Assembly: GCA_021201665.1 (NCBI GenBank) | Contig: JAJQEO010000119.1 | Coordinates: 1-64,000, forward strand | Length of the DNA: 64,000 bases | Reading direction: 5' to 3' | Source: Lachnospiraceae bacterium | GTDB taxonomy: Bacteria > Bacillota > Clostridia > Lachnospirales > Lachnospiraceae | In this document: positions 1 through 64,000 of the stretch, piece after piece | Layout: every line of letters starts with the position of its first letter | Numbering within the stretch: the stretch's first letter is position 1 | Notes under the pieces: generated by a model | The model's input: only the letters and a program-made list of their open reading frames with translations | Database searches by the model: none | What the model was told of the DNA's origin: nothing | Made by a program: the position numbers and the translations under genes

Positions 1-87
1 CCGGCGAGGGAATATCCCATGCGAAGCGTGGGATGCCGACCGGCGAGGGAATATCCCATGCGAAGCGTGGGATGCCGACCGGCGAGA
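1..87. repeat. 39-bp tandem repeat with GCGAAGC hairpin tip
   Basis: Two exact 39-bp copies (1-39, 40-78) are followed by the first nine bases of a third. Each copy contains the hairpin CCCATGC-GAA-GCGTGGG. The same hairpin recurs in inverted orientation at about 40306-40330 and in degenerate form at 10411-10435 and 56137-56160, so this is one site of a dispersed intergenic repeat family. Confidence 0.85.
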
Positions 88-122
88 GGCAAAACCCGGC
101 GAAGGATTTTGCGGCTGAAGCC

Positions 123-596
123 TCAGAAATCCTTCCCACATTTACCGCAGTGATATTTATGCTCTTTGTCTTTTTTGGCAAAGAGCTTTTTGCGGATCCG
201 GTCGGTTTCGTAGGAGCCGCACCAGGGGCACCGCACAACGGGCGGCATGCTGGGGTACTGTCCCATCAGCCGTCTGTTTTCCTCTTCATAGATGGAAGTC
301 GTCCGATAGGCGTCCCAGTCAAAGGCGGGATCTTTTTTGACTACCTCGTCGATAAAGGGCTGGCAAAAGTCCTCCCACTGATGGAAAAATTCCGCCTCTG
401 TGATCTCGCCGCTGCTCTGCCTGTCCTGAAGCTCTTCGCGTTTGGCGCTGGTGATGCCGTAGGCAGGATCGATTTCTCTGCATTCATTGTGACCGCAGTG
501 CGGGCAGGTCCACGTGCGCGGCAGCGGGCCGGCGGATAAAAGAGCGCATTTGGGGCAGTAGAGCCAGTTGGAAGCCATGTATTTAAAATGTGCCAT
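123..596 (-). CDS. Zinc-ribbon hypothetical protein
   Basis: A 157-residue protein with Cys pairs at both ends: YCPKC (about residue 14) and CPHCG (about 32) near the N-terminus, and CPWCG (about 123) and CGKCGKDF at the very C-terminus. This is the pattern of two zinc ribbons flanking an acidic helical middle. The start is supported by AGGTGATTTTCA just before the ATG. I do not recognise the family. Zinc ribbons of this kind bind nucleic acid or protein, but nothing here shows which. It is transcribed away from pflB, and its 3' end abuts the tandem hairpin repeats at the window start. Confidence 0.75.
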   Translation of the reverse strand: MAHFKYMASNWLYCPKCALLSAGPLPRTWTCPHCGHNECREIDPAYGITSAKREELQDRQSSGEITEAEFFHQWEDFCQPFIDEVVKKDPAFDWDAYRTTSIYEEENRRLMGQYPSMPPVVRCPWCGSYETDRIRKKLFAKKDKEHKYHCGKCGKDF

Positions 597-920
597 TGAA
601 AATCACCTCTGAAAAAATTATCATACGGTTACCACATGATTCGTATATGCTGCAGGGCTGTTTGGTGTTGAATTATTTCGTTTTATAAAGTATAACGCCG
701 CCCCATGTCCTTTGCAAGCATCAAATGAATAAAGTTTTTCTGAAATCTGAATAAATCGGATGGAATCTGGAAAATACTGTCAGTATCCGAAGGCTGTTCA
801 CAGACGGCAATCTCCTGTATGCTATCGCTGCTGTTAGGCATCAGCCTTAAAAGACCGGGGTACAATCTGAGCATATTATTTCATGACAGCTCCTGAAACG
901 GGTTGTATGTGAAAAAGTAC

Positions 921-988
921 TTTCCTTTTCATCATGTCTCTGCTATAATGCTAACGGAAGTTAGGTTACACTAATTTTATGTGTAACC
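921..988 (+). promoter_or_regulatory. pflB promoter with dyad at the start site
   Basis: An extended -10 (TGCTATAAT, 941-949) has only a weak -35 (TTTCCT, 921-926). Just past the predicted start lies a perfect 8-bp dyad, GGTTACAC (964-971) and GTGTAACC (981-988), with a 9-base spacer. A 13-base palindrome CATAAA-A-TTTATG (1015-1027) precedes the ribosome binding site. The dyads could be operators or an RNA hairpin. Nothing else was seen in the 443-base gap 597-1039. Confidence 0.6.
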
Positions 989-1039
989 ACTAAATGGATT
1001 TGTTTCCATAAAAATCATAAAATTTATGAGGAGGACCTT

Positions 1040-3295
1040 ATGATCAGAGATCAGGAGCAGTGGAAGGGTTTCAAAGGGGTTCACTGGAGATATGAAGTGA
1101 ACGTGCGTGATTTTATCCAGAATAACTATACCCCTTATGATGGCGATGCGTCTTTTCTGGAAGGACCGACGCAGGCCACACAGGAGCTGTGGGAAAAGGT
1201 GCAGCAGCTGCAGAAGGAAGAACGCGCTAAGGGCGGCGTCCTCGATATGGAGACGGAGGTTGTCTCCGGGATTACGGCTTACGGCGCGGCGTATATTGAT
1301 GAGGACGAAAAGGAGCTTGAGCAGGTGGTCGGCCTGCAGACAGACAAGCCTCTGAAGCGCGCGTTTATGCCTTATGGCGGCATTAAGATGGCGGAGCAGG
1401 CCTGCCGGATGTACGGCTATGAGCCAAGCGAGAAGCTGCACGAGATTTTCACGAAATATCATAAGACGCACAATCAGGGTGTGTTTGATATATACACGCC
1501 GGAGATGAAAAAAGCGCGGCACGCGCATATCCTGACCGGTCTGCCGGATACCTATGCGAGAGGCCGGATTGTCGGAGACTACAGGAGAGTCGCGCTCTAT
1601 GGCATTGATTTCCTGATTGAGAGCAAGCAGCGTGATTTTGCCGCCACGGAGCGGCAGGGCATGCGGCGGTATGACTTCCAGCTGCGCGAGGAGATCACGG
1701 ATCAGATCCGGGCGCTCATGGAGATGAAGGAGATGGCGAAATCCTACGGATTTGACATTTCCCGGCCAGCCGGGAACGCAAAGGAGGCGGTACAGTGGCT
1801 GTATTTCGGCTACCTGGCGGCGATCAAAACGCAGAACGGCGCCGCGATGAGCGTCGGCCGGATTTCCACGTTCCTGGATATTTATATTGAGAGAGATAGG
1901 AAGGCCGGCATCCTCACCGAGCAGGGGGCGCAGGAGCTGATCGACCATCTGGTGATGAAGTTCCGCATGGTGAAATTTGCGAGAATCGAGTCGTACAATC
2001 AGCTTTTCTCCGGTGATCCAGTGTGGGCGACGCTTGTTTTGGCCGGTTTTGGCAACGATGGGCGCCATCAGGTGACCAAAAATGATTATCGTTTCCTGCA
2101 TACGCTGGAAAATATGGGACCCGCGCCGGAGCCGAACCTGACGGTACTGTATTCCTCCCGGCTTCCGGAGACCTTTAAGTCCTACGCGGCGGAGATTTCC
2201 GTGAAGACCAGCTCCATCCAGTATGAGAACGACGAGGTAATGCGGCCGGTATGGGGTGATGATTACTCGATCTGCTGCTGCGTCTCCGCAACCGAGCAGG
2301 GCAAAGAGCTGCAGTTCTTCGGCGCCCGGGCAAACCTGGCGAAATGCCTGCTTTACGCAATCAACGGCGGCGTGGATGAAAAGCTTGGCGAGCAGGTCGG
2401 ACCGAAATACGCGCCGATCACGTCAGAATACCTGAATTATGACGAGGTAGTGGAAAAATACGACGCGATGCTTGACTGGCTGGCGCACCTCTATGTGGGC
2501 ACTCTGAACATGATTCATTATATGCATGACAAATATTATTATGAGGCGGCCGAAATGGCGCTGATTGATTCCCATGTCAAGCGCAGCTTTGCGACAGGGA
2601 TCGCGGGATTCTCTCACGTGGTGGATTCCTTCTGCGCCATCAAGTACGCGAGGGTAAAGCCGATCCGCAATGAACAGGGAATTACGGTGGATTTTGAGAT
2701 CGAGGGTGATTTTCCGCGCTATGGCAATGATGATGACCGCGCGGACGAGATCGCGATCTGGGTACTGCGCTCCTTCATGGGCAAGCTGAAGCATATCCAT
2801 ACCTATCGCGATTCGACCCCGTCCACTTCCATCCTGACTATTACGTCGAATGTAGTATACGGCAAAGCGACCGGAGCCCTTCCGGACGGACGGAAGGCGG
2901 GCGAACCGCTCTCCCCGGGCGCGAATCCCTGCTACGGCGCAGAAAAGAACGGCCTGCTGGCGTCGCTCAATTCGGTGGCGAAAATTCCCTATGAGTACGC
3001 GCTGGACGGCATTTCCAACACGCAGACCATCAATCCGGACGCGCTCGGGCACAGCGACGGGGAGCGCGTCGAGAACCTGGTAAATGTGCTGGACGGCTAT
3101 TTCGACCAGGGAGCTCACCATCTGAATGTCAACGTGTTCGGAGTGGAAAAGCTCAAAGACGCGATGGAGCATCCGGAAAAACCGGAGTACGCGAACTTCA
3201 CGATCCGCGTATCCGGCTACGCCGTAAAATTCATTGATCTGACCAGAGAGCAGCAGCAGGATGTGATCAACCGTACCTGCCATGGGGTGATGTGA
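1040..3295 (+). CDS. pflB: Pyruvate formate-lyase (formate acetyltransferase)
   Basis: Cytoplasmic glycyl-radical enzyme converting pyruvate and CoA to acetyl-CoA and formate, central to anaerobic mixed-acid fermentation. The 751 residues match the usual family length. The thiyl-radical cysteines lie in the triple-Cys run ICCCVS (about residues 411-413), and the C-terminal glycyl-radical loop is RVSGYAV (Gly about 726). GAGGAGG precedes the ATG. The gene overlaps its activase pflA, so the two form one operon. An extended -10 and a dyad lie upstream. No formate channel gene (focA) is adjacent. The residue sequence fits PflB better than other glycyl-radical enzymes such as glycerol dehydratase or choline lyase. 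Confidence 0.97.
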
Positions 3296-4053
3296 TGGAA
3301 GGCCGCGTTCATTCCATCGAAACCTTCGGTCTGGTAGACGGCCCTGGCGTGAGGTGCGTGGTATTTCTGCAGGGCTGCCATATGCGCTGCCGCTACTGCC
3401 ATAATCCGGAGACCTGGCGGATGGACGGCGGCGAGCAGATGACGGCACAGGAGCTTTTTGTAAAGGTTTACCGCTATCGGAATTACTGGAAGAAAAAAGG
3501 GGGTCTCACCGTCAGCGGCGGGGAGCCCCTCCTCCAGATGGAGTTTGTCACGGAGCTTTTTGCCCTGGCAAAGCAGCATCAGGTGCATACCGCACTGGAT
3601 ACGTCCGGGAATCCCTTTTCTCTGGAGGAGGACTATCTGAGGCGGTTCGACACTCTGATGGATGTCACGGATCTGTTTCTGCTGGATATCAAGGCGGTGG
3701 ACGCATCCCTGCATCAGAGCCTGACCGGGCAGAAAAATGAAAATATTCTGGCGATGGCTCATTATCTGGCGGATCATGGCAAAGACCTCTGGATCCGTCA
3801 TGTACTCGTGCCGGGCCTGACAGACTCCGGGGAAGACCTTGCCGCACTGCGGGATCTGGCGAAAAGCCTGCCGACCCTGCGGCGCCTGGAGGTGCTGCCG
3901 TATCACGCCCTCGGGCGGTTTAAATGGGAAAATCTGGGCATCCCTTATTCTCTGGACGGCGTCCCGGCACCGACGGAGGAGGAAGTCAAAAGAGCGGAGC
4001 AGATTCTGGGGATTGCTGATTTTCCTGAAATCAATGAAAGCCGGGCCAATTAA
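3295..4053 (+). CDS. pflA: Pyruvate formate-lyase activating enzyme
   Basis: Radical SAM enzyme that installs the glycyl radical on PflB. The CxxxCxxC iron-sulfur cluster motif is CHMRCRYC near residue 28, followed by the SAM-binding GGEP (SGGEPLL). The length (252 residues) is standard. ATG at 3295 shares one base with the pflB stop, giving translational coupling; GTG at 3292 is an alternative start. Its last residues (Ser-Arg-Ala-Asn-stop) are encoded by the left arm of a dispersed hairpin repeat, so the C-terminus appears to have been set by a repeat insertion. Confidence 0.96.
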   Translation: MEGRVHSIETFGLVDGPGVRCVVFLQGCHMRCRYCHNPETWRMDGGEQMTAQELFVKVYRYRNYWKKKGGLTVSGGEPLLQMEFVTELFALAKQHQVHTALDTSGNPFSLEEDYLRRFDTLMDVTDLFLLDIKAVDASLHQSLTGQKNENILAMAHYLADHGKDLWIRHVLVPGLTDSGEDLAALRDLAKSLPTLRRLEVLPYHALGRFKWENLGIPYSLDGVPAPTEEEVKRAEQILGIADFPEINESRAN

Positions 4054-4158
4054 AATTTCGCTGCGCGAAATGGGGCCCGGCCTGCGTCGCCAGTCTTTGA
4101 CTGACGACATATATTGAAGCCGGGCCAATTGAGATTTCGCTGCGCGAAATGGGCGAAG
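4040..4158. repeat. Two copies of a GC-rich hairpin repeat after pflA
   Basis: Copy 1 is a nested hairpin: outer arms GCCGGGCC (4040-4047) and GGCCCGGC (4074-4081), inner arms ATTTCGC (4055-4061) and GCGAAAT (4065-4071). Copy 2 (about 4117-4155) repeats the left arm and the inner hairpin but lacks the right outer arm. The repeat overlaps the pflA stop codon. Confidence 0.8.
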
Positions 4159-4279
4159 AATCGTTTCCTGCAGCTTTTGAACTGACAAAAAACGAAAGCT
4201 GCTCCGAATGGCGAAGCAATGGGAAGGAGTGGTTACTGTTCACACCCATGACACGCACTCGCTGCGTGGCATGGGCGAA

Positions 4280-4440
4280 AACCTAAAGCATTCGGGCATC
4301 CGGCCCCTCGCCGGGGAGGCATCCTCGTCCTCTGGACGGGATAAGCCATCGCGAAGCGATTTTAAATGGCCGGATGCCGTTACAGGTCACACCTGTAGAG
4401 GCAGAAATATCGTAAATTTGGTCAGGGTGTGACCTGTAAC
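4280..4440. repeat. Composite inverted repeats, including a perfect 15-bp stem
   Basis: The first unit pairs GCATCCGGCC with GGCCGGATGC around an inner ATCGC-GAA-GCGAT hairpin. It is followed directly by GTTACAGGTCACACC (4379-4393) and its exact reverse complement at 4426-4440, separated by 32 bases. Together with the copies at 4040-4158 this fills most of the 628-base gap between pflA and the next gene. Short open frames here are not credible genes. Confidence 0.8.
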
Positions 4441-4445
4441 AAGGA

Positions 4446-4468
4446 GTGTGCGCAAAGCACACTTTTTT
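4446..4468 (+). terminator. Intrinsic terminator downstream of pflBA
   Basis: Stem GTGTGC/GCACAC with a 5-base loop (CGCAA type), followed by six T. It lies immediately after the 15-bp inverted repeat and would end transcripts from pflBA. Confidence 0.8.
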
Positions 4469-4681
4469 CATTTTTGGTATTGAGAAAATGAAGCGATGCC
4501 ATTATAATCAAAGTGTTTTGAGTTTTGAAAAAAACCAGCCGCCATCCCGCTGGCTTTAGCGCACCCGGCGGCAGTAGTCTGTAAAAGCACTTGGAACACC
4601 TTGCTTTTTGTGCTTTTTGCGGATAAGGCGGCGGCAGAACGGAAGTAAGGATGACCAGCAAAAACGAGGAGGTTTTATTTT

Positions 4682-5689
4682 ATGTCAGAGAAAATTATGC
4701 CCGGAATGGGCGGCGAGCGTTACATTCCATATGAAGAGCGCAGCGGAGAGGAATCTGTTGTGTATTTTACGCGGGATCTGTCCGCGGAAGGCCTGAAAAG
4801 GATTTATGAGAAAATCCAGTCGCGCCTGACGGGAAAGATTGCCATTAAGCTTCACACGGGTGAGCAGCACGGCCCGAATATCATCCCGCGTCCGTGGGTG
4901 CGCCACCTGATTGATACTGATTTGCCGGAGGCGCCGATCGTAGAGACCAATACCTATTATGAGGGCGACCGCTATACCACAGATGTGCACAGGGAGACTT
5001 TGAAGGTCAATGGCTGGGATTTCTGCCCGGTAGATATCCTGGATGAGGACGGCACGGTCATGCTGCCGGTTAAGGATGGCAAATGGTTTACAGAAATGTC
5101 GGTAGGGAAGAATCTCCTGAATTATGATTCTCTGTTTGTGCTGACGCATTTCAAAGGACACACAATGGGTGGCTTTGGCGGTTCCAATAAAAACATCGGC
5201 ATCGGCTGCGCGGACGGCAGGGTCGGGAAGGCCATGATTCATACTGTTCCGGGTTCGGATGATCTCTGGAGCATCAGCCAGGAGGAATTTATGGAGCGCA
5301 TGACGGAGTCCGCGAAATCGGTGGTGGACCATTTCGGCAGCAAGATTGCTTTTATCAATGTCATGCGGAACATGTCGGTCTCCTGTGACTGCGAGGGGCT
5401 TGAGGCGCTGCCGGTTGTGACGCCGGATGTGGGAATTCTGGCCTCGACGGATATTCTTGCGGTCGATCAGGCCTGTGTAGATCTGATCTATGCGATGAAG
5501 GAGTCCGATCACAAGGATTTCGTGGAACGCATGGAGACCCGCCACGGACTCCGCCAGCTTTCCTATATGAAAGAGCTGCACATGGGAAATGACCGCTATC
5601 AGCTGATTGATATCGACCACGAGGATGCTCAGATTCAACCGTCAGAGGCGGTAAAGGACGTGGTGCCGTTTCAGAAGATCATGCCGTGA
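4682..5689 (+). CDS. DUF362 domain protein
   Basis: A 335-residue soluble protein of the DUF362 type, recognised from the KLHTGEQHGPNIIPRPW opening, the VLTHFKGHTMGGFGGSNKNIGIGC core and the late LASTDILAVDQACVDLI segment. Unlike many DUF362 proteins it has no 4Fe-4S ferredoxin module (no CxxCxxCxxxC). The biochemical role of the domain is unsettled. Cysteines are few and scattered. The start follows GAGGAGG. An imperfect hairpin CTGCGG/CCGCAG lies just after the stop. The next gene is a sugar-kinase-like protein on the same strand, but the repeat-rich gap between them makes a shared function uncertain. Confidence 0.85.
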   Translation: MSEKIMPGMGGERYIPYEERSGEESVVYFTRDLSAEGLKRIYEKIQSRLTGKIAIKLHTGEQHGPNIIPRPWVRHLIDTDLPEAPIVETNTYYEGDRYTTDVHRETLKVNGWDFCPVDILDEDGTVMLPVKDGKWFTEMSVGKNLLNYDSLFVLTHFKGHTMGGFGGSNKNIGIGCADGRVGKAMIHTVPGSDDLWSISQEEFMERMTESAKSVVDHFGSKIAFINVMRNMSVSCDCEGLEALPVVTPDVGILASTDILAVDQACVDLIYAMKESDHKDFVERMETRHGLRQLSYMKELHMGNDRYQLIDIDHEDAQIQPSEAVKDVVPFQKIMP

Positions 5690-5745
5690 CGAATGGCCTG
5701 CGGAATTGATTTACCGCAGAGTTTCAGGTGCGATGGCAGAATCGA

Positions 5746-5850
5746 AATAAAGTGCGGAAAATAAAGACCGGAAATAAAGGCTGGGAATAAAAGTCGGAAA
5801 TAAAGGCCGGAATAAGCTGGCATATGAATGTAGAGCATATGAATGTAGAG
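5746..5850. repeat. Degenerate and exact minisatellites before the kinase gene
   Basis: Degenerate units around GGAAATAAAGNC repeat about five times (5746-5818), followed by two exact tandem copies of the 15-mer CATATGAATGTAGAG (5821-5835, 5836-5850). The block ends 10 bases before the Shine-Dalgarno of the next gene, so copy number may affect its leader. Confidence 0.8.
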
Positions 5851-5869
5851 AAAGGAACCCGGAGAAATA

Positions 5870-6973
5870 TTGGAAATTGACAGAGTACAAAAAGAGATTG
5901 CTCCCCGGTTTGCTTTTGAGGGGCAGCTGGTGGAGTGCATCCCTTTTGGGAGCGGGCATATCAATGACACCTACCGGCTGACTTGTCAGACGGAGGGCGG
6001 GGAGCAGCATTACATGCTCCAGCGGATGAATCATGGCGTATTTGGGGATCTCGCGGCATTGATGGAAAATGTCAGTGGGGTCATTACCTGGCTGCGAAAG
6101 AAAATTATAGCCAATGGCGGAGATGAAAAGCGGGAGACGCTGAACCTTGTATATACCAGGGAAGGGGACTCCTTTATCCAGGATGCGGAGGGAGAATACT
6201 GGCGGGCGTTTCTTTTGATCGAGCAGGCCCGCACCTATGACAGGGTAGAGGATCCGGAGATTTTTTATCAGAGCGCGCTGGCGTTCGGTCGTTTTCAGAG
6301 GATGCTCTCAGACTATCCGGCCGCGACGCTGCATGAGACGATCCCGGATTTTCACAATACCGTGGATCGTTTGAGTAAATTCGAAGCCGCCCTGAAGGCG
6401 GATTCATGCGGGCGTGCTGCCAGGGTGGCGGCGGAGACTCGGTTTGTACTGGAGAGGCGCGATCTGGCGCATGCTCTTTCTGACAGGCTGGCGGATGGAA
6501 GCCTGCCGCTGCGTGTCACGCACAATGATACGAAGCTTAATAACGTGATGATTGATGACCAGACCGGACAGGCAATTTGCGTCATTGATCTGGACACGGT
6601 CATGCCGGGGCTTTCCGCGTATGATTTTGGCGATTCGATCCGCTTCGGCGCGAATACTGCTGCGGAGGATGAGCGGGATCTGAGCCTGGTTTCCTGCAAT
6701 ATGGAGCTCTTTGAACTGTATGTGAAGGGCTATCTGGAGGGCTGCGCGGGCGCGCTGACCCCGGATGAGCTGGACGCCCTGCCGCTGGGGGCGCTTCTGA
6801 TGACATTCGAGTGCGGGATGCGTTTCCTGACCGACTATCTGGAAGGCGACCATTATTTCAAAATTCACCGCGAGGGTCACAATCTGGACCGCGCCCGTTC
6901 CCAGCTCGCCCTGCTGGCGGATATGGAGAAAAAGCTGCCGCTGATGCAGGAAATTGTAGGAAGGTATCGGTAA
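5870..6973 (+). CDS. nahK: N-acetylhexosamine 1-kinase-like phosphotransferase
   Basis: A 367-residue aminoglycoside-phosphotransferase-fold kinase. The N-terminal GSGHINDTYRL, catalytic RVTHNDTKLNNVM (Brenner-type motif, about residue 213), metal-binding VIDLDTVMPG and the following YDFGDSIRFGANTA closely resemble, from memory, bifidobacterial NahK, which phosphorylates GlcNAc/GalNAc at O1. The TTG start is supported by GGAG five bases upstream. NahK usually sits with galacto/lacto-N-biose phosphorylase; no such gene is adjacent here, so the substrate may differ. A bidirectional-looking terminator follows. Confidence 0.8.
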   Translation: MEIDRVQKEIAPRFAFEGQLVECIPFGSGHINDTYRLTCQTEGGEQHYMLQRMNHGVFGDLAALMENVSGVITWLRKKIIANGGDEKRETLNLVYTREGDSFIQDAEGEYWRAFLLIEQARTYDRVEDPEIFYQSALAFGRFQRMLSDYPAATLHETIPDFHNTVDRLSKFEAALKADSCGRAARVAAETRFVLERRDLAHALSDRLADGSLPLRVTHNDTKLNNVMIDDQTGQAICVIDLDTVMPGLSAYDFGDSIRFGANTAAEDERDLSLVSCNMELFELYVKGYLEGCAGALTPDELDALPLGALLMTFECGMRFLTDYLEGDHYFKIHREGHNLDRARSQLALLADMEKKLPLMQEIVGRYR

Positions 6974-7040
6974 AATTTGCCTTAATTCAGACAAATATTC
7001 AGTAAATTCCATTGCTTTTACAAAAGAAGAAGATATAATA

Positions 7041-7076
7041 AAAACCGTCTCTGGGAGCTTCCGTGAGGCGGTTTTT
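7041..7076 (+). terminator. Intrinsic terminator after the kinase gene
   Basis: AAAACCGTCTC pairs with GAGGCGGTTTT (one G-T pair) around a short loop that can itself pair, and the stem ends in a T run. The A run on the left side makes it potentially bidirectional. Confidence 0.75.
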
Positions 7077-7080
7077 ATGA

Positions 7081-7460
7081 TGTGCGGGGGCGCGAGAGGA
7101 ATTTTGGCAGATTTGCCTGCGTCATAAGGGATCCACCAGCAAGCTGGTCCCCCTTAAGACATTGCCCGCGCCATAGCCATAAGGATCTCCGCTTCGCTCC
7201 GGTCAGTGCCTGCGTCCTCGATTTTCTGCGAAAATCGGGACATAAAACGGTCCTGCGTGCCGGTGGCACGCGTTTAGGACGGACCGGAGCGAAGCGGAGA
7301 TGCCACTGGCACTCAGCACCCTCCGACTTCGTCGGCAATCCTTATGGCATATCTCGCGCGGCGGATAGGGGAGAGAAGCGTTCCTTTATCCGATTTGTGC
7401 GGTCAGCAGAGGTGGGAGATGGACTTCAGCACTCTTATGGCATGATTCTGTGCGCTTGGT
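7081..7460. repeat. Nested dispersed repeat block upstream of adhE
   Basis: A perfect 20-bp inverted repeat (7185-7204 with 7282-7301; arm core CCGGAGCGAAGCGG) encloses two further hairpins: CGATTTTC-TGC-GAAAATCG (about 7219-7237) and a GCGTGCC/GGCACGC stem (7255-7271). GCCATAAGGAT on the left matches ATCCTTATGGC on the right, extending the outer symmetry. A 34-base part of this block recurs inverted at 56058-56092. Open frames crossing it only reflect the palindromes. Confidence 0.8.
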
Positions 7461-7514
7461 AAATATGTACTTGAAAACAGTATTTTCTCGTTTTTTTTCA
7501 TAAAATTTTCCGCG

Positions 7515-7543
7515 TTGACGAATGGGGAATGAGCGGATATAAT
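7515..7543 (+). promoter_or_regulatory. adhE promoter
   Basis: TTGACG (7515-7520), a 17-base spacer and TATAAT (7538-7543) form a near-consensus vegetative promoter. It predicts a leader of about 210 bases before adhE. Confidence 0.8.
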
Positions 7544-7552
7544 AACGGAGGA

Positions 7553-7584
7553 TTGATAAAAATTTAACGTTAATTATTTATCAA
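7553..7584 (+). promoter_or_regulatory. 32-bp near-perfect palindrome at the adhE start site
   Basis: TTGATAAA (7553-7560) and TTTATCAA (7577-7584) are exact inverted copies around a centre TTAACGTTAA, with only two mismatched pairs over 32 bases. It begins within a few bases of the predicted transcription start, where a bound repressor would block initiation. The redox regulator Rex commonly controls clostridial adhE, but the half-site spacing here differs from the usual Rex operator, so the factor is unknown. Confidence 0.65.
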
Positions 7585-7669
7585 CCGAATTTTGCAATTT
7601 ATTTTCCAGATAAATACAGAACTTAAATTGCAATGTTCGGGCAGTCCCAGATTCTTTATTATAGAAACT

Positions 7670-7686
7670 GACGTAAGTCGTTTTAC
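7670..7686 (-). repeat. Copy of the AAAACGAC palindrome in the adhE leader
   Basis: GACGTAAGTCGTTTTAC is the reverse complement of the GTAAAACGACTTACGTC element found in five other intergenic regions of this window. It lies inside the untranslated leader, about 75 bases before adhE. Confidence 0.65.
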
Positions 7687-7758
7687 CGATGAAGGACAAG
7701 TAATGTGAAAACCTTGCATTAAAAACAATGCAGAACAATCATATGAGGAGGATTCAAC

Positions 7759-10377
7759 ATGGCGAATACAGAAATCAACATCCAGGAGATCATTGACACT
7801 GCCGAGGCTCTGGAAGCGAAAATGGCTGCCATGAAGGAGGCGCAGCAGATTTTCGCAACCTACACGCAGGAGCAGGTGGACAGGATTTTTAAAGCTGCTG
7901 CCACTGCTGCGGATAAGGCGCGTATCCCTCTGGCGAAAATGGCGGTCGCCGAGACAGGCATGGGCGTGGTTGAGGATAAGGTGATCAAGAATCATTACGC
8001 GTCCGAATATATTTACAACGCATATAAAAATACGAAGACCTGCGGCGTGGTCGAGGAGGATCAGACCTACGGCATCAAAAAGATTGCGGAGCCGATCGGT
8101 CTGATCGCGGCGGTAATTCCGACTACCAACCCGACGTCGACGGCGATTTTCAAGACTTTGATTTCGCTGAAGACGAGAAACGCGATCATCATCAGCCCGC
8201 ATCCGCGCGCGAAGAAGAGCACGATTGAGGCGGCGAAGGTTGTTCTCGAGGCTGCAGTGAAGGCAGGCGCTCCGGAGGGGATCATCGGCTGGATTGATGT
8301 TCCGAGCCTGGAGCTGACGAATCTGGTAATGCGCGAGGCGGATATCATTCTGGCGACCGGCGGCCCCGGTATGGTAAAGGCGGCTTATTCCTCCGGCAAG
8401 CCGGCGCTGGGGGTGGGCGCGGGAAATACGCCGGTCATTATCGACGACACGGCGGATGTGCGGATGGCAGTGAATTCCATCATCCACTCCAAGACCTTTG
8501 ACAATGGTATGATCTGCGCTTCCGAGCAGTCGGTGACAGTTCTGGAGGGCGTTTATCAGCAGGTCAAGGACGAATTCCAGTACCGCGGCTGCTATTTCCT
8601 GCAGGGCGACGAGCTGGAAAAGGTGCGCAAGACCATTATCATCAATGGTGCGCTGAATGCGAAAATCGTGGGACAGTCCGCTTATACCATCGCGAAGATG
8701 GCGGGAGTAGAAGTCCCGGCCTGGACGAAGATCCTCATCGGCGAGGTGGAATCCGTAGATATCAGCGAAGAGTTTGCGCATGAAAAGCTTTCTCCGGTGC
8801 TGGCCATGTACAGGGCGGCGACCTTTGACGAGGCGATCGCGAAGGCCGAGCGTTTGGTGGCGGACGGCGGTTTCGGACACACATCCTCCCTCTATATTAA
8901 TACGAACGAGATTGAGAAGATGGCGAAACACGCGGCGGCGATGAAGACCTGCCGGATCCTGATCAACACACCTTCCTCTCACGGCGGCATCGGCGACCTG
9001 TACAACTTTAAGCTGGCTCCGTCTCTGACGCTCGGCTGCGGCTCCTGGGGCGGCAATTCTGTATCAGAAAACGTGGGCGTGAAGCATCTGCTCAATATCA
9101 AGACCGTCGCCGAAAGGAGAGAGAACATGCTGTGGATGAGGACTCCGGAAAAAGTGTACTTTAAGAAGGGCTGCATGCCTGTGGCCCTGGATGAGCTGGG
9201 TGCGGTGATGGGAAAGAAGCGCGCATTCATCGTGACCGATTCCTTCCTGTATAAAAATGGAAATACCAGACCGATCGAGAAAAAGCTCGATGAGATGGGC
9301 ATCGTGCACACCTGCTTCTCGGATGTAGAGCCGGATCCGTCTCTGGCTTCGGCGAGGGCCGGAGCAAAGGCGATGGCGGCCTTCGAGCCGGACGTGATCA
9401 TCGCCCTCGGCGGCGGCTCCGCGATGGACGCGGGCAAGATCATGTGGGTGCTCTATGAGAACCCGGACGCAGATTTTGAAGACATGTCCATGGACTTTAT
9501 GGATATCCGCAAGAGGATTTACACCTACCCGAAGATGGGAAATAAGGCTTATTTTGTAGCGATTCCGACCTCCTCCGGTACCGGCTCTGAGGTGACGCCG
9601 TTCGCAATCATCACAGACAAGGAGACCGGCATCAAATGGCCGCTGGCGGATTACGAGCTGATGCCGAATATGGCGATCGTAGATACAGATAACATGATCA
9701 GCGCTCCGAAGGGACTCACCTGCGCCTCCGGTATTGATGTCATGACTCACGCGATTGAGGCTTACGTATCGATCATGGCCTCTGATTTTACGGACAGCCT
9801 GGCTCTGCGTGCGATCAAGCTGGTGTTTGAATATCTGCCAAGAGCCTACAAGGATGGCAATGATATCGAGGCAAGAGACCACATGGCCAACGCGTCCTGC
9901 CTGGCAGGTATGGCCTTTGCCAACGCGTTCCTGGGCGTGAATCACTCTCTGGCTCACAAGCTGGGCGCCTTCCATCACATTCCGCACGGCATTGCCAACG
10001 CGCTGGTGCTCACTGAAGTCATCCGCTACAACAGCGCGGAGGTTCCGACCAAGATGGGCACCTTCTCACAGTACCAGTATCCGCACGCACTCGCCCGCTA
10101 CGCGGAAATCGGCCGCTCGGTCGGCCTGACCGGCGAAACGGATCAGGAGGTGCTCGATCAGCTCATTGACAAGCTTGAGGAGCTGATGCGCACGATCGAA
10201 ATCAAGCCGACCATCCGTGACTACGGCGTAGATGAGCAGTATTTCCTGGATACGCTGGATGAGATGACCGAGCAGGCGTTCAACGACCAGTGCACGGGAG
10301 CCAACCCGAGATATCCGCTGATGTCTGAGCTGAAGGAGATTTATCTGAAGGCATACTATGGGAAAGATAACCAGTGA
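7759..10377 (+). CDS. adhE: Bifunctional acetaldehyde-CoA/alcohol dehydrogenase
   Basis: An 872-residue cytoplasmic fusion enzyme reducing acetyl-CoA to acetaldehyde and then ethanol, regenerating NAD+. The N-terminal CoA-acylating aldehyde dehydrogenase half carries the catalytic Cys in NGMICASEQSV (about residue 252). The C-terminal iron-dependent alcohol dehydrogenase half has GGGSAMDAGK (about 555) and the metal-ligand region NHSLAHKLGAFHHIPHG (about 730). Family length is about 870. The start follows GAGGAGG. It is a single-gene unit with its own strong promoter, an operator-like palindrome and a long leader. Together with pflBA it disposes of fermentation electrons as ethanol. Confidence 0.97.
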   Translation: MANTEINIQEIIDTAEALEAKMAAMKEAQQIFATYTQEQVDRIFKAAATAADKARIPLAKMAVAETGMGVVEDKVIKNHYASEYIYNAYKNTKTCGVVEEDQTYGIKKIAEPIGLIAAVIPTTNPTSTAIFKTLISLKTRNAIIISPHPRAKKSTIEAAKVVLEAAVKAGAPEGIIGWIDVPSLELTNLVMREADIILATGGPGMVKAAYSSGKPALGVGAGNTPVIIDDTADVRMAVNSIIHSKTFDNGMICASEQSVTVLEGVYQQVKDEFQYRGCYFLQGDELEKVRKTIIINGALNAKIVGQSAYTIAKMAGVEVPAWTKILIGEVESVDISEEFAHEKLSPVLAMYRAATFDEAIAKAERLVADGGFGHTSSLYINTNEIEKMAKHAAAMKTCRILINTPSSHGGIGDLYNFKLAPSLTLGCGSWGGNSVSENVGVKHLLNIKTVAERRENMLWMRTPEKVYFKKGCMPVALDELGAVMGKKRAFIVTDSFLYKNGNTRPIEKKLDEMGIVHTCFSDVEPDPSLASARAGAKAMAAFEPDVIIALGGGSAMDAGKIMWVLYENPDADFEDMSMDFMDIRKRIYTYPKMGNKAYFVAIPTSSGTGSEVTPFAIITDKETGIKWPLADYELMPNMAIVDTDNMISAPKGLTCASGIDVMTHAIEAYVSIMASDFTDSLALRAIKLVFEYLPRAYKDGNDIEARDHMANASCLAGMAFANAFLGVNHSLAHKLGAFHHIPHGIANALVLTEVIRYNSAEVPTKMGTFSQYQYPHALARYAEIGRSVGLTGETDQEVLDQLIDKLEELMRTIEIKPTIRDYGVDEQYFLDTLDEMTEQAFNDQCTGANPRYPLMSELKEIYLKAYYGKDNQ

Positions 10378-10665
10378 TGTCTGCCGGATGGTGCTGAAAG
10401 GGAAGTGGGGCATATCCCATGCAAAGCAGGGGCTGCCCTTACCCTTAATCGAAGCAGAGCTGTTATATCAGCATCCGAAGAAAGAAGCAAACAATGGATG
10501 AAAATGATTTTATGAAAAACAGGTGGAGCTTGTTTTATCATTAAGGATTGATCTGTAATGATAACATAATTGGAAATATCAATGGGAAGATAACCAGTCA
10601 GGGATTATCAGGCCTTACATGTCTCATAGAGAAAGTCAGGAAATCAATCAGCGAGGAGGATCGCC

Positions 10666-11424
10666 ATGAATTTAAAGGATAAAAAATTATTAGTGACTCG
10701 TCCATACAAGGTCGTCTATCAGGACGGAGACCGTATTGTCAAAGTATTTACGAAGGAGCACGGAAAGGCGAATGTTTTTAACGAAGCACTCTGCACCGCG
10801 AGGGTAGAGGAGAGCGGACTGGACATTCCGCCGGTGCTGGAGGTGACGGAGATCGACGGAGAGTGGGCTCTCGCTATTCAGTATGTGGCGGGGGAAACTC
10901 TGGAAGAGAAGATGGCAAATGACCCGATTAACATTGAAACCTACATGGAGCAGTTTGTGGACGCGCAGCTGGCCATGCACGCGAAAAAAGCGCCGAGGCT
11001 GACTCTGCAGAAGGACAAATTTGCGCGGAAGATCGACAGCCTGAAGGATAAGATAGACGCTACCACGCGTTATGAGCTGAATACCCGCCTGAATGCCATG
11101 CCGAACCACACGAAGCTCTGTCACGGCGACTTCAATCCGAGCAATGTCATTGTCCGGGAGGATGGCACGATGACGATTGTGGACTGGGCACACGCGACAC
11201 AGGGCAACGCCAGCGGGGACGCGGCAATTACCTATCTGGAATTTGCACTGAAGAATCAGAAAAAGGCAGATCTTTATCTGAATCTTTTCTGCAAAAAGAG
11301 TGATACGGCGAAGCAATACGTGCAGAAATGGCTGCCGATTGCGGCGGCCGCGCAGCTGACAAAGGGCATTCCCGAGGAGGAGGCTTTCCTGCGGCGCTGG
11401 ACGGAGATTATTGATTTCCAGTGA
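10666..11424 (+). CDS. Small aminoglycoside-phosphotransferase-family kinase
   Basis: A 252-residue protein with the phosphotransferase catalytic loop LCHGDFNPSNVIV (about residue 146) and metal-binding IVDWAHATQGN (about 169), preceded by a KVVYQDGDRIVKVF ATP-binding region. Members phosphorylate small hydroxylated metabolites or antibiotics; the substrate cannot be told from sequence. The length is close to compact clostridial members of the family. It is monocistronic, with a Shine-Dalgarno GAGGAGGAT before the ATG and an intrinsic terminator right after the stop. The 288-base gap before it contains a degenerate copy of the CCCATGC repeat and a short duplicated piece of the adhE 3' end (GGGAAGATAACCAGT at 10581-10595, a near copy of the adhE end at about 10359). 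Confidence 0.8.
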   Translation: MNLKDKKLLVTRPYKVVYQDGDRIVKVFTKEHGKANVFNEALCTARVEESGLDIPPVLEVTEIDGEWALAIQYVAGETLEEKMANDPINIETYMEQFVDAQLAMHAKKAPRLTLQKDKFARKIDSLKDKIDATTRYELNTRLNAMPNHTKLCHGDFNPSNVIVREDGTMTIVDWAHATQGNASGDAAITYLEFALKNQKKADLYLNLFCKKSDTAKQYVQKWLPIAAAAQLTKGIPEEEAFLRRWTEIIDFQ

Positions 11425-11458
11425 GGACACTGAGCAGATTTTCGGCATATCATATTTG

Positions 11459-11497
11459 AAATACCCGGCTTTGTCTTATGCAGGCCGGGTATATTTT
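11459..11497 (+). terminator. Intrinsic terminator
   Basis: ATACCCGGC (11461-11469) pairs with GCCGGGTAT (11484-11492) around a 14-base loop, followed by a T-rich tail (ATTTTGC). Confidence 0.85.
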
Positions 11498-11596
11498 GCT
11501 TCTTGTCCATATCCGGGAAACGTGGTAGAATGTGTCTGGCTGTATCGGGGTTACATTCTGGCAGCCAGGATGGATTTATTTTGCTGGGAGGTTTTT

Positions 11597-11938
11597 ATGC
11601 TGATTTTAAATAAAAAGGTTACGGTAGATGAGCTGATGCATATAGAAAAAAAGACTTTTTTTGATGATATGATAAAAGCCGTGGTTGATATTGAAAAAGA
11701 ATTACTTGCTGTTAATGCGGAACTACATGCTGAACTGGAGACGCTACTATTGGACAGTGGATCTTCACAGTCAAAGCTTTATGGAATTAATATTTACGAA
11801 GATGGAGAAGTGGAATTCGATTCGCTGATAAATGCGCCTCGTAATCGAGAAGCTGGCTTCCCCAGAGTAGGGAGATTTGTAGCTGATCCAGAAGCACGGG
11901 AAAAAATCAAAGAGGTGGTGAAGAAATGGCTGATTTAA
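11597..11938 (+). CDS. DUF5674-like small protein
   Basis: A 113-residue soluble protein starting MLILNKKVTVDEL after GGGAGG. The segments AVVDIEKELLAVNAELHAELE and LYGINIYEDGEVEFDSLINAPRN resemble, from memory, the DUF5674 family (an ELHAD-type helix, then a GINIYP strand and SLIN motif). No function is established. The codons are visibly AT-richer than those of neighbouring genes, which suggests later acquisition. The stop overlaps the following gene by 13 bases, so the two are translationally coupled. Confidence 0.7.
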   Translation: MLILNKKVTVDELMHIEKKTFFDDMIKAVVDIEKELLAVNAELHAELETLLLDSGSSQSKLYGINIYEDGEVEFDSLINAPRNREAGFPRVGRFVADPEAREKIKEVVKKWLI

Positions 11939-12222
11939 AGACATGGTGGGATATGCCGGTCGGAGAACAGATTGCCAATGCCGGGAGCGAGGTCGCAAGG
12001 GCGATTCGCCGCAAAAATAAAAATGATAAGCTGGGAGCATCGGAATTCTGTATTCATGCGATAGAAATGCTGTGCTATGCGAAGCTGGACCCGAAAAATG
12101 AAAATTGCAGAAATGAGCTTTCGTATGCGCAGGAAGAGATTCTGGATTATATCCTGGGCGATAATTTATATCAGAACGACGATCAATCTATCATGAAATG
12201 GTATGACGCGTTTATCCGGTAA
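11926..12222 (+). CDS. Conserved hypothetical protein coupled to the DUF5674-like gene
   Basis: A 98-residue, mostly helical protein beginning MADLKTWWDMPVGEQIANAG with no signal or membrane segment. It resembles, from memory, a widespread clostridial hypothetical family (TWW..GEQ.ANIGSEVGRAI opening, then FYRALELL-like and late DY motifs), for which I know no function. The 13-base overlap with the gene before it argues for a two-protein unit, possibly partners; a toxin-antitoxin role would be a guess. Confidence 0.7.
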   Translation: MADLKTWWDMPVGEQIANAGSEVARAIRRKNKNDKLGASEFCIHAIEMLCYAKLDPKNENCRNELSYAQEEILDYILGDNLYQNDDQSIMKWYDAFIR

Positions 12223-12246
12223 AAAGAAATGATAATGGGACATGGA

Positions 12247-12322
12247 ACGTGCGCCACTGGCACACAGCAACGGCGCAAAGTAAAACGACTTTCGTCGTTT
12301 ACTATATCTTGCAGAAGATATA
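12247..12322. repeat. 59-bp dispersed element plus hairpin upstream of murE
   Basis: The 59 bases at 12247-12305 match 34062-34120 at 52 positions by my count. They contain a CCACTGG palindrome and the arms AGTAAAACGAC/GTCGTTTACT. A separate perfect hairpin TATATCTT-GCAG-AAGATATA (12303-12322) follows directly. The element lies about 90 bases before murE. Confidence 0.8.
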
Positions 12323-12392
12323 ACAACCAGCCGGATCAGACCTTTATGCTGTTCCGTTCATATTATGATAAAAAGATCATGGAGGACCTAAG

Positions 12393-13946
12393 ATGAGGTT
12401 AACGAAGCTATTAGAGAAGATCGAGTATACGTGTGTGCAGGGCTCGCCGGACACCGAGGTGAAGAACCTGGTCAATGATTCGCGGAAGGTGGAAGAGGGT
12501 TCTCTGTTTTTCTGCATAAAAGGCGCTGTGACGGACGGGCATAAATATGCGGTTGACGTGGCGGCGAAGGGAGCTGCGGTGCTTGTGGTGCAGGACGAGG
12601 TGGAGGTGTCTCAGGATGTGACGGTGATCCGGGTGGCGGATACGCGCCTTGCGATGGCGCTGATGTCGGCGGCTTATTTTGGGTATCCGGCGAATGAAAT
12701 GCGGATTATCGGCGTGACCGGGACGAAGGGAAAGACAACGACGACCTATATGGTGAAGTCGATCCTCGAGTCGGCGGGATACAAGGTCGGGCTGATCGGC
12801 ACGATTGAGGCGATTATCGGAGAGGAGAGGATCCCGGCGCACAATACGACGCCGGAGTCTTATACGATTCAGGAATATTTCCGCCGCATGGCGGACGCAG
12901 GCTGTCAGGTGGTGGTGATGGAGGTTTCTTCTCAGGGGCTGATGCTGGAGCGCACGGCGGGGATTCCCTTTGAGATTGGTATTTTTACGAATATCGAGCC
13001 GGATCATATCGGCCCGGCGGAGCATGCGAGCTTTGAGGATTATCTGGAGTGCAAAAGCCGCCTGTTCCGGCAGTGCCGGTATGGGATTCTGAACGCGGAT
13101 GACGTGCATCTGGAGGCCATTTTAAAGGGACACACCTGTGAGGTGGAGACCTTTGGCCTCTCGGAAAATGCGGGGATCCGCGCGGAGAATATGCAGCTGG
13201 TCTCGCGGCCGGGCTACCTGGGGATCGCCTATACGGTATCATGGAAAGAGCAGTCTTGCGCCACCGTCGGCATTGAGGATGGAGGGGCGGCAGGTGTTTC
13301 AGCCGCGCAGGAAGGTATAGTTTCCAGAGGTGGCGAGGCCCGTTTTGACGTGGAGATTGACATTCCGGGCAAATTCAGTGTATATAATTCTCTGACAGCC
13401 ATCGCGATCTGCCGTCATTTTCAGGTCGGCATTGAGGATATCCGCCTGGCGTTAAAGACTGCGAAGGTCAAGGGCCGCGTGGAGATGGTGAAGGTGTCAG
13501 ATGACTTTACGCTGATGATTGACTACGCGCACAACGCGATGGCGCTGCAGAGTCTTCTGGAAACGCTGCGAGAGTATCATCCGCACCGCCTGATCAGTGT
13601 TTTCGGGTGCGGCGGAAACCGCTCAAAGCTGCGCCGCTATGAAATGGGAGAGGTTTCTGGAAGGCTTGCCGACCTGACTGTCATTACCTCAGATAATCCG
13701 AGATTTGAAGAGCCGGAAGCGATTATCGAGGATATCGTGACCGGCATGGAAAAGACGGACGGTAAATATATAAAAATCACGGACCGCAAGGAAGCCATCG
13801 CCTGGGCGATTCACCACGGCGAGCCGGGAGATATCATCGTTCTGGCCGGAAAGGGACACGAGGATTATCAGGAGATCCGGGGTGTCCAGTATCCGATGGA
13901 TGAGAGAGTGCTGATCCGGGAAATCCTGGAGGAAGATGCCGGTTGA
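12393..13946 (+). CDS. murE: UDP-MurNAc-tripeptide synthetase (DAP ligase)
   Basis: Cytoplasmic Mur ligase adding the third stem-peptide residue to UDP-MurNAc-L-Ala-D-Glu. The ATP loop is GVTGTKGKTTT (about residues 107-117), and the DNPRFEEPE motif (about 435) is the signature for meso-diaminopimelate rather than lysine. The 517 residues are about 30 longer than usual, owing to a Gly/Ala-rich insert (about residues 283-318) in the middle domain. GGAGG precedes the ATG. It is separated by 12 kb from the main wall cluster and lies 24 bases before priA, heading that operon. Confidence 0.93.
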   Translation: MRLTKLLEKIEYTCVQGSPDTEVKNLVNDSRKVEEGSLFFCIKGAVTDGHKYAVDVAAKGAAVLVVQDEVEVSQDVTVIRVADTRLAMALMSAAYFGYPANEMRIIGVTGTKGKTTTTYMVKSILESAGYKVGLIGTIEAIIGEERIPAHNTTPESYTIQEYFRRMADAGCQVVVMEVSSQGLMLERTAGIPFEIGIFTNIEPDHIGPAEHASFEDYLECKSRLFRQCRYGILNADDVHLEAILKGHTCEVETFGLSENAGIRAENMQLVSRPGYLGIAYTVSWKEQSCATVGIEDGGAAGVSAAQEGIVSRGGEARFDVEIDIPGKFSVYNSLTAIAICRHFQVGIEDIRLALKTAKVKGRVEMVKVSDDFTLMIDYAHNAMALQSLLETLREYHPHRLISVFGCGGNRSKLRRYEMGEVSGRLADLTVITSDNPRFEEPEAIIEDIVTGMEKTDGKYIKITDRKEAIAWAIHHGEPGDIIVLAGKGHEDYQEIRGVQYPMDERVLIREILEEDAG

Positions 13947-13970
13947 GAGGCATAAACGGGGGGAGGAAAG

Positions 13971-16514
13971 ATGGATTTGTATGCGGATATCATTATTGAC
14001 ATTTCACACAGCAAGCTGGACCAGACCTTTCAGTACCGGATTCCCCCCGAACTCGCGGACACTCTTGAGCCAGGGGATGTGGTAGAGCTCCCCTTTGGGA
14101 ACGGAAACCGGCTCATCAAGGGTTATGTGCTGCGCCTGTCGCGGGAGCTGTCCTGCCCCCCGGAGAAGCTGAAAACAATTGCAAGGCGGGTGAATGAGAG
14201 CCGGGGCACGGAATCAAAACTGATTTCACTGGCGCTCTGGATGCGCGATTACTACGGTTCGACGACAATCCAGGCTCTGCGCACGGTTCTTCCATTTCGA
14301 AATACGGTTCCGGAAAAAAAGAAAAAACGGGTAGTACTCGCTGCGGATCCTCAGACGGCCGGGAAGGAGCTTGAGGTATTTCGGAAAAAACATCAGACGG
14401 CGAGGGCGAGAATTCTGGAGGCTCTGCTGGAGGAGCCGGTCCTGCCGCAGGAGGTGGTGACCGGAACCCTTCGGATTACGAAGCCGGTATTGCATACGCT
14501 GGAGGAAAAGGGACTTATCCGCTGTGAGACGGAGCAGGTCTTCAGGACTCCGGCGATTTTGCAGAAGCTGCGGTCTGAGGCGGAGAACCGGGCAGGGACG
14601 CCTGCAGCAGAGAACAGGACACCCCAGGAAACAGTTCTGGAGGAGAAATCCCTACTCCTGGAGGAAACAGAAGAAGTGGCTGCAGATGCCCCAATGGCCG
14701 CAGATGCATTCGAGACTGAAAATGCAGGTCTGGCGGCGGATATGCGAATGTCAGCAGAAATGGATGAGACAGCGGATGTGGGCATGAAGATGGATGCGTC
14801 CATGACTACAGATGTGAATAAAACGGCAGAAGCTTGTCTGGCGGCGGATATACAGACCTCAGCCAGAGAAGACCCCTTGCAGAAGTCCCTTGCGCAGACC
14901 CCGGTCACCGGCTTTGTCCTCAGCGAAGAGCAGCAGGCGGCTGTGTATGCGGTCGGGCAGAGCATGGAGCATGGATTTGCCGAGTTTTTGCTCCATGGTG
15001 TGACCGGCAGCGGTAAGACTGCCGTTTATATGGAGCTGATCGCCAGGACACTGCGCCGGGGAAAACAGGCGATCCTGCTGATCCCGGAGATTTCGCTGAC
15101 CTATCAGAATGTCGTGCGGTTTTATCACGCCTTTGGCGATCGGATTTCGATCCTTCATTCGCGTCTGACGCAGGCAGAACGCTTTGATCAGTTTGAACGG
15201 GCAAAGATGGGAGATATTGATGTAATGATCGGTCCCCGGTCCGCGCTTTTTACGCCGTTTGAGCATCTGGGACTGATCATTATTGATGAAGAGCATGAGC
15301 CGTCGTACAAAAGCGAGTCGACTCCCCGCTATGATGCGCGGGAGGCTGCGCGGAAAAGAGCGGAGCTGGAGAAGGCCATCCTGGTACTGGGTTCTGCGAC
15401 GCCGTCCATGGAATCGTATTATGCGGCCGAACAGGGGATGAGTACCCTGCTTTCGATGCAGAGCCGCCCGACCGGAGGCAGTCTTGCAAAGGTAACGGTT
15501 GTGGATATGCGCAGAGAGCTTCAGGAGGGCAACAGCTCGGTTTTAAGCCGCACTCTCACAGAAAAGCTGCGCGGTACGCTCGCACGGAGAGAGCAGAGTA
15601 TGCTGTTTCTGAACCGGAGAGGGTATGCCGGATGTGTCCTCTGCCGCTCGTGCGGCCATGTGATGAAGTGTCCTCACTGCGACGTTTCTCTTTCCCTGCA
15701 CGAGGGAGGGCGGCTCGTCTGCCATTACTGCGGCTATGAGAGATCCGCCCTGCACAAGTGCCCCGAGTGCGGCTCCCCCTTTATCGGCGGGTTTAAGGCC
15801 GGTACGCAGCAGATTGAGGCTGTGGTGGCTGAATTGTTTCCCGAAGCGCGGATTCTGCGGATGGATGCCGACACGACCAGAGGAAAGGACGGGCATGCCG
15901 AGATTCTGCGGGCCTTTGGACACCACGAGGCGGACATTCTGGTCGGCACGCAGATGATCGTGAAAGGGCACGATTTTCCGGGAGTTGCTCTGGTCGGAGC
16001 TCTCGCGGCGGATATGTCGCTGAATGTCAGTGATTTCCGCGCGGCGGAGCGGACTTATCAGCTGCTGGTGCAGGCGGCCGGACGCGCAGGCAGAGGGGAG
16101 ATCCCGGGGGAGGTTGTGATTCAGACCTACCAGCCTGACCACTACGCGATCACATGCTCTGCTTCGCAATCTTACGAGCCATTTTATGAGCAGGAGATTG
16201 ATTACCGCAGACTTTCCGGATACCCGCCGGCCGGCTCCTTGATGACCGTCCACTGTGCCGCGGAGGATGAGGAGAAATTAAAGCAGGCAGCCGCTTATCT
16301 GGCGCGTTTTGCCAGTCATGTGGCCTCGAAATACCAGGCAGCCGTGATGGGACCGTCCCGGGAATCGGTTTCTAAGATAAAAGATATCTACCGTATGGCG
16401 ATCTACATCCGGCATAAGGATGCAAAAGTCCTGACGGCGATTAAAAACTATATGGAGCAGTATATTGGGATGAACAGCGGATTTAGAGATATCCTGATTA
16501 ATTTTGAGCGGTGA
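13971..16514 (+). CDS. priA: Primosomal protein N' (replication restart helicase)
   Basis: A 3'-5' superfamily 2 helicase that reloads the replisome at stalled forks. Walker A is GVTGSGKT (about residue 343) and the DEAH-type box is IIDEEHEPSYK. Eight zinc-binding cysteines run from CRSCGHVMKCPHC to CHYCGYE and CPECG (about 560-600). The 847 residues exceed the family norm by about 100 because of a low-complexity insert (about residues 203-308) between the N-terminal DNA-binding region and the helicase core. The insert is rich in Ala, Met, Asp and Thr, with degenerate AADxxM units. Core motifs are intact, so the protein is probably functional. Confidence 0.95.
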   Translation: MDLYADIIIDISHSKLDQTFQYRIPPELADTLEPGDVVELPFGNGNRLIKGYVLRLSRELSCPPEKLKTIARRVNESRGTESKLISLALWMRDYYGSTTIQALRTVLPFRNTVPEKKKKRVVLAADPQTAGKELEVFRKKHQTARARILEALLEEPVLPQEVVTGTLRITKPVLHTLEEKGLIRCETEQVFRTPAILQKLRSEAENRAGTPAAENRTPQETVLEEKSLLLEETEEVAADAPMAADAFETENAGLAADMRMSAEMDETADVGMKMDASMTTDVNKTAEACLAADIQTSAREDPLQKSLAQTPVTGFVLSEEQQAAVYAVGQSMEHGFAEFLLHGVTGSGKTAVYMELIARTLRRGKQAILLIPEISLTYQNVVRFYHAFGDRISILHSRLTQAERFDQFERAKMGDIDVMIGPRSALFTPFEHLGLIIIDEEHEPSYKSESTPRYDAREAARKRAELEKAILVLGSATPSMESYYAAEQGMSTLLSMQSRPTGGSLAKVTVVDMRRELQEGNSSVLSRTLTEKLRGTLARREQSMLFLNRRGYAGCVLCRSCGHVMKCPHCDVSLSLHEGGRLVCHYCGYERSALHKCPECGSPFIGGFKAGTQQIEAVVAELFPEARILRMDADTTRGKDGHAEILRAFGHHEADILVGTQMIVKGHDFPGVALVGALAADMSLNVSDFRAAERTYQLLVQAAGRAGRGEIPGEVVIQTYQPDHYAITCSASQSYEPFYEQEIDYRRLSGYPPAGSLMTVHCAAEDEEKLKQAAAYLARFASHVASKYQAAVMGPSRESVSKIKDIYRMAIYIRHKDAKVLTAIKNYMEQYIGMNSGFRDILINFER

Positions 16515-16641
16515 GCTTATATAAGCCGATGCGCTCATTATTCTATCATCCCATCCTTTGGAAAGCACTTTTCTTTAACTGTCCGGATTACCGGGATTCA
16601 CATGGATGCATGAGAATGCCGTTACCATATTCATACACTTT

Positions 16642-16674
16642 GTGCAAAGCAAAACGACTTTTGTCGTTCATTAT
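16642..16674. repeat. AAAACGAC palindrome copy upstream of def
   Basis: GTGCAAAGC then AAAACGACTTTTGTCGTT, followed by CATTAT, a degenerate copy of the element at 12279 and 34093. It lies about 30 bases before the def start codon. Confidence 0.7.
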
Positions 16675-16701
16675 AATTTTTTGAAAGGCAGGATTTATAA
16701 A

Positions 16702-17202
16702 ATGGCACTGAGGAACATCAGGATTTACGGAGATGAAATATTGACAAAGGCATGCCGCCCTGTGCAGCTGATGACGCCGCGCATAAAATTGCTGATCCGG
16801 GATATGCTGGATACGATGTATGACGCGAATGGCGTCGGTCTGGCCGCGCCGCAGGTGGGGATTCTCAAGCAGATCGTGGTGATTGATATCGGGGAAGAGG
16901 GGAGCGAAGCTCTCGTGCTGATCAATCCGGAAATTCTGGAGACGGACGGGGAACAGACAGGCCAGGAGGGCTGCTTAAGCCTGCCGGGACAGGCGGGCAT
17001 GGTGACCCGGCCGAATTATGTAAAGGTAAAGGCGTTTGATGAAAATATGCATGAGCGGATCGTTGAGGGGACGGAGCTCCTCGCGCGGGCGATCTGCCAT
17101 GAGTGCGACCATCTGAAGGGTATCATGTATGTCGAGAAGGTCGAGGGGGATCTTTTCGAAGTGACAGATGAGCCGGAGGAGGATAATACGGCGGAGGAGT
17201 AG
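16702..17202 (+). CDS. def: Peptide deformylase
   Basis: Metalloenzyme removing the N-formyl group from nascent proteins. All three active-site motifs are present: GVGLAAPQ (about residue 44), EGCLSLP (about 90) and HECDH (about 132), which together supply the Cys and two His metal ligands and the catalytic Glu. The 166 residues starting [11 protein letters not shown] fit the family; an in-frame GTG or ATG further upstream would add sequence across the palindromic repeat and is unlikely. fmt follows after 283 bases, which contain a direct repeat of TGGCGTGGAACCA (17420, 17439). Confidence 0.95.
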
Positions 17203-17485
17203 GGAGTTGCCGGGAAATAACCCGTGCAGATTGTGCCTGATATTGTGTGAAGTATGGGGTCTGAAAATGCAGCCGCGGCAGCTGCTGCGAGGCTTCTGAA
17301 GCGCGAGGTTTGCGTATCGGGCGGCGCAAGCGCATGAGATGTCTGCGATGCAAGGTCAGGAGATGAGCAGTCCCGGTCAGATTCATTGAGAAAGCTGTTG
17401 ACTGGACAATCTCACAGACTGGCGTGGAACCATTTCATTGGCGTGGAACCAGTGCTGACGGCAATAAAGATGGAGTGATAAGAAT

Positions 17486-18466
17486 ATGATAAAAAAAGTA
17501 GTCTTTATGGGGACGCCGGACTTCGCGGTGGGTACGCTGAAGGCTTTGATTGATTCGGAAAAATATCAGGTGCAGGCGGTTTTCACGCAGCCGGATAAGC
17601 CAAAGGGCCGCTCCGGGGCACTGCAGATGACACCGGTGAAGTCTGTGGCGGTGTCGGCGGACATTCCGGTATATCAGCCTGTAAAAATCCGGGAACCCGA
17701 ATGGCTGGAGGTGCTGCGCACCCTGCAGCCGGATGTGATTGTTGTAGTGGCCTTCGGCCAGATCATTCCGAAGGCGATCCTGGAACTGCCGCCTTATGGC
17801 TGTATCAATGTCCATGCCTCTCTTCTGCCAAAGTATCGCGGTGCGGCTCCGATCCAGTGGGCTGTGATCAACGGGGAGAAGGAATCGGGCGTGACGACGA
17901 TGCGCATGGATGAGGGACTGGATACGGGAGATATGATTTTAAAGGAGATTGTGCCGCTCGCTCCAGAGGAGACGGGAAGCAGCCTGTTTGATAAGCTGAG
18001 TCAGGTGGGCGCACGCCTGCTCATCCGGACACTGGATCAGCTGGATGAGGGGACGGCACAGTTTGAAAAGCAGCCTGCGATAAGTCCGACCGCATATGCG
18101 TCCATGCTGACCAAAAAGGACGGACGGATTGATTTTACCAGGAGTGCCCGTGAAATCGAATGCCTGATCCGCGGGCTGGATCCGTGGCCGGGTACCTGGA
18201 CGATTTTCCGTGGGAAACACCTGAAGATCTGGAAGGCGGCGGTTGTGGAACCGGACGGGCAGAAGGATTCTGACGCAGATATTGATGCCTGCGATGTCTC
18301 TGAAAATGCTCCCGGCACGGTCTGTGCCGTCACTAAAAACGCCCTGCTTGTTCAGACCGGCAGCGGTGTGCTTTCGATTCTCGAGGTACAGCCGGAAGGG
18401 AAAAAGCGCATGAGCATTGACGCATTTCTGCGCGGTTATCCCGTACAGGAGGGAGATGTTTTTTAG
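17486..18466 (+). CDS. fmt: Methionyl-tRNA formyltransferase
   Basis: Formylates initiator Met-tRNA using 10-formyltetrahydrofolate, the counterpart of Def. The N-terminal Rossmann opening is VVFMGTPDFAVGTL; the catalytic region has NVHASLLPKYRGAAPIQWA (about residues 108-126) and the metal-free Asp in MDEGLDTGDM. The C-terminal domain contains an Asp-rich stretch (about residues 255-275) that looks like a small loop insertion. At 326 residues it is slightly long. Shine-Dalgarno GGAGTGATAAGA precedes the ATG. Def, Fmt, PriA and RsmB are classically linked in bacteria. Confidence 0.95.
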   Translation: MIKKVVFMGTPDFAVGTLKALIDSEKYQVQAVFTQPDKPKGRSGALQMTPVKSVAVSADIPVYQPVKIREPEWLEVLRTLQPDVIVVVAFGQIIPKAILELPPYGCINVHASLLPKYRGAAPIQWAVINGEKESGVTTMRMDEGLDTGDMILKEIVPLAPEETGSSLFDKLSQVGARLLIRTLDQLDEGTAQFEKQPAISPTAYASMLTKKDGRIDFTRSAREIECLIRGLDPWPGTWTIFRGKHLKIWKAAVVEPDGQKDSDADIDACDVSENAPGTVCAVTKNALLVQTGSGVLSILEVQPEGKKRMSIDAFLRGYPVQEGDVF

Positions 18467-18550
18467 GAAAGTCTTAAGATGCAAATGAGGGGCGGCCGCT
18501 TTACGCACAGGAAAATTTGTGATAAAGTGAATCGGGGAGGAGGGAAATAA

Positions 18551-19249
18551 ATGTTTTATGGCTATTATATGTTTGACTGGACCTATCTGCTGGTGATCGT
18601 CGGGCTCGTTCTTTCCCTGGCGGCATCGGCCCACGTAAAGAATACATTTCGCAAATACAATCAGGTACGCAGCATGCGCAATCTGACCGGCGCACTGGCG
18701 GCGCAGAAAGTGCTGCAGAGCGCCGGAATTTATGATGTCACGATTGAGCGGGTTTCCGGTGAGCTGACGGATCACTACGATCCGCGTACGAAGACCCTGC
18801 GGCTTTCAAACAGTACCTATGCTTCAAATTCTGTGGCGGCGGTCTGCGTGGCTGCGCATGAGTGCGGGCATGCCGTGCAGGACCGTGTCGGCTACGCGCC
18901 GCTCTCCATCCGGAGTTCTCTGGTGCCTGCCGCGAATATCGGATCCTCGCTGGGATGGCCGATTTTCTTTTTCGGCTGGATTTTTTCCTTTCAGCCGCTG
19001 ATTACGGCAGGGATTGTATTGTTTACTCTGGCGGTGCTGTTCCAGCTGGTCACGCTGCCGGTGGAGTTTAACGCCTCCTCGCGCGCGATGCGGCTGCTGG
19101 AGGATACGCACATTCTGGGCGAGCAGGAGCTTTCGGCAGGGAGAAAGGTACTCGGCGCGGCGGCGATGACCTATGTGGCGAGCCTGGCGGCTTCCGCACT
19201 GCAGCTTTTGCGGCTGGTGATTCTTTCAGGGGGGAGAAGGCGCAGATGA
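18551..19249 (+). CDS. Membrane zinc metallopeptidase (YugP family)
   Basis: A 232-residue membrane protein of the Zn-peptidase family typified by B. subtilis YugP. The zinc-binding HECGH (about residue 102) sits in VCVAAHECGHAVQDRVGYAPLSIR, and a conserved LPVEFNASSRAM lies further on. Hydrophobic segments occupy the N-terminus and about residues 130-175 and 200-225. Its physiological substrate is not established. It follows fmt after 84 bases with GGAGGAGGG before the ATG, and its TGA overlaps the ATG of rsmB (ATGA), indicating coupling. Confidence 0.9.
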   Translation: MFYGYYMFDWTYLLVIVGLVLSLAASAHVKNTFRKYNQVRSMRNLTGALAAQKVLQSAGIYDVTIERVSGELTDHYDPRTKTLRLSNSTYASNSVAAVCVAAHECGHAVQDRVGYAPLSIRSSLVPAANIGSSLGWPIFFFGWIFSFQPLITAGIVLFTLAVLFQLVTLPVEFNASSRAMRLLEDTHILGEQELSAGRKVLGAAAMTYVASLAASALQLLRLVILSGGRRRR

Positions 19250-20601
19250 CAAAACCGGTGAATTTACGCGAGATATGTCTTGGCGTCCTGATGGAGATCA
19301 CGGAGGAGGAAGCCTACAGCCATGTGGTACTCCACCAGACGCTGGAGAAATACCAGTATCTGGAAAAGCGCGACCGGGCGTTTATTTCCAGAACGGTGGA
19401 GGGCACGCTGGAGCATATGATCCAGCTCGATTACATTATTGAGCAGTTTTCTAACGTGCCGGTTTATAATATGAAGCCTCTGATCCGCAACCTGCTGCGG
19501 ATGTCTGTGTACCAGCTCAAATACATGGACAGCGTGCCGGATTCCGCCGTCTGCAATGAGGCGGTTTCTCTGGCGCAGAGAAAGGGCTTTTATAATCTGA
19601 AGGGATTTGTGAACGGCGTCCTGCGCAATACCGCCAGACGGCTTTCTCAGGTCCGTTACCCGGATCCGGAGCAGGAGCCGCTGCATTATCTGTCGGTAAA
19701 ATATTCGTATCCGGTCTGGATGCTGAATAAATGGGTATCACAGTTCGGTTACGAGACGACGGAGACGATGTGCAGGGATTCGCATATGAGCAGAGGGACT
19801 CTTGTGCGATGCAATCTTACGAAGGCTTCTGTGGAGGAAGTGATTGAGGATCTTACCTCACAGGGGATTACGGTGAGGCGGCATCCTTACCTTGATTACG
19901 CGCTGGAGATTTCAAATTATAATTACATTGGCTCGGTATCCGCTTTCCGAAAGGGCTGGATTCAGGTGCAGGATGTCAGCTCCATGCTGGTGTCGGAGAT
20001 TGCCGCGCCGAACTGGGGCGATTCCTGTCTGGATGTCTGCGCGGCTCCGGGCGGAAAAAGTCTGCACATGGCGGAGAAGCTGATGGGCAGCGGATATGTG
20101 GAGGCGCGGGATATCTCGGAGCGCAAGGTGCGTCTGATGCAGGACGCGATTGAGCGGTCGGAGATGATCAACATCCGCGCGATGCGGATGGACGCGACAG
20201 TTCTGGACGAGGAATCCCGCCAGAAGGCGGACATTGTACTTGCGGATGTTCCCTGCTCCGGACTGGGCGTGATCCGTAAAAAACAGGATATTAAATACAA
20301 AATGTCCGAAAAGCAGCAGTCTGACATTATCCGCATCCAACGGCGTATTCTGACGAACGTACAGGAGTATGTTCGCCCCGGCGGGACTTTGGTTTACAGC
20401 ACTTGTACCATCGGTGCGGATGAAAATCAGTTTAATGTCAAATGGTTTCTGGAAAATTTTCCATTTCATCTGGAGAGTATCGACCCTTATATCTGCGATG
20501 AGCTGAAAAGCCGCACGACGGCGGGCGGTTATATCCAGCTGCTGCCAGGCGTGCATGCCTCGGATGGATTTTTTATAGCGCGGCTTCGGAGGAATGACTG
20601 A
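19246..20601 (+). CDS. rsmB: 16S rRNA (cytosine-967-C5)-methyltransferase
   Basis: Two domains are visible: an N-terminal NusB-like RNA-binding helical domain (about residues 1-140) and a C-terminal SAM-dependent methyltransferase. SAM-binding DVCAAPGGKSLHMAE is at about 262, and the two catalytic Cys motifs are DVPCSGLGVIRKKQD (about 335) and VYSTCTI (about 383). The 451 residues match the family. It starts within the stop of the zinc peptidase gene. Confidence 0.95.
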   Translation: MTKPVNLREICLGVLMEITEEEAYSHVVLHQTLEKYQYLEKRDRAFISRTVEGTLEHMIQLDYIIEQFSNVPVYNMKPLIRNLLRMSVYQLKYMDSVPDSAVCNEAVSLAQRKGFYNLKGFVNGVLRNTARRLSQVRYPDPEQEPLHYLSVKYSYPVWMLNKWVSQFGYETTETMCRDSHMSRGTLVRCNLTKASVEEVIEDLTSQGITVRRHPYLDYALEISNYNYIGSVSAFRKGWIQVQDVSSMLVSEIAAPNWGDSCLDVCAAPGGKSLHMAEKLMGSGYVEARDISERKVRLMQDAIERSEMINIRAMRMDATVLDEESRQKADIVLADVPCSGLGVIRKKQDIKYKMSEKQQSDIIRIQRRILTNVQEYVRPGGTLVYSTCTIGADENQFNVKWFLENFPFHLESIDPYICDELKSRTTAGGYIQLLPGVHASDGFFIARLRRND

Positions 20602-20689
20602 GAACTGCTGCGCCTGGCGGGGTCGGAGAAGTCTGCGCTGCTCAAAGGCTTTGCTTATACAGTTTTTATGATGGAAGCTGAGGGGAAGG

Positions 20690-21745
20690 ATGGACGTGAA
20701 CAATTTCGGAAATGACATCAAAAGCTGGACATTCCCCGAACTGGCCGGGGAGCTGGAAACTATGGGCGAAAAGTCCTTCCGTGCCAGGCAGCTTTATGAC
20801 TGGATGCACCAGAAGCTTGCGCGGAGCTTTGATGAGATGACCAACCTGCCGAAGCGGCTTCGGGAAAGGCTGGGAAAAGAGTACAGCTATACCTCGCATA
20901 CACTTGTGGACCGGCGGATATCCGGACAAGATGGCACGGAGAAGTATCTGTTCGGACTTCAGGATGGCAATGTGGTTGAGAGTGTGCTGATGCGCTATCA
21001 TTTTGGTAATTCAGTCTGTATTTCCTCTCAGGTGGGTTGCCGTATGGGCTGCTCCTTCTGCGCTTCGACGATCGGCGGACTTACGAGAAATCTGCTTCCC
21101 TCTGAAATGCTTGACCAGGTGTATTCGATCCAGCGCCTGACAGGCGAGCGTGTCACTCATGTGGTGGTCATGGGTACAGGGGAACCGCTGGATAATTTTG
21201 AAAGCCTGGTTCGTTTTGTGAAGCTGCTTTCGGATGAAAATGGACTGCATCTGAGCCAGAGAAATATTACCGTATCGACCTGCGGGCTGCCGGACGGCAT
21301 ACATAGACTTGCAGACGAACATTTTCAGATTACACTTGCGCTCTCTTTACACGCACCTTCTCAGGAAAAACGGCAGAAGCTGATGCCTGTCGCGAAAAAG
21401 TATGAGCTGGGGGAGGTGCTGGACGCCTGCAGGTATTATTTTGACAGGACCGGCCGGAGGCTGACATTTGAATACAGCCTGGTGAGCGGCGTGAATGATT
21501 CTATGGAGGATGCGCGTGCGCTTGCCGTGCTCCTGGAAGGGTTTCCCTGTCATATTAATCTGATTCCGGTCAATCCGGTCAGGGAGCGTAAATATGTCGC
21601 TCCGGAGGCGGCTCGGGTCGCTGCTTTTAAAAATAAACTTGAAAAATATGGGAAAACGTGTACTATTAGGAGAGAAATGGGGCGTGACATAGGAGGCGCT
21701 TGCGGACAGCTCCGCAAGGGATATATGGAAAAACAGCAGCCGTAA
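20690..21745 (+). CDS. rlmN: 23S rRNA/tRNA A2503/A37 C2-methyltransferase
   Basis: Radical SAM enzyme methylating C2 of A2503 in 23S rRNA and A37 in some tRNAs. The cluster-binding CxxxCxxC is C117-RMG-C121-SF-C124; GTGEPLDNF lies at about 160; the catalytic C-terminal Cys is in DIGGACGQL (about 339). Length is 351, as usual. GAGGGGAAGG precedes the ATG. A block of 36-bp tandem repeats begins about 10 bases after its stop. Confidence 0.95.
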   Translation: MDVNNFGNDIKSWTFPELAGELETMGEKSFRARQLYDWMHQKLARSFDEMTNLPKRLRERLGKEYSYTSHTLVDRRISGQDGTEKYLFGLQDGNVVESVLMRYHFGNSVCISSQVGCRMGCSFCASTIGGLTRNLLPSEMLDQVYSIQRLTGERVTHVVVMGTGEPLDNFESLVRFVKLLSDENGLHLSQRNITVSTCGLPDGIHRLADEHFQITLALSLHAPSQEKRQKLMPVAKKYELGEVLDACRYYFDRTGRRLTFEYSLVSGVNDSMEDARALAVLLEGFPCHINLIPVNPVRERKYVAPEAARVAAFKNKLEKYGKTCTIRREMGRDIGGACGQLRKGYMEKQQP

Positions 21746-21754
21746 CGGGGTTTC

Positions 21755-21905
21755 TGTCTTCGGGCAGGGTGTAATGGCAGCAGAGCGATCTGTCTTTTGG
21801 CAAGGCACTTCGGAAGCAGAGCGATCTGTCTTCGGACAGGGTGTTATGGCAGCAGAGCAATCTGTTTGTGGGCAAGGTACTTTAGCAGCGGGACAATATT
21901 TGGAC
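21755..21905. repeat. 36-bp degenerate tandem repeat before prpC
   Basis: About four units share the core AGCAGAGCGATCTGTCTT then a GG-CA-GG-T tail. Because the period is a multiple of three, the plus strand reads as a 12-residue peptide repeat (AAERSVFGQGVM type), but the frame has no ribosome binding site and crosses into prpC. It separates rlmN from prpC. Confidence 0.8.
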
Positions 21906-21960
21906 ACTGGTGGCGTAAATGGCCTAAATGCAGCGTCAGTTACAAGAAAGGATCAGCACA

Positions 21961-22680
21961 ATGAGGATTTACAGCATCACAGACATTGGCATGAGGCGTT
22001 CCTCTAACCAGGATTTTATTTATGCTTCGGAGCAGCCGGTCGGCAATCTCCCCAACCTGATGATTGTCGCGGACGGCATGGGGGGACATAACGCCGGTGA
22101 TCTGGCTTCGCGCTATACGGTGGAGTCGATCATCGAATATCTGGAGAAGGCCGGGGAAAAGCGCCCGATCGCGCTTCTCTCTGAGGCGATACATTACGCC
22201 AATGACCGTGTGATCGAGAAAGCGGCTACTGACAGGGCGCTCGAAGGCATGGGGACGACGGTGGTCGCGGCAGTGGTCAGGGACGGCTGCCTGTATGTCG
22301 CCAATGTCGGAGACAGTCGGCTCTATCTGATAGACCAGCAGATTTCGCAGATTACCAGGGACCATTCTCTGGTGGAAGAGATGATCCGCATGGGGGAAAT
22401 TCAGCGGAAAGACGCACGCACGCATCCGGATAAAAATGTGATCACGCGGGCGATCGGCGTTAAGGCGCCGGTACGCATTGATTTCTTTGACGTAAAGCTG
22501 GAGGAGGGGGATCGGATCCTGCTTTGCTCGGACGGACTGACCAACATGGTGGAAGATTCCGAGATCCTGCAGATTGTCAGAAAATACCATTCGCCGAAGG
22601 AAGCGGCGTGTCATCTGGTGAATGAGGCAAACAAGAACGGGGGGAAGGACAATATTTCAGTTGTTCTTGCCGAGGTCTGA
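21961..22680 (+). CDS. prpC: PP2C-family Ser/Thr protein phosphatase
   Basis: A 239-residue PPM phosphatase reversing phosphorylation by the adjacent PASTA kinase. Metal-binding motifs are SNQDFIY (about residue 15), ADGMGGHNAGD (about 37), GDSRLYLI (about 117) and the late GGKDNISVV (about 227). GAAAGG precedes the ATG; a frame-open extension upstream lacks support. prkC begins 15 bases after the stop, the conserved prpC-prkC arrangement of Firmicutes. Confidence 0.95.
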   Translation: MRIYSITDIGMRRSSNQDFIYASEQPVGNLPNLMIVADGMGGHNAGDLASRYTVESIIEYLEKAGEKRPIALLSEAIHYANDRVIEKAATDRALEGMGTTVVAAVVRDGCLYVANVGDSRLYLIDQQISQITRDHSLVEEMIRMGEIQRKDARTHPDKNVITRAIGVKAPVRIDFFDVKLEEGDRILLCSDGLTNMVEDSEILQIVRKYHSPKEAACHLVNEANKNGGKDNISVVLAEV

Positions 22681-22695
22681 TGTGGAGAAAGATTT

Positions 22696-25110
22696 ATGTT
22701 AAATAATGGTATGTTTATACAAAACAGATATGAAGTCATCTCCAGAATCGGTTCCGGCGGGATGGCAGATGTATACAAGGCGAAGGATCACAAACTCAAT
22801 CGTTTTGTAGCAGTCAAGGTACTGAAAAAGGAATTCCGTGAGGACAAGGTGTTTATCTCCAAGTTCCGTGTGGAAGCACAGTCAGCTGCGGGGCTGGCAC
22901 ATGGCAATATTGTAAACATCTACGATGTGGGCGAGGAAGCCGGGATTAATTATATCGTAATGGAGCTGGTAGAGGGGATTACCCTCAAAGAATACATTGC
23001 GGATAAAGGGCATCTTTCCGCCCGCGAGGCGACCAGCATCGCGCTGCAGATTTCCGCGGGGCTGGAGGCGGCGCATAATAACGGCATCATCCACAGGGAT
23101 GTGAAGCCGCAGAATATTATGATTTCCACTGATGGAAAGGTCAAGGTGGCTGATTTCGGAATCGCCCGCGCGGCCTCCGCCAATACGATGACATCCGGTG
23201 TAATGGGGTCGGTTCATTATAGCTCGCCGGAGCAGGCCAGAGGCGGGTACAGCGATGAAAAGAGCGACATTTATTCGCTGGGGATCACTATGTACGAGAT
23301 GCTGACCGGCCATGTCCCGTTTGACGGGGATACGGCAGTCGCGGTCGCGCTGCGGCATCTGCAGGATGAGATGCACGGGCCCAGAGAGGAGTTTCCGGAG
23401 ATACCTTACAGTACCAACCAGATAGTTTTAAAATGTACACAGAAGAGTCCGGACCGTCGGTATCCGAATATGACAGAGCTGATCCGGGATCTCAGAGAGT
23501 CTCTTGTGAATCCGGAGGGCGATTTCGTGACATGGCCGGCGGAAGACCGCACGTCTAAGACGATTGTGATCTCCAAAGATGAGGTGGAGCAGATCAAATC
23601 TGAGCAGCACCTCCCTTCCTATGATGAATCGATGGATGTGGGGGCCGCGGCGAATATGCACGCGCAGGAAACCGGTTCTGTTCAGAGCCGCGCCTGGCAG
23701 CCGGGGAGCTATTATCAGAAAAGCCAGTATCAGGATGTGCCCGGAGGAGGGGCGGAATCGTCATATAGGGAAGAACGCTGGGGAACGGGGTACGGTGCTG
23801 ACGACCCGATGGAACAAGGTTATTATGATGACTATTATGGCATCTATGATGAACGGGATGATGAGAATACCGATCCATCGGAGGAAGAGAGCAGCTATCA
23901 TCTGGAGGATACCCACGAGACATCCGCCAGAAAAAAGAAAAAGGAAGAAGATTCAGATAGTGATCTGAATCCGAAGCTGGAGAAGGCTGTAACATTGGGC
24001 GGTATTATCATCGCAGTTGTCGTCGGGTTTGTATTTCTTGCACTGCTGGTAAACGCGCTTGGTCTGGTGAGCATTTTTGGCAGCAATCGGTCAGATCCTG
24101 ATGGGGACGGTATTGTTGTGGAGACCGCTGCCGCTACCGAAGAATCCTCGGAGGAGCAGACAGAATCAGAAAATGAGAGCGAGAGTGAGACAGCCACAGA
24201 GGAGGCTTCCGGCTTCGCTCTGGATGATCTGAGTAACATGGAGCTTTCACAGGCGCAGGCACTGCTGATCACGCGCGGACTGCAATACAGCGTCGACCAG
24301 ACGCAGTACAGCGATACGGTGGCGAGCGGATATGTGATTTCAACGGATCCGGAAGCTGGTGAGACGGTCAGCGCGGGAGACGTGATTACTCTTTATGTGA
24401 GCCAGGGAGCCGAAGAGACGGAAGAGGATGCCGAGGTAGAGTATAAGACACTCTGGAGCGTGACGGGTTATACTGTGGAGAGGGCCGAGGAAGCGCTGGA
24501 AATGCTGGGACTGACAGCTGCCTACGCGTATGAGTCCAGTGATACTATCAGCGAGGGACTGGTTACACGCACAAGTGCAGATGATACGGATGGGCTGGTG
24601 CCAAAGGGAAGCACGGTCACGATCTATATCAGTACGGGTCCGTCGACGTCTGACTCATCGGACGATGACAATATTACGATTATAGACGATGATGATTCGT
24701 CTTCCTCCGATACGACGTCCTCAGACACAACAGCATCCGATACAACATCCTCAGATACGACGTCATCTGATACGTCGACAGATACGTCATCTTCCGATGC
24801 ATCGACAACCTCAGGCACGGATTCCTCCTCGAGCAGCTCCAGCGCGAACGTGAGCGGAACCTGGCAGTGCAACGCCTCTTTGAGTACTCCTTCGGGGTAT
24901 ACCGGACAGCCGGTAAGAATTACGCTGGTTCAGAATGATACGGAGACGACAGTATTTGAAGGGACGACGACCTTCCCCTACCTGCTTCAGGTGGCCGGGA
25001 TAGATGGGGAGACGACCGGTACCGCGTATGTTTATCTGCTGGATGAAGAGACAGGTGAGGTGACCAGTACGATCCAGTACTCCGGGATTACGTTCAGCGA
25101 AGTCTCATAG
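22696..25110 (+). CDS. prkC: PASTA-domain Ser/Thr protein kinase
   Basis: Membrane Hanks-type kinase sensing muropeptide or lipid II and coordinating wall synthesis. The N-terminal kinase domain (about residues 10-270) has GSGGMADVYKA, VAVKVLKK, IIHRDVKPQN, DFGIARA and the activation-loop end SVHYSSPEQARG. An acidic, Tyr-rich linker leads to one transmembrane helix (about 435-458). Two PASTA repeats follow (about 510-575 and 588-650), fewer than in B. subtilis PrkC, then a Ser/Thr/Asp tract (about 650-715) and a small C-terminal beta domain of unknown type. The gene is 804 codons. Confidence 0.95.
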   Translation: MLNNGMFIQNRYEVISRIGSGGMADVYKAKDHKLNRFVAVKVLKKEFREDKVFISKFRVEAQSAAGLAHGNIVNIYDVGEEAGINYIVMELVEGITLKEYIADKGHLSAREATSIALQISAGLEAAHNNGIIHRDVKPQNIMISTDGKVKVADFGIARAASANTMTSGVMGSVHYSSPEQARGGYSDEKSDIYSLGITMYEMLTGHVPFDGDTAVAVALRHLQDEMHGPREEFPEIPYSTNQIVLKCTQKSPDRRYPNMTELIRDLRESLVNPEGDFVTWPAEDRTSKTIVISKDEVEQIKSEQHLPSYDESMDVGAAANMHAQETGSVQSRAWQPGSYYQKSQYQDVPGGGAESSYREERWGTGYGADDPMEQGYYDDYYGIYDERDDENTDPSEEESSYHLEDTHETSARKKKKEEDSDSDLNPKLEKAVTLGGIIIAVVVGFVFLALLVNALGLVSIFGSNRSDPDGDGIVVETAAATEESSEEQTESENESESETATEEASGFALDDLSNMELSQAQALLITRGLQYSVDQTQYSDTVASGYVISTDPEAGETVSAGDVITLYVSQGAEETEEDAEVEYKTLWSVTGYTVERAEEALEMLGLTAAYAYESSDTISEGLVTRTSADDTDGLVPKGSTVTIYISTGPSTSDSSDDDNITIIDDDDSSSSDTTSSDTTASDTTSSDTTSSDTSTDTSSSDASTTSGTDSSSSSSSANVSGTWQCNASLSTPSGYTGQPVRITLVQNDTETTVFEGTTTFPYLLQVAGIDGETTGTAYVYLLDEETGEVTSTIQYSGITFSEVS

Positions 25111-25192
25111 CAGCAGTGGACGGCGGATAGTGGTTGAGTGACAGCAAACGACGATTGACAACAGGAAATAGACTGGACGCAATGGTGAATGA

Positions 25193-26101
25193 ATGCAGGG
25201 CAAGATAATCAGAGGGGTCGGCGGGTTTTATTATGTACATGCCGCTGACGGGGAAGTTTATGAGTGCAGGGCAAAAGGAATTTTCCGCAAGGAGAAGGTG
25301 AAGCCGCTGGTTGGCGATGATGTGGAGATTTCTGTACTGGATGCTGCCCAAAAGGCCGGGAATGTTGACCGGCTGCTTCCGCGCAGAAACGCGCTGATCC
25401 GGCCAGCGGCCGCCAATGTGGATCAGGCGATGGTCGTGTTCGCGGTCACACATCCCCACCCGAATCTGAACCTGCTGGATCGGTTCCTGATTCTGATGAA
25501 CCACCAGGACATTCCGGTGATTGTCTGCTTTAACAAGACGGATCTGGCAGAGGAGAATCAACCCCATGTGCTGGAGGAGATTTACCGGGGCTGCGGCTGT
25601 GAGGTTTGTTTTGTAAGCGTAGAGAAGAATGAGGGCCTTGAGCGGGTGCGTTCCCTGCTGGAAGCAAAAACGACTGTGCTGGCAGGCCCTTCCGGTGTAG
25701 GAAAATCCTCTTTGACAAATTGCTTCCTGTCCGAGCGGCGGATGGAGGTCGGAGAGATCAGCAGGAAAATTGACCGGGGAAAGCACACGACCCGGCATAC
25801 CGAGCTGCTCGTGCTCCGGCAGACGGATGATTTTACGGCGCCGAGCTATCTTCTGGATACGCCGGGATTCAGTTCGCTGTTTCTGCAGGATATCGAGTAT
25901 GAGGAATTAAAGAGCTTTTTTTATGAGTTTGACCCTTATGAGGCAGACTGCAGGTTTCAGGGCTGCATGCATTTAAAGGAGCCTGACTGCGCGGTAAAGG
26001 AGGCCGTAGAAAGAGGGGAAATTCATCGTGCAAGATACGAAAGCTATGAGCTTCTGGCAGAGGAATTAAAAACCAGAAAGAAAAAATACCGAACATCATA
26101 A
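25193..26101 (+). CDS. rsgA: Ribosome small-subunit GTPase A
   Basis: Circularly permuted GTPase acting late in 30S assembly. The OB-fold N-terminus is followed by G4 FNKTDL (about residue 112), G1 GPSGVGKSS (about 164) and G3 DTPGFSS (about 222), then a C-terminal zinc knuckle ADCRFQGCMHLKEPDCAV. The 302 residues match the family. The ribosome binding site is weak (GGTG before AATGA), which may keep expression low. It sits in the usual prkC-rsgA-rpe order. Confidence 0.95.
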   Translation: MQGKIIRGVGGFYYVHAADGEVYECRAKGIFRKEKVKPLVGDDVEISVLDAAQKAGNVDRLLPRRNALIRPAAANVDQAMVVFAVTHPHPNLNLLDRFLILMNHQDIPVIVCFNKTDLAEENQPHVLEEIYRGCGCEVCFVSVEKNEGLERVRSLLEAKTTVLAGPSGVGKSSLTNCFLSERRMEVGEISRKIDRGKHTTRHTELLVLRQTDDFTAPSYLLDTPGFSSLFLQDIEYEELKSFFYEFDPYEADCRFQGCMHLKEPDCAVKEAVERGEIHRARYESYELLAEELKTRKKKYRTS

Positions 26102-26116
26102 AACGGGAGAACGGAT

Positions 26117-26800
26117 ATGAACCGGAAAAATATTTTGGCGCCTTCCATACTGGCGGCAGACTTTAAAGCACTTGGGCAAGAGATCGATACCGTGACGAAG
26201 GCGGGAGCCGAATACCTGCATATAGATGTGATGGACGGAGTGTTCGTCCCCAGCATTTCCTTCGGGATGCCTGTGATTTCATCAATTCGTCCGGCGGCGG
26301 ACTGTGTGTTTGACGTACATCTGATGATCGTGGAGCCGGAGAAATATATCCGGGATTTTGCCGGCTGCGGGGCAGACAGCATTACCGTCCATGCGGAAAG
26401 CGCCCGGCATCTGCAGAGAATCATTCATGATATTAAAGAGATGGGGCTGCGCGCAGGAGTCGCTCTGAGTCCGGCCACCCCTCTGTGCGCCCTGGATTAT
26501 GTACTCCCATATCTGGATATGGTACTGATTATGACGGTCAACCCGGGCTACGGCGGACAGGCCTACATCCCGGAAATGACCGGAAAAATCCGCACCCTGC
26601 GCCGGAAGGCGCTGGAGCTGGGCCTGGATCTCGACATTGAAGTAGACGGCGGCATCAACGAGCGCACGCTCGAAGAAGTACTCCGGGCCGGCGCGAATGT
26701 CTGCGTGGCAGGATCCGCTGTATTTGAGGGAGACCGGACAGGGAATGTGCAGAAAATGCTGAGGGTGATGTCGCGATATACATCTTATGAAACGGATTGA
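26117..26800 (+). CDS. rpe: Ribulose-phosphate 3-epimerase
   Basis: TIM-barrel enzyme interconverting ribulose-5-phosphate and xylulose-5-phosphate. Signature segments are APSILAADF (about residue 7), HIDVMDGVFVP (about 35), DVHLMIVEPE (about 67), VNPGYGGQ (about 144) and EVDGGIN (about 175). The 227 residues are standard. GGGAG precedes the ATG, 16 bases after rsgA. Thiamine pyrophosphokinase, which often follows rpe in Firmicutes, is absent. Confidence 0.96.
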   Translation: MNRKNILAPSILAADFKALGQEIDTVTKAGAEYLHIDVMDGVFVPSISFGMPVISSIRPAADCVFDVHLMIVEPEKYIRDFAGCGADSITVHAESARHLQRIIHDIKEMGLRAGVALSPATPLCALDYVLPYLDMVLIMTVNPGYGGQAYIPEMTGKIRTLRRKALELGLDLDIEVDGGINERTLEEVLRAGANVCVAGSAVFEGDRTGNVQKMLRVMSRYTSYETD

Positions 26801-26856
26801 TTTTTTGCTCAGAGTCATGATGCAGGAGAGGAAAAATCCGGGCAGATTTGAGATAT

Positions 26857-26965
26857 AAAAACGTAGACAGGATATTTCTGGCAGGATTATCTTAAAAACG
26901 AAGACAGATGTCCCTGGCAGGATGATTATCTGTAAAAACACAGGCGTGCCATGCAGATAAGGCTG
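26857..26965. repeat. Degenerate ~38-bp tandem repeat after rpe
   Basis: About three units share TAAAAACGNAGACAG followed by a T-rich stretch and CTGGCAGGAT. The block fills the gap between rpe and ychF; no credible gene lies in it. Confidence 0.7.
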
Positions 26966-27045
26966 TGCTTGAAATATTGGAACGGAAACCAGGCGCACGA
27001 ATATATGGTTACCTGAGAATAACAAACAGACAGAGGTATACGAAT

Positions 27046-28143
27046 ATGAAGCTGGGAATTATCGGATTGCCGAACGTCGGCAAAAGTACATTGTTTAACT
27101 CTCTTACAAAGGCCGGAGCGGAGGCGGCGAATTACCCCTTCTGCACGATCGACCCGAACGTGGGTGTGGTAGCTGTCCCGGACGAGCGGCTCGGTCTGCT
27201 TGCGGATCTTTATCATTCTGCTAAGGTGACGCCGGCGGTGATCGAGTTTGTCGATATCGCCGGCCTTGTAAAGGGAGCGTCAAAGGGAGAAGGACTGGGG
27301 AACCAGTTTCTGGCAAATATCCGCGAGGTAGACGCGATCGTCCATGTGGTGCGCTGCTTTGAGGATTCCAATGTGATCCATGTAGACGGGACGGTCGACC
27401 CGGTCCGTGACATCGAGACGATCAATCTGGAGCTGATTTTTTCTGACCTGGAAATTCTGGAACGCCGCATTGCGAAAACCGGTCGTGCGGCGAACAATAA
27501 TAAAACGGCGGCGAAGGAGGTGGCTCTTCTTAAGGCGTTGAAAGCGCATCTGGAGGATGGAAACCTCGCCATTACGTATCAGACAGAGGACGAGGATGAG
27601 CTGGCATGGCTGGCCGAATACAACCTGCTCACGGCGAAACCCGTCATTTTTGCGGCAAACGTGGATGAGGATGATCTTGCCGACGATGCCGCATCCAATC
27701 CACATGTGCAGAAGGTACGCTCCTACGCGGCCATGTCCGGCAGTGAGGTCTTCGTGATCTGCGCGAAGATCGAAGAGGAAATTTCGGAACTGGAGGACGA
27801 TGAAAAACAAATGTTTCTGGAGGATCTGGGATTGAAAGAGTCCGGACTGGAGAAACTGATAAAGGCGAGCTACAGCCTGCTCGGATTGCTGAGCTTTCTG
27901 ACTGCCGGCGAGACTGAGACTCGCGCATGGACGATCAAAAAGGGCATGAAAGCCCCGCAGGCTGCGGGCAAGATCCACTCGGACTTTGAGCGCGGCTTTA
28001 TCCGTGCGGAGGTTGTCAATTACCGCGACCTGTTAGACTGCGGCTCTCTTTCCGCAGCAAAAGAAAAGGGCCTGGTCGGGCTGGAAGGAAAAGACTATGT
28101 TGTGAAGGACGGCGATGTGATCCTTTTCCGATTCAACGTATGA
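27046..28143 (+). CDS. ychF: Redox-regulated ATPase/GTPase YchF (OLA1 family)
   Basis: Obg-related P-loop ATPase that binds ribosomes. G1 is GLPNVGKST (about residue 7), switch and G3 [17 protein letters not shown] (about 70), the altered G4 NVDED (about 205), then a coiled coil and a C-terminal TGS-like domain with [12 protein letters not shown] (about 300). 365 residues from MKLGIIGLP is the standard length; an upstream in-frame start would fuse repeat-derived sequence. AGAGG lies before the ATG. lgt follows after 11 bases. Confidence 0.95.
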
Positions 28144-28154
28144 GGTGATACACG

Positions 28155-29171
28155 ATGGAAGGCACCATCCGGTTCCCGCATCTGGGAATCACGCTGACAC
28201 ATGTGATCAAAAGCTTCCAGGTGGGCGGACTGGAAATCGCCTGCTATGGAGTGGTTTTGTCCGTCGCGATGATGACCGGCCTGTGGCTGGTTATGAGAGT
28301 GGCGAGGGCGACCGGGCAGAAGGAAGAGGATTATTTCGACCTGGGAATCGTGGCAATCCTTGTGGCTCTGGTGTGCGCGAGGATTTACTATGTTGTGTTT
28401 TCCTGGGATTATTACAGCACTCATCTGACAGAAATTGTGAACCTCCGCAAAGGGGGACTGGCGATCTATGGCGGTGTGATCGGCGGCGTGCTCTCGGTGC
28501 TGGTGTTTGGCCATATCCGTAAGCTCAATTACCGTCTGGCACTGGATACCATGTCCGTCGGACTGGTGTGGGGACAGGCGCTGGGAAGATGGGGCAACTT
28601 TTTTAACCGGGAGGCATTCGGAGATTATACAGATAACCTGTTCGCGATGCAGCTACCTCTGAGTGATGTCAGGGCTTCGGAAATCACGGACGCGATGCGT
28701 GCGCATCTGGAAACCATCGATGGAGTCGAGTACATCCAGGTACATCCCACATTCCTCTATGAATCGCTCTGGAACCTGGGAGTGCTGGCGATTCTTCTGT
28801 TTCTTACCTTTTCGAGGAGAAAAAAGTGGAAGAGCAGGATGGACACTCTGCAAAAGGAAGCCTCCTGTCAGGAGACGTTCTGCCGCGAAAATGCCTCTTC
28901 TGAAGCTTCCGGGATTAGAACGCATAAGGAAGCAGGATCCGGAAGCGGCGAGGGGGATATCTTTCTGACATATCTGCTGCTGTACGGAGTTGGCCGCTTC
29001 TGGATTGAAGGCCTGCGCACGGACCAGCTGATCCTGTTCGGAACCGGACTGCCGGTATCTCAGGTACTCTCAGCTATCCTTGCAGTGGTCTCGCTGATAC
29101 TTCTGATTATTGGAAAATTGCGGAGAACAAAGGAAAATGACCCAAAAGGAACGATTAATGAAACAGATTGA
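28155..29171 (+). CDS. lgt: Prolipoprotein diacylglyceryl transferase
   Basis: Polytopic membrane enzyme attaching diacylglycerol to the lipobox cysteine. The signature GQALGRWGNFFNREAFG is at about residue 139, with conserved VHPTFLYESLWN at about 197 and GVGRFWIEGLRTDQL at about 275. The 338 residues include an extra hydrophilic stretch of about 40 (about 225-265, with Cys-Gln-Glu and Ser-Gly-Ser-Gly-Glu runs) before the last transmembrane segments. The insert resembles those in other genes of this window. GAGGTGAT precedes the ATG. Confidence 0.94.
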   Translation: MEGTIRFPHLGITLTHVIKSFQVGGLEIACYGVVLSVAMMTGLWLVMRVARATGQKEEDYFDLGIVAILVALVCARIYYVVFSWDYYSTHLTEIVNLRKGGLAIYGGVIGGVLSVLVFGHIRKLNYRLALDTMSVGLVWGQALGRWGNFFNREAFGDYTDNLFAMQLPLSDVRASEITDAMRAHLETIDGVEYIQVHPTFLYESLWNLGVLAILLFLTFSRRKKWKSRMDTLQKEASCQETFCRENASSEASGIRTHKEAGSGSGEGDIFLTYLLLYGVGRFWIEGLRTDQLILFGTGLPVSQVLSAILAVVSLILLIIGKLRRTKENDPKGTINETD

Positions 29172-29292
29172 GCATGAAAGAACACGACTGGATTTTCTCA
29201 TTGGAAATGGGGGAAAAGTGGAGGAAATCTACCGGCAGAGCCTGATTGTAGACCGGCTGGTGGAGCGATATATGGAGCTTGCGACCGCGTAA
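29158..29292 (+). CDS. Spo0E-family aspartyl-phosphate phosphatase
   Basis: A 44-residue helical hairpin protein whose second helix IYRQSLIVDRLVERY resembles the Spo0E signature SQELDxLIxxY. Family members dephosphorylate Spo0A-P and so restrain sporulation. The ATG here has AAAAGGA at proper spacing; an in-frame ATG 21 bases earlier would give 51 residues but its AAAGGA is only two bases away. The start lies inside the end of lgt. A strong terminator follows. Confidence 0.75.
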   Translation: MKQIEHERTRLDFLIGNGGKVEEIYRQSLIVDRLVERYMELATA

Positions 29293-29348
29293 GTGGTATC
29301 TTATGGCGGGCAGAGTTTGCCGAGAAAAAACACAGGAGAATGAGAACT

Positions 29349-29382
29349 GGCAGGAGACAAAAGAAGTCTCCTGCCTTTTTTT
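29349..29382 (+). terminator. Strong intrinsic terminator before the division cluster
   Basis: Perfect 10-bp stem GGCAGGAGAC/GTCTCCTGCC with a 7-base loop and seven T. It isolates ychF-lgt-spo0E-like from mraZ. Confidence 0.93.
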
Positions 29383-29423
29383 CCTATGATGCGCAGAGCC
29401 GGGTAAGGAATTATTCCAATATT

Positions 29424-29492
29424 TTACCTAACCTGGATAAACCGGAGCCGAAATATTGCCATTTTGCGCAAATAATCGTTTTTAAGTGCCTA
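29424..29492 (-). repeat. ~70-bp dispersed element, copy A (upstream of mraZ)
   Basis: The reverse complement of this stretch matches 46902-46973 almost throughout: both contain TTAGGCACTTAAAAACGATT, then CGCAAAATGGCA, then CCGG-TTATCC and GGTTAGGTAA. The two copies lie before mraZ and spoIIGA but in opposite orientations. Function is unknown. Confidence 0.8.
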
Positions 29493-29569
29493 AAGCCACA
29501 AGATGTTGTGACTGGTCAAAAAAGATAAAGCAAATGGAGGATTTCCTGGAGATAATTATAAATTTATGC

Positions 29570-29598
29570 TTGTTTTTTCTGAAAATCTGGGGTATCAT
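29570..29598 (+). promoter_or_regulatory. mraZ promoter
   Basis: TTGTTT (29570-29575), 17 bases, TATCAT (29593-29598). It lies in the gap before mraZ and directly upstream of the MraZ-box array, so it is the likely main promoter of the division cluster. Confidence 0.7.
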
Positions 29599-29607
29599 AA
29601 GCATCAG

Positions 29608-29652
29608 GTGGTAGAAAGTGGAACTTTGTGGAGGATACATGGAGGATTGTGG
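29608..29652 (+). promoter_or_regulatory. Array of five MraZ boxes
   Basis: GTGG begins at 29608, 29618 and 29628, ATGG at 29639 and GTGG at 29649, a 10-11 bp period of same-orientation repeats. MraZ is an oligomeric ring protein known to bind direct repeats with a TGGG/GTGG core at about 10-bp spacing upstream of its own operon. The array starts near the predicted transcription start, fitting autorepression. Confidence 0.8.
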
Positions 29653-29692
29653 GAGATCATTCCGTGGATCAGCCCGACGAAGAAGGTGCATC

Positions 29693-30127
29693 ATGATGTT
29701 TATGGGCGAATACAATCACACGATTGATTCCAAAGGCAGACTGATCATCCCGGCAAAATTCAGAGAGCTTTTAGACGACGAATTTATTGTGACGAAGGGA
29801 TTGGATGGATGCCTCTTTGGGTTCCCCAAAGCGGAGTGGGACATTTTCGAAGGAAAGCTGCGCAAACTGCCGCTTACACAGAAAAACGCCAGAAAATTTA
29901 CACGATTCTTTACGGGAAGTGCGACCACATGCGAACTGGACAAGCAGGGGAGAATTCTCTTACCTCAGAATTTAAGAGAGTTTGCGAAGCTGGATAAGGA
30001 TGTGGTGCTCTCAGGCAGCGTGAATCGTATTGAAATCTGGGATAAAGCGACGTGGGTCGAGTACAATGCTTACGATGATGTAGATGAAATCGCCGAGCAG
30101 ATGTCAGATTTGGATTTAACCATTTAA
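29693..30127 (+). CDS. mraZ: Transcriptional regulator MraZ
   Basis: A 144-residue protein with two SpoVT/AbrB-like domains: MGEYNHTIDSKGRLIIPAKFRE at the start and CELDKQGRILLPQNLREFAKL near residue 82. It regulates the division and wall cluster that follows, through the direct repeats just upstream. AAGAAGG precedes the ATG; a second ATG follows immediately. Frame-open sequence further upstream would run through the MraZ boxes and is not coding. Confidence 0.95.
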   Translation: MMFMGEYNHTIDSKGRLIIPAKFRELLDDEFIVTKGLDGCLFGFPKAEWDIFEGKLRKLPLTQKNARKFTRFFTGSATTCELDKQGRILLPQNLREFAKLDKDVVLSGSVNRIEIWDKATWVEYNAYDDVDEIAEQMSDLDLTI

Positions 30128-30215
30128 AACAGGGCATGCCAGTGAACGGAAACGCAGCTGTTTTACATTTCACAGACGGTTGTAAGACTGGCAGGACCCT
30201 CCTGGGGAGGATTAT

Positions 30216-31253
30216 ATGGAATTTAATCACAAATCAGTACTTCTGAACGAGTGCATTGAGGAACTGCGGATAAAGCCAGATGGGATTTATGTGGACGGTA
30301 CGCTTGGAGGCGGCGGACATTCTCTGGAAATATGTAAACGGCTGACCGGGGGAGGGAGGCTGATCGGCATTGACCAGGATGAGGACGCGGTCGCCGCGGC
30401 CGCACGGCGTTTGGATGAGTTTAAGGATCGCGTGACGATTATACGCAGCAATTTCTGCTATATGAGGGACGAGCTCCGCAAGCTCGGTGTGGCATCTGTA
30501 GATGGAGTTGTTTTGGATCTGGGGGTCTCCTCTTACCAGCTTGACACTGCAGACAGAGGATTTACTTACCGGGAGGACGTACCTCTCGATATGAGGATGG
30601 ACCGACGTCAGAGCCGTACGGCGGCAGATATTGTGAATGATTACAGCGAGATGGAGCTATACCGCGTCATCCGCGACTATGGGGAAGAAAAATTCGCAAA
30701 GAATATTGCCAGACATATCGTCATCGCCCGCAAAGAAAAAAGACTGGAAACAACTGGGGAGTTAATTCATGTTATAAAAGCGGCGATACCGATGAAAGTG
30801 CGGGCTGTAGGAGGACACCCGGCCAAAAAAACATTTCAGGCTATCCGTATAGAACTGAACCGGGAGCTGGAGGTTCTGGAAGAATCTCTGGAGGATATGG
30901 TGGATCTGCTGAATGAGGGCGGACGCATCTGCGTGATTACCTTTCATTCGCTGGAGGACCGGATTGTGAAAAGCAAATTCCGGTATCTGGAAAATCCATG
31001 CACCTGTCCGAAGGAATTTCCGGTATGTGTATGCGGGAAAAAATCAAAAGGAACTGTGATTACACGGAAACCGATTCTTCCCTCACAGGAAGAAGTGGAG
31101 ATAAACAACCGGGCAAAAAGCGCAAAACTTCGAGTCTTTGAAAGAGGGAGGCAGCTATGGCAGGAACAGGATACGCAAGGGGAACTTCTTCGAATGGCCG
31201 GCGCGGGCAGACGCAGACGGGAAACGGAAACCAGAATATCTACACCTATGTAG
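30216..31253 (+). CDS. rsmH: 16S rRNA (cytosine-1402-N4)-methyltransferase
   Basis: SAM-dependent enzyme modifying C1402 in the decoding centre. SAM-binding [10 protein letters not shown] is at about residue 27, [13 protein letters not shown] at about 97 and [15 protein letters not shown] at about 240. The family normally ends near AKLRVFERG; here about 34 further residues (Trp-Gln-Glu, then an Arg-rich tail) are read because the frame stays open across the start of ftsL, giving a 97-base overlap. GGGGAGG precedes the ATG. Confidence 0.95.
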
Positions 31254-31714
31254 ATGGAACGGCAGTACGGCAGCTCGATATTGCTCCGTTTCCTGCAGGA
31301 CGCGAGCTCCCTGTGGAGCATGAGTTTCCCGCCGGGGAGGAGCCAAAAAGAGAGGTCAGTGCGGCTACGCAGAGAAACCGTGAGCGTACGCTTCAGATGA
31401 ACCTTCCTTATGTGCTTTTTCTCACAGCAGCAGCTGTTATCACAGTGTTTGTCTGTGTGAACTTCCTGCAGCTGCGCGCGAAAAATACCATCCTTCAGGA
31501 GGAGGTGGCTTCGCTGGAAGCAGAGCTGGACTCCGCGATTCTGGATAATGACTCAGAATACAACCGCGTGATGAACAGTGTGGATCTGGAATATGTCAGG
31601 GAAGTGGCGGTCAATGAGCTGGGCATGCAGCTCGCCACCACGTCGCAGATCGTAACCTATACAGTGGAAGACAGTGATTATGTAAGACAATATTCTGAGA
31701 TACCCGAAGAGTAG
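31157..31714 (+). CDS. ftsL: FtsL-like cell division protein
   Basis: A 185-residue bitopic membrane protein: a long Gly/Asn/Gln-rich cytoplasmic N-terminus, one transmembrane helix (about residues 85-107, [20 protein letters not shown]), then a leucine-zipper-like coiled coil ([17 protein letters not shown]) and a conserved [16 protein letters not shown] segment. This is the architecture and position of FtsL, which bridges FtsQ/DivIB and the septal transpeptidase. It begins inside rsmH with GGGAGG before the ATG. Confidence 0.85.
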
Positions 31715-31724
31715 GAGAATAGAT

Positions 31725-34055
31725 TTGACTGGTCGAGTAAAAAAAGAACGCAGATTTTCAAAACGAATGCAAATCAAGCTTCTGGCTGTGTTTGCATTCG
31801 TTTTGTGCGGATTAGTGGTATTGCTGCTTCGCATCGTTCAGATCAATGTTACGGATGGAAGCAGCTACGCGAAGCAGGTGCTTTCACAGAATAATTATGA
31901 CAGTGAGACGCTCCTGGCCCGGAGAGGGGAAATCCAGGACACGAACGGCCGCGTGCTGGCCTACAGTGAGAAGGTCTACAACCTGGTGCTGGACTGCTAT
32001 GCGGTAAACCAGAACCAGGAAGAATATCTGGAGCCTACGGTGGAGGTGCTCAGTGAATACTTTGGACTGGACGAGACATACCTGAGGAATCTGCTCACCG
32101 CTGACGCGACAAAAAACAGTCAGTATCAGATTCTGAGTGTAAAGGCGGAGGATGAGGATCAGTATCTGACCGAGGATGAGAAGAGCGCTTATGAGGATTA
32201 TATCGAAGAATATGAGGGCATATCTTCGAAGGAGTTAAGCGAGTCGGAGAAGGAGGAGAAGGAAAAACGCTCCCTGGTGACTGGCGTCTGGTTTGATGAA
32301 AAGTATATTCGCCATTATCCCCTGACTTCGCTCGCAAGCAATACGATCGGATTTGCCAACAGCCTGGGAGACGGAATCGTCGGGCTTGAGGCTTATTACG
32401 ACGAGCAGCTGCAAGGGACCAACGGACGTATTTTTGGATACCTTAATGAGGATACAGAATATCAGACAAAGACGATTGCGCCGGAAAACGGGTATACGCT
32501 GGTGACAACGCTGGATGTGAATATTCAGGAAATGGTGGAGGATGCAATTGCCGAGTTTGACGAAACCTATGGGGATGATACGGACGACGGCACTGCGAAG
32601 CATGGGGCGTTGAATGTCGGCGTCGTGGTGATGGATCCGAATACGGGCGGAATCCTGGCGATGGCGACTAACCAGAGCTATGATCTGGAGGATCCGGAAA
32701 GTGTCATCTATGACTGGTACACGGAATCTGAGATTACGGAGATGAAAAATACGGTGGCTTACACCAACGAGGATGGCACAGAGACCAGCCTGTATACGAC
32801 GACTCTTTATGACCTGTGGGGAAATTTCTGTGTATCGGACAGCTTTGAGCCAGGATCAACCTATAAGCCGATTACGATCGCGGCCGCACTGGAAATCGGC
32901 GCGATCACGACAGACGATACATTTACCTGCGACGGAGGCGAATACATCACCGACACCGAAATCCACTGTGATGTTTATCCGGGCGCCCATGGGCTGGAAA
33001 CGCTGGAGGATGCTCTGGTAAATTCCTGTAATGACGCGTTGATGCAGATTGCGGCTAAAATGCATGTTTCTAATTTCCTCAAGTATCAGTCGCTGTTTAA
33101 TTTTGGAAAGAAGACGGGCATTGATCTGCCGGATGAGTCTACGGGTGTTATCTATACGCAGTCTACCATGAATGAGGTCGAGCTGGCGACCTGCTCCTTC
33201 GGACAGGGCTTTACCTGCACGATGATCCAGGAAATCGCTGCTTTTTCCGCAGTCATTAACGGCGGATACTATTATCAGCCACATGTTGTGGACAAGATCC
33301 TCGACGAGGACGGCGCGATTGTCAAAGACAATTCCTCGCTGCTTCTGAAGCAAATAATTTCATCCTCTACCTCTGATACTCTGAAGGAGTATCTGGAGAG
33401 TGTCGTGGAGGATGGTACGGGGCAGAAAGCGCGTGTGCCGGGCTACCGTGTCGGCGGCAAAACCGGTACGGCTGAAAAAATTGACTCTGATACAAAGGAA
33501 CGCGCGGACGGTCTTTATCTGGTATCCTTTATCGGCGCAGCGCCGATCAACGACCCGGAGGTTGTGATTTATGTGGTTGTCGATGAGCCGAATGTGGAAA
33601 ACCAGGCAAGCAGCAGCTACGCACAGAAGCTGTTTCAGACCATCGCTCTGGAGCTTTTCCCTTATCTCGGGATTACAGCGACAGAGGAGATCACTGACAG
33701 CCTGCTCGCCGAGCTGGGGCTGACGGAGGATGATGTGGCTGAAGTGGATTCGGTTGTGACCTTCCAGGCCTTTGACTCCTATGGCAATCTGTATAACAAC
33801 GCGCGTGTTGTGGACGGCGAAGTCGTGGATGAAAATGGAAACGCGATCGCTGGCGCTTATGTGGCAGAGGACGGGACCGTCTATGACGGCTATATGAATG
33901 CAGTGTCCAGCATAGCCACGGACGACAGCGAGGAGGAAGAGGAGATTGCCAGCAATCCGGATATGGCCGCTCCGCTTGATGAAAATTCCTCTGACACTTC
34001 CGGTTCTACTACCGTGGATCCGACCGACATTCCGGAGGAGGACGAGGAGGATTAA
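31725..34055 (+). CDS. Class B penicillin-binding protein (septal PBP2/FtsI type)
   Basis: Membrane-anchored transpeptidase. After a transmembrane segment (about residues 18-38) comes a dimerisation domain, then the catalytic domain with GSTYK (SxxK, about residue 382), NSCND (SxN, about 431) and GGKTGTAE (about 578). The TTG start has TAGGAG seven bases upstream. At 776 residues it is long: the C-terminus adds about 100 residues, including a stretch (about 680-728) homologous to the end of FtsQ in this cluster, then an acidic Ser/Thr tail. It is the first of two tandem PBPs; the second is SpoVD-like. Confidence 0.9.
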   Translation: MTGRVKKERRFSKRMQIKLLAVFAFVLCGLVVLLLRIVQINVTDGSSYAKQVLSQNNYDSETLLARRGEIQDTNGRVLAYSEKVYNLVLDCYAVNQNQEEYLEPTVEVLSEYFGLDETYLRNLLTADATKNSQYQILSVKAEDEDQYLTEDEKSAYEDYIEEYEGISSKELSESEKEEKEKRSLVTGVWFDEKYIRHYPLTSLASNTIGFANSLGDGIVGLEAYYDEQLQGTNGRIFGYLNEDTEYQTKTIAPENGYTLVTTLDVNIQEMVEDAIAEFDETYGDDTDDGTAKHGALNVGVVVMDPNTGGILAMATNQSYDLEDPESVIYDWYTESEITEMKNTVAYTNEDGTETSLYTTTLYDLWGNFCVSDSFEPGSTYKPITIAAALEIGAITTDDTFTCDGGEYITDTEIHCDVYPGAHGLETLEDALVNSCNDALMQIAAKMHVSNFLKYQSLFNFGKKTGIDLPDESTGVIYTQSTMNEVELATCSFGQGFTCTMIQEIAAFSAVINGGYYYQPHVVDKILDEDGAIVKDNSSLLLKQIISSSTSDTLKEYLESVVEDGTGQKARVPGYRVGGKTGTAEKIDSDTKERADGLYLVSFIGAAPINDPEVVIYVVVDEPNVENQASSSYAQKLFQTIALELFPYLGITATEEITDSLLAELGLTEDDVAEVDSVVTFQAFDSYGNLYNNARVVDGEVVDENGNAIAGAYVAEDGTVYDGYMNAVSSIATDDSEEEEEIASNPDMAAPLDENSSDTSGSTTVDPTDIPEEDEED

Positions 34056-34061
34056 AATGAT

Positions 34062-34210
34062 ACGTGTGCCACTGGTACAGAGCAAAGTCGCAAAGTAAAA
34101 CGGCTTACGTCGTTTACTATAAGAATAAAACAGAATAAAACTATGAATGCATGAAACTGAGAATGTATGAAGCTTACAATACATGAAACTGATATGAAAC
34201 TGAGAATGCA
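34062..34210. repeat. 59-bp dispersed element plus CATGAAACTGAGAATG repeats
   Basis: Bases 34062-34120 match the element before murE (12247-12305) at 52 of 59 positions, including the AGTAAAACGGC/GTCGTTTACT palindrome. It is followed by several imperfect copies of GCATGAAACTGAGAATG (34149-34210). The block splits the two penicillin-binding protein genes. Confidence 0.8.
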
Positions 34211-34345
34211 TGAATACTTCTCTCCGGGAATACACTGTTATGAAATGGGTTGCTCCAGGGATGTGAAGAAAGTACCGCCTAAACACGAAGTGCTTTATAT
34301 GGGGGATTTTCACAGCCTGGGGCGATGCCGGACGGAGCGGAGAGC

Positions 34346-36169
34346 ATGCAAAAAACACGAACCTTTCACCGCAGGAAAATTCTTCTGATTTATGCCGTTT
34401 GTGCGGCGGCTCTGCTGGCTCTGGCCGGCAGACTGGCGTATCTGATGATTGCCCGGTCGGACTATTATATGGAACTCGCTGAGGATCTCCACGAGCGGGA
34501 GCGGCCGATCAAGGCGGCGCGTGGGAGAATTCTGGACCGTAATGGAGTGATCCTTGCGGATAACCGCACTGTCTGCACGGTTTCGGTTATCCACAGTCAG
34601 ATCACGGATGCGGAGAAGGTGATCGAGGTGCTCAGCGAGGAGCTAGGCCTTGATGAGGAGAGTGTGCGCGCACGGGTGGAGAAGAACAGCTCGATGGAGC
34701 GCGTCAAAACCAATGTGGATAAGGAAATCGGCGACAGGATCCGTGCCTATGGTCTGGACGGTGTAAAGGTAGACGAGGATTACCGGCGTACCTATCCGTT
34801 CGGAAGTATGGCTTCCAAGGTACTGGGCTTTACGGGCTCGGATAATCAGGGAATCATTGGCCTGGAGGTCGAATATGAGGATGTTCTCGCCGGTACGCCG
34901 GGGACCATCCTCACGCTGACCGACGCGCGGGGAATCGAAATCGAGGACGAGGCAGAGACACGCGTGGAACCTGTTGCCGGGAATGACCTGACGACCAGCC
35001 TGGATTACAACATTCAGCAGTATGTGGAGCAGAAGGCGTACCAGGTTCTGGAGGAAAAACAGGCGGAGAGCGTTTCCATTCTGGTTATGGACCCGCGCAG
35101 CGGCGAGATTCTGGCGATGACCAATGTCCCGGAATTTGACCTGAACGATCCGTACACGCTGACCGAGCTGTTTCTGGAAATAAATTATGATGGGACTGAA
35201 TCTGATAACAGTGCGTCGGATGAATCGGATGCGGAAGATATGGCGGCAACGGCGGCTGGGGCACTTTCCGATGAAGAACTGCAGGATTTGCTCAATCAGA
35301 TGTGGCGAAATGGCTGCATTAACGATACTTACGAACCCGGCTCGACCTTTAAAATTATCACGGCGGCCGCGGGACTGGAGGAGGGCGTCGTGAGTCTGGA
35401 TGATACCTTCTACTGTCCGGGTTATAAAATCGTGGACGACCGCCGCATCCGCTGTCACAAGACGGTGGGGCATGGCTCGGAGACCTTCCTGGAGGCAGCA
35501 CAGAATTCCTGCAACCCGGTTTTTATTGAGGTGGGATTGCGGCTGGGTGTGGCGAACTATTTTAAATATTTCAACCAGTTTGGCCTGAATGAAAAGACCG
35601 GGATCGACCTGCCGGGAGAGGCGGCAACGATCATGCATCGGGAGGAAAATGTCGGCCAGGTGGAGCTTGCCACCATTTCCTTCGGTCAGTCCTTTCAGAT
35701 CACGCCGATACAGCTGATTACGACCGTGAGCTCCATTATCAACGGGGGAACCCGGGTTACGCCTCATTTCGGGGTGAGCGTCAGCGATGCGGATGGCATG
35801 CTGGTGGAGGTTTACCAGTATGAGGATGATACGAGGATTCTTTCAGAAGAGACCTCTGAAACCATGCGTTATCTTCTGGAGCAGGTCGTTGACGGCGGCT
35901 CAGGCAAGAATGCTTATATTGAAGGCTACCGTATCGGAGGGAAAACAGCCACGTCCGAGACCCTTCCGCGCGGGCAGGGCAGATATATCTCTTCTTTTAT
36001 TGGCTTCGCCCCGGCTGACGATCCGCAGGTGATCTGCCTGTGCGTGATCAACAACCCGCAGGGCACCTACTATGGCGGCACAATCGCCGCTCCGGTCGTA
36101 AAAGATATTTTCGAGAACATCCTTCCTTATCTGGGAATAGAAGCCAGTGAGTCTGAAACCAGTGAGTAG
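34346..36169 (+). CDS. spoVD: SpoVD-like penicillin-binding transpeptidase
   Basis: A 607-residue class B PBP: transmembrane helix (about 12-34), PBP dimer domain (GRILDRNGVILADNR) and transpeptidase domain with GSTFK (SxxK, about 332), NSCNP (SxN) and a third motif KTATSETLPRG in which the usual Gly after KT is Ala. From memory KTATS is common in clostridial SpoVD, so it need not be inactive. There is no PASTA domain. An acidic insert (about 275-300) lies in front of SxxK. ATG at 34346 is chosen because GGAG lies eight bases upstream; ATG at 34325 lacks one. Probable role: spore cortex or septal peptidoglycan. Confidence 0.85.
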   Translation: MQKTRTFHRRKILLIYAVCAAALLALAGRLAYLMIARSDYYMELAEDLHERERPIKAARGRILDRNGVILADNRTVCTVSVIHSQITDAEKVIEVLSEELGLDEESVRARVEKNSSMERVKTNVDKEIGDRIRAYGLDGVKVDEDYRRTYPFGSMASKVLGFTGSDNQGIIGLEVEYEDVLAGTPGTILTLTDARGIEIEDEAETRVEPVAGNDLTTSLDYNIQQYVEQKAYQVLEEKQAESVSILVMDPRSGEILAMTNVPEFDLNDPYTLTELFLEINYDGTESDNSASDESDAEDMAATAAGALSDEELQDLLNQMWRNGCINDTYEPGSTFKIITAAAGLEEGVVSLDDTFYCPGYKIVDDRRIRCHKTVGHGSETFLEAAQNSCNPVFIEVGLRLGVANYFKYFNQFGLNEKTGIDLPGEAATIMHREENVGQVELATISFGQSFQITPIQLITTVSSIINGGTRVTPHFGVSVSDADGMLVEVYQYEDDTRILSEETSETMRYLLEQVVDGGSGKNAYIEGYRIGGKTATSETLPRGQGRYISSFIGFAPADDPQVICLCVINNPQGTYYGGTIAAPVVKDIFENILPYLGIEASESETSE

Positions 36170-36228
36170 TGAGTAGTGGTTAGAGGGTAGTGGCCAGTGA
36201 CCAGCGATTGGTCAGGGAGGAAGCAGCG
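36160..36228. repeat. AGTGAGTAGTG low-complexity repeat
   Basis: The spoVD stop is embedded in GTGAGTAGTGAGTAGTGG-type repeats that continue as TAGAGGGTAGTGGCCAGTGACCAGC. The same motif family makes up 53880-54060. Nothing else was recognised in the gap up to mraY. Confidence 0.7.
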
Positions 36229-36439
36229 ATGCCGGGTTGATGGCTGAGAATGTTCGGACGATGATTTATGATTCAGTAGTTACGTGTGGCTGTGAATATC
36301 AGATTTTGATTGCGTATATGGAAGGTTTGTGGTAAAAATAGAAAATGCGGCAGAGGAGATCTTCGATTACGAATTTCGGATGATTCGCCGAGGTTCAGCG
36401 AGGGGGCATTTCATTTCCACTACGAGGAGGAGAGGCAGT

Positions 36440-37426
36440 ATGAAGTTGAATCCTGATATTTTTATTCCGCTATTTGCGGCATTTGTGGTCAGTGTGATTT
36501 TGGGACCTTTTGTGATTCCGTTTTTACGGAAGCTGAAGGTCGGACAGACGGAACGGGAGGAAGGCGTGCAGTCACATTTGCAGAAGGCCGGCACGCCGAC
36601 CATGGGCGGTGTGATTTTTCTGATCAGCATTACATTGATTTCTCTGTTTTATGTCGGGCGCTATCCGAGAATCATTCCTGTCCTGTTTCTGATCCTGGGA
36701 TTCGGGCTGATCGGATTTCTGGATGATTATCTGAAGGTCGTGATGCGCCGGTCGGACGGGCTGTATCCGAGACAGAAAATGCTGGGGCAGATTATCGTGA
36801 CCACGATTTTTATCATTTATATCTGGGTGATGGACAAGTCCTGCCTGGAGATGATTATTCCCTTTACCGGAGGTTTCACGCTGACGGCTGATTCGTTCGG
36901 AGGCTTTTTTAAGTATCTGGCGATTCCCCTTTCTTATTTCGTGATTATCGGGACGGTCAACGGAGTTAATTTTACCGACGGACTGGACGGTCTTGCGAGC
37001 AGTGTGACACTGATGGTGGCCATCTTTTTTACAGCTGCTTCCATGATCCTCAGCGGCGGCATCGAGCCGATCACAGCGACTGTGGCTGGCGCACTGATCG
37101 GATTCCTTCTGTTTAATGTATATCCGGCACAGGTTTTTATGGGTGATACCGGCTCTCTTGCGCTCGGCGGCTTTGTCGCAGGGTGCGCATATCTGCTGCA
37201 GCTGCCGATCTTTATTCTGATCATCGGCCTGGTTTACCTGATTGAAGTGCTTTCAGTCATCATTCAGGTGACTTATTTCAAGAAAACCGGTGGGAAACGA
37301 TTCTTCAAAATGGCGCCGATCCATCACCATTTTGAACTTTGCGGATGGTCGGAGACCAGGATTGTGACGGTATTCGCGGTTGTGACCGCATTCCTGTGCC
37401 TGCTGGCGCTGTATGCACTGGGATGA
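36440..37426 (+). CDS. mraY: Phospho-MurNAc-pentapeptide transferase
   Basis: Polytopic membrane enzyme making lipid I from UDP-MurNAc-pentapeptide and undecaprenyl phosphate. Catalytic motifs are GFLDDYLKV (the Asp-Asp pair, about residue 92), NFTDGLDGLA (about 175) and MAPIHHHFELCGWSE (the His-rich loop, about 290). 328 residues from MKLNPDIF, after GAGGAGGAGAGG, is standard; upstream in-frame codons are not supported. Confidence 0.96.
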   Translation: MKLNPDIFIPLFAAFVVSVILGPFVIPFLRKLKVGQTEREEGVQSHLQKAGTPTMGGVIFLISITLISLFYVGRYPRIIPVLFLILGFGLIGFLDDYLKVVMRRSDGLYPRQKMLGQIIVTTIFIIYIWVMDKSCLEMIIPFTGGFTLTADSFGGFFKYLAIPLSYFVIIGTVNGVNFTDGLDGLASSVTLMVAIFFTAASMILSGGIEPITATVAGALIGFLLFNVYPAQVFMGDTGSLALGGFVAGCAYLLQLPIFILIIGLVYLIEVLSVIIQVTYFKKTGGKRFFKMAPIHHHFELCGWSETRIVTVFAVVTAFLCLLALYALG

Positions 37427-37455
37427 GAGAGAAGGATAGGAGGCAAAAGAATAAT

Positions 37456-38916
37456 ATGGATTTTACAAATAGCCGTGTCCTTGTATTTGGCGCGGGAATC
37501 AGCGGAATCGGCGCGGCACGGCTGCTTATATCCAGTTCGGCCGCTGAGGTGATTTTGTATGATGGAAATGAAAAGCTGGATCCGGACGAGCTGAAAGCGA
37601 AGATTGCCAAGAAGAGAACGAATTTTTCCGAGTCCGCCGGCGGGCAGCTGCTTGTCATTCTGGGGGAACTGCCGAAGGATGTCATGGACAGGATCAATCT
37701 CGTCGTTTTAAGCCCGGGCGTGCCGACGGATCTGCCTCTGGTGAATGAGATGCGTTCCAGAGGAATCCGCATCTGGGGCGAGGTGGAGCTTGCCTGGGAA
37801 TGCGGCCGGGGAGATGTGCTTGCCGTCACCGGGACGAATGGCAAAACGACGACGACGAGCCTGCTCGGTGAGATTATGGAGAATTATGTCGGACGCGATG
37901 ACAATGCTGCACAGGCAGGCTCTTCTTTATGCTCTCCTTTGACGGGCCAGGATTTACGGAAAGACCGTGTATTCGTGGTCGGCAACATCGGCAACCCATA
38001 CACGGAGGCCGCCCTTTTGATGACGGAGTCCTCTGTTACGGTTGCGGAAATTTCCAGCTTCCAGCTGGAGACGATTGAGCGTTTCGCGCCGAAGGTGAGC
38101 GCGATTCTCAATATTACGCCGGATCATCTGAACCGCCATCATACGATGGAGGAGTACATACGTGTCAAGGAGCTGATCACGAAAAATCAGGGTGAACAGG
38201 ACACCTGTGTCCTGAATTATGAGGATGAAATTCTCAGAGAATTTGGAAAGACGCTGCAGACAAAGGTCATTTATTTCAGTAGTCTGCATAAACTGGAAAA
38301 GGGGATGTACCTGGACGGGGACAACATCTGCCACAGTGACGGCGTGACAGAGACGGTGCTTTGCTCTGTGAAGGAGTTGAATATTCTGGGCCGGCATAAT
38401 CATGAGAATGTGATGGCGGCCGCGGCGATGGCGTTAGCGTATGGTGTGCCGCCGGAAGTCGTCCGAATGAGTGTCTGCGCGTTTCAGGCGGTGGAACACC
38501 GAATTGAGTATGTGACCGAAAAGCATGGCGTTGTTTATTACAACGACTCAAAGGGAACCAACCCGGATGCGGCAATTAAGGGAATCCAGGCGATGGACCG
38601 GCCGACCCTGCTGATCGGCGGCGGTTACGATAAAAATTCGTCTTATGAAGAATGGATTCATGCATTTGACGGAAAAGTAAGATACCTGGTACTGATCGGG
38701 CAGACGAGGGAAAAGATTGCCCAGGCGGCAAGAAAATGCGGATTTGAAAATTGCGTGCTGGCGGATTCTCTGGAAGAAGCCGTGGCATTCTGCGCGGCAC
38801 ATGCAGACAGCGGGGACGCGGTACTGCTTTCCCCGGCGTGCGCCAGCTGGGGCATGTTCCCCAATTATGAGGTGCGCGGCAGGCGTTTTAAAGAACTGGT
38901 AAATCAGCTGACCTAA
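37456..38916 (+). CDS. murD: UDP-MurNAc-L-Ala:D-Glu ligase
   Basis: Adds D-glutamate to UDP-MurNAc-L-Ala. Rossmann-like N-terminus VLVFGAGISGIGAA, ATP loop VTGTNGKTTTT (about residue 122), ITPDHLNRHHTMEEY (about 218) and the C-terminal NDSKGTNPDAA (about 365). At 486 residues it is about 30 longer than typical; the excess lies around residues 30-60 and 145-165. It lies 29 bases after mraY with GGAGG before the start region. Confidence 0.95.
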   Translation: MDFTNSRVLVFGAGISGIGAARLLISSSAAEVILYDGNEKLDPDELKAKIAKKRTNFSESAGGQLLVILGELPKDVMDRINLVVLSPGVPTDLPLVNEMRSRGIRIWGEVELAWECGRGDVLAVTGTNGKTTTTSLLGEIMENYVGRDDNAAQAGSSLCSPLTGQDLRKDRVFVVGNIGNPYTEAALLMTESSVTVAEISSFQLETIERFAPKVSAILNITPDHLNRHHTMEEYIRVKELITKNQGEQDTCVLNYEDEILREFGKTLQTKVIYFSSLHKLEKGMYLDGDNICHSDGVTETVLCSVKELNILGRHNHENVMAAAAMALAYGVPPEVVRMSVCAFQAVEHRIEYVTEKHGVVYYNDSKGTNPDAAIKGIQAMDRPTLLIGGGYDKNSSYEEWIHAFDGKVRYLVLIGQTREKIAQAARKCGFENCVLADSLEEAVAFCAAHADSGDAVLLSPACASWGMFPNYEVRGRRFKELVNQLT

Positions 38917-38928
38917 TGGGGTGAGAAT

Positions 38929-40059
38929 CTGACCGGACGTCCTGTTATAGAAAATCAATCCGGAAGCCGTTTCCGTGAGGGCGCTTCTGACGGTGTGCTG
39001 CTGCTTGCGGTCTTGCTGCTGGGAGGCTTTGGACTGGCTGTCCTGTACAGCGCGAGCTCGTACAATGGGCAGGTTCGCTTTGGCGATGCGGCCTGGTATT
39101 TAAAGAAGCAGTTTTTTGCAATGACACTTGGCCTTGCGGCAATGTATGTCGTCTCCCGCGTGGATTATCACGAATTGAAAAGAATCTCCGGCGCCGTCTA
39201 TCTGCTTTCTATTGCGCTTTCCGGTGCGGTGCTGCTGTTCGGGGACGCGTACAACGGATCCCGGCGCTGGCTGTCCATAGGGCCGCTGTCCTTTCAGCCG
39301 GCCGAATTCGCGAAACCGGCCGTAATTCTGCTGCTGGCTGGTATGGTAGATTCCATGAAAAAGAAGCATCAGGGACTGATGATTGTCTCGGTCTTTGGTA
39401 TGGTTCTGCCGATTGTCGCCCTGGTAGGGACGAACAACCTGAGCACGGCGGTGATCATTCTGGGAATCGCTGTGATCATGATCTTTATCTCCAACCCCAG
39501 ATATCTGCCCTTTCTGGGGCTGATTCTCGCCGGCGGCGTCTTTCTGGGGATTTTTTTAAGCCTGGAATCCTACCGGCTGGAGCGTCTGGCGATCTGGAGG
39601 AACCCGGAGCTTTACGAGAAAGGATACCAGACACTGCAGGGGCTTTACGCGATCGGCTCCGGAGGCCTGTTCGGGCTGGGCTTTGGCAGCAGCCTGCAAA
39701 AGCTTGGATTTGTGCCGGAGGCGCAGAACGATATGATTTTTTCCATCATCTGCGAGGAAATGGGGCTTGTGGGAGCCGTCTGCCTGATTTTACTGTTTTT
39801 ACTGCTGCTCTGGAGATTTATGGTCATTGCCACGCACGCCCCGGACCTGTTTGGCTCCCTGATCGCGGCAGGCATCATGGGTCACCTTGCGATCCAGGTC
39901 ATTTTAAATATCGCGGTCGTCACTAATACGATTCCGAATACCGGCATCACGCTCCCGTTTGTGAGCTATGGAGGCACCTCCATCCTGTTTTTGTTTGCGG
40001 AGATGGGGCTGGGACTTTCCGTAAGCCGGTTTTGTGTCTGGCCGGGCAAACGCAGATAG
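38929..40059 (+). CDS. ftsW: FtsW/SpoVE-type SEDS glycosyltransferase
   Basis: Polytopic SEDS polymerase that works with class B PBPs. Family signs are GLAVLYSASSYN, GSRRWLSIGPLSFQPAEFAK (about residue 105), the YQTLQGLYAIGSGGLFGLGFG loop and the C-terminal PNTGITLPFVSYGGTS. The first clear start, GTG at 38995, would begin inside transmembrane helix 1. A CTG at 38929, 12 bases after murD and preceded by GGGGTGAG, restores a basic cytoplasmic N-terminus (TGRPVIENQSGSRFREGASDG), so I propose a CTG start. It could serve vegetative division, cortex synthesis or both. Confidence 0.85.
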   Translation: MTGRPVIENQSGSRFREGASDGVLLLAVLLLGGFGLAVLYSASSYNGQVRFGDAAWYLKKQFFAMTLGLAAMYVVSRVDYHELKRISGAVYLLSIALSGAVLLFGDAYNGSRRWLSIGPLSFQPAEFAKPAVILLLAGMVDSMKKKHQGLMIVSVFGMVLPIVALVGTNNLSTAVIILGIAVIMIFISNPRYLPFLGLILAGGVFLGIFLSLESYRLERLAIWRNPELYEKGYQTLQGLYAIGSGGLFGLGFGSSLQKLGFVPEAQNDMIFSIICEEMGLVGAVCLILLFLLLLWRFMVIATHAPDLFGSLIAAGIMGHLAIQVILNIAVVTNTIPNTGITLPFVSYGGTSILFLFAEMGLGLSVSRFCVWPGKRR

Positions 40060-40352
40060 AAAAACGACTTACGTCGTTTGCTATATATAAATATTCAGAG
40101 AAGGTCGTCTTTGCGTCTGCCGCGAAGACCGCAGGAAAACGTACAGCAAGCTGTTTCCTGTGCACCTTAGCAGTGCTTCCTGCATAGTATGAATATACAG
40201 GGGACGGAGTCTTTTGTCTCATGTATTAGCGCCGCCCAAACGCGAAGCGTTTTTAAAATGGCGGCGCGACCTGCCCCTCGCCGGGTTATGCCCCTCGCCG
40301 GGTGGCATCCCACGCTTCGCATGGGATATTCGCCGAGCGAAGCGAGGGGGCG
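40060..40352. repeat. Three stacked palindromic repeats between ftsW and murA
   Basis: Immediately after the ftsW stop lies AAAAACGACTTACGTCGTTTGC, a copy of the AAAACGAC palindrome. At 40229-40267 is a nested hairpin with arms GCGCCGCC/GGCGGCGC around AAACGC-GAA-GCGTTT. At 40270-40352 are doubled CCCCTCGCCGGGT units, an inverted CCCACGCTTCGCATGGG and a GAGCGAAGCGAGG. This accounts for most of the 322-base gap. Confidence 0.8.
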
Positions 40353-40381
40353 ATTCCATTCTTGCTATGGAGGAAAACTGA

Positions 40382-41641
40382 TTGAGCTATCTGAAAATTG
40401 TGGGAAAGCGTCCGCTTGCGGGGGAGATCACCGTGCAGGGTTCTAAAAACGCTGCATTGCCCATCCTGGCCGCCTGCCTGATCGGGGAAGGTCCCTGTGT
40501 GATTGATAATTGTCCCCGGATCCGGGATGTGGAGGACACCTTGTTTATTCTGAACCGGCTGGGCGTCGGAACGAAAAGGAGCAAAGCGGCTGTAAGTGTG
40601 GATGCCTCCGAACTTCGGAATGTTTCTGTCTGCGGCCTGCAGGCGGAAAGAATTCGTTCTTCTGTCTTGTTTTCAGGGGCGCTTCTTGGTAGAATGGGTG
40701 AAGCAGTGTTTCCCCTGCCCGGCGGATGTGCGATTGGCAGTCGGCCGATTGATCTTCATCTGGAAGTGATGAGGGCGCTGGGCGCACATATTTCTATAGA
40801 AGAAGGAATCATTCATGCCAACGCGAAGACTCTGCGGGGATGCCGCATCAGGCTGCGTGCATTGAGCGTGGGTGCAACGGAAAACGGCATTCTGGCGGCG
40901 GTTTGCGCGGATGGGGAGACAGTCATCGAAAATGCGGCCAGGGAGCCTGAAGTGGAGGAACTCTGCCGGTTTCTCGTACTGCGCGGCGCGAAAATTTTCC
41001 GCTCCCCGGACGGCGCACTCCACATAGAGGGGAAACAGCCGCTTTCCCCAGTAAGGTTTTCTTTGCAGCCGGACCGGATCGTGGCGGGGACTTATCTGTG
41101 CGCCGTGGCGTGCTGCGGAGGGCGGATACGCATCTGCAATCTGCCATTTCAGGAAATGGAGACACCGATCGGGATCCTGCGAAAAATGGGGATGGACGTG
41201 GATCAGGACGGCAGTGTAAGAGCGGAGCTTCCTCTTAAGGGGATTGCCCATCTGGCGACCGCCCCCTATCCGGGCTTTCCCACGGATCTGCAGCCTCCGC
41301 TGATGGCGGCACTGTGTACGGCTGACGGGCAAAGCCGGATCTGCGAGACAGTTTTTGATAATCGGCTCACGATTGCGCGGCAGCTGCGCAAAATGGGTGC
41401 GCATATTGAGATCAGAGAGAATTGCGCGGCGATTGACGGTACCGCGTGTCTGCATGGAGGGACCGTATCTGCCCCGGATCTCAGGGGAGGCGCGGCACTG
41501 GTATGCGCCGCACTGGGCGCGAAGGGCGAAACGGTGCTTGGAGGCTATGAATATATTGCCCGTGGCTATGAGAATATCTGCCGCGACCTGAAGAAGCTGG
41601 GAGCGGACATTCATCTGACAGAAGGTATAACAGACTTATGA
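40382..41641 (+). CDS. murA: UDP-GlcNAc 1-carboxyvinyltransferase
   Basis: First committed step of peptidoglycan synthesis (enolpyruvyl transfer to UDP-GlcNAc). The catalytic Cys is in LPGGCAIGSRPIDLHL (about residue 118), the site alkylated by fosfomycin. N-terminal GSKNAALPI and C-terminal RGGAALV are conserved. 419 residues is standard. The TTG start has GGAGG eight bases upstream. Its stop overlaps the ftsQ start as ATGA. Confidence 0.95.
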   Translation: MSYLKIVGKRPLAGEITVQGSKNAALPILAACLIGEGPCVIDNCPRIRDVEDTLFILNRLGVGTKRSKAAVSVDASELRNVSVCGLQAERIRSSVLFSGALLGRMGEAVFPLPGGCAIGSRPIDLHLEVMRALGAHISIEEGIIHANAKTLRGCRIRLRALSVGATENGILAAVCADGETVIENAAREPEVEELCRFLVLRGAKIFRSPDGALHIEGKQPLSPVRFSLQPDRIVAGTYLCAVACCGGRIRICNLPFQEMETPIGILRKMGMDVDQDGSVRAELPLKGIAHLATAPYPGFPTDLQPPLMAALCTADGQSRICETVFDNRLTIARQLRKMGAHIEIRENCAAIDGTACLHGGTVSAPDLRGGAALVCAALGAKGETVLGGYEYIARGYENICRDLKKLGADIHLTEGITDL

Positions 41642-42918
41642 GAAGTAAAAGAAAACGGCGGTTTAAAAATTTTTTCCTTCTTCTGGCGGTCGTCCTGATA
41701 CTGCTGGCCGGACTGCTTATTCTTCGGGTGAGGAAGCTGACCGTCTCAGGAAACAGTCGTTATTCGGCGGAGACAATCAAGGACGATCTGATCACGGATT
41801 TTTTATCCGGAAATACGCTGATCCTCTGGTGGACCCATAAGGACGGCACGGTTCCAGATACGATGCCCTATCTGGAATCATTGAAGATTGAGATCAAATC
41901 ACCGTTTTCGGTCACTGTCAAAGTCACAGAAAAGGAGCTTGTCGGATATTTTGACACGGGAAGCTATGCCTATTTTGACACGGATGGGATTGTGCTGGAC
42001 ATTACGGATGAGCTCTACGATGGGATTCCGGTGATCACGGGAGCTACTGTCGGAGAATTTACTCTGTATCAAAAGGTGCCGACGGAAAGCAGTTCTACGC
42101 TGCGGACCATTCTCAGTCTGCTGGAGCTTTTAGAATACCAGGATCTGACGGCAGATGAAATCCGGTTCTCAGATAATTCGGAAATTACGGTTTACATTGG
42201 TTATATTGAGGCGGAGCTGGGTCAGGATGAATACCTGGAGGAAAAGGTGGCGAATCTGAAGGCTATTCTGGATACCTTCACCAGTACGACTGCCGGCACA
42301 CTCCATCTGGAAAACGTGACCGGGAAAAATGAGGATATCACGTTTTCGCCTTCTGACGAGGTGATTATAGAGACAGAGACAGAAGAGACGCAGGAGCAGG
42401 AAAGTGAAACGGACTCATCTGCAGCGGAAAGCTCCGATACTGCCGGGACGGACACGGGTACCACGGATACCTCGACTCTGAGTGGGATTACGACGGACGG
42501 CAGTGCTGTGAGTGGGCCAACCTCTTCGGGCCAGGAGGACAGTACATCATCGGGCCAGAGCGACAGGACGGGCGGCACTACGTCAGACGAGGGGGACAGT
42601 TCGGATGACACCACGTCAGACGAGGGAGAGGACTCGTATAGCAGCTCGCCGGATCAGGGAGAAGGTTCTGATGACACTTCCTCAGACTCGGACGGCACGG
42701 CAAATGATTCGGACGATTCTGACGACGGAGAGTCTGATGTGGATCTGATGGTATTTAATTCCAGCGGAGAACTGGTTTACCATGTACATGTCAGGGACGG
42801 GCTGGTGGTGGACGCTTATGGAAACGAGGTACCCGGATGCAGTGTGAACGAGGACGGTTATGTGGTTGACGCGTACTGGAACATCATTGATCCGGCTACG
42901 GGAGAGCTGATGAACTAA
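41638..42918 (+). CDS. ftsQ: FtsQ/DivIB cell division protein with extended tail
   Basis: Bitopic divisome protein: basic N-terminus (RSKRKRRFKN), transmembrane helix (about residues 12-30), POTRA domain (VRKLTVSGNSRYSAE, about 32-105) and a beta domain to about 235. A long Ser/Thr/Asp/Glu-rich low-complexity region follows (about 240-360), then a short folded-looking end (about 365-426, VFNSSGELVYHV through PATGELMN) that is homologous to part of the C-terminus of the PBP encoded at 31725. At 426 residues it is far longer than typical DivIB (about 260). Confidence 0.88.
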   Translation: MRSKRKRRFKNFFLLLAVVLILLAGLLILRVRKLTVSGNSRYSAETIKDDLITDFLSGNTLILWWTHKDGTVPDTMPYLESLKIEIKSPFSVTVKVTEKELVGYFDTGSYAYFDTDGIVLDITDELYDGIPVITGATVGEFTLYQKVPTESSSTLRTILSLLELLEYQDLTADEIRFSDNSEITVYIGYIEAELGQDEYLEEKVANLKAILDTFTSTTAGTLHLENVTGKNEDITFSPSDEVIIETETEETQEQESETDSSAAESSDTAGTDTGTTDTSTLSGITTDGSAVSGPTSSGQEDSTSSGQSDRTGGTTSDEGDSSDDTTSDEGEDSYSSSPDQGEGSDDTSSDSDGTANDSDDSDDGESDVDLMVFNSSGELVYHVHVRDGLVVDAYGNEVPGCSVNEDGYVVDAYWNIIDPATGELMN

Positions 42919-43083
42919 GATGCACTAAGATGCACGGGGAAGCCGCTCATCAGCAGAGCAGGACATCTGACCGCGTTTCGATTCAGTCCGTTTATGCCGC
43001 GTGCCAATGGCCTGCAGGGGCGTCTGGTACCGCCTGCAAAATAAAAACTGTAAAAAAATGTAAGAAAAAAATACAGAAAAGAC

Positions 43084-43112
43084 TTGATAAATCCGGCGAG
43101 AGATTATATTAT
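43084..43112 (+). promoter_or_regulatory. ftsZ promoter
   Basis: TTGATA (43084-43089), 17 bases, TATTAT (43107-43112), giving a leader of about 170 bases. It suggests ftsZ can be transcribed apart from the upstream cluster. Nothing else was recognised in the gap 42919-43291. Confidence 0.7.
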
Positions 43113-43291
43113 AGTAATTAGTATTTTGCGCCCGAAACACGGCAGATCGTAAACGGTTGAGTTTTAAAGCTTCGAGGCTGTGTAATTCTGGTCAGGCGCA
43201 AAGGATTTTCCGGCTGACGGCGGGATGCCGTAATACATGACATTATGCTGCTTATCATACATAAGCCGGACTGCAAAAAGGAGGAAATACG

Positions 43292-44461
43292 GTGCTAGAG
43301 ATTATGTCAAATGAAATGGAATCAGCCGCGAAGATTATCGTGATCGGGGTCGGCGGAGCCGGAAATAATGCAGTAAACCGCATGGTTGAGGATACGATTG
43401 CCGGTGTAGAGTTCATCGGTATCAATACAGATAAGCAGGCATTGCTTCTGTGCAAGGCACCTGCTACGATCCAGATTGGCGAGAAGGTGACGAAGGGTCT
43501 TGGCGCGGGTGCGCGTCCGGAGATCGGGCAGCAGGCAGCGGAGGAGAGTACGGAGGAGATCCGGCAGGCGATCCAGGGCGCGGACATGGTATTTGTCACC
43601 TGCGGTATGGGCGGCGGTACCGGCACGGGCGCTGCTCCGGTGATTGCCGGGGTCGCGAAGGAGATGGGGATTCTGACCGTCGGCGTTGTGACGAAGCCCT
43701 TCCGCTTTGAGGCGAAGACGCGTATGAACAATGCCCTTATGGGAATAGAAAAGCTGAAAGAAAATGTGGACACGCTGATTGTCATTCCGAATGACAAGCT
43801 GCTGGAGATAGTCGACCGCCGCACGACGATGCCGGAGGCACTGAAGAAGGCAGATGAGGTGCTGCAGCAGGCAGTACAGGGCATTACTGATCTGATCAAC
43901 CTGCCGGCACTGATTAACCTTGATTTTGCTGACGTGCAGACAGTTATGAAGGACAAGGGCATTGCGCATATCGGTATCGGACAGGCCAAGGGCGATGACA
44001 AGGCTCTCGAGGCAGTGAAGCAGGCAGTTTCCAGTCCGCTGCTTGAGACAACTATCCAGGGCGCGACCCATGTGATTATCAATATTTCCGGTGACATTTC
44101 CCTGATTGACGCGAATGACGCGGCAAGCTATGTTCAGGATTTGACCGGGGATGATACTAATATCATTTTTGGCGCGATGTATGACGATACCTACGCAGAT
44201 GAATGCAGCATCACGGTGATCGCTACCGGTCTCGAGGATGTAAACAACGCGAAGCCGGAGAGACAGACGACCAGAAGAGGCTATACGCCTCAGCGCGAGC
44301 GCGCCACGACTGCACCGACCGGCCCGTCGACTCTTCCGAAGATGCCGAATGTGACTCCGATCCGTACCGGCTCATCAGGCAGTTCCTTAGGCACACGCGT
44401 ACCGAGCGGAAAGGTACAGGAAAAAGACATCCAGATTCCGGACTTTTTAAAGAGAAGCTGA
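43292..44461 (+). CDS. ftsZ: Cell division GTPase FtsZ
   Basis: Tubulin homologue forming the Z-ring. GTP-binding [13 protein letters not shown] (about residue 18), tubulin signature [13 protein letters not shown] (about 104) and NLDFADV in the T7 loop are intact. The end has a variable linker with Thr/Pro/Arg and the conserved C-terminal peptide [11 protein letters not shown], which binds membrane tethers. GTG start with AAGGAGG seven bases upstream. 389 residues is usual. No ftsA or sepF lies adjacent. Confidence 0.97.
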
Positions 44462-44510
44462 AGGATCTTAGCAGCTGTGAAGATACAAAACAGTTACAAA
44501 CCAGATAAGC

Positions 44511-44538
44511 AAGGCCCGCGGCAAGCGGGCCTTTTTTT
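44511..44538 (+). terminator. Intrinsic terminator after ftsZ
   Basis: GGCCCGC (44513-44519) and GCGGGCC (44525-44531) with a GGCAA loop, then seven T. It ends the division cluster before the convergent aroE. Confidence 0.93.
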
Positions 44539-44591
44539 CGGACAGATACCAGGAACAGTTTTTTATGCGAACCGGCTGAGAATGCCCTGCT

Positions 44592-45506
44592 TTACTCGTT
44601 CTTCCAGCCCTCCGCGGCGGGGCGCGTGGCGCCGGAGCGAGATGTATCGAACAGCTTTTCCCGGATTGCTTCTGTGGGCATGTCAAGACCGGTCCAGAGG
44701 CGGAAAGCTGCTTCTCCCTGGTACAGCAGCATGTAAAGTCCATTTGAAACGGTACATCCGATTTTTTCCGCTTCTTCAAGCAGCCGGGTTCTGCGGGGAT
44801 TGTAAATAATATCCGAAACAGTCATACCCGGGTGCAGACAGGTGAGATCCGCAAGGGGCAGCCGGTCTGTGTCCGGAGCCATGCCGACGGAGGTCGCGTT
44901 GGTCAGAAGGGAGCTTTCCCAAATTGCTGCATGGACAGATGCCTTATCATTGAGATCAATCACGTCAGCCGCGCATGAGGTTCCCCTGTTAATCTGCTCA
45001 GCCAGCCGCACGGCGTTTGCGTAGGAGCAACCGTTTTTCCGGTTCAGGATGTGCAGATTGCGGACGCCGCCAAGCGCCGCCTGTACCGCGATCGACGACG
45101 CCGCGCCGCCCGCTCCGAGCAGGGTCATCGTCTCGTCTGTGAAATCATGACCGGTTACCTGCATGGAACGGATATAGCCGATGCCGTCCGTATTGTAGCC
45201 GATCAGGCGGCCGTCCTCATTTTTGACCGTATTGACTGCGCCGATCATGCGTGCCGCTTCATCGATTTCATCGAGGTATTCCATGACGCGTTCCTTGTCC
45301 GGCATGGTCAGATTAAAGCCGAACACGTTCATGTCACGGAGCGTCCCGACGAAGGATTTTAAATCCTTGTTTTTGGTATCAAAGCAGAGATAGACATAAT
45401 CAAGGTCAAGCAGCCGGAAGGATTCGTTGTACATGGCTGGGGAGATGCTGTGCGCCACGGGTGAGCCGAGCAGGCAGCCGAGGCGGGTATGACCGGAAAT
45501 CTGCAT
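44592..45506 (-). CDS. aroE: Shikimate dehydrogenase
   Basis: NADPH-dependent reduction of 3-dehydroshikimate. Substrate-site SPVAHSISPAMYNESF (about residue 15), catalytic FNLTMPDKE (Lys region replaced by MPDK, about 64), NTVKNEDG, GYNTDGIG and cofactor-binding LLGAGGAASSIAVQAAL (about 130) are present. 304 residues from MQISGHTRLG, after GGAGGAATTATTTT. Many AroE proteins have NVTxPxK; here it is NLTMPDK, with Lys kept. It is divergent from aroD and convergent with ftsZ. Confidence 0.93.
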   Translation of the reverse strand: MQISGHTRLGCLLGSPVAHSISPAMYNESFRLLDLDYVYLCFDTKNKDLKSFVGTLRDMNVFGFNLTMPDKERVMEYLDEIDEAARMIGAVNTVKNEDGRLIGYNTDGIGYIRSMQVTGHDFTDETMTLLGAGGAASSIAVQAALGGVRNLHILNRKNGCSYANAVRLAEQINRGTSCAADVIDLNDKASVHAAIWESSLLTNATSVGMAPDTDRLPLADLTCLHPGMTVSDIIYNPRRTRLLEEAEKIGCTVSNGLYMLLYQGEAAFRLWTGLDMPTEAIREKLFDTSRSGATRPAAEGWKNE

Positions 45507-45613
45507 AAAATAATTCCTCCTGAAGTAGAATGAGCCGCGCAAAGCCATAGAAGTAGGAAGCGCAGAACGGTAATATGGCAGCGCAGAGCCCGGATAATGG
45601 GCTTTGCTGGTAT

Positions 45614-45642
45614 AGTATATCACCTGAAATAGAATGACACAA
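45614..45642 (-). promoter_or_regulatory. aroE promoter
   Basis: On the minus strand TTGTGT (45637-45642), 17 bases, TATACT (45614-45619), about 100 bases before the aroE start codon. Confidence 0.65.
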
Positions 45643-45719
45643 GAGACAAAAGGACAGGAATAATGTCAGGATTAAGCTGTCAGCATTCCGATATATACTT
45701 CTGAGAGCCGCAGTATCTA

Positions 45720-45820
45720 AGGAACTGTGCAAAAATAACTTGTGCGAAACTATGGAGCATACCAATATATTTAGAGCATTCTTAAACCAAACATGCACAA
45801 GTTAATTCGTAACAGTTCCT
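45720..45820. repeat. ~100-bp inverted-repeat element between aroE and aroD
   Basis: The two ends are 26-base inverted repeats matching at about 21 positions, both running AGGAACTGT to AACTTGTGC on their own strand. No open frame lies inside. The form resembles a miniature inverted-repeat element. The TTCGTAACTGTT side also occurs near 62183-62217. Confidence 0.7.
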
Positions 45821-45912
45821 GATTCTTCGGCTGCTTGAATTATAAGCTTCAGATTATAAGCTTCTGATTCAGGATTTCTAAGAATCAGTTCAAAAGAAAA
45901 GGAGAAAAAACC

Positions 45913-46824
45913 GTGCAAAAAAAGAATGTCCATATTGGTTCTCTCACTCTCGGGGATGGGATTCCGAAAATCTGTGTGCCGCTCACGGCCAGGAATTTTG
46001 CGCAGATGGAGAGCCAGCTTGATAGCATCCGCATGGCACCCTGCGATATGATCGAGCTGCGTGCCGACTACTATGAAGGAGACCCGATAGAAGAGCTGGC
46101 AGCTGTCCGTGAAAGGATGCCGGGTAAGCCCATTCTCTTTACCTTCCGCACAAAGGAAGAAGGGGGGGAGTGTGCGATTTCCCGCAAGGAGTATGCCCTC
46201 CTGAATCTGCGCGCGGCCGGTCTGCCGGAAGCCACAGGTACGCCGGAAGCCACAGGTACGCCAGAAACCACAGGTACGCCGGAAGCCACCGGTCTGACGG
46301 AAACCACAGGTGCGCCGGAAACCATCGGTCTGCCGGAAACCATCGGTCTGCCGGAAATCGCAGCTACTCCGGAGGCGCACCGAGAAGCAGGTACGGTACA
46401 TGCTGATTTGATTGATCTTGAAGTGAACAGAGGAGAAGAGTTTGTCCGCGATCTCGGAGCCCGGCTGCAAAGCGGGGGTGTGAAGACAGTCGTTTCCTAT
46501 CATGATTTTGAGCGCACGCCTGATGAAGAATTTCTGGTTCAGCTGCTTTGTCGGATACAGTCCCTGGGGGCGGATATTACAAAGGCAGCCCTGATGCCGC
46601 GTACAGAGCGGGACGTGCTGACCCTGCTGTCAGCGGCTGTGACGATGAAGGAGCAATTTGCAGACCGCCCTTATATTGTGATGTCCATGGGCCGATTAGG
46701 CTCTATCAGCCGCCTGGCAGGCCGCCTGACAGGATCTGCTGTGACATTCGCCGCGGCTGGAGCCATATCCGCACCCGGTCAGATGGATGCTGATTTTGTG
46801 GCGCATGCGCTGGAGCTTTTGTGA
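45913..46824 (+). CDS. aroD: Type I 3-dehydroquinate dehydratase with tandem-repeat insert
   Basis: Schiff-base-forming dehydratase of the shikimate pathway. Catalytic residues are visible: Glu in MIELRADYYEG (about residue 49), His in VVSYHDFERTP (about 198) and the Schiff-base Lys in ADITKAALMP (about 225). Residues 103-156 are nine hexapeptide units of GTPEAT/GLPETI type, encoded by an 18-bp minisatellite, placed between the ISRKEYALLNL helix and the LIDLEV strand. Removing them leaves about 249 residues, the usual family size. GTG start after AAAGGAG. Confidence 0.93.
   Translation: MQKKNVHIGSLTLGDGIPKICVPLTARNFAQMESQLDSIRMAPCDMIELRADYYEGDPIEELAAVRERMPGKPILFTFRTKEEGGECAISRKEYALLNLRAAGLPEATGTPEATGTPETTGTPEATGLTETTGAPETIGLPETIGLPEIAATPEAHREAGTVHADLIDLEVNRGEEFVRDLGARLQSGGVKTVVSYHDFERTPDEEFLVQLLCRIQSLGADITKAALMPRTERDVLTLLSAAVTMKEQFADRPYIVMSMGRLGSISRLAGRLTGSAVTFAAAGAISAPGQMDADFVAHALELL
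46219..46380 (+). repeat. 18-bp coding minisatellite inside aroD
   Basis: Nine consecutive 18-bp units of the form GGT-(ACG/CTG)-CCG-GAA-(GCC/ACC)-(ACA/ATC), the last degenerate. The unit is a multiple of three, so copy changes keep frame. The peptide (Gly-x-Pro-Glu-x-x) is likely an unstructured surface loop. Confidence 0.92.
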
Positions 46825-46901
46825 TTGTATGATTATTCGGGACAGCATTTTGCACCTGCTGTGCGGCACGTAGGAATATGTAAATGCGAAGGTCCTGAAT
46901 G

Positions 46902-46973
46902 GTTAGGCACTTAAAAACGATTTTTTCGCAAAATGGCAAAATTTTGGTTCCGGCTTATCCGGGTTAGGTAATT
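46902..46973 (+). repeat. ~70-bp dispersed element, copy B (upstream of spoIIGA)
   Basis: Near-identical to the reverse complement of 29424-29492 (see there). It ends directly at the first Spo0A-like box of the spoIIG promoter. Confidence 0.8.
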
Positions 46974-47057
46974 GTCTAATTGTCGAAAAAACTCGATGAA
47001 AAAGAGGAATCAGGTTCCTGATTTTGACAAAAAAGGATGTCCCCTGTGGAGTATACT
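46973..47057 (+). promoter_or_regulatory. spoIIG promoter with Spo0A boxes and 22-bp spacer
   Basis: Consensus -35 TTGACA (47024-47029) and -10 TATACT (47052-47057) are 22 bases apart, the same unusual spacing as in the Spo0A-activated B. subtilis spoIIG promoter. Box TGTCGAA (46981-46987) matches the 0A-box consensus, TGTCTAA (46973-46979) is one base off, and the -35 lies within TTTGACAAA, whose reverse strand reads TGTCAAA, another near-box. Confidence 0.85.
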
Positions 47058-47088
47058 GGCAACAGATACGGCCACAGGGGATTTTTTT
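47041..47088 (+). terminator. Terminator hairpin straddling the spoIIG promoter
   Basis: CCCCTGTGG (47041-47049) and CCACAGGGG (47072-47080) form a perfect 9-bp stem followed by ATTTTTTT. The -10 and the predicted start (about 47064) lie in the loop, and the right arm contains AGGGGA, the spoIIGA ribosome binding site. Only read-through RNA from upstream can form the hairpin; RNA started at the spoIIG promoter lacks the left arm. Confidence 0.8.
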
Positions 47089-47090
47089 GA

Positions 47091-47870
47091 ATGGATTATG
47101 AGTTTTACATAGACCAGTTTTTCGTGGAACAACTCATAAGCGGATATTTGCTGCTTTTAGCAGCGGGGATCCTGTGCGGAATTACTCCGGATCGGCGCCG
47201 CCTGTTGTCTGGAGCCGTGATAAATGCGGGTTTTGCGGTTGGCTTTGTCATTTTTGGAAGCCCGTTAATCCTCCTGTCGGGGTTTATTGTCTCCGCGGCG
47301 GTTTCCTTCTGGAAATGGGGCTTTCGAAAGGAATGGAGGTACAACCGGGACATCACAGCTGGCCTGCTTGCCGCAACAATCTGCTTCGGAGGCATGCTAA
47401 GCGCATTGACTGCGATATTGCCGCTGCCGGTTTTTGCTCTGCTGGTACCGGCTCTGGAGCTGCTTCGCCTGCTTGCCCGTATGTTGAGGCAACGGATGCG
47501 GCAGGAGGAGACGGCAGCTATTGTTACGCTTTCTCTCAACGGAAAGAGCCTGAAGTTGAAAGGTCTTCTGGATACGGGCAACCAGCTCAGGGAACCGCTG
47601 ACTGCCTCTCCGGCCAGTATTGTGCAAAGGAAATCACTGGAACCATTACTGGACGGAGATTGGGCGGAGCAGAAAGGATTTTTCCTGATCCCTTATCACA
47701 GTCTGGGTACGGAAGAAGGATGGATGCAGGGAACCTGTATTGATGAGATGCATGTGGCGACGCAGCGGGGCTGTAAAACGGTCAAAAAGCCATTGATTGC
47801 CCTTTATGATAAAAATGTCAGTTCCAGACGGGAATATCAGATCATATTGCATCCGGAGCATGCACCATAG
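47091..47870 (+). CDS. spoIIGA: Sporulation sigma-E processing peptidase SpoIIGA
   Basis: Septal membrane aspartyl protease that cleaves pro-sigma-E in the mother cell. Four to five hydrophobic segments fill residues 10-125, followed by a cytoplasmic protease half with the catalytic KGLLDTGNQLREPLT (Asp about 161). The 259 residues are slightly short of the B. subtilis protein. AGGGGA eight bases before ATG. It precedes sigE by 111 bases in the classical spoIIG order. Confidence 0.92.
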   Translation: MDYEFYIDQFFVEQLISGYLLLLAAGILCGITPDRRRLLSGAVINAGFAVGFVIFGSPLILLSGFIVSAAVSFWKWGFRKEWRYNRDITAGLLAATICFGGMLSALTAILPLPVFALLVPALELLRLLARMLRQRMRQEETAAIVTLSLNGKSLKLKGLLDTGNQLREPLTASPASIVQRKSLEPLLDGDWAEQKGFFLIPYHSLGTEEGWMQGTCIDEMHVATQRGCKTVKKPLIALYDKNVSSRREYQIILHPEHAP

Positions 47871-47981
47871 CGCGCAATCTGCTTACCCGGGACTGGCATT
47901 GATGCTGCCGCAGCTTTTCGGATCGTACCCTTTAGCCGGATCATTGATCAATCAAGAACAAGGACAGAAAGGAAACCTCTT

Positions 47982-48722
47982 ATGATTGTAAAAGTAGCAG
48001 TTCCGCATCGGTTTCAAATTAAAATGGCGGCCGGATTGGGCCAGGTACTGTTTGCGCACCCCAACGACAGCCATTACATCGGGGGGACAGAGGTGCTTCC
48101 CCCGCCTCTGACAGCGGAGGAGGAGAAGGAATTGTTATCGGTCTTTGGAAAAGAAGGAGATTCCAGGGCGAGAAAAAAACTGATCGAGCATAATCTGAGA
48201 CTCGTAGTATACATAGCGAAAAAATTTGATAATACGGGAGTCGGCACCGAGGATCTGATATCAATAGGAACCATTGGACTGATCAAGGGGATCAATACGT
48301 TTAACCCGGAGAAGAACATAAAATTGGCGACCTATGCGTCACGCTGTATTGAAAACGAAATCCTGATGTACCTGCGCAGGAATAGTAAGACCCGACAGGA
48401 GGTGTCCATCGAGGAACCTCTGAAAATGGACTGGGATGGAAATGAGCTGCTGCTCTCCGATATTCTGGGAACCGATGAGGACGTGATTTTTCACGACATG
48501 GAGACGGAAGCGGAATACAAGGTTCTCAAAAGAGCGATCAGCCACCTCACAGGAAGAGAGCAGACAATCGTGAAGCTTCGCTTCGGAATCGACACCAGGG
48601 ACGGAGAAGAAAAGACGCAGAAGGAGGTTGCGGATCTGCTGGGAATCTCTCAATCGTATATTTCGAGACTTGAGAAACGCATCATCCGGCGGCTGCGGAT
48701 GGAGATGGTCCGCTGTCTGTAG
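47982..48722 (+). CDS. sigE: Sporulation sigma factor sigma-E (pro-form)
   Basis: Early mother-cell sigma factor. Region 2 is nearly diagnostic: [33 protein letters not shown] and [21 protein letters not shown]; region 4 has [30 protein letters not shown]. About 30 N-terminal residues ([16 protein letters not shown]) form the pro-sequence removed by SpoIIGA. AAAGGAAA before ATG. The last codons lie in a DNA segment that is tandemly duplicated just after the stop, so the Met-Glu-Met-Val-Arg-Cys-Leu end may be a recent change. Confidence 0.96.
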
Positions 48723-48766
48723 AAACGCATCCGGCGGCTGCGGATGCATATGGTCCGCTGCCGTCA
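48674..48766 (+). repeat. Tandem duplication of the sigE 3' end
   Basis: The 48 bases at 48674-48721 (starting GAAACGCATCATCCGGCGG) recur at 48722-48766 with one 3-base deletion and a few changes, and GAAACG begins a third copy. The first copy encodes the sigE C-terminus; the second is untranslated. Confidence 0.88.
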
Positions 48767-48781
48767 GAAACGTTATCCTTT

Positions 48782-49561
48782 TTATCCATTCAGATAGTTC
48801 CGCATGGACTTTAATGCATTTTTTTCCAGACGGCTGACCTGTGCCTGGGAAATCCCCAGCTCGGCAGCGACTTCCATCTGTGTGCGCCCGTCGTAGAACC
48901 GCATTTCAATGATATGCTTTTCACGGTCAGAAAGGCGGTTCATCGCCTCCTGTAAGGAAATTGATTCAACCCAGTTTTCCTCCCGGTTTTTCCGATCGCT
49001 GATCTGATCCATGACATAGAGGGTATCGCCTCCCTCCGAATAGACTGGGTCGTACAGGCTCACCGGGCTCTGGATAGCGTCAAGCGCATTGACAATCTCC
49101 TCCTTCGGGATACCGATCTCCTGGGCGATCTCGTTTACGGTCGGCTCTTTCTGATTCTTTTTTGTATAGTTTTCTTTTGCGTAAATTGCCTTGTAGGCGG
49201 TATCTCTCAGGGAACGGCTGACACGGATGGAATTGTTGTCACGCAAAAAACGCCGGATCTCTCCGACAATCATCGGAACCGCGTAGGTGGAAAAACGGAC
49301 ATTCAGACTCGTGTCAAAATTGTCAATGGCCTTCATCAGGCCGATACAGCCGATCTGAAACAAATCATCCACATTTTCACTGCTGTTCGGGAAACGCTTT
49401 ATCACACTTAAGACCAGCCGCAGATTCCCCTTGATATACAGCTCACGAGCTTCTTCATCCCCCTTTTGTATCCTTTCAAAGAGAAAATCCTTTTCCTCAT
49501 TCGTCAGAACCGGAAGCTTTGATGTATTGACGCCGCAGATTTCTACCTTTGTAAATGCCAT
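48782..49561 (-). CDS. sigG: Sporulation sigma factor sigma-G
   Basis: Late forespore sigma factor. Hallmarks: KVEICGVNTSKLPVLTNEE at the N-terminus, NLRLVLSVIKRF, VDDLFQIGCIGLMKAIDNFD, FSTYAVPMIVGEIRRFLRDNN and GRTQMEVAAELGISQAQVSRLEK. 259 residues from MAFTKVEICG; the ATG nine bases earlier touches GGGAGG and is too close to be used. It is convergent with sigE instead of downstream in the same direction as in B. subtilis, so spoIIG read-through cannot make sense sigG mRNA. Confidence 0.96.
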   Translation of the reverse strand: MAFTKVEICGVNTSKLPVLTNEEKDFLFERIQKGDEEARELYIKGNLRLVLSVIKRFPNSSENVDDLFQIGCIGLMKAIDNFDTSLNVRFSTYAVPMIVGEIRRFLRDNNSIRVSRSLRDTAYKAIYAKENYTKKNQKEPTVNEIAQEIGIPKEEIVNALDAIQSPVSLYDPVYSEGGDTLYVMDQISDRKNREENWVESISLQEAMNRLSDREKHIIEMRFYDGRTQMEVAAELGISQAQVSRLEKNALKSMRNYLNG

Positions 49562-49807
49562 GTGAATCATCCTCCCAAAAGTTCGGATACAGTCTGATTA
49601 AGACGAAAGCGGGACCTCTTTTTTCATCCCTGATAACATGATTCACTTTTTGCGGTCTGGTTATTCGTTTTTGAAAAAAATAAAAAAAATTTACAGCCTT
49701 GACTTATCGGCGGATATTTGTTTTCCCGGATAACTCCAATTTTAGAGTGGCAGTATATGGCAGCTTTGCGGCACACTTCTTTTCGGAAACCTGTAAGCAT
49801 TGCGTGG

Positions 49808-50098
49808 TCATTCACATTTCCTGCGGACACCTTCTTCATCTACATCCACAAGAATGATATCCGCGCCTGTCCGCACGATGCATTTCCATGGAATCACATA
49901 TTCATATTCCCTTCCCAGAAACCAGCACAGCCTTCCGGCTCCCGGTACGATCAGCGATAAAATGCAGCCGGTCTGAGGGTCAATCTCCAGATCGCTGGCA
50001 CAGCCAAGCGTCCGGCAGGTACGGATGTTGATCAATTCCTTTTGACGGAGCATGCAGAAACGGAGCGGAGTACAGATGGGAGGCAGCGAGTCTTTCAT
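49808..50098 (-). CDS. ylmC: YlmC/YmxH-family PRC-barrel sporulation protein
   Basis: A 96-residue PRC-barrel-like protein: ELINIRTCRTLGCASDLEIDPQTGCILSLIVPG followed by EYEYVIPWKCIVRTGADIILVD matches the YlmC/YmxH family, which is common next to sporulation loci in clostridia; its role is unknown. The start with a 15-residue extension (MKDSLPPICTP) is preferred because AAGGAG lies just upstream; the inner Met lacks a ribosome binding site. It may share transcription with sigG, 246 bases downstream. Confidence 0.82.
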   Translation of the reverse strand: MKDSLPPICTPLRFCMLRQKELINIRTCRTLGCASDLEIDPQTGCILSLIVPGAGRLCWFLGREYEYVIPWKCIVRTGADIILVDVDEEGVRRKCE

Positions 50099-50213
50099 GA
50101 TGGTGCTCCTTTTTTAATAAGATATGCCCAACGTCGCCGCTTTGCCCCGGTTGGTGCCTGTCTTTTTATCCTGCTGCGGGATTGTTTTACAAAAATCTTA
50201 AGAAAAGTTTACA

Positions 50214-50242
50214 GTGACAAAGGGACAATATGATATTATACT
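50214..50242 (+). promoter_or_regulatory. Promoter for the exported protein gene
   Basis: GTGACA (50214-50219), 17 bases, TATACT (50237-50242). An overlapping alternative is TTTACA at 50208 with TGATAT at 50231. Confidence 0.5.
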
Positions 50243-50299
50243 GAAAGCAGGAAAAACGCGGACGCACGATTTAACTGTGTCTGCTGCAAGGAGGCCGGA

Positions 50300-50989
50300 A
50301 TGAAAAAGAACCAGTTTGCAAAGATAAAAGACATTGCGGCAGGTGCTGTACTTAGCCTGCTCGTACTTGTCTGTATGTGCCGGTATGGAGAGATCATGGT
50401 ATTAGCGGAGAGTCTTGAAGAGAGCGCTGTTTCACAGGAGGCGGAGCTGACTGCCCCGGACGGGCAGGATACAGGCGCGGCGGACACCGCGCAGGATGCT
50501 GCCGGAGCCACGCTGACAGATGGGATCGCGCTCTCGGACGCTCCGGGGAGCTATACGATGGAGGAAGGGTGGACACTTGACGAGACGCAAAGCTCAGATA
50601 CCGTATCTGTATATAAAAAGGAAGGCAGTGCGGATGTAATGGAGACCTCCACGATATCCTGCAGTTATATGGAAACCAATTACTCCGTGCAGGAGTACGA
50701 GCAGCTGCGCGACATGCTTACGAACAATCTTCTCTACAGCAATGTGGACGCGCAGATCAGTACCAGCGCAGTCTACACTCTGGCTAAGGATTATCTCTAT
50801 ATTATCCTGGTGGATGATTCTTCGGAGGACTATCGTGACATCTATAACTACGTGGTAGGGGATTATCGGTGCTTCTGCGTGCAGGTAAAAGAGTACCGCG
50901 CGGAAGCAGAGCTGGCCAGCTCGCAGGATTTGCAGACACCGCAGGAAGCGGGACAGAGCGTGGCGGAAGGATTTGAGTGGACAGACTGA
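50300..50989 (+). CDS. Secreted hypothetical protein
   Basis: A 229-residue protein with a signal peptide (MKKNQFAKIKDIAAGAVLSL through VLAES; probable cleavage after LAES or nearby). A low-complexity Ala/Glu/Asp/Thr region (about 40-80) precedes a compact domain (about 85-215) with TLDETQSSDTVSVYKKEG and a DYLYIILVDDSSEDYRDIYNYVVGDYRCFCVQVKEYR core. I do not recognise the family. AAGGAGG precedes the ATG. A hairpin GATGCTGC/GCAGCAGCATC lies just after the stop. Confidence 0.8.
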   Translation: MKKNQFAKIKDIAAGAVLSLLVLVCMCRYGEIMVLAESLEESAVSQEAELTAPDGQDTGAADTAQDAAGATLTDGIALSDAPGSYTMEEGWTLDETQSSDTVSVYKKEGSADVMETSTISCSYMETNYSVQEYEQLRDMLTNNLLYSNVDAQISTSAVYTLAKDYLYIILVDDSSEDYRDIYNYVVGDYRCFCVQVKEYRAEAELASSQDLQTPQEAGQSVAEGFEWTD

Positions 50990-51120
50990 TGAGAGACGGT
51001 GTGTGATGCTGCCGCAGGATGGATTCCGCAGCAGCATCAATCATTCCCACGAAGATTTTTATCTTCTGAATCAGGCGGATATGACATTCTTAAATGCGAA
51101 TCAGAATCAATTCTACATTT

Positions 51121-53556
51121 TTACCCCATCACCGCAGTCACATCGTAATGGATCTTGCCTTCCTCGAACGGAACCACATTGCCGGAAATTTCTTTCCCGT
51201 CTACAATGAGCTTCGCGATGCCCTTCTGGACATTGTCCGGGTTTTGCACGGAGATGTCGTAGGTCGCGCCGCGGAAGCTTCTGCTGATGGTGAAATCACC
51301 GAAGTCTTCCGGTACGCACGGATCGATGCCGAGTCCGTCGAACTGCGGCTGGATGCCGAGGATGGCCTGTGATACATCCACGAATGTCCAGGCTGCAGTA
51401 CCGGTCAGCCAGCTGTTTTTCGCTTCGCCGTGACGTGCCGCGTCGGCGCCTGCGACCATCTGAGAGTACACATACGGCTCGGTGCGGTGGATCTCGCTGA
51501 TGTCTTCGATGTAGGCCGGGCAGGTCTTGCGGTAAATTTCAAACGCGCGGTTGCCGCGTCCAACCACGGTCTCCGCGATGGATACCCACGGATTGTTGTG
51601 ACAGAAGATACCGGCGTTCTCCTTGTATCCGGGCGGGTAGGAGGAAACCTCGCCGAGGTTCAGGTAATATTTTGTATAGGCAGGCTGCAGGAGCATGATG
51701 CCATATTTGGTGTCCAGTTTTTCTTTGACGGAATCAAGCGCCTGTACGGCCTGGCCGCTCTCTACACCGATGCCGGCCATGACACAGAAGCCCTGCGGCT
51801 CAATGTAGATCTGGCCTTCCTCACATTCTTTGGAGCCGACCTTGTTGGAATTGGCGTCGTATGCGCGGACGAACCACTCACCGTCCCAGCCGGCGTCAAG
51901 CACGGCGTCGGTCATCGCCTGCACTTCCTTTTCTGCGGCAGCAGCCAGATCCTCCCTGCCCACGCGGCGGCAGAGTTCCGCGTACTCCCGGCCGTATTTC
52001 ACAAACATACCGGCGATAAATACGGACTCGGCTACCGGACCCTCGGACGGTCCGGTTGTCTGGAAGGATTCGCCGGGCGTGTCGGAGAAGCAGTTCAGGT
52101 TCAGGCAGTCATTCCAGTCCGCGCGGCCGATGAGCGGCAGATTGTGCGGACCCTTGTGCGTCACGATATAGTTGAACGAGCGGGTCAGATGCTCAAAGAG
52201 CGGTACGGCCGTCGACTCATCATTGTCAAACGGAACCATCTCGTCGAGGATGGAGAAATCGCCGCTTTCCTTTATGTAGGCGGAGGTACCGGCGATCAGC
52301 CAGAGCGGGTCATCGTTGAAGCCGCTGCCGATGTCCATGTTGCCCTTCTTGGTCAGCGGCTGGTACTGATGGTACGCGCTGCCGTCCGCAAACTGTGTGG
52401 AGGCAATATCGATGATACGTTCCCGCGCGCGCTCCGGGATCAGATGCACGAAGCCGAGCAGATCCTGGCAGGAATCACGGAAGCCCATGCCGCGGCCCGT
52501 GCCGGACTCGTAGTAGGAAGCCGAGCGGGACATATTGAAGGTCACCATGCACTGGTACTGGTTCCAGATGTTGACCATGCGATTCACCTTTTCATCCTGA
52601 GACTCTACATGGTATTTCGCCAACAGGCCTTCCCAGTAGGCATTCAGTTCCGCGAAGGAATCGTCCACCTTTTCTTTTGTGTCAAAGCGGGAGAGAAGCG
52701 CTTTTGCCGGAGTCTTGTTGATGACGCCCGGTGCTTCCCATTTTTCTTCGTTCGGAAGCTCCGCGTAGCCAAGGACGAAGACCAGGTTTTTCTCCTCGCC
52801 CGGGGCAAGCGTTACATCAATCTGATGCGCCGCAATCGGATACCATCCGCTGGCAACGGAGTTTTCACACACACCGTTTTCCACAGCGGCCGGATTGGAG
52901 GCGTCGCGGTACGCGCCGATGAAGCTGTCACGGCTGGTGTCAAACGAAGCGACAGGAGCATTTACTGCGGAATACGCATAATGGTTGCGGCGCTCGCGGT
53001 ACTCGGTCTTGTGGTAGATCACAGAGTCTACGATCTCGACCTCGCCGGTGCTTAAGTTTCTCTGATAGTTGGTCATGTCGTCGACCGCATTCCAGAGACA
53101 GAATTCGATATAGGAAAAGACCTTCAGAGTCTTTGTCTCGTTGGAAGTATTTTTCAGGGTGAGAGAATTGATCTCGCAGGAAGCGTCCATCGGCACGAAG
53201 GCGAGCAGATCCGCGCTGATGCCATTCTTTGAGGAAAGAAAACGGCTGTAGCCGATGCCGTGGCGGCATTCATAAGTATCCAGATCGGTCTGCGTCGGCT
53301 TCCATCCCGGATTCCAGACGGAGTCTCCGTCCTTGATGTAATAATATTTGCCGTTCGTGTCATAGGGAAGATCGTTGTAGCGGTAGCGCGTGATGCGCAG
53401 GAGCTTCGCGTCCTTAAAGAAGCTGTAGCCGCCGCAGGTGTTGGACACCAGGGAAAAGAAATCATTGCAGCCCAGATAATTGATCCAGGGCAGCGGAGTT
53501 TTTGGCGTGGTGATGACATACTCTCGGCTGGCATCATCAAAATAACCGAATTTCAT
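51121..53556 (-). CDS. cbp: Cellobiose phosphorylase (GH94)
   Basis: Inverting phosphorolysis of cellobiose to glucose-1-phosphate and glucose, saving ATP in cellulose or beta-glucan use. The 811 residues follow, from memory, clostridial cellobiose phosphorylase nearly end to end: [16 protein letters not shown] opening, [59 protein letters not shown] (catalytic Asp region, about 480) and [18 protein letters not shown]. No signal peptide, so it is cytoplasmic. AAAGGAGAG precedes the ATG. No sugar transporter is next to it. Cre-like sites flank the promoter. Confidence 0.95.
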
Positions 53557-53584
53557 TTTACTCTCTCTCCTTTATTTGTTATAG

Positions 53585-53663
53585 TGAAAACGATTAAGTA
53601 AGACCCCGATACAGAAGCGTCTGAAATCAAAATCAGTATAATCTATATTTCCTGGAAAAGCAA
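53585..53663 (-). promoter_or_regulatory. cbp promoter with cre-like operator
   Basis: On the minus strand TTGCTT (53658-53663), 17 bases, TATACT (53635-53640). About 30 bases into the transcript lies TGAAAACGATTAAG (53585-53598), matching the CcpA cre consensus TGWAANCGNTNWCA at its first 12 positions. The 13-mer GAAAACGATTAAG recurs at 53824-53836. Confidence 0.65.
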
Positions 53664-53823
53664 CCATTATTTTGAAGAGAACATGCGGAATTTGCAAAGA
53701 AATCGCTGAGAATGGCGCGAAGAGAACGAAAAACTTTATGGAAATTAAATGAAAAATGGGTGATTAATATAGAAAATATATTGGAATATGGAGAAAAAAG
53801 ACAGTTAAGAGAGGGACAAAAAC

Positions 53824-53837
53824 GAAAACGATTAAGG
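53824..53837. promoter_or_regulatory. Second cre/LacI-like site upstream of cbp
   Basis: GAAAACGATTAAGG is identical over 13 bases to the site at 53586-53598 in the same orientation, 238 bases apart, upstream of the cbp promoter. Confidence 0.5.
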
Positions 53838-53879
53838 AACAAGCAGCAAAGGTAAAATTCGGAGAGGGAAATGACACAG

Positions 53880-54060
53880 CTGATAATGGTTAGTGGGCAA
53901 GTGGATAGTGGCAGGGAATAGTGAGTAGTGGGTAGTGAGTAGTGGGCAGTAGGCGGCGAGCAGGAAGATTACTGCCTGTGAACCCCTCTGCACGCTGATA
54001 TCTGCGCACTAATCACTAACCACTGCCCACTGCCCGCTAACTGTTAACTATCATTTGCTG
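53880..54060. repeat. AGTGGGCAGT-type repeats with inverted complement
   Basis: Left part: repeated GTGGGCAAGTGGATAGTGG and AGTGAGTAGTGGG units (53890-53950). Right part: the complementary pattern CTAATCACTAACCACTGCCC (about 54007-54045). The two halves could fold into a long imperfect hairpin between the convergent-side ends of the ABC operon and the cbp promoter. It is related to 36160-36228. With the two cre-like sites this accounts for the 538-base gap. Confidence 0.75.
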
Positions 54061-54094
54061 TCATTAACTACGAATGACCTCTAACTGCTAATCA

Positions 54095-54889
54095 CTAACC
54101 AAGGAGTGCCGAATCATTGGAAAACTGCTCGCCGCTGACTCGTTCAAACTGGTCGAGCAGATCCTTTACGGTAAGCTTCTTTTTGTCCTCGCCGCTGATA
54201 TCAATAATGATCTTTCCTTCATTCATCATGATGAGGCGGTTGCCGTGGGTGATCGCGTCCTTCATGTTGTGCGTGATCATCAGTGTGGTCAGGTGATCGC
54301 GGTTTACAATGAGCTCCGTGATCTCCAGAACCTTTGCCGCTGTCTTGGGATCCAGCGCAGCCGTGTGCTCGTCAAGAAGGAGCAGCTTGGGTTTCTGCAA
54401 AGTTGCCATCAAAAGCGTGAGCGCCTGGCGCTGTCCGCCGGAGAGCAGGCCGACCTTGGCAGTCATGCGGTTTTCCAGGCCGAGGCCGAGCATTTTGAGG
54501 AGCTCCTTGTATTCGGCCCGTTCCTGCCGGGTGATGCCCGGACGCAGCAGCCGGCTTTTGCCTCGGCGCTCTGCGAGCGCGAGATTTTCCTGTATTTCCA
54601 TGGTGGCCGCCGTACCCGTCATCGGATCCTGAAAGACACGGCCAAGATATTTTGCCCGTTTATATTCGGGAAGCTTTGTCACGTCATTTCCGTCGATCAG
54701 GATCTGCCCTTCATCGACCAGCCAGGTGCCGGCCACTGCGTTTAAAAGAGTCGATTTGCCGGCTCCGTTGCCGCCGATGACGGTGACAAAATCGCCGTCG
54801 TTGAGACTTAAGGAGACGCCGCTTAAGGCAGTTTTTTCATTGATGGTGCCTGGATTGAAGGTCTTGGAAATGTTCCGGATATCAAGCAT
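54095..54889 (-). CDS. ABC transporter ATPase (Trp/Tyr-type uptake)
   Basis: A 264-residue nucleotide-binding subunit: Walker A GGNGAGKST (about residue 39), signature LSGGQRQALTLL (about 149), Walker B LLLLDEHTAALD (about 168). Its closest pattern is the ATPase of the TrpXYZ-like systems (ABC_sub_bind family). The Glu after Walker B Asp is kept. Last gene of the three-gene unit, its start overlapping the permease end by eight bases, with GGGAGG before ATG. Confidence 0.9.
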   Translation of the reverse strand: MLDIRNISKTFNPGTINEKTALSGVSLSLNDGDFVTVIGGNGAGKSTLLNAVAGTWLVDEGQILIDGNDVTKLPEYKRAKYLGRVFQDPMTGTAATMEIQENLALAERRGKSRLLRPGITRQERAEYKELLKMLGLGLENRMTAKVGLLSGGQRQALTLLMATLQKPKLLLLDEHTAALDPKTAAKVLEITELIVNRDHLTTLMITHNMKDAITHGNRLIMMNEGKIIIDISGEDKKKLTVKDLLDQFERVSGEQFSNDSALLG

Positions 54890-55859
54890 TCTGGCCGCCT
54901 CCCTTCTTTAATGAAGCGTTCTCGTCAGGTGTGTCCGCGGCGGCAGACCTGGCTTTTTTTACTGGCTTGCTGAAGTATTTGTCCTTCCAGTATGGAACCG
55001 CGAGGAAGACTGCGACTACCGAAGCGGATAACAGCTTCAGGAGGTCCGTGTCGATGCCCATCCAGATCACGACCTGCAGGACGATGTAGTAGATAATCGC
55101 GCCGAAGGAGACGGCCAGCAGGGAGAGGGCAAAGTTCTGGAAGATGCGCCCGAAGATCGCCTCGCCGATGATGACGGCGGCCAGACCGATGACGATCGCG
55201 CCGCGGCCCATATTGACATCCGCGAAGCCCTGGTACTGCGCCAGCAGGGCGCTGGAAAACGCGACCAGTCCGTTGGAGAGCATCAGGCCGATGACCTTAT
55301 TAAAATCAGTGTTGATGCCCTGGGCGCGGGACATGCCGGGGTTGCATCCGGTCGCGCGCAGGGAAGCGCCGAATTCTGTGCCGAAAAACCAGTACAGGAT
55401 GGCGATCAGCAGGACGGTGATCACGATCACAATGAAAATGGTGTTTTTCCAGAGTGCGACGCCCTTAATGTATCGCAGAGAAACCAGAAGATCATAATTG
55501 TTGACATTGACCGCCTGGTTGGACTTTCCCATGATTTTCAGGTTGATGGAATACAGGGAAAGCTGTGTAAGGATACCGGCCAGGATCGCCGGAATTCCCA
55601 TGAAGGTGTGCAGGATGCCGGTCACAAGCCCGGCGAGCATTCCGGCGCCGGTGGCGGCCAGCAGGGATACCCAGATATTATGACCGCTCATCAGCATCAT
55701 GATGCAGACCGCGCCGCCGGTGGCCATCGTACCATCCACGGTCAGATCCGCGATATCCAGAATGCGGTAGGTGATGTACACGCCGATCGCCATGATGCCC
55801 CAGATAAGACCCTGGGCGCAGGCACCCGGCAGTGCGTTGATCAGAGTAGAAATATTCAT
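54882..55859 (-). CDS. ABC transporter permease (Trp/Tyr-type uptake)
   Basis: A 325-residue polytopic membrane protein with about eight to nine hydrophobic segments, of the branched-chain-type permease fold: GVYITYRILDIADLTVDGTMATGGAV near the start and GANP-like RATGCNPGMSRAQGINTD in the middle. The latter is typical of permeases paired with ABC_sub_bind proteins. A Lys/Ala-rich cytoplasmic tail follows the last helix. AAAGGAT before ATG. The binding-protein gene is 508 bases upstream, with a repeat block between. Confidence 0.9.
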   Translation of the reverse strand: MNISTLINALPGACAQGLIWGIMAIGVYITYRILDIADLTVDGTMATGGAVCIMMLMSGHNIWVSLLAATGAGMLAGLVTGILHTFMGIPAILAGILTQLSLYSINLKIMGKSNQAVNVNNYDLLVSLRYIKGVALWKNTIFIVIVITVLLIAILYWFFGTEFGASLRATGCNPGMSRAQGINTDFNKVIGLMLSNGLVAFSSALLAQYQGFADVNMGRGAIVIGLAAVIIGEAIFGRIFQNFALSLLAVSFGAIIYYIVLQVVIWMGIDTDLLKLLSASVVAVFLAVPYWKDKYFSKPVKKARSAAADTPDENASLKKGGGQNA

Positions 55860-56029
55860 GCGTCAGATCCTTTCTCTTTCCCTGACTGCCAATTGAAAAC
55901 GGTCAGCAAAAAATGGAGGGAAGCCTCTTCCTTCGGTAAAACAGCGAGAGAGGAAGCCCTTTCTCGCTGTTGAGTGTGCCATTCGTGTCATTTGCTGTCT
56001 GAACCCGGCCTTATGTAATGATACAAGGG

Positions 56030-56220
56030 TGCAGGACATCCAGTGGATGTCCGTTTCATGTCCCGATTTTCGCAGAAAATCAAGGACGCAGGCCCTCGCC
56101 GGGTTTTGTCCACAATCTCCGATTGTGGATGCGGGCATCCCACACTTCATGTGGGATATTCACCGACCGGAGCGATAGCGGAGATGCGGGAGTGCGGAGC
56201 ACGGAGCAACCCGTAGTATC
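56030..56220. repeat. Composite dispersed repeat inside the ABC operon
   Basis: It contains GGACATCC-AGT-GGATGTCC, a 34-base piece (56058-56092) matching the reverse complement of about 7207-7241 apart from one base, CCACAATC-TCC-GATTGTGG, the CCCACACTTCATGTGGG variant of the window-start repeat, and CCGGAGCGATAGCGGAG. It fills the gap between the binding-protein and permease genes. No open frame of note. Confidence 0.8.
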
Positions 56221-56299
56221 ATGTCCTTTTGTCGCTCGAATCATGTAATTATTAGTACGGCCAAAGGTACGATCATGTCAGCAACTGACGAGAAATATC

Positions 56300-56328
56300 A
56301 GGCATTCTGGTGCCAGAAGCCTTTTTCT
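56300..56328 (+). terminator. Plus-strand terminator opposite the ABC operon
   Basis: AGGCATTCTGG/CCAGAAGCCT form a stem with one bulge, followed on the plus strand by TTTTTCTTT. The ABC genes run on the minus strand, so it would stop antisense transcripts coming out of the repeat block, or act as an mRNA-stabilising hairpin at the binding-protein gene's 3' end. Confidence 0.6.
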
Positions 56329-56367
56329 TTCGTTCGTGCAAAGAAATCAATTACTCAGTAAAATCAA

Positions 56368-57366
56368 TTACTCAGTAGCTGCCTCGGTCTCTGCTTCCGC
56401 TTCTTCCTCTGCGCCGATTGCTACATAGTCGTCCGGGATCTCAACGCCGAGTGTCTCAACGATTTCCGCATTGTATTCCTTGGTTACTTCCGGAGCATAT
56501 TCGATCGCCATCTCAGAAATATCTGCCTCGCCGGTCAGGATCTGAACAGCCATCTCGCCGGAGATGTATCCGATGTCATAGTAGCTGATGGAGAGGGTCG
56601 CCACGCCGCAGCCGCTGCAGATGCCTTCCTCGCCCGCGATGATCGGAACACCTGCGTCAAGGCATACGTTGTTGATCAGCTCAGTGTTGGCAGCTGCCGT
56701 GTTGTCGGTCGGGACGTAGATGACGTCGCTCTCGCCTGCGGCGGTCTGCGCTACAGCCTGGATATCATTGGAATCAGAGAATGAATAGTAGGAAACGGTA
56801 TATCCATACTCTTCAAGGTATGTAGAAATCGTGTCTGCCTGATACTGGGAGTTCGCTTCTGCGGAGCAGTACAGGATACCAACCGTCTGGGCATCCGGGA
56901 ACAGCTCATTCAGCATCGCCGCCTGCTCGTCCAGCGGAGCCAGATCGGAGGTACCGGAAATGTTACCGCCGACCGTACCTGTGAACTCGATATCAAGTGC
57001 TGAGCCATAATCCGTGATGGAAGTACCCAGGATCGGGATCTCGTCGGTCGCCGCCGCGCATGCCTGCAGAGAAGCGGTTGCGTTCGCCAGGATCAGATCA
57101 ACCTCGCTGGTCACGAAGGAGTTCGCCGCGGTTGCACAGGTGGCAGTGTCGCCCTGCGCATTTACTTCATCAAAGGTAACTGCGTCGCCGAAGGCTTCGG
57201 TCAGAGCATCTTTGAAGCCCTGTGTCGCGGCGTCCAGAGCGTCATGCTCGACCAGCTGCAGGATGCCGATGGTATAGGTCTCGGCCTCATCCGCGCTCAC
57301 ATTGATGCCGCAGAAGCTGGCGATCATCGCTGCAGAAAGGACAGTAGCTAATACTTGTTTCTTCAT
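56368..57366 (-). CDS. ABC transporter substrate-binding protein (Trp/Tyr type)
   Basis: A 332-residue exported protein of the ABC_sub_bind family: signal peptide MKKQVLATVLSAAMIASFCG with a possible signal peptidase I site after VSA. There is no lipobox at the usual place, though the Cys in SFCGIN should be noted. The periplasmic-binding fold has TYTIGILQLVEHDALDAATQG, ILANATASLQACAAATDEIPILG and DVIYVPTDNTAAANTELIN. Related streptococcal systems (TrpXYZ) take up tryptophan or tyrosine. A Glu/Ala-rich tail ends the protein. Strong promoter upstream. Confidence 0.88.
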   Translation of the reverse strand: MKKQVLATVLSAAMIASFCGINVSADEAETYTIGILQLVEHDALDAATQGFKDALTEAFGDAVTFDEVNAQGDTATCATAANSFVTSEVDLILANATASLQACAAATDEIPILGTSITDYGSALDIEFTGTVGGNISGTSDLAPLDEQAAMLNELFPDAQTVGILYCSAEANSQYQADTISTYLEEYGYTVSYYSFSDSNDIQAVAQTAAGESDVIYVPTDNTAAANTELINNVCLDAGVPIIAGEEGICSGCGVATLSISYYDIGYISGEMAVQILTGEADISEMAIEYAPEVTKEYNAEIVETLGVEIPDDYVAIGAEEEAEAETEAATE

Positions 57367-57429
57367 GGAAATATCCTCCTCTTTTTTTGCTGGGCTGCCG
57401 TTTGTGCGTCAGCCCGCACAGATAGAAGA

Positions 57430-57458
57430 ATTATAATGCTTTAAAGCAGGAAAGTCAA
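57430..57458 (-). promoter_or_regulatory. Promoter of the ABC transporter operon
   Basis: On the minus strand TTGACT (57453-57458), 17 bases, TATAAT (57430-57435). The spacer contains the palindrome TGCTTTAAAGCA. The short leader has a GGGCTG/CAGCCC hairpin (57391-57414). No T-box or trp leader peptide was found. Confidence 0.8.
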
Positions 57459-57486
57459 GAAAACTGGAAAGATTTCGTTTCTTTTC

Positions 57487-57515
57487 TTGCGATTTGAGGA
57501 AGAATACGATATGAT
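57487..57515 (+). promoter_or_regulatory. Candidate hflX promoter
   Basis: TTGCGA (57487-57492), 17 bases, TATGAT (57510-57515), giving a leader of over 300 bases. The rest of the leader includes a TTGCTTCGCGA segment related to the GCGAAGC family, but no clear structure. Confidence 0.5.
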
Positions 57516-57838
57516 AATGTCTGAACAGAAAAGGAAACCACAGGTATTTCCGCATCATCAAATATCGGACGGCAATAGGCCGGTAAAAGGGAAAGCAGGA
57601 AATTAGGAGTACATGAGATGCATTTAGGAGACAGGGTGCTGATAGAAGCGGTCGTGTGATGAGTCTTTGAAAATCGTAATACTTATGGCGCAGAGGAAAA
57701 ATCTGTTTAAAATTGCTTCGCGATGTGATTGTTCAGCTCGAAGTGTGGGATGATCTCCATGTGCTATATACGTTCATATGTACCTGCAGGTGCGAGGTAC
57801 TGATCTAAATAGTTACGAAAAGCAATTTACAAGGGGAA

Positions 57839-59197
57839 ATGATGAGAAAAGTGATATTAGTCGGAGTCGATCCGGGCAATGATCCGAATTTTAACTATCA
57901 TATGGAAGAGCTTGCCGGCCTGGCAAGGGCCTGCGAGATGGAGGTTGCGGCGCAGGTGACGCAGAAGCTGGCCGTGACGAATGCTGCTTATTATGTCGGT
58001 GCGGGCAAGGTGGAGGAGATCCGACTGGCGGCGGAGACGGTGGAGGCGGACTGCGCCGTTTTTGACAATTCTCTGAAACCGTCCCAGCAGAGAAACCTGC
58101 AGAAAGCACTGGATCTGCCGGTGCTGGACCGGACAAATCTGATCCTGGAAATTTTTGAAAAAAGAGCCAGGACAAAGGAGGCCAGGCTGCAGGTGGAGAG
58201 CGCGTCGCTGCAGTATATGCTGCCGCGTCTGGTCGGCATGCGCGAGGCACTTTCCCGTCAGGGAGGCGGCGCGGGTGCGGGCGGCGGCTCCGGTGCAGGA
58301 GGCGGCCTTGCCAACCGCGGCGCGGGTGAGCAGAAGCTGGAGCTGGACCGCCGGAAGATTGAGAAGCGGATCAGCGATCTGCGCCATGATCTGGAGGAGA
58401 TCGAGCAGAAGCGGGCGACACAGCGAAAAAAGCGGGAAAAGAGTGAACTCCCCTCCGTAGCCCTGGTCGGCTATACCAACGCCGGGAAATCTACCTTATT
58501 AAATGCCATGCTCAGGCGGTATATGCAGGAGCCGCAGCCGGTCTCTGACGAGGACACAGGTGGGAGTCATGGCAAGGATTCCGGCAGACCCCGGAGCCTG
58601 GAGGATAAGATGGTATTGGAGAAGGACATGCTCTTTGCCACGCTGGACACCACGGTGCGCCGTATTTCGCCGGGGGATAACCGAGATTTTCTGCTCTCAG
58701 ATACGGTCGGCTTTATCGACCGGCTGCCGCATACCCTTATCAAAGCCTTTCGTTCTACGCTGGCGGAGGCCTGCGGCGCGGATCTCCTTTTGCAGGTGGT
58801 AGACTGCTCCGATCCGCATCACCAGGAGCAGATGAAGGTGACCGCGGACACGCTGCGGGAGCTGGGCGCAGAAAAGATTCCGATGATTTTTGTCATGAAC
58901 AAGGCAGATCTTGTGAGGAATAAGAAAGAGCTTCCCAGGGTCGTCGGAGATAAGATTTTTCTGTCCGCGAAGGAAGACATCGGGCTGGATGAGCTGCTGG
59001 AGCTGATCCATGAAAAGATCTTTGCGGATTATGCAGATCTGGAAATGCTGATCCCATATACAGATGGCAGTGCGCTTTCCTATCTGCAGGAGCATGCGGT
59101 GATCGGGCATCTGGAATATGCGCCGGAGGGTACCCGGGTCAGCGTGCGGTGTAAAAGTAGTGACGCTGCAAGGTTTGCGGCGTTTGTTACGAGATAA
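57839..59197 (+). CDS. hflX: GTPase HflX
   Basis: Ribosome-associated GTPase that splits stalled 70S ribosomes under stress. The N-terminal HflX domain has TQKLAVTNAAYYVGAGKVEEI and FDNSLKPSQQRNLQ; a Gly-rich linker (about residues 140-165) precedes a coiled coil (DLEEIEQKRATQRKKR), then the G domain: GYTNAGKST (about 210), DTVGFIDRLPH (about 290) and MNKADLV (about 358). A hydrophilic insert (about 225-258, Gly-Gly-Ser-His-Gly) sits between G1 and G2. Shine-Dalgarno AAGGGG before ATG. Confidence 0.95.
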   Translation: MMRKVILVGVDPGNDPNFNYHMEELAGLARACEMEVAAQVTQKLAVTNAAYYVGAGKVEEIRLAAETVEADCAVFDNSLKPSQQRNLQKALDLPVLDRTNLILEIFEKRARTKEARLQVESASLQYMLPRLVGMREALSRQGGGAGAGGGSGAGGGLANRGAGEQKLELDRRKIEKRISDLRHDLEEIEQKRATQRKKREKSELPSVALVGYTNAGKSTLLNAMLRRYMQEPQPVSDEDTGGSHGKDSGRPRSLEDKMVLEKDMLFATLDTTVRRISPGDNRDFLLSDTVGFIDRLPHTLIKAFRSTLAEACGADLLLQVVDCSDPHHQEQMKVTADTLRELGAEKIPMIFVMNKADLVRNKKELPRVVGDKIFLSAKEDIGLDELLELIHEKIFADYADLEMLIPYTDGSALSYLQEHAVIGHLEYAPEGTRVSVRCKSSDAARFAAFVTR

Positions 59198-59264
59198 AAC
59201 TGCAGCAAGAACTGCCGCAGGAACGCCAGCTTTGATGGGATTGATTTGAACCCGATGGAATGAA

Positions 59265-59345
59265 AGAGTCGGGCGGGGGTATTTAGAGCAAACCAGGTAT
59301 GGAAATCGGGCGGATCATCTGGAGCAAATCGGGCGGCAACATTTG
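59265..59345. repeat. AAATCGGGCGG direct repeats before hisC
   Basis: Three spaced copies of (AAAT)CGGGCGG, at 59269, 59303 and 59326, each linked to TTTAGAGCAAA or TCTGGAGCAAA. They form part of the gap between hflX and hisC. No promoter or T-box was recognised there. Confidence 0.6.
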
Positions 59346-59486
59346 AAGGAAATCAGTTATATATCAGGCTGCAGACAGAAAAACATGCTTTGCACATAGG
59401 GCAAATATCCGTGTGAAAATATTTGGCAGGTGTTATGTCTTTAGTGGTAATAGCAGACGATAAAGAATAGAAGGGAAAGACGAAAA

Positions 59487-60551
59487 ATGAGAGAATGGGA
59501 ATCGAACATCCGTAGGGTGACACCCTATGTGCCGGGCGAACAGCCGAAGCGCGCGGATGTAATCAAGCTGAATACAAATGAGAACCCTTACCCGCCTTCA
59601 CCGAAGGTTGCGGAGGTACTTCGGCAGATCAGCACAGAGCCGATGCGCAAATATCCGGATCCGGAGGCGAAAATGCTGGTGGAAGCGATTGCGCGCGAGG
59701 AAGGAGTTTCGCCTGCGCAGATTTTTGTCGGCGTTGGTTCCGATGATGTGCTGGCGATGATTTTCCTGACCTTTTTTAATTCGCAGAAACCGATTTTTTT
59801 CCCGGACATCACTTATTCCTTTTACGATGTCTGGGCGGACATGCTGCGCATCCCCTATGAACAGCAGCCGCTGGACGAGGCGTTTGAAATCAGAGTGCGG
59901 GATTATGACAAAGAAAACGGCGGCGTGATCTTTCCGAACCCGAACGCGCCGACCGGCACTCTGCTTACTCTGGAGACGATAGAGGATATCCTGAGACACA
60001 ATCAGGACGTTATTGTCATAGTGGACGAGGCATACATTGATTTCGGAGGGATGACCTGCACCGGGCTGCTTGACCGTTATGAGAACCTTATCGTCGTCAA
60101 AACCTTCTCCAAATCCCGCTCCATGGCGGGTATGCGCATCGGCTACGCCATCGCGAATGAGGAGCTGATCCGGTATTTAAACGATGTGAAATACTCCTTT
60201 AACTCCTATACCATGAATCAGACCGCGATCCTTCTGGGGACGGCCGCGGCAGAGGATCACGCGTACTTTGAGGAGACGAGGGCGAAAATCATCGCGACAC
60301 GCGAAAACGCGAAAACAGAACTGAAAAAGCTGGACTTTACCTTTCCGGATTCCCAGGCGAACTTCCTGTTTGTGACACATGAGCGTATCCCGGCCGCTGA
60401 ATTATTTGCCGTATTGAAAGAGCAGGGCATTTATGTGCGGTATTTCAACAAACCGCGTATCGATAACTACCTGCGTATCACGATCGGGACGGATGAAGAG
60501 ATGGAGCGGCTGTTTGAGTTCCTGAGAGGGTATGTAGCGGCCAGAGAGTAG
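59487..60551 (+). CDS. hisC: Histidinol-phosphate aminotransferase
   Basis: PLP-dependent class II aminotransferase. KLNTNENPYPPSP (about residue 27), FPNPNAPTG (about 151), VDEAYIDFGG (about 180) and the PLP-lysine in KTFSKSRSMAGMRIGYA (about 209) are typical HisC. 354 residues is standard. It is isolated from any other his gene and sits 31 bases before a methyltransferase, so a broader role (aromatic amino acid or other phosphate-amine transamination) is possible. Confidence 0.9.
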   Translation: MREWESNIRRVTPYVPGEQPKRADVIKLNTNENPYPPSPKVAEVLRQISTEPMRKYPDPEAKMLVEAIAREEGVSPAQIFVGVGSDDVLAMIFLTFFNSQKPIFFPDITYSFYDVWADMLRIPYEQQPLDEAFEIRVRDYDKENGGVIFPNPNAPTGTLLTLETIEDILRHNQDVIVIVDEAYIDFGGMTCTGLLDRYENLIVVKTFSKSRSMAGMRIGYAIANEELIRYLNDVKYSFNSYTMNQTAILLGTAAAEDHAYFEETRAKIIATRENAKTELKKLDFTFPDSQANFLFVTHERIPAAELFAVLKEQGIYVRYFNKPRIDNYLRITIGTDEEMERLFEFLRGYVAARE

Positions 60552-60582
60552 AGGGCGGTAAATGCGAAGGGGAGAGAAAGCC

Positions 60583-61533
60583 ATGGCATCCTACGAAAGC
60601 TTTGCGCGTGTCTATGACCTGTTTATGTCGGATACGCCTTATGATGAGTGGTGTGAATACTTGCATCACCTGTTACTGCAATGTGGTGTGGCAGAAGGTC
60701 TGGTGCTGGAGCTGGGCTGCGGGACGGGGCAGATGACCGCGAGGCTTTCCCGGCTGGGGTACGACATGATCGGCGTGGACAATTCCGTTGACATGCTGGA
60801 GATTGCCCGCGAGAAGCAGCTTGATCAGAAAAATCAGGGCATTCCGGGGTGTGATTCTCACAGTGCCGCGGATGACCGGGGCAATGCGTACAAAGGAAAC
60901 ACCGCGGATGACCGGGGAACCATAAATGGCAGGGGCATGGCTTCTGATCGTGCAGAACGATCATATAAAGAGCCAGACATTCTGTATCTTCTGCAGGACA
61001 TGCGGGAATTTGAGCTTTATGGCACCGTACGGGCCGTGGTGAGCGTCTGCGATTCGATGAATTACATCACAGAAGAAGAGGATCTGCTGCAGGTATTTCG
61101 TCTGGTCAACAATTATCTGGATCCGGGCGGAGCCTTTATTTTTGATCTGAACACGCCTTATAAATATGAAGAAATCCTGGCGGAAAATGTCTTTGCGGAG
61201 AACCGGGAGGAAGGGAGCTTTATCTGGGAAAACTGGTATGACGCCGGGACACAGATTAACGAATATGACCTGACTTTGTATATCCGCAAAAAAGAATCCG
61301 GGCGGCTTCGCCGAAGAAAAGAAGAGGTAATTAATCATATGGGCGTGAATCTTTACGAACGATACGAGGAAACCCATTACCAGAAGGCCTGGGATATCGA
61401 CCGCGTCTGCATGCTCCTTGAGGAAGCCGGCCTGAAACCGGAAGCAGTGTATGATGCTTTTACGAACGAACCTCCTCATCCCGAAAGCGAGCGTGTATAC
61501 ATCATCGCCCGGGAACAGAAAAAACAGAAATAA
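60583..61533 (+). CDS. SAM-dependent methyltransferase with repeat insert
   Basis: A class I methyltransferase of 316 residues: MASYESFARVYDLFMSDTPYDEW opening, SAM motif I VLELGCGTGQMTARL (about residue 45), VDNSVDMLEIA, LLQDMREFELYG and VCDSMNYI. About 50 residues (about 82-131) are inserted between the second and third strands and contain two ADDRG units encoded by a 16-base direct repeat 36 bases apart (60866, 60902). ATG at 60583 with AAGGGGAG is preferred over the ATG 21 bases earlier. Substrate unknown. Probably co-transcribed with hisC. Confidence 0.88.
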   Translation: MASYESFARVYDLFMSDTPYDEWCEYLHHLLLQCGVAEGLVLELGCGTGQMTARLSRLGYDMIGVDNSVDMLEIAREKQLDQKNQGIPGCDSHSAADDRGNAYKGNTADDRGTINGRGMASDRAERSYKEPDILYLLQDMREFELYGTVRAVVSVCDSMNYITEEEDLLQVFRLVNNYLDPGGAFIFDLNTPYKYEEILAENVFAENREEGSFIWENWYDAGTQINEYDLTLYIRKKESGRLRRRKEEVINHMGVNLYERYEETHYQKAWDIDRVCMLLEEAGLKPEAVYDAFTNEPPHPESERVYIIAREQKKQK

Positions 61534-61599
61534 AGCTGTTCATTCCCGCGAAGCAACGAGCCGGGTAGCCGTGTCTGCCAGCGGAAAAGCCAAATAAAC

Positions 61600-62118
61600 T
61601 CATTCATTTGGCGGCACTTCATAGGTCTCGTTGTAATTCAGTTCACCGGAATCAATATCTGTGATGATACTGTTTTCCCACGTAAAACGCAGGTATCGGT
61701 AGATCACCTCGTGTGCCCGAAGGTAGGAGGAAGAACTCAAAAGTGAGTAGAGTCCGGATTCCTCGATCTCATTATCCTCGCAGATGTCTTCCTCAGAGGT
61801 CGCCACGCCGTCAATAAAAAAATTCGCGATCAGAGTGGAAATGGAATCGTCATAGGGGATTTCATTGATAGACATTACCATATAGCTGGAGCTGGAATCG
61901 GTATAAGCCGCCCAGATGACATAGTCACGGTAAGCCTTGATAAACTCCGCACTGCCATCGCCCACCGACACCCCGGCACTCGTCGTATCGCCGTCCAGCT
62001 CGAACATCTCCGCTGAGGCAACCTTCTGCTCACTGTTTTCACATCCGGTAAGCAAAAGTGTAAACAAAAGCAGTGGAACTACTATTTTTTTTATAAATCT
62101 TGATAGCTTCATGTCCAT
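61600..62118 (-). CDS. Hypothetical lipoprotein
   Basis: A 172-residue protein with a lipoprotein signal: basic MDMKLSRFIKK, hydrophobic core and lipobox LLTGC (Cys about 26). The mature part is acidic, with ELDGDTTSAGVSVGDGSAEFIKAYRDYVIWAAYTD and LRAHEVIYRYLRF; I do not recognise a family. Lgt encoded in this window would modify it. It is convergent with the methyltransferase gene. Confidence 0.8.
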   Translation of the reverse strand: MDMKLSRFIKKIVVPLLLFTLLLTGCENSEQKVASAEMFELDGDTTSAGVSVGDGSAEFIKAYRDYVIWAAYTDSSSSYMVMSINEIPYDDSISTLIANFFIDGVATSEEDICEDNEIEESGLYSLLSSSSYLRAHEVIYRYLRFTWENSIITDIDSGELNYNETYEVPPNE

Positions 62119-62182
62119 AAAATGCCTTTTCCATCCAGTCTGTTTTTTAAATATCCCCGGTGTATGGGGATGAGGAAAGCTC

Positions 62183-62217
62183 TTTCGTAACTGCTCAGGA
62201 CCTTAACAGTTACGAAA
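62183..62217. repeat. TTTCGTAACTG inverted repeat
   Basis: TTTCGTAACTG (62183-62193) and CAGTTACGAAA (62207-62217) form an 11-bp stem with a 13-base loop in the leader of the lipoprotein gene. Related TTCGTAACAGTT and AGTTACGAAAAG sequences occur at 45807 and 57812. Confidence 0.7.
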
Positions 62218-62392
62218 ACTCTTCTTATACCATAGCACAAGAACAGCAAAGAATCCAGACAGAATTTAAGGAAAATTTAAGCTATTTCTTTGGCGCACAT
62301 TTTGGTTAATATTCCGCCGGGGTTAGTGTCAGTCTAAAAAGACCGGATTGTGGATAGAAAGTGAACAAAACCTTAAATTTCCGGTTTATCAG

Positions 62393-62421
62393 TTGACTTT
62401 TTTCCTGAATTGCTTTATCTT
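62393..62421 (+). promoter_or_regulatory. Promoter of the sulfatase-like gene
   Basis: TTGACT (62393-62398), 17 bases, TATCTT (62416-62421). The gap 62119-62585 also contains the two palindromes listed separately. Confidence 0.6.
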
Positions 62422-62481
62422 TCATATGTTTCGGGGTTTACAATTTTTTTACATGAAAATTACGCTTTTATGAGCGAGTGT

Positions 62482-62508
62482 GAGTAAAACGACTACCGTC
62501 GTTTACTC
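62482..62508. repeat. GAGTAAAACGAC palindrome in a leader
   Basis: GAGTAAAACGAC-TAC-CGTCGTTTACTC, the most regular copy of the AAAACGAC family, 78 bases before the sulfatase-like gene and downstream of its promoter. Confidence 0.8.
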
Positions 62509-62585
62509 ATAAAAGAGGAGGGCGCAGCCAATTGTCTGGCAGAAACGGGGAAATTGCAAAAGCACAGATGAAAGGGACAGCCAAA

Positions 62586-64000
62586 ATGGAAAAAGAAACG
62601 AAAATAATACTGGCCCTGCCGGGGCGTACGACAAGAAGCCGGACGGTTGAAATTCTGAACCGGTATTCTCTGCTTTTTCACATGCTCCTGGCCTGCGCCG
62701 TCTGCTTTGTGATTGAGTGGATTTCGAGACATTCATTTATAGAGGCGTGTCAGTTCGCCGTCGACCGGAATCTGGTGTTTTTATACAACTCCTTCCTGGT
62801 GTGGGCGACGCTGACTCTGGTGTACATAGTGAAACGGCGGACGGCCGCGCGGGTGTTGATCTGCGTGTTCTGGCTTTTTCTGGGAACCATCAACGGCTGT
62901 ATCCTTGCCAAAAGAGTCTCCCCGTTCGGATGGACGGATCTGAAAATGGTAGGCGATCTGTTCACCATGCAGAGTAATTATTTTTCCGATACCGAGGCGG
63001 CGATAGTGATCGGGATTGTCGCCGCAGTTTGTGTCATGCTCGTTATTCTGGGGATAAAAGGGCCGCAATTTCAGGGAAAGACGCACCGCCTGGCGGGAGT
63101 TTTTATGGTTGCGCTGGTGGTGATGATGGTGCCGCGCGTGACTGACGCGGCAAAGAGCAGCAATGTACTGGCGTCTTATTTTGAAAATCTTGCGCAGGGC
63201 TACAAGGATTATGGGTTTATCTACAGCTTTTCCTCCAGTGCGCTGGATCAGGGGATGAGTACGCCGTCCGGTTATTCTGAGGAAGCGGTTCTTGCTGTGC
63301 TGGAGCATATGAATGGAGACGCGGACAGCCAGGTGGACGTGGATACGGACATAGATGATCAGGCAAATTCGGATATAGACAGCGAGGTAAACGCGGACAC
63401 AGACAGCCAGATAGATGCGGATACCGGAACAGAAATGAGTGACGGGATGGACGCACAGCTTGTAAAAACGGATTCTGTAAAAACGCTCTCGAGCGAGGAC
63501 GCTGCAGATGAGGCGGCCGCCGACACAACAGACGGGGATAGCGCGGCCGACACCGATGTGGAAGCGGAGGATAGCGTGACAGATGATACCGCTGCCGCAG
63601 AAGCTGAGGAAATCCCGACTGACTCTGAGGCGGCCGAAGAGAAGACGGCTGACGTTTCTGATGTCTCCGAGGAGACGGATACCGGCTATGACTGGGAATA
63701 CCCGAACCTCATTGTCATCCTTCTGGAATCTTTTATCAACCCGGATATGATTAATTTCCTTGAGACCAGCGAGGAAGCGGTGCCTTATTTTGAATATCTG
63801 ACAGAAAATTATACCTCCGGCTATCTGGAGGTGCCGGTGGTCGGCGCGGGGACGGCGAATACGGAGTTTGAGGTTCTGACCGGCATGGGGATGCAGTTTT
63901 TCGGTCTGGGCGAGTATCCGTACAAGACGATTCTGAAGGAGACAAACTGCGAGAGCATCGCCTCTGATCTTGCGACGCTCGGCTATGGTACGCACGTTGT
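62586..64000 (+). CDS. LTA synthase/sulfatase family membrane protein (partial)
   Basis: Runs past the window end; 471 codons are visible. About five transmembrane helices (residues 25-200) are followed by a long acidic Asp/Glu/Ala/Thr tract (about residues 240-370) and then the start of an alkaline-phosphatase-like domain: PNLIVILLESFINPDMI (metal-ligand Glu) and VPVVGAGTANTEFEVLTGMG, where the Thr is the expected catalytic nucleophile. Such enzymes transfer glycerol-phosphate groups to lipids or glycans outside the cell. The acidic tract of about 130 residues is unusual. AAAGGG before the chosen ATG. Confidence 0.88.
   Translation, partial: MEKETKIILALPGRTTRSRTVEILNRYSLLFHMLLACAVCFVIEWISRHSFIEACQFAVDRNLVFLYNSFLVWATLTLVYIVKRRTAARVLICVFWLFLGTINGCILAKRVSPFGWTDLKMVGDLFTMQSNYFSDTEAAIVIGIVAAVCVMLVILGIKGPQFQGKTHRLAGVFMVALVVMMVPRVTDAAKSSNVLASYFENLAQGYKDYGFIYSFSSSALDQGMSTPSGYSEEAVLAVLEHMNGDADSQVDVDTDIDDQANSDIDSEVNADTDSQIDADTGTEMSDGMDAQLVKTDSVKTLSSEDAADEAAADTTDGDSAADTDVEAEDSVTDDTAAAEAEEIPTDSEAAEEKTADVSDVSEETDTGYDWEYPNLIVILLESFINPDMINFLETSEEAVPYFEYLTENYTSGYLEVPVVGAGTANTEFEVLTGMGMQFFGLGEYPYKTILKETNCESIASDLATLGYGTHV

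What the first reader, a model, noticed from the sequence alone, without database searches (positions are those of the whole stretch)
46973..47091. spoIIG promoter wrapped in a terminator that also hides the spoIIGA ribosome binding site
The stem CCCCTGTGG/CCACAGGGG followed by seven T spans the spoIIG -10 and start site. The right arm contains the AGGGGA ribosome binding site. RNA reading through from aroD would fold, terminate and mask the site; RNA started at the Spo0A-type promoter begins in the loop and cannot fold. This would insulate sigma-E production from vegetative read-through. An analogous hairpin masking the sigG ribosome binding site in read-through RNA is known in B. subtilis; I know of no such report for spoIIGA.
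Basis: partly seen in the sequence, partly recalled or inferred. Interest (0 to 1): 0.78.

Follow-up and report, generated by a model that had tools for sequence, protein, structure and literature searches.

The report
Sporulation promoter nested inside a terminator
In this gut bacterium the promoter that starts an early sporulation gene lies inside the loop of an RNA hairpin that looks able to stop, and to keep silent, RNA arriving from the gene before it while sparing RNA made from the promoter itself; relatives conserve the pairing, but no experiment has yet shown the effect.

Summary
A helix (47039-47049 with 47072-47082) followed by seven T encloses the spoIIG -10 and predicted start site; its 3' arm carries the spoIIGA Shine-Dalgarno, and ATG follows at 47091. 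Of 44 evaluable species of the genus, 42 have a terminator-like hairpin over the promoter. The arms covary (60 doubly changed cells against 11 in shuffles), and sense-strand G.U pairs outnumber A.C 77 to 2: RNA of the + strand is what is conserved. The predicted cost of opening the window's Shine-Dalgarno is 19.2 kcal/mol in read-through RNA and 1.5 in RNA from the promoter. In the genus, 38 of 39 loci behind aroD have this hairpin and 3 also a separate terminator; in other genera, 52 of 56 loci behind ftsZ have a separate terminator. So it is most likely a merged aroD terminator and spoIIG insulator. Shine-Dalgarno masking is common (33 of 44) but not universal. Similar designs occur in other Lachnospiraceae and two more families. 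The logic matches the B. subtilis sigG read-through hairpin: a new variant of a known kind. Start site, termination and masking are predictions.

The parts
45913..46824 (+). aroD (type I 3-dehydroquinase), upstream codirectional gene; the presumed source of read-through RNA
   Evidence: PF01487 E 4.1e-60; nearest upstream hit among AroD, FtsZ and AroE in 39 of 44 genus loci
46973..46979 (+). possible 0A (Spo0A) box, one mismatch to TGTCGAA
46981..46987 (+). 0A (Spo0A) box TGTCGAA, 43 nt before the -35
   Evidence: at least one such box (up to one mismatch) in 41 of 44 genus loci (30 matches at -43, 19 at -33); mean 1.23 per locus against 0.21 in shuffles
47024..47029 (+). spoIIG -35 TTGACA
   Evidence: spacer of 21 or 22 nt to the -10 in all 128 loci with a recognised promoter (20-23 allowed, with a small built-in preference for 21-22)
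47039..47049 (+). left arm of the hairpin, in the -35/-10 spacer; present only in RNA that comes from upstream
   Evidence: covariation
47052..47057 (+). spoIIG -10 TATACT, in the loop region of the hairpin
47063..47065 (+). predicted transcript start (6-8 nt after the -10), between the arms
   Evidence: inferred from promoter geometry; not mapped
47072..47082 (+). right arm of the hairpin
   Evidence: covariation
47076..47081 (+). spoIIGA Shine-Dalgarno AGGGGA, inside the right arm
   Evidence: opening cost 19.2 kcal/mol in read-through RNA, 1.5 in RNA from the promoter
47082..47088 (+). T7 tract of the terminator, which also fills the spacer between Shine-Dalgarno and ATG
   Evidence: terminator score d +24.2 (formula recalled)
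47091..47870 (+). spoIIGA (259 aa), named for the protease that activates pro-sigmaE
   Evidence: PF03419, 168.4 bits
47982..48722 (+). sigE, second gene of the spoIIG operon
   Evidence: sigma-70 regions 2 and 4; the name sigE is inferred from its place after spoIIGA

Best explanation
The hairpin is a self-exempting insulator. RNA polymerase that leaves aroD transcribes both arms; the helix forms and the following T tract should end the transcript just before the spoIIGA start codon. RNA that escapes termination still has the spoIIGA Shine-Dalgarno locked in the helix and should be poorly translated. RNA started at the Spo0A-type promoter begins between the arms, lacks the left arm, cannot form the helix, and is neither terminated nor masked. 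One sequence thus serves as aroD terminator, spoIIG promoter and spoIIGA translation start, and keeps sigmaE production tied to Spo0A. Shown by computation: the anatomy, conservation and covariation of the pairing in + strand RNA, the predicted difference in Shine-Dalgarno access, and the near-absence of another terminator-like site behind aroD in this genus. Inferred: start site, termination, translational block, and the benefit.
For: Spanning terminator-like hairpin in 42 of 44 evaluable genus loci. On alignment A1 (43 loci, 40 distinct; L040, which has no hairpin, left out by me), 15 outer and 3 inner pairs: 94% of cells paired against 46-57% when slid by 1-3, 10 pairs with changes on both sides, 60 doubly changed cells against 11.3 in shuffles (0 of 500), covariation score 0.378 against 0.227 (0 of 500). 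Over the 15 outer pairs: 480 Watson-Crick, 77 G.U, 2 A.C, 37 other mismatches. Own spacer pairs with own leader within the best 5% of 131 spacers in 43 of 44 genus loci, best of all in 36. Opening cost of the Shine-Dalgarno: median 18.0 (read-through) against 5.0 (promoter RNA) in the 33 genus loci that carry it in the arm, difference at least 5 in 33 of 33. Separate terminator between neighbour gene and -35: 3 of 39 aroD loci in the genus (38 of 39 have the spanning one); in other genera 52 of 56 ftsZ loci (2 of 56 spanning); of 6 aroD loci in other genera 5 have the spanning hairpin and no separate terminator, and the sixth, L061, has a separate one and no spanning one. Of 46 stretches in the genome collection that match a pattern of this hairpin, 42 directly precede SpoIIGA, 37 of these with AroD as the nearest upstream hit. 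Background promoter+ORF pairs in the same DNA: 1 of 64 spanning.
Against: No transcript start, 3' end or translation data exist here. By the terminator score (recalled formula) 16 of 33 genus loci with masked Shine-Dalgarno are not above zero, against 1 of 9 of the others (scores compared: p 0.065), so some may mask more than terminate. Masking is absent in 9 of 42 hairpin-bearing genus loci. L040 lacks the hairpin, and L006 has pairing but no T tract and a small masking gain (7.7 against 4.8). Outside the genus, shuffles that keep spacer composition and the Shine-Dalgarno region give spanning hairpins nearly as often as observed (6.25 against 9 of 84; 1.67 against 4 of 46), and loci with a masking difference of at least 5 were 14 of 83 against 6.9 expected and 5 of 44 against 5.9; the swap ranks of all 130 outside loci do not differ from uniform (KS p 0.14). 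The aroD association is not corrected for ancestry: independent pairs were too few (4), not significant.
Confidence: 0.68

Rival explanations
1. Terminator only: it is simply the aroD terminator, slid over the promoter in a short gap; masking of the Shine-Dalgarno is a by-product of a G-rich ribosome site lying in the 3' arm.
For: Nine of 42 hairpin-bearing genus loci keep the terminator but have no Shine-Dalgarno in it; separate and spanning terminators replace one another across neighbours; some gaps are very short (aroD stop 24 nt from the -35 in L015 and L043).
Against: 33 of 44 genus loci place the Shine-Dalgarno in the arm with the T tract as its spacer, as do L208, L241 and L244 in other families; loci with pairing but no T tract exist (L130, L133, L247, L006).
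Confidence: 0.2
2. Masking only: the T tract is too weak or interrupted in most species, read-through is common, and the hairpin acts on translation, as proposed for B. subtilis sigG.
For: Terminator score not above zero in 16 of 33 masked genus loci; mask without T tract in L130 and L133.
Against: The window itself scores +24.2 with T7; 8 of 9 loci without masking have positive terminator scores; no other terminator-like site stands behind aroD in 36 of 39 genus loci.
Confidence: 0.1
3. Regulated attenuator or riboswitch of the spoIIG mRNA itself: the real start lies upstream, and a ligand or protein opens the hairpin.
For: The shape (terminator next to a ribosome site) is that of an expression platform; the start was not mapped.
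Against: The -35, a 21-22-nt spacer and the -10 were recognised in 128 of 135 loci of the genus and other genera; 0A boxes sit at fixed places upstream in the genus and family; no Rfam family matches here. An aptamer-like element upstream of the left arm was not specifically sought.
Confidence: 0.05
4. DNA palindrome: a protein operator or cruciform over the promoter.
For: Near-perfect inverted repeat around the -10.
Against: 77 G.U against 2 A.C among the paired cells, and doubly compensated pairs of different letters: pairing in RNA of one strand is kept, not a fixed sequence.
Confidence: 0.02

Closest known systems
B. subtilis sigG read-through hairpin (large hairpin proposed to block translation of RNA from P-spoIIG)
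   Same: Ribosome site blocked in read-through RNA, hairpin absent from RNA made at the gene's own promoter, sporulation sigma locus, codirectional gene upstream (PMC5942855, passages seen).
   Different: Different gene and operon (spoIIGA, not sigG); here a T tract adds intrinsic termination and the read-through comes from a housekeeping gene. The passages seen speak of blocked translation and do not mention termination.
IS200 transposase leader
   Same: Guards against impinging transcription by a terminating stem-loop and one that occludes the ribosome site (PMC3196728, passage seen).
   Different: IS200 uses two separate stem-loops; here one helix would do both, with the promoter inside it.
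Free-standing terminators between ftsZ and spoIIG
   Same: Part the dcw cluster from spoIIG: two predicted terminator hairpins after ftsZ in B. mycoides (PMC3762067, passages seen); terminator-like sites here in 52 of 56 ftsZ-type loci of other genera.
   Different: They stand before the promoter and do not contain start site or ribosome site.
IS10 fold-back and phage T4 gene e leaders (recalled; only a search listing was seen)
   Same: Read-through RNA folds over the ribosome site; RNA from the own promoter does not.
   Different: Mobile or phage genes; no terminator, as far as recalled.

Membership tests
Intrinsic (rho-independent) terminator | G+C-rich stem directly followed by a T tract | tested here: met
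   11 pairs, then T7; spanning hairpin with T tract in 42 of 44 genus loci; terminator score +24.2 in the window, but only 25 of 42 genus loci above zero (formula recalled)
Intrinsic (rho-independent) terminator | RNA actually ends there | not testable with these tools
   no RNA data
sigG-type read-through hairpin | Start site between the arms, so own RNA cannot fold | tested here: inconclusive
   met for the predicted start (left arm ends at 47049, expected +1 47063-47065), but the start is not mapped
sigG-type read-through hairpin | Ribosome site inside the 3' arm | tested here: met
   window yes; 33 of 44 genus loci
sigG-type read-through hairpin | Codirectional upstream gene | tested here: met
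   window: aroD. Genus: AroD + in 39 and FtsZ + in 2 of 44 loci; 3 not identified
sigG-type read-through hairpin | Block of translation of read-through RNA | not testable with these tools
   needs a reporter
Spo0A-activated spoIIG promoter | -35 and -10 like sigmaA sites set 21-22 nt apart (spacing recalled) | tested here: met
   spacer 22 in the window; 21 or 22 in all 128 recognised of 135 (the search slightly favours 21-22)
Spo0A-activated spoIIG promoter | 0A boxes TGTCGAA upstream of the -35 | tested here: met
   41 of 44 genus loci, 51 of 84 in other genera; not enriched in the class sample, 6 of 46; motif as given in PMC3485338 (passage)
Spo0A-activated spoIIG promoter | Binding and activation by Spo0A | not testable with these tools
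   needs protein work
Known Rfam RNA family | Match at gathering score | tested here: not met
   no match at 46973-47091

The most novel reading that the evidence does not exclude
A promoter nested in the loop of a terminator is a recurrent, selected architecture at the spoIIG locus of Clostridia: one helix ends the housekeeping transcript, silences what escapes, and exempts the gene's own RNA because that RNA begins inside the loop. It arose at least three times (the aroD lineage of Lachnospiraceae, family f32 with L208/L216, family f35 with L241/L244) and trades places with free-standing terminators as the neighbour gene changes.
Probability: 0.4. Interest if true: 0.72.

Novelty: new variant of a known kind. 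Interest (0 to 1): 0.6.

Why it matters
SigmaE sets the fate of the mother cell in a sporangium (general knowledge), so stray RNA from a growth gene into spoIIG would be costly. If true, the locus shows how a cell can make a promoter blind to its neighbour without adding DNA: by letting transcription start inside the terminator. It would explain why a separate terminator is nearly absent behind aroD in this genus, gives a compact design for insulated promoters, and means that transcript ends mapped just before spoIIGA in gut Lachnospiraceae of this kind would be ends of the upstream RNA, not failed spoIIG RNA. In B. subtilis, read-through at a Rho-dependent terminator inside kinB is reported to raise Spo0A activity and sporulation (PMC5540618, passages), so control of read-through can matter for this decision.

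Tried and rejected
Shuffling the spacer alone and shuffling spacer plus leader with the Shine-Dalgarno kept were poor tests, because they keep C runs that pair with any G-rich ribosome site; a spacer-swap test was added. There, outside the genus, 17 of 130 loci have their own spacer in the best 5% (6.5 expected) and 6 in the best 1% (1.3 expected), yet the ranks as a whole do not differ from uniform (KS p 0.14), and the 114 loci left after setting aside 16 behave as chance (4 of 114 in the best 5%). Those 16 were chosen after their hairpins had been seen.

A stronger T tract where masking is lost was expected: T scores do not differ (p 0.49); terminator scores lean that way (p 0.065).

An ancestry-corrected test of hairpin against aroD neighbour was run and is uninformative (4 independent pairs on starred branches). 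Three origins of the spanning design are the simplest reading (11 changes on a FastTree tree with many weak branches), not a tested result.

A DNA operator was rejected by the G.U test. A known RNA family was not found. L084 was counted as spanning by the script but is weak and was not counted as spanning. Two papers opened for the spoIIG promoter spacing held nothing of use.

Rows dropped: L029 (3' piece of a split gene; its 5' piece L046 was used), L005 (contig ends before the promoter), 6 of 90 other-genera loci and 24 of 70 class loci without a recognised promoter; L040 left out of alignment A1 because it has no hairpin. Of 106 genomes over the cut-off (two of them of the own genus), 90 loci of other genera were read; of 78 genomes over the cut-off (own genome included).

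Full report
What is there. The window holds ftsZ, aroE (- strand), aroD, spoIIGA, sigE and, on the other strand, sigG (sigE and sigG are my names by order and similarity). Between aroD (stop at 46824) and spoIIGA (ATG 47091) lie a 0A box TGTCGAA at 46981-46987, TTGACA at 47024, TATACT at 47052 with a 22-nt spacer, and the hairpin of the finding. The left arm 47039-47049 is in the -35/-10 spacer; the right arm 47072-47082 contains AGGGGA, the spoIIGA Shine-Dalgarno; seven T fill most of the space to the start codon. The stretch folds far better than shuffles (z -5.9); RNA from the expected start does not (z -0.24).

Is the promoter real? The same element (TTGACA-like, 21 or 22 nt, TATAAT or TATACT) was recognised before spoIIGA in 44 of 45 genus loci and 84 of 90 loci of other genera (spacers of 20-23 were allowed, with a small preference for 21-22 in the score, and only 21 and 22 occur). 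TGTCGAA-like boxes sit mostly 43 and 33 nt before the -35: 41 of 44 genus loci have at least one (mean 1.23 per locus against 0.21 in shuffles), 51 of 84 in other genera (0.67 against 0.14), but only 6 of 46 in the class sample (0.13 against 0.09). This is the anatomy known for Spo0A-activated spoIIG promoters (spacing recalled; TGTCGAA core seen in PMC3485338, passage).

Is the hairpin conserved? The genus search gave 47 genomes, 45 with SpoIIGA; 44 loci could be judged (one contig ends too early; one split gene counted once). 42 of 44 have a terminator-like hairpin whose arms flank the -10. The exceptions are L040 (no hairpin; contig begins 85 nt before the -35) and L006 (pairing with a ribosome site, no T tract). 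On a sequence-only alignment of 43 loci (A1) the named structure (15 outer and 3 inner pairs) has 94% of cells paired (46-57% when slid), 10 pairs with changes on both sides, and 60 doubly changed cells against 11.3 in shuffles, 0 of 500. The structure was derived from these sequences, so the share of paired cells leans towards it. The tool warns that related rows can exceed shuffles without structure; the measures that count pairs are the safer ones. RNAalifold finds most of the same helix unaided: 14 pairs, 8 with both sides changed in some sequence. G.U cells number 77 and A.C cells 2: the pairing is kept in RNA of the + strand, not as a DNA palindrome nor in antisense RNA.

What does it do to the two kinds of RNA? 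The energy to free the Shine-Dalgarno was computed for RNA from 60 nt before the -35 and for RNA from the expected start. Window: 19.2 and 1.5 kcal/mol. In 33 of 44 genus loci the Shine-Dalgarno is in the arm (medians 18.0 and 5.0; difference at least 5 in 33 of 33). In 9 loci (L007, L009, L010, L011, L032-L035, L046) the leader is 70-185 nt long and the Shine-Dalgarno is not in the helix (difference at least 5 in 0 of 9), yet hairpin and T tract remain; in L009, L010, L011 and L035 no good Shine-Dalgarno was found before the start codon taken. Termination is thus the more constant feature by anatomy; masking is the commoner companion.

Whose terminator is it? Nearest upstream hit among AroD, FtsZ and AroE (only these three were sought): AroD in 39 of 44 genus loci, FtsZ in 2, none in 3. 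Scanning from the end of that gene to the -35: 3 of 39 aroD loci in the genus have a separate terminator, 38 of 39 the spanning one; both ftsZ loci have both. In other genera, 52 of 56 ftsZ loci have a separate one, 2 of 56 the spanning one (1 of these also a separate one), 3 neither. Of 6 aroD loci in other genera, 5 have the spanning hairpin and no separate terminator; the sixth (L061) has a separate terminator and no spanning hairpin. Over these 103 loci, 93 have exactly one of the two, 6 both, 4 neither: nearly every locus is insulated once, and in the aroD lineage the insulator is merged with the promoter. In an earlier scan of a shorter stretch (60 nt before the -35 to the start codon) 36 of 84 other-genera loci had a terminator-like site against 13% in shuffles; no shuffles were run for the longer stretch. 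Hairpin against aroD neighbour in other genera: 5 of 6 against 3 of 78, Fisher p 1e-5, not corrected for ancestry; the corrected test had too few pairs. The two ftsZ-neighbour genus loci and two with an unidentified neighbour (L011, L023) keep the hairpin, so it does not need aroD.

How wide is it? A pattern of the hairpin scanned over the genome collection (84,980 species) gave 46 stretches; 42 directly precede SpoIIGA, in records named Blautia, Robinsoniella, Fusicatenibacter, Hominisplanchenecus, Lactonifactor, Limivivens, Choladousia, Pelethocola, Parablautia and others, many of them unnamed Lachnospiraceae; of these 42 the nearest upstream hit is AroD in 37, FtsZ in 2 and AroE in 1 (Blautia hansenii, L151), and 2 lie at contig ends; 4 of 46 have no SpoIIGA. 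Some are the same genomes as in the genus set (matching contig lengths). The pattern sees only one sequence class of the hairpin; the window itself does not match it. In 24 distinct non-genus sequences the part of the helix not fixed by the pattern still covaries, less tidily (over 13 pairs 257 Watson-Crick, 36 G.U, 6 A.C, 13 other mismatches). The window's genus is Lachnospiraceae; members carry the NCBI names Parablautia sp. (L182) and Candidatus Choladousia (L152), matched to same-genus contigs by length (inference).

Outside the family, 46 of 70 class loci had a recognised promoter. Four have spanning terminators in quite different letters: L208 and L216 (family f32; masked in L208 only) and L241 and L244 (family f35; masked, T tract, then ATG). 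These families lie across a well-supported branch from Lachnospiraceae on the SpoIIGA tree, among loci without the design, which suggests separate origins; this was not tested formally. Composition-keeping shuffles do not separate these from chance (4 against 1.67); the swap test puts L208 and L216 best of 130 spacers and L244 within the best 5%, while L241 is not among the 24 best.

Other registers of the same idea: in L060, L083, L104 and L123 the T tract of an upstream hairpin runs into the -10, in L094 and L100 into the -35, and in several others (L074, L081, L091, L093) into the distal 0A box. These lie wholly before the start and are ordinary terminators packed tightly.

Known work. The B. 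subtilis sigG gene has a large hairpin proposed to block translation of RNA coming from P-spoIIG and unable to form in RNA from P-sigG (PMC5942855, passages). IS200 uses a terminating stem-loop and a separate occluding one (PMC3196728, passage). B. mycoides has two predicted terminators between ftsZ and spoIIG (PMC3762067, passages). Searches for spoIIGA with aroD (0 papers), spoIIGA with terminator (17 papers listed; titles and abstract starts seen, passages seen only in PMC3762067, PMC7438776 and PMC3485338), spoIIGA with terminator, read-through and promoter (2), spoIIG with Spo0A, Lachnospiraceae and promoter (2), and broader ones (listings) showed no report of this hairpin. The library is open-access only and lacks most subscription journals. 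It is a new variant of a known kind: the logic of sigG, at a new gene, with termination added.

Verdict. Confirmed observation; interpretation supported and widened. Confidence 0.68 that the hairpin blocks spoIIGA expression from read-through RNA by termination and, where the ribosome site lies in the arm, by masking. No step of the mechanism has been shown experimentally.

Noticed in passing
window 48782-49570 (-); also L002, L031, L008: sigG is inverted, facing sigE, in the window, its two closest relatives and L008, while 23 other clear sigG hits in genus loci read the same way as sigE; L008 looks like a separate inversion.
   Followed up: partly
window 40224-40361 (+): Match to Rfam GA-cis RNA (RF02987), 34.8 bits against a cut-off of 34.7.
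   Followed up: no
L067, L069, L070, L074, L081, L082, L086, L089, L093, L104, L110, L111, spoIIGA leader: Several other genera share a conserved leader element after the -10 (CTTGCTTGAG...CAAATCGATTTAGTA-like, in whole or part) inside the gene's own RNA; function unknown.
   Followed up: no
L060, L083, L104, L123, L094, L100, L074, L081, L091, L093: Upstream terminators whose T tract is fused with the -10, the -35 or the distal 0A box of the spoIIG promoter.
   Followed up: partly
L007, L035 (spoIIGA leader), L021 (upstream): A shared G+C-rich repeat with inverted ends lies in the long spoIIGA leaders of two species and, in part, upstream in a third; perhaps a small mobile repeat that moved the ribosome site out of the hairpin.
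   Followed up: no
window about 46216-46400: AroD of this species carries an insert of Pro-Glu-Ala-Thr-Gly-like repeats; the Pfam match comes in two stretches.
   Followed up: no
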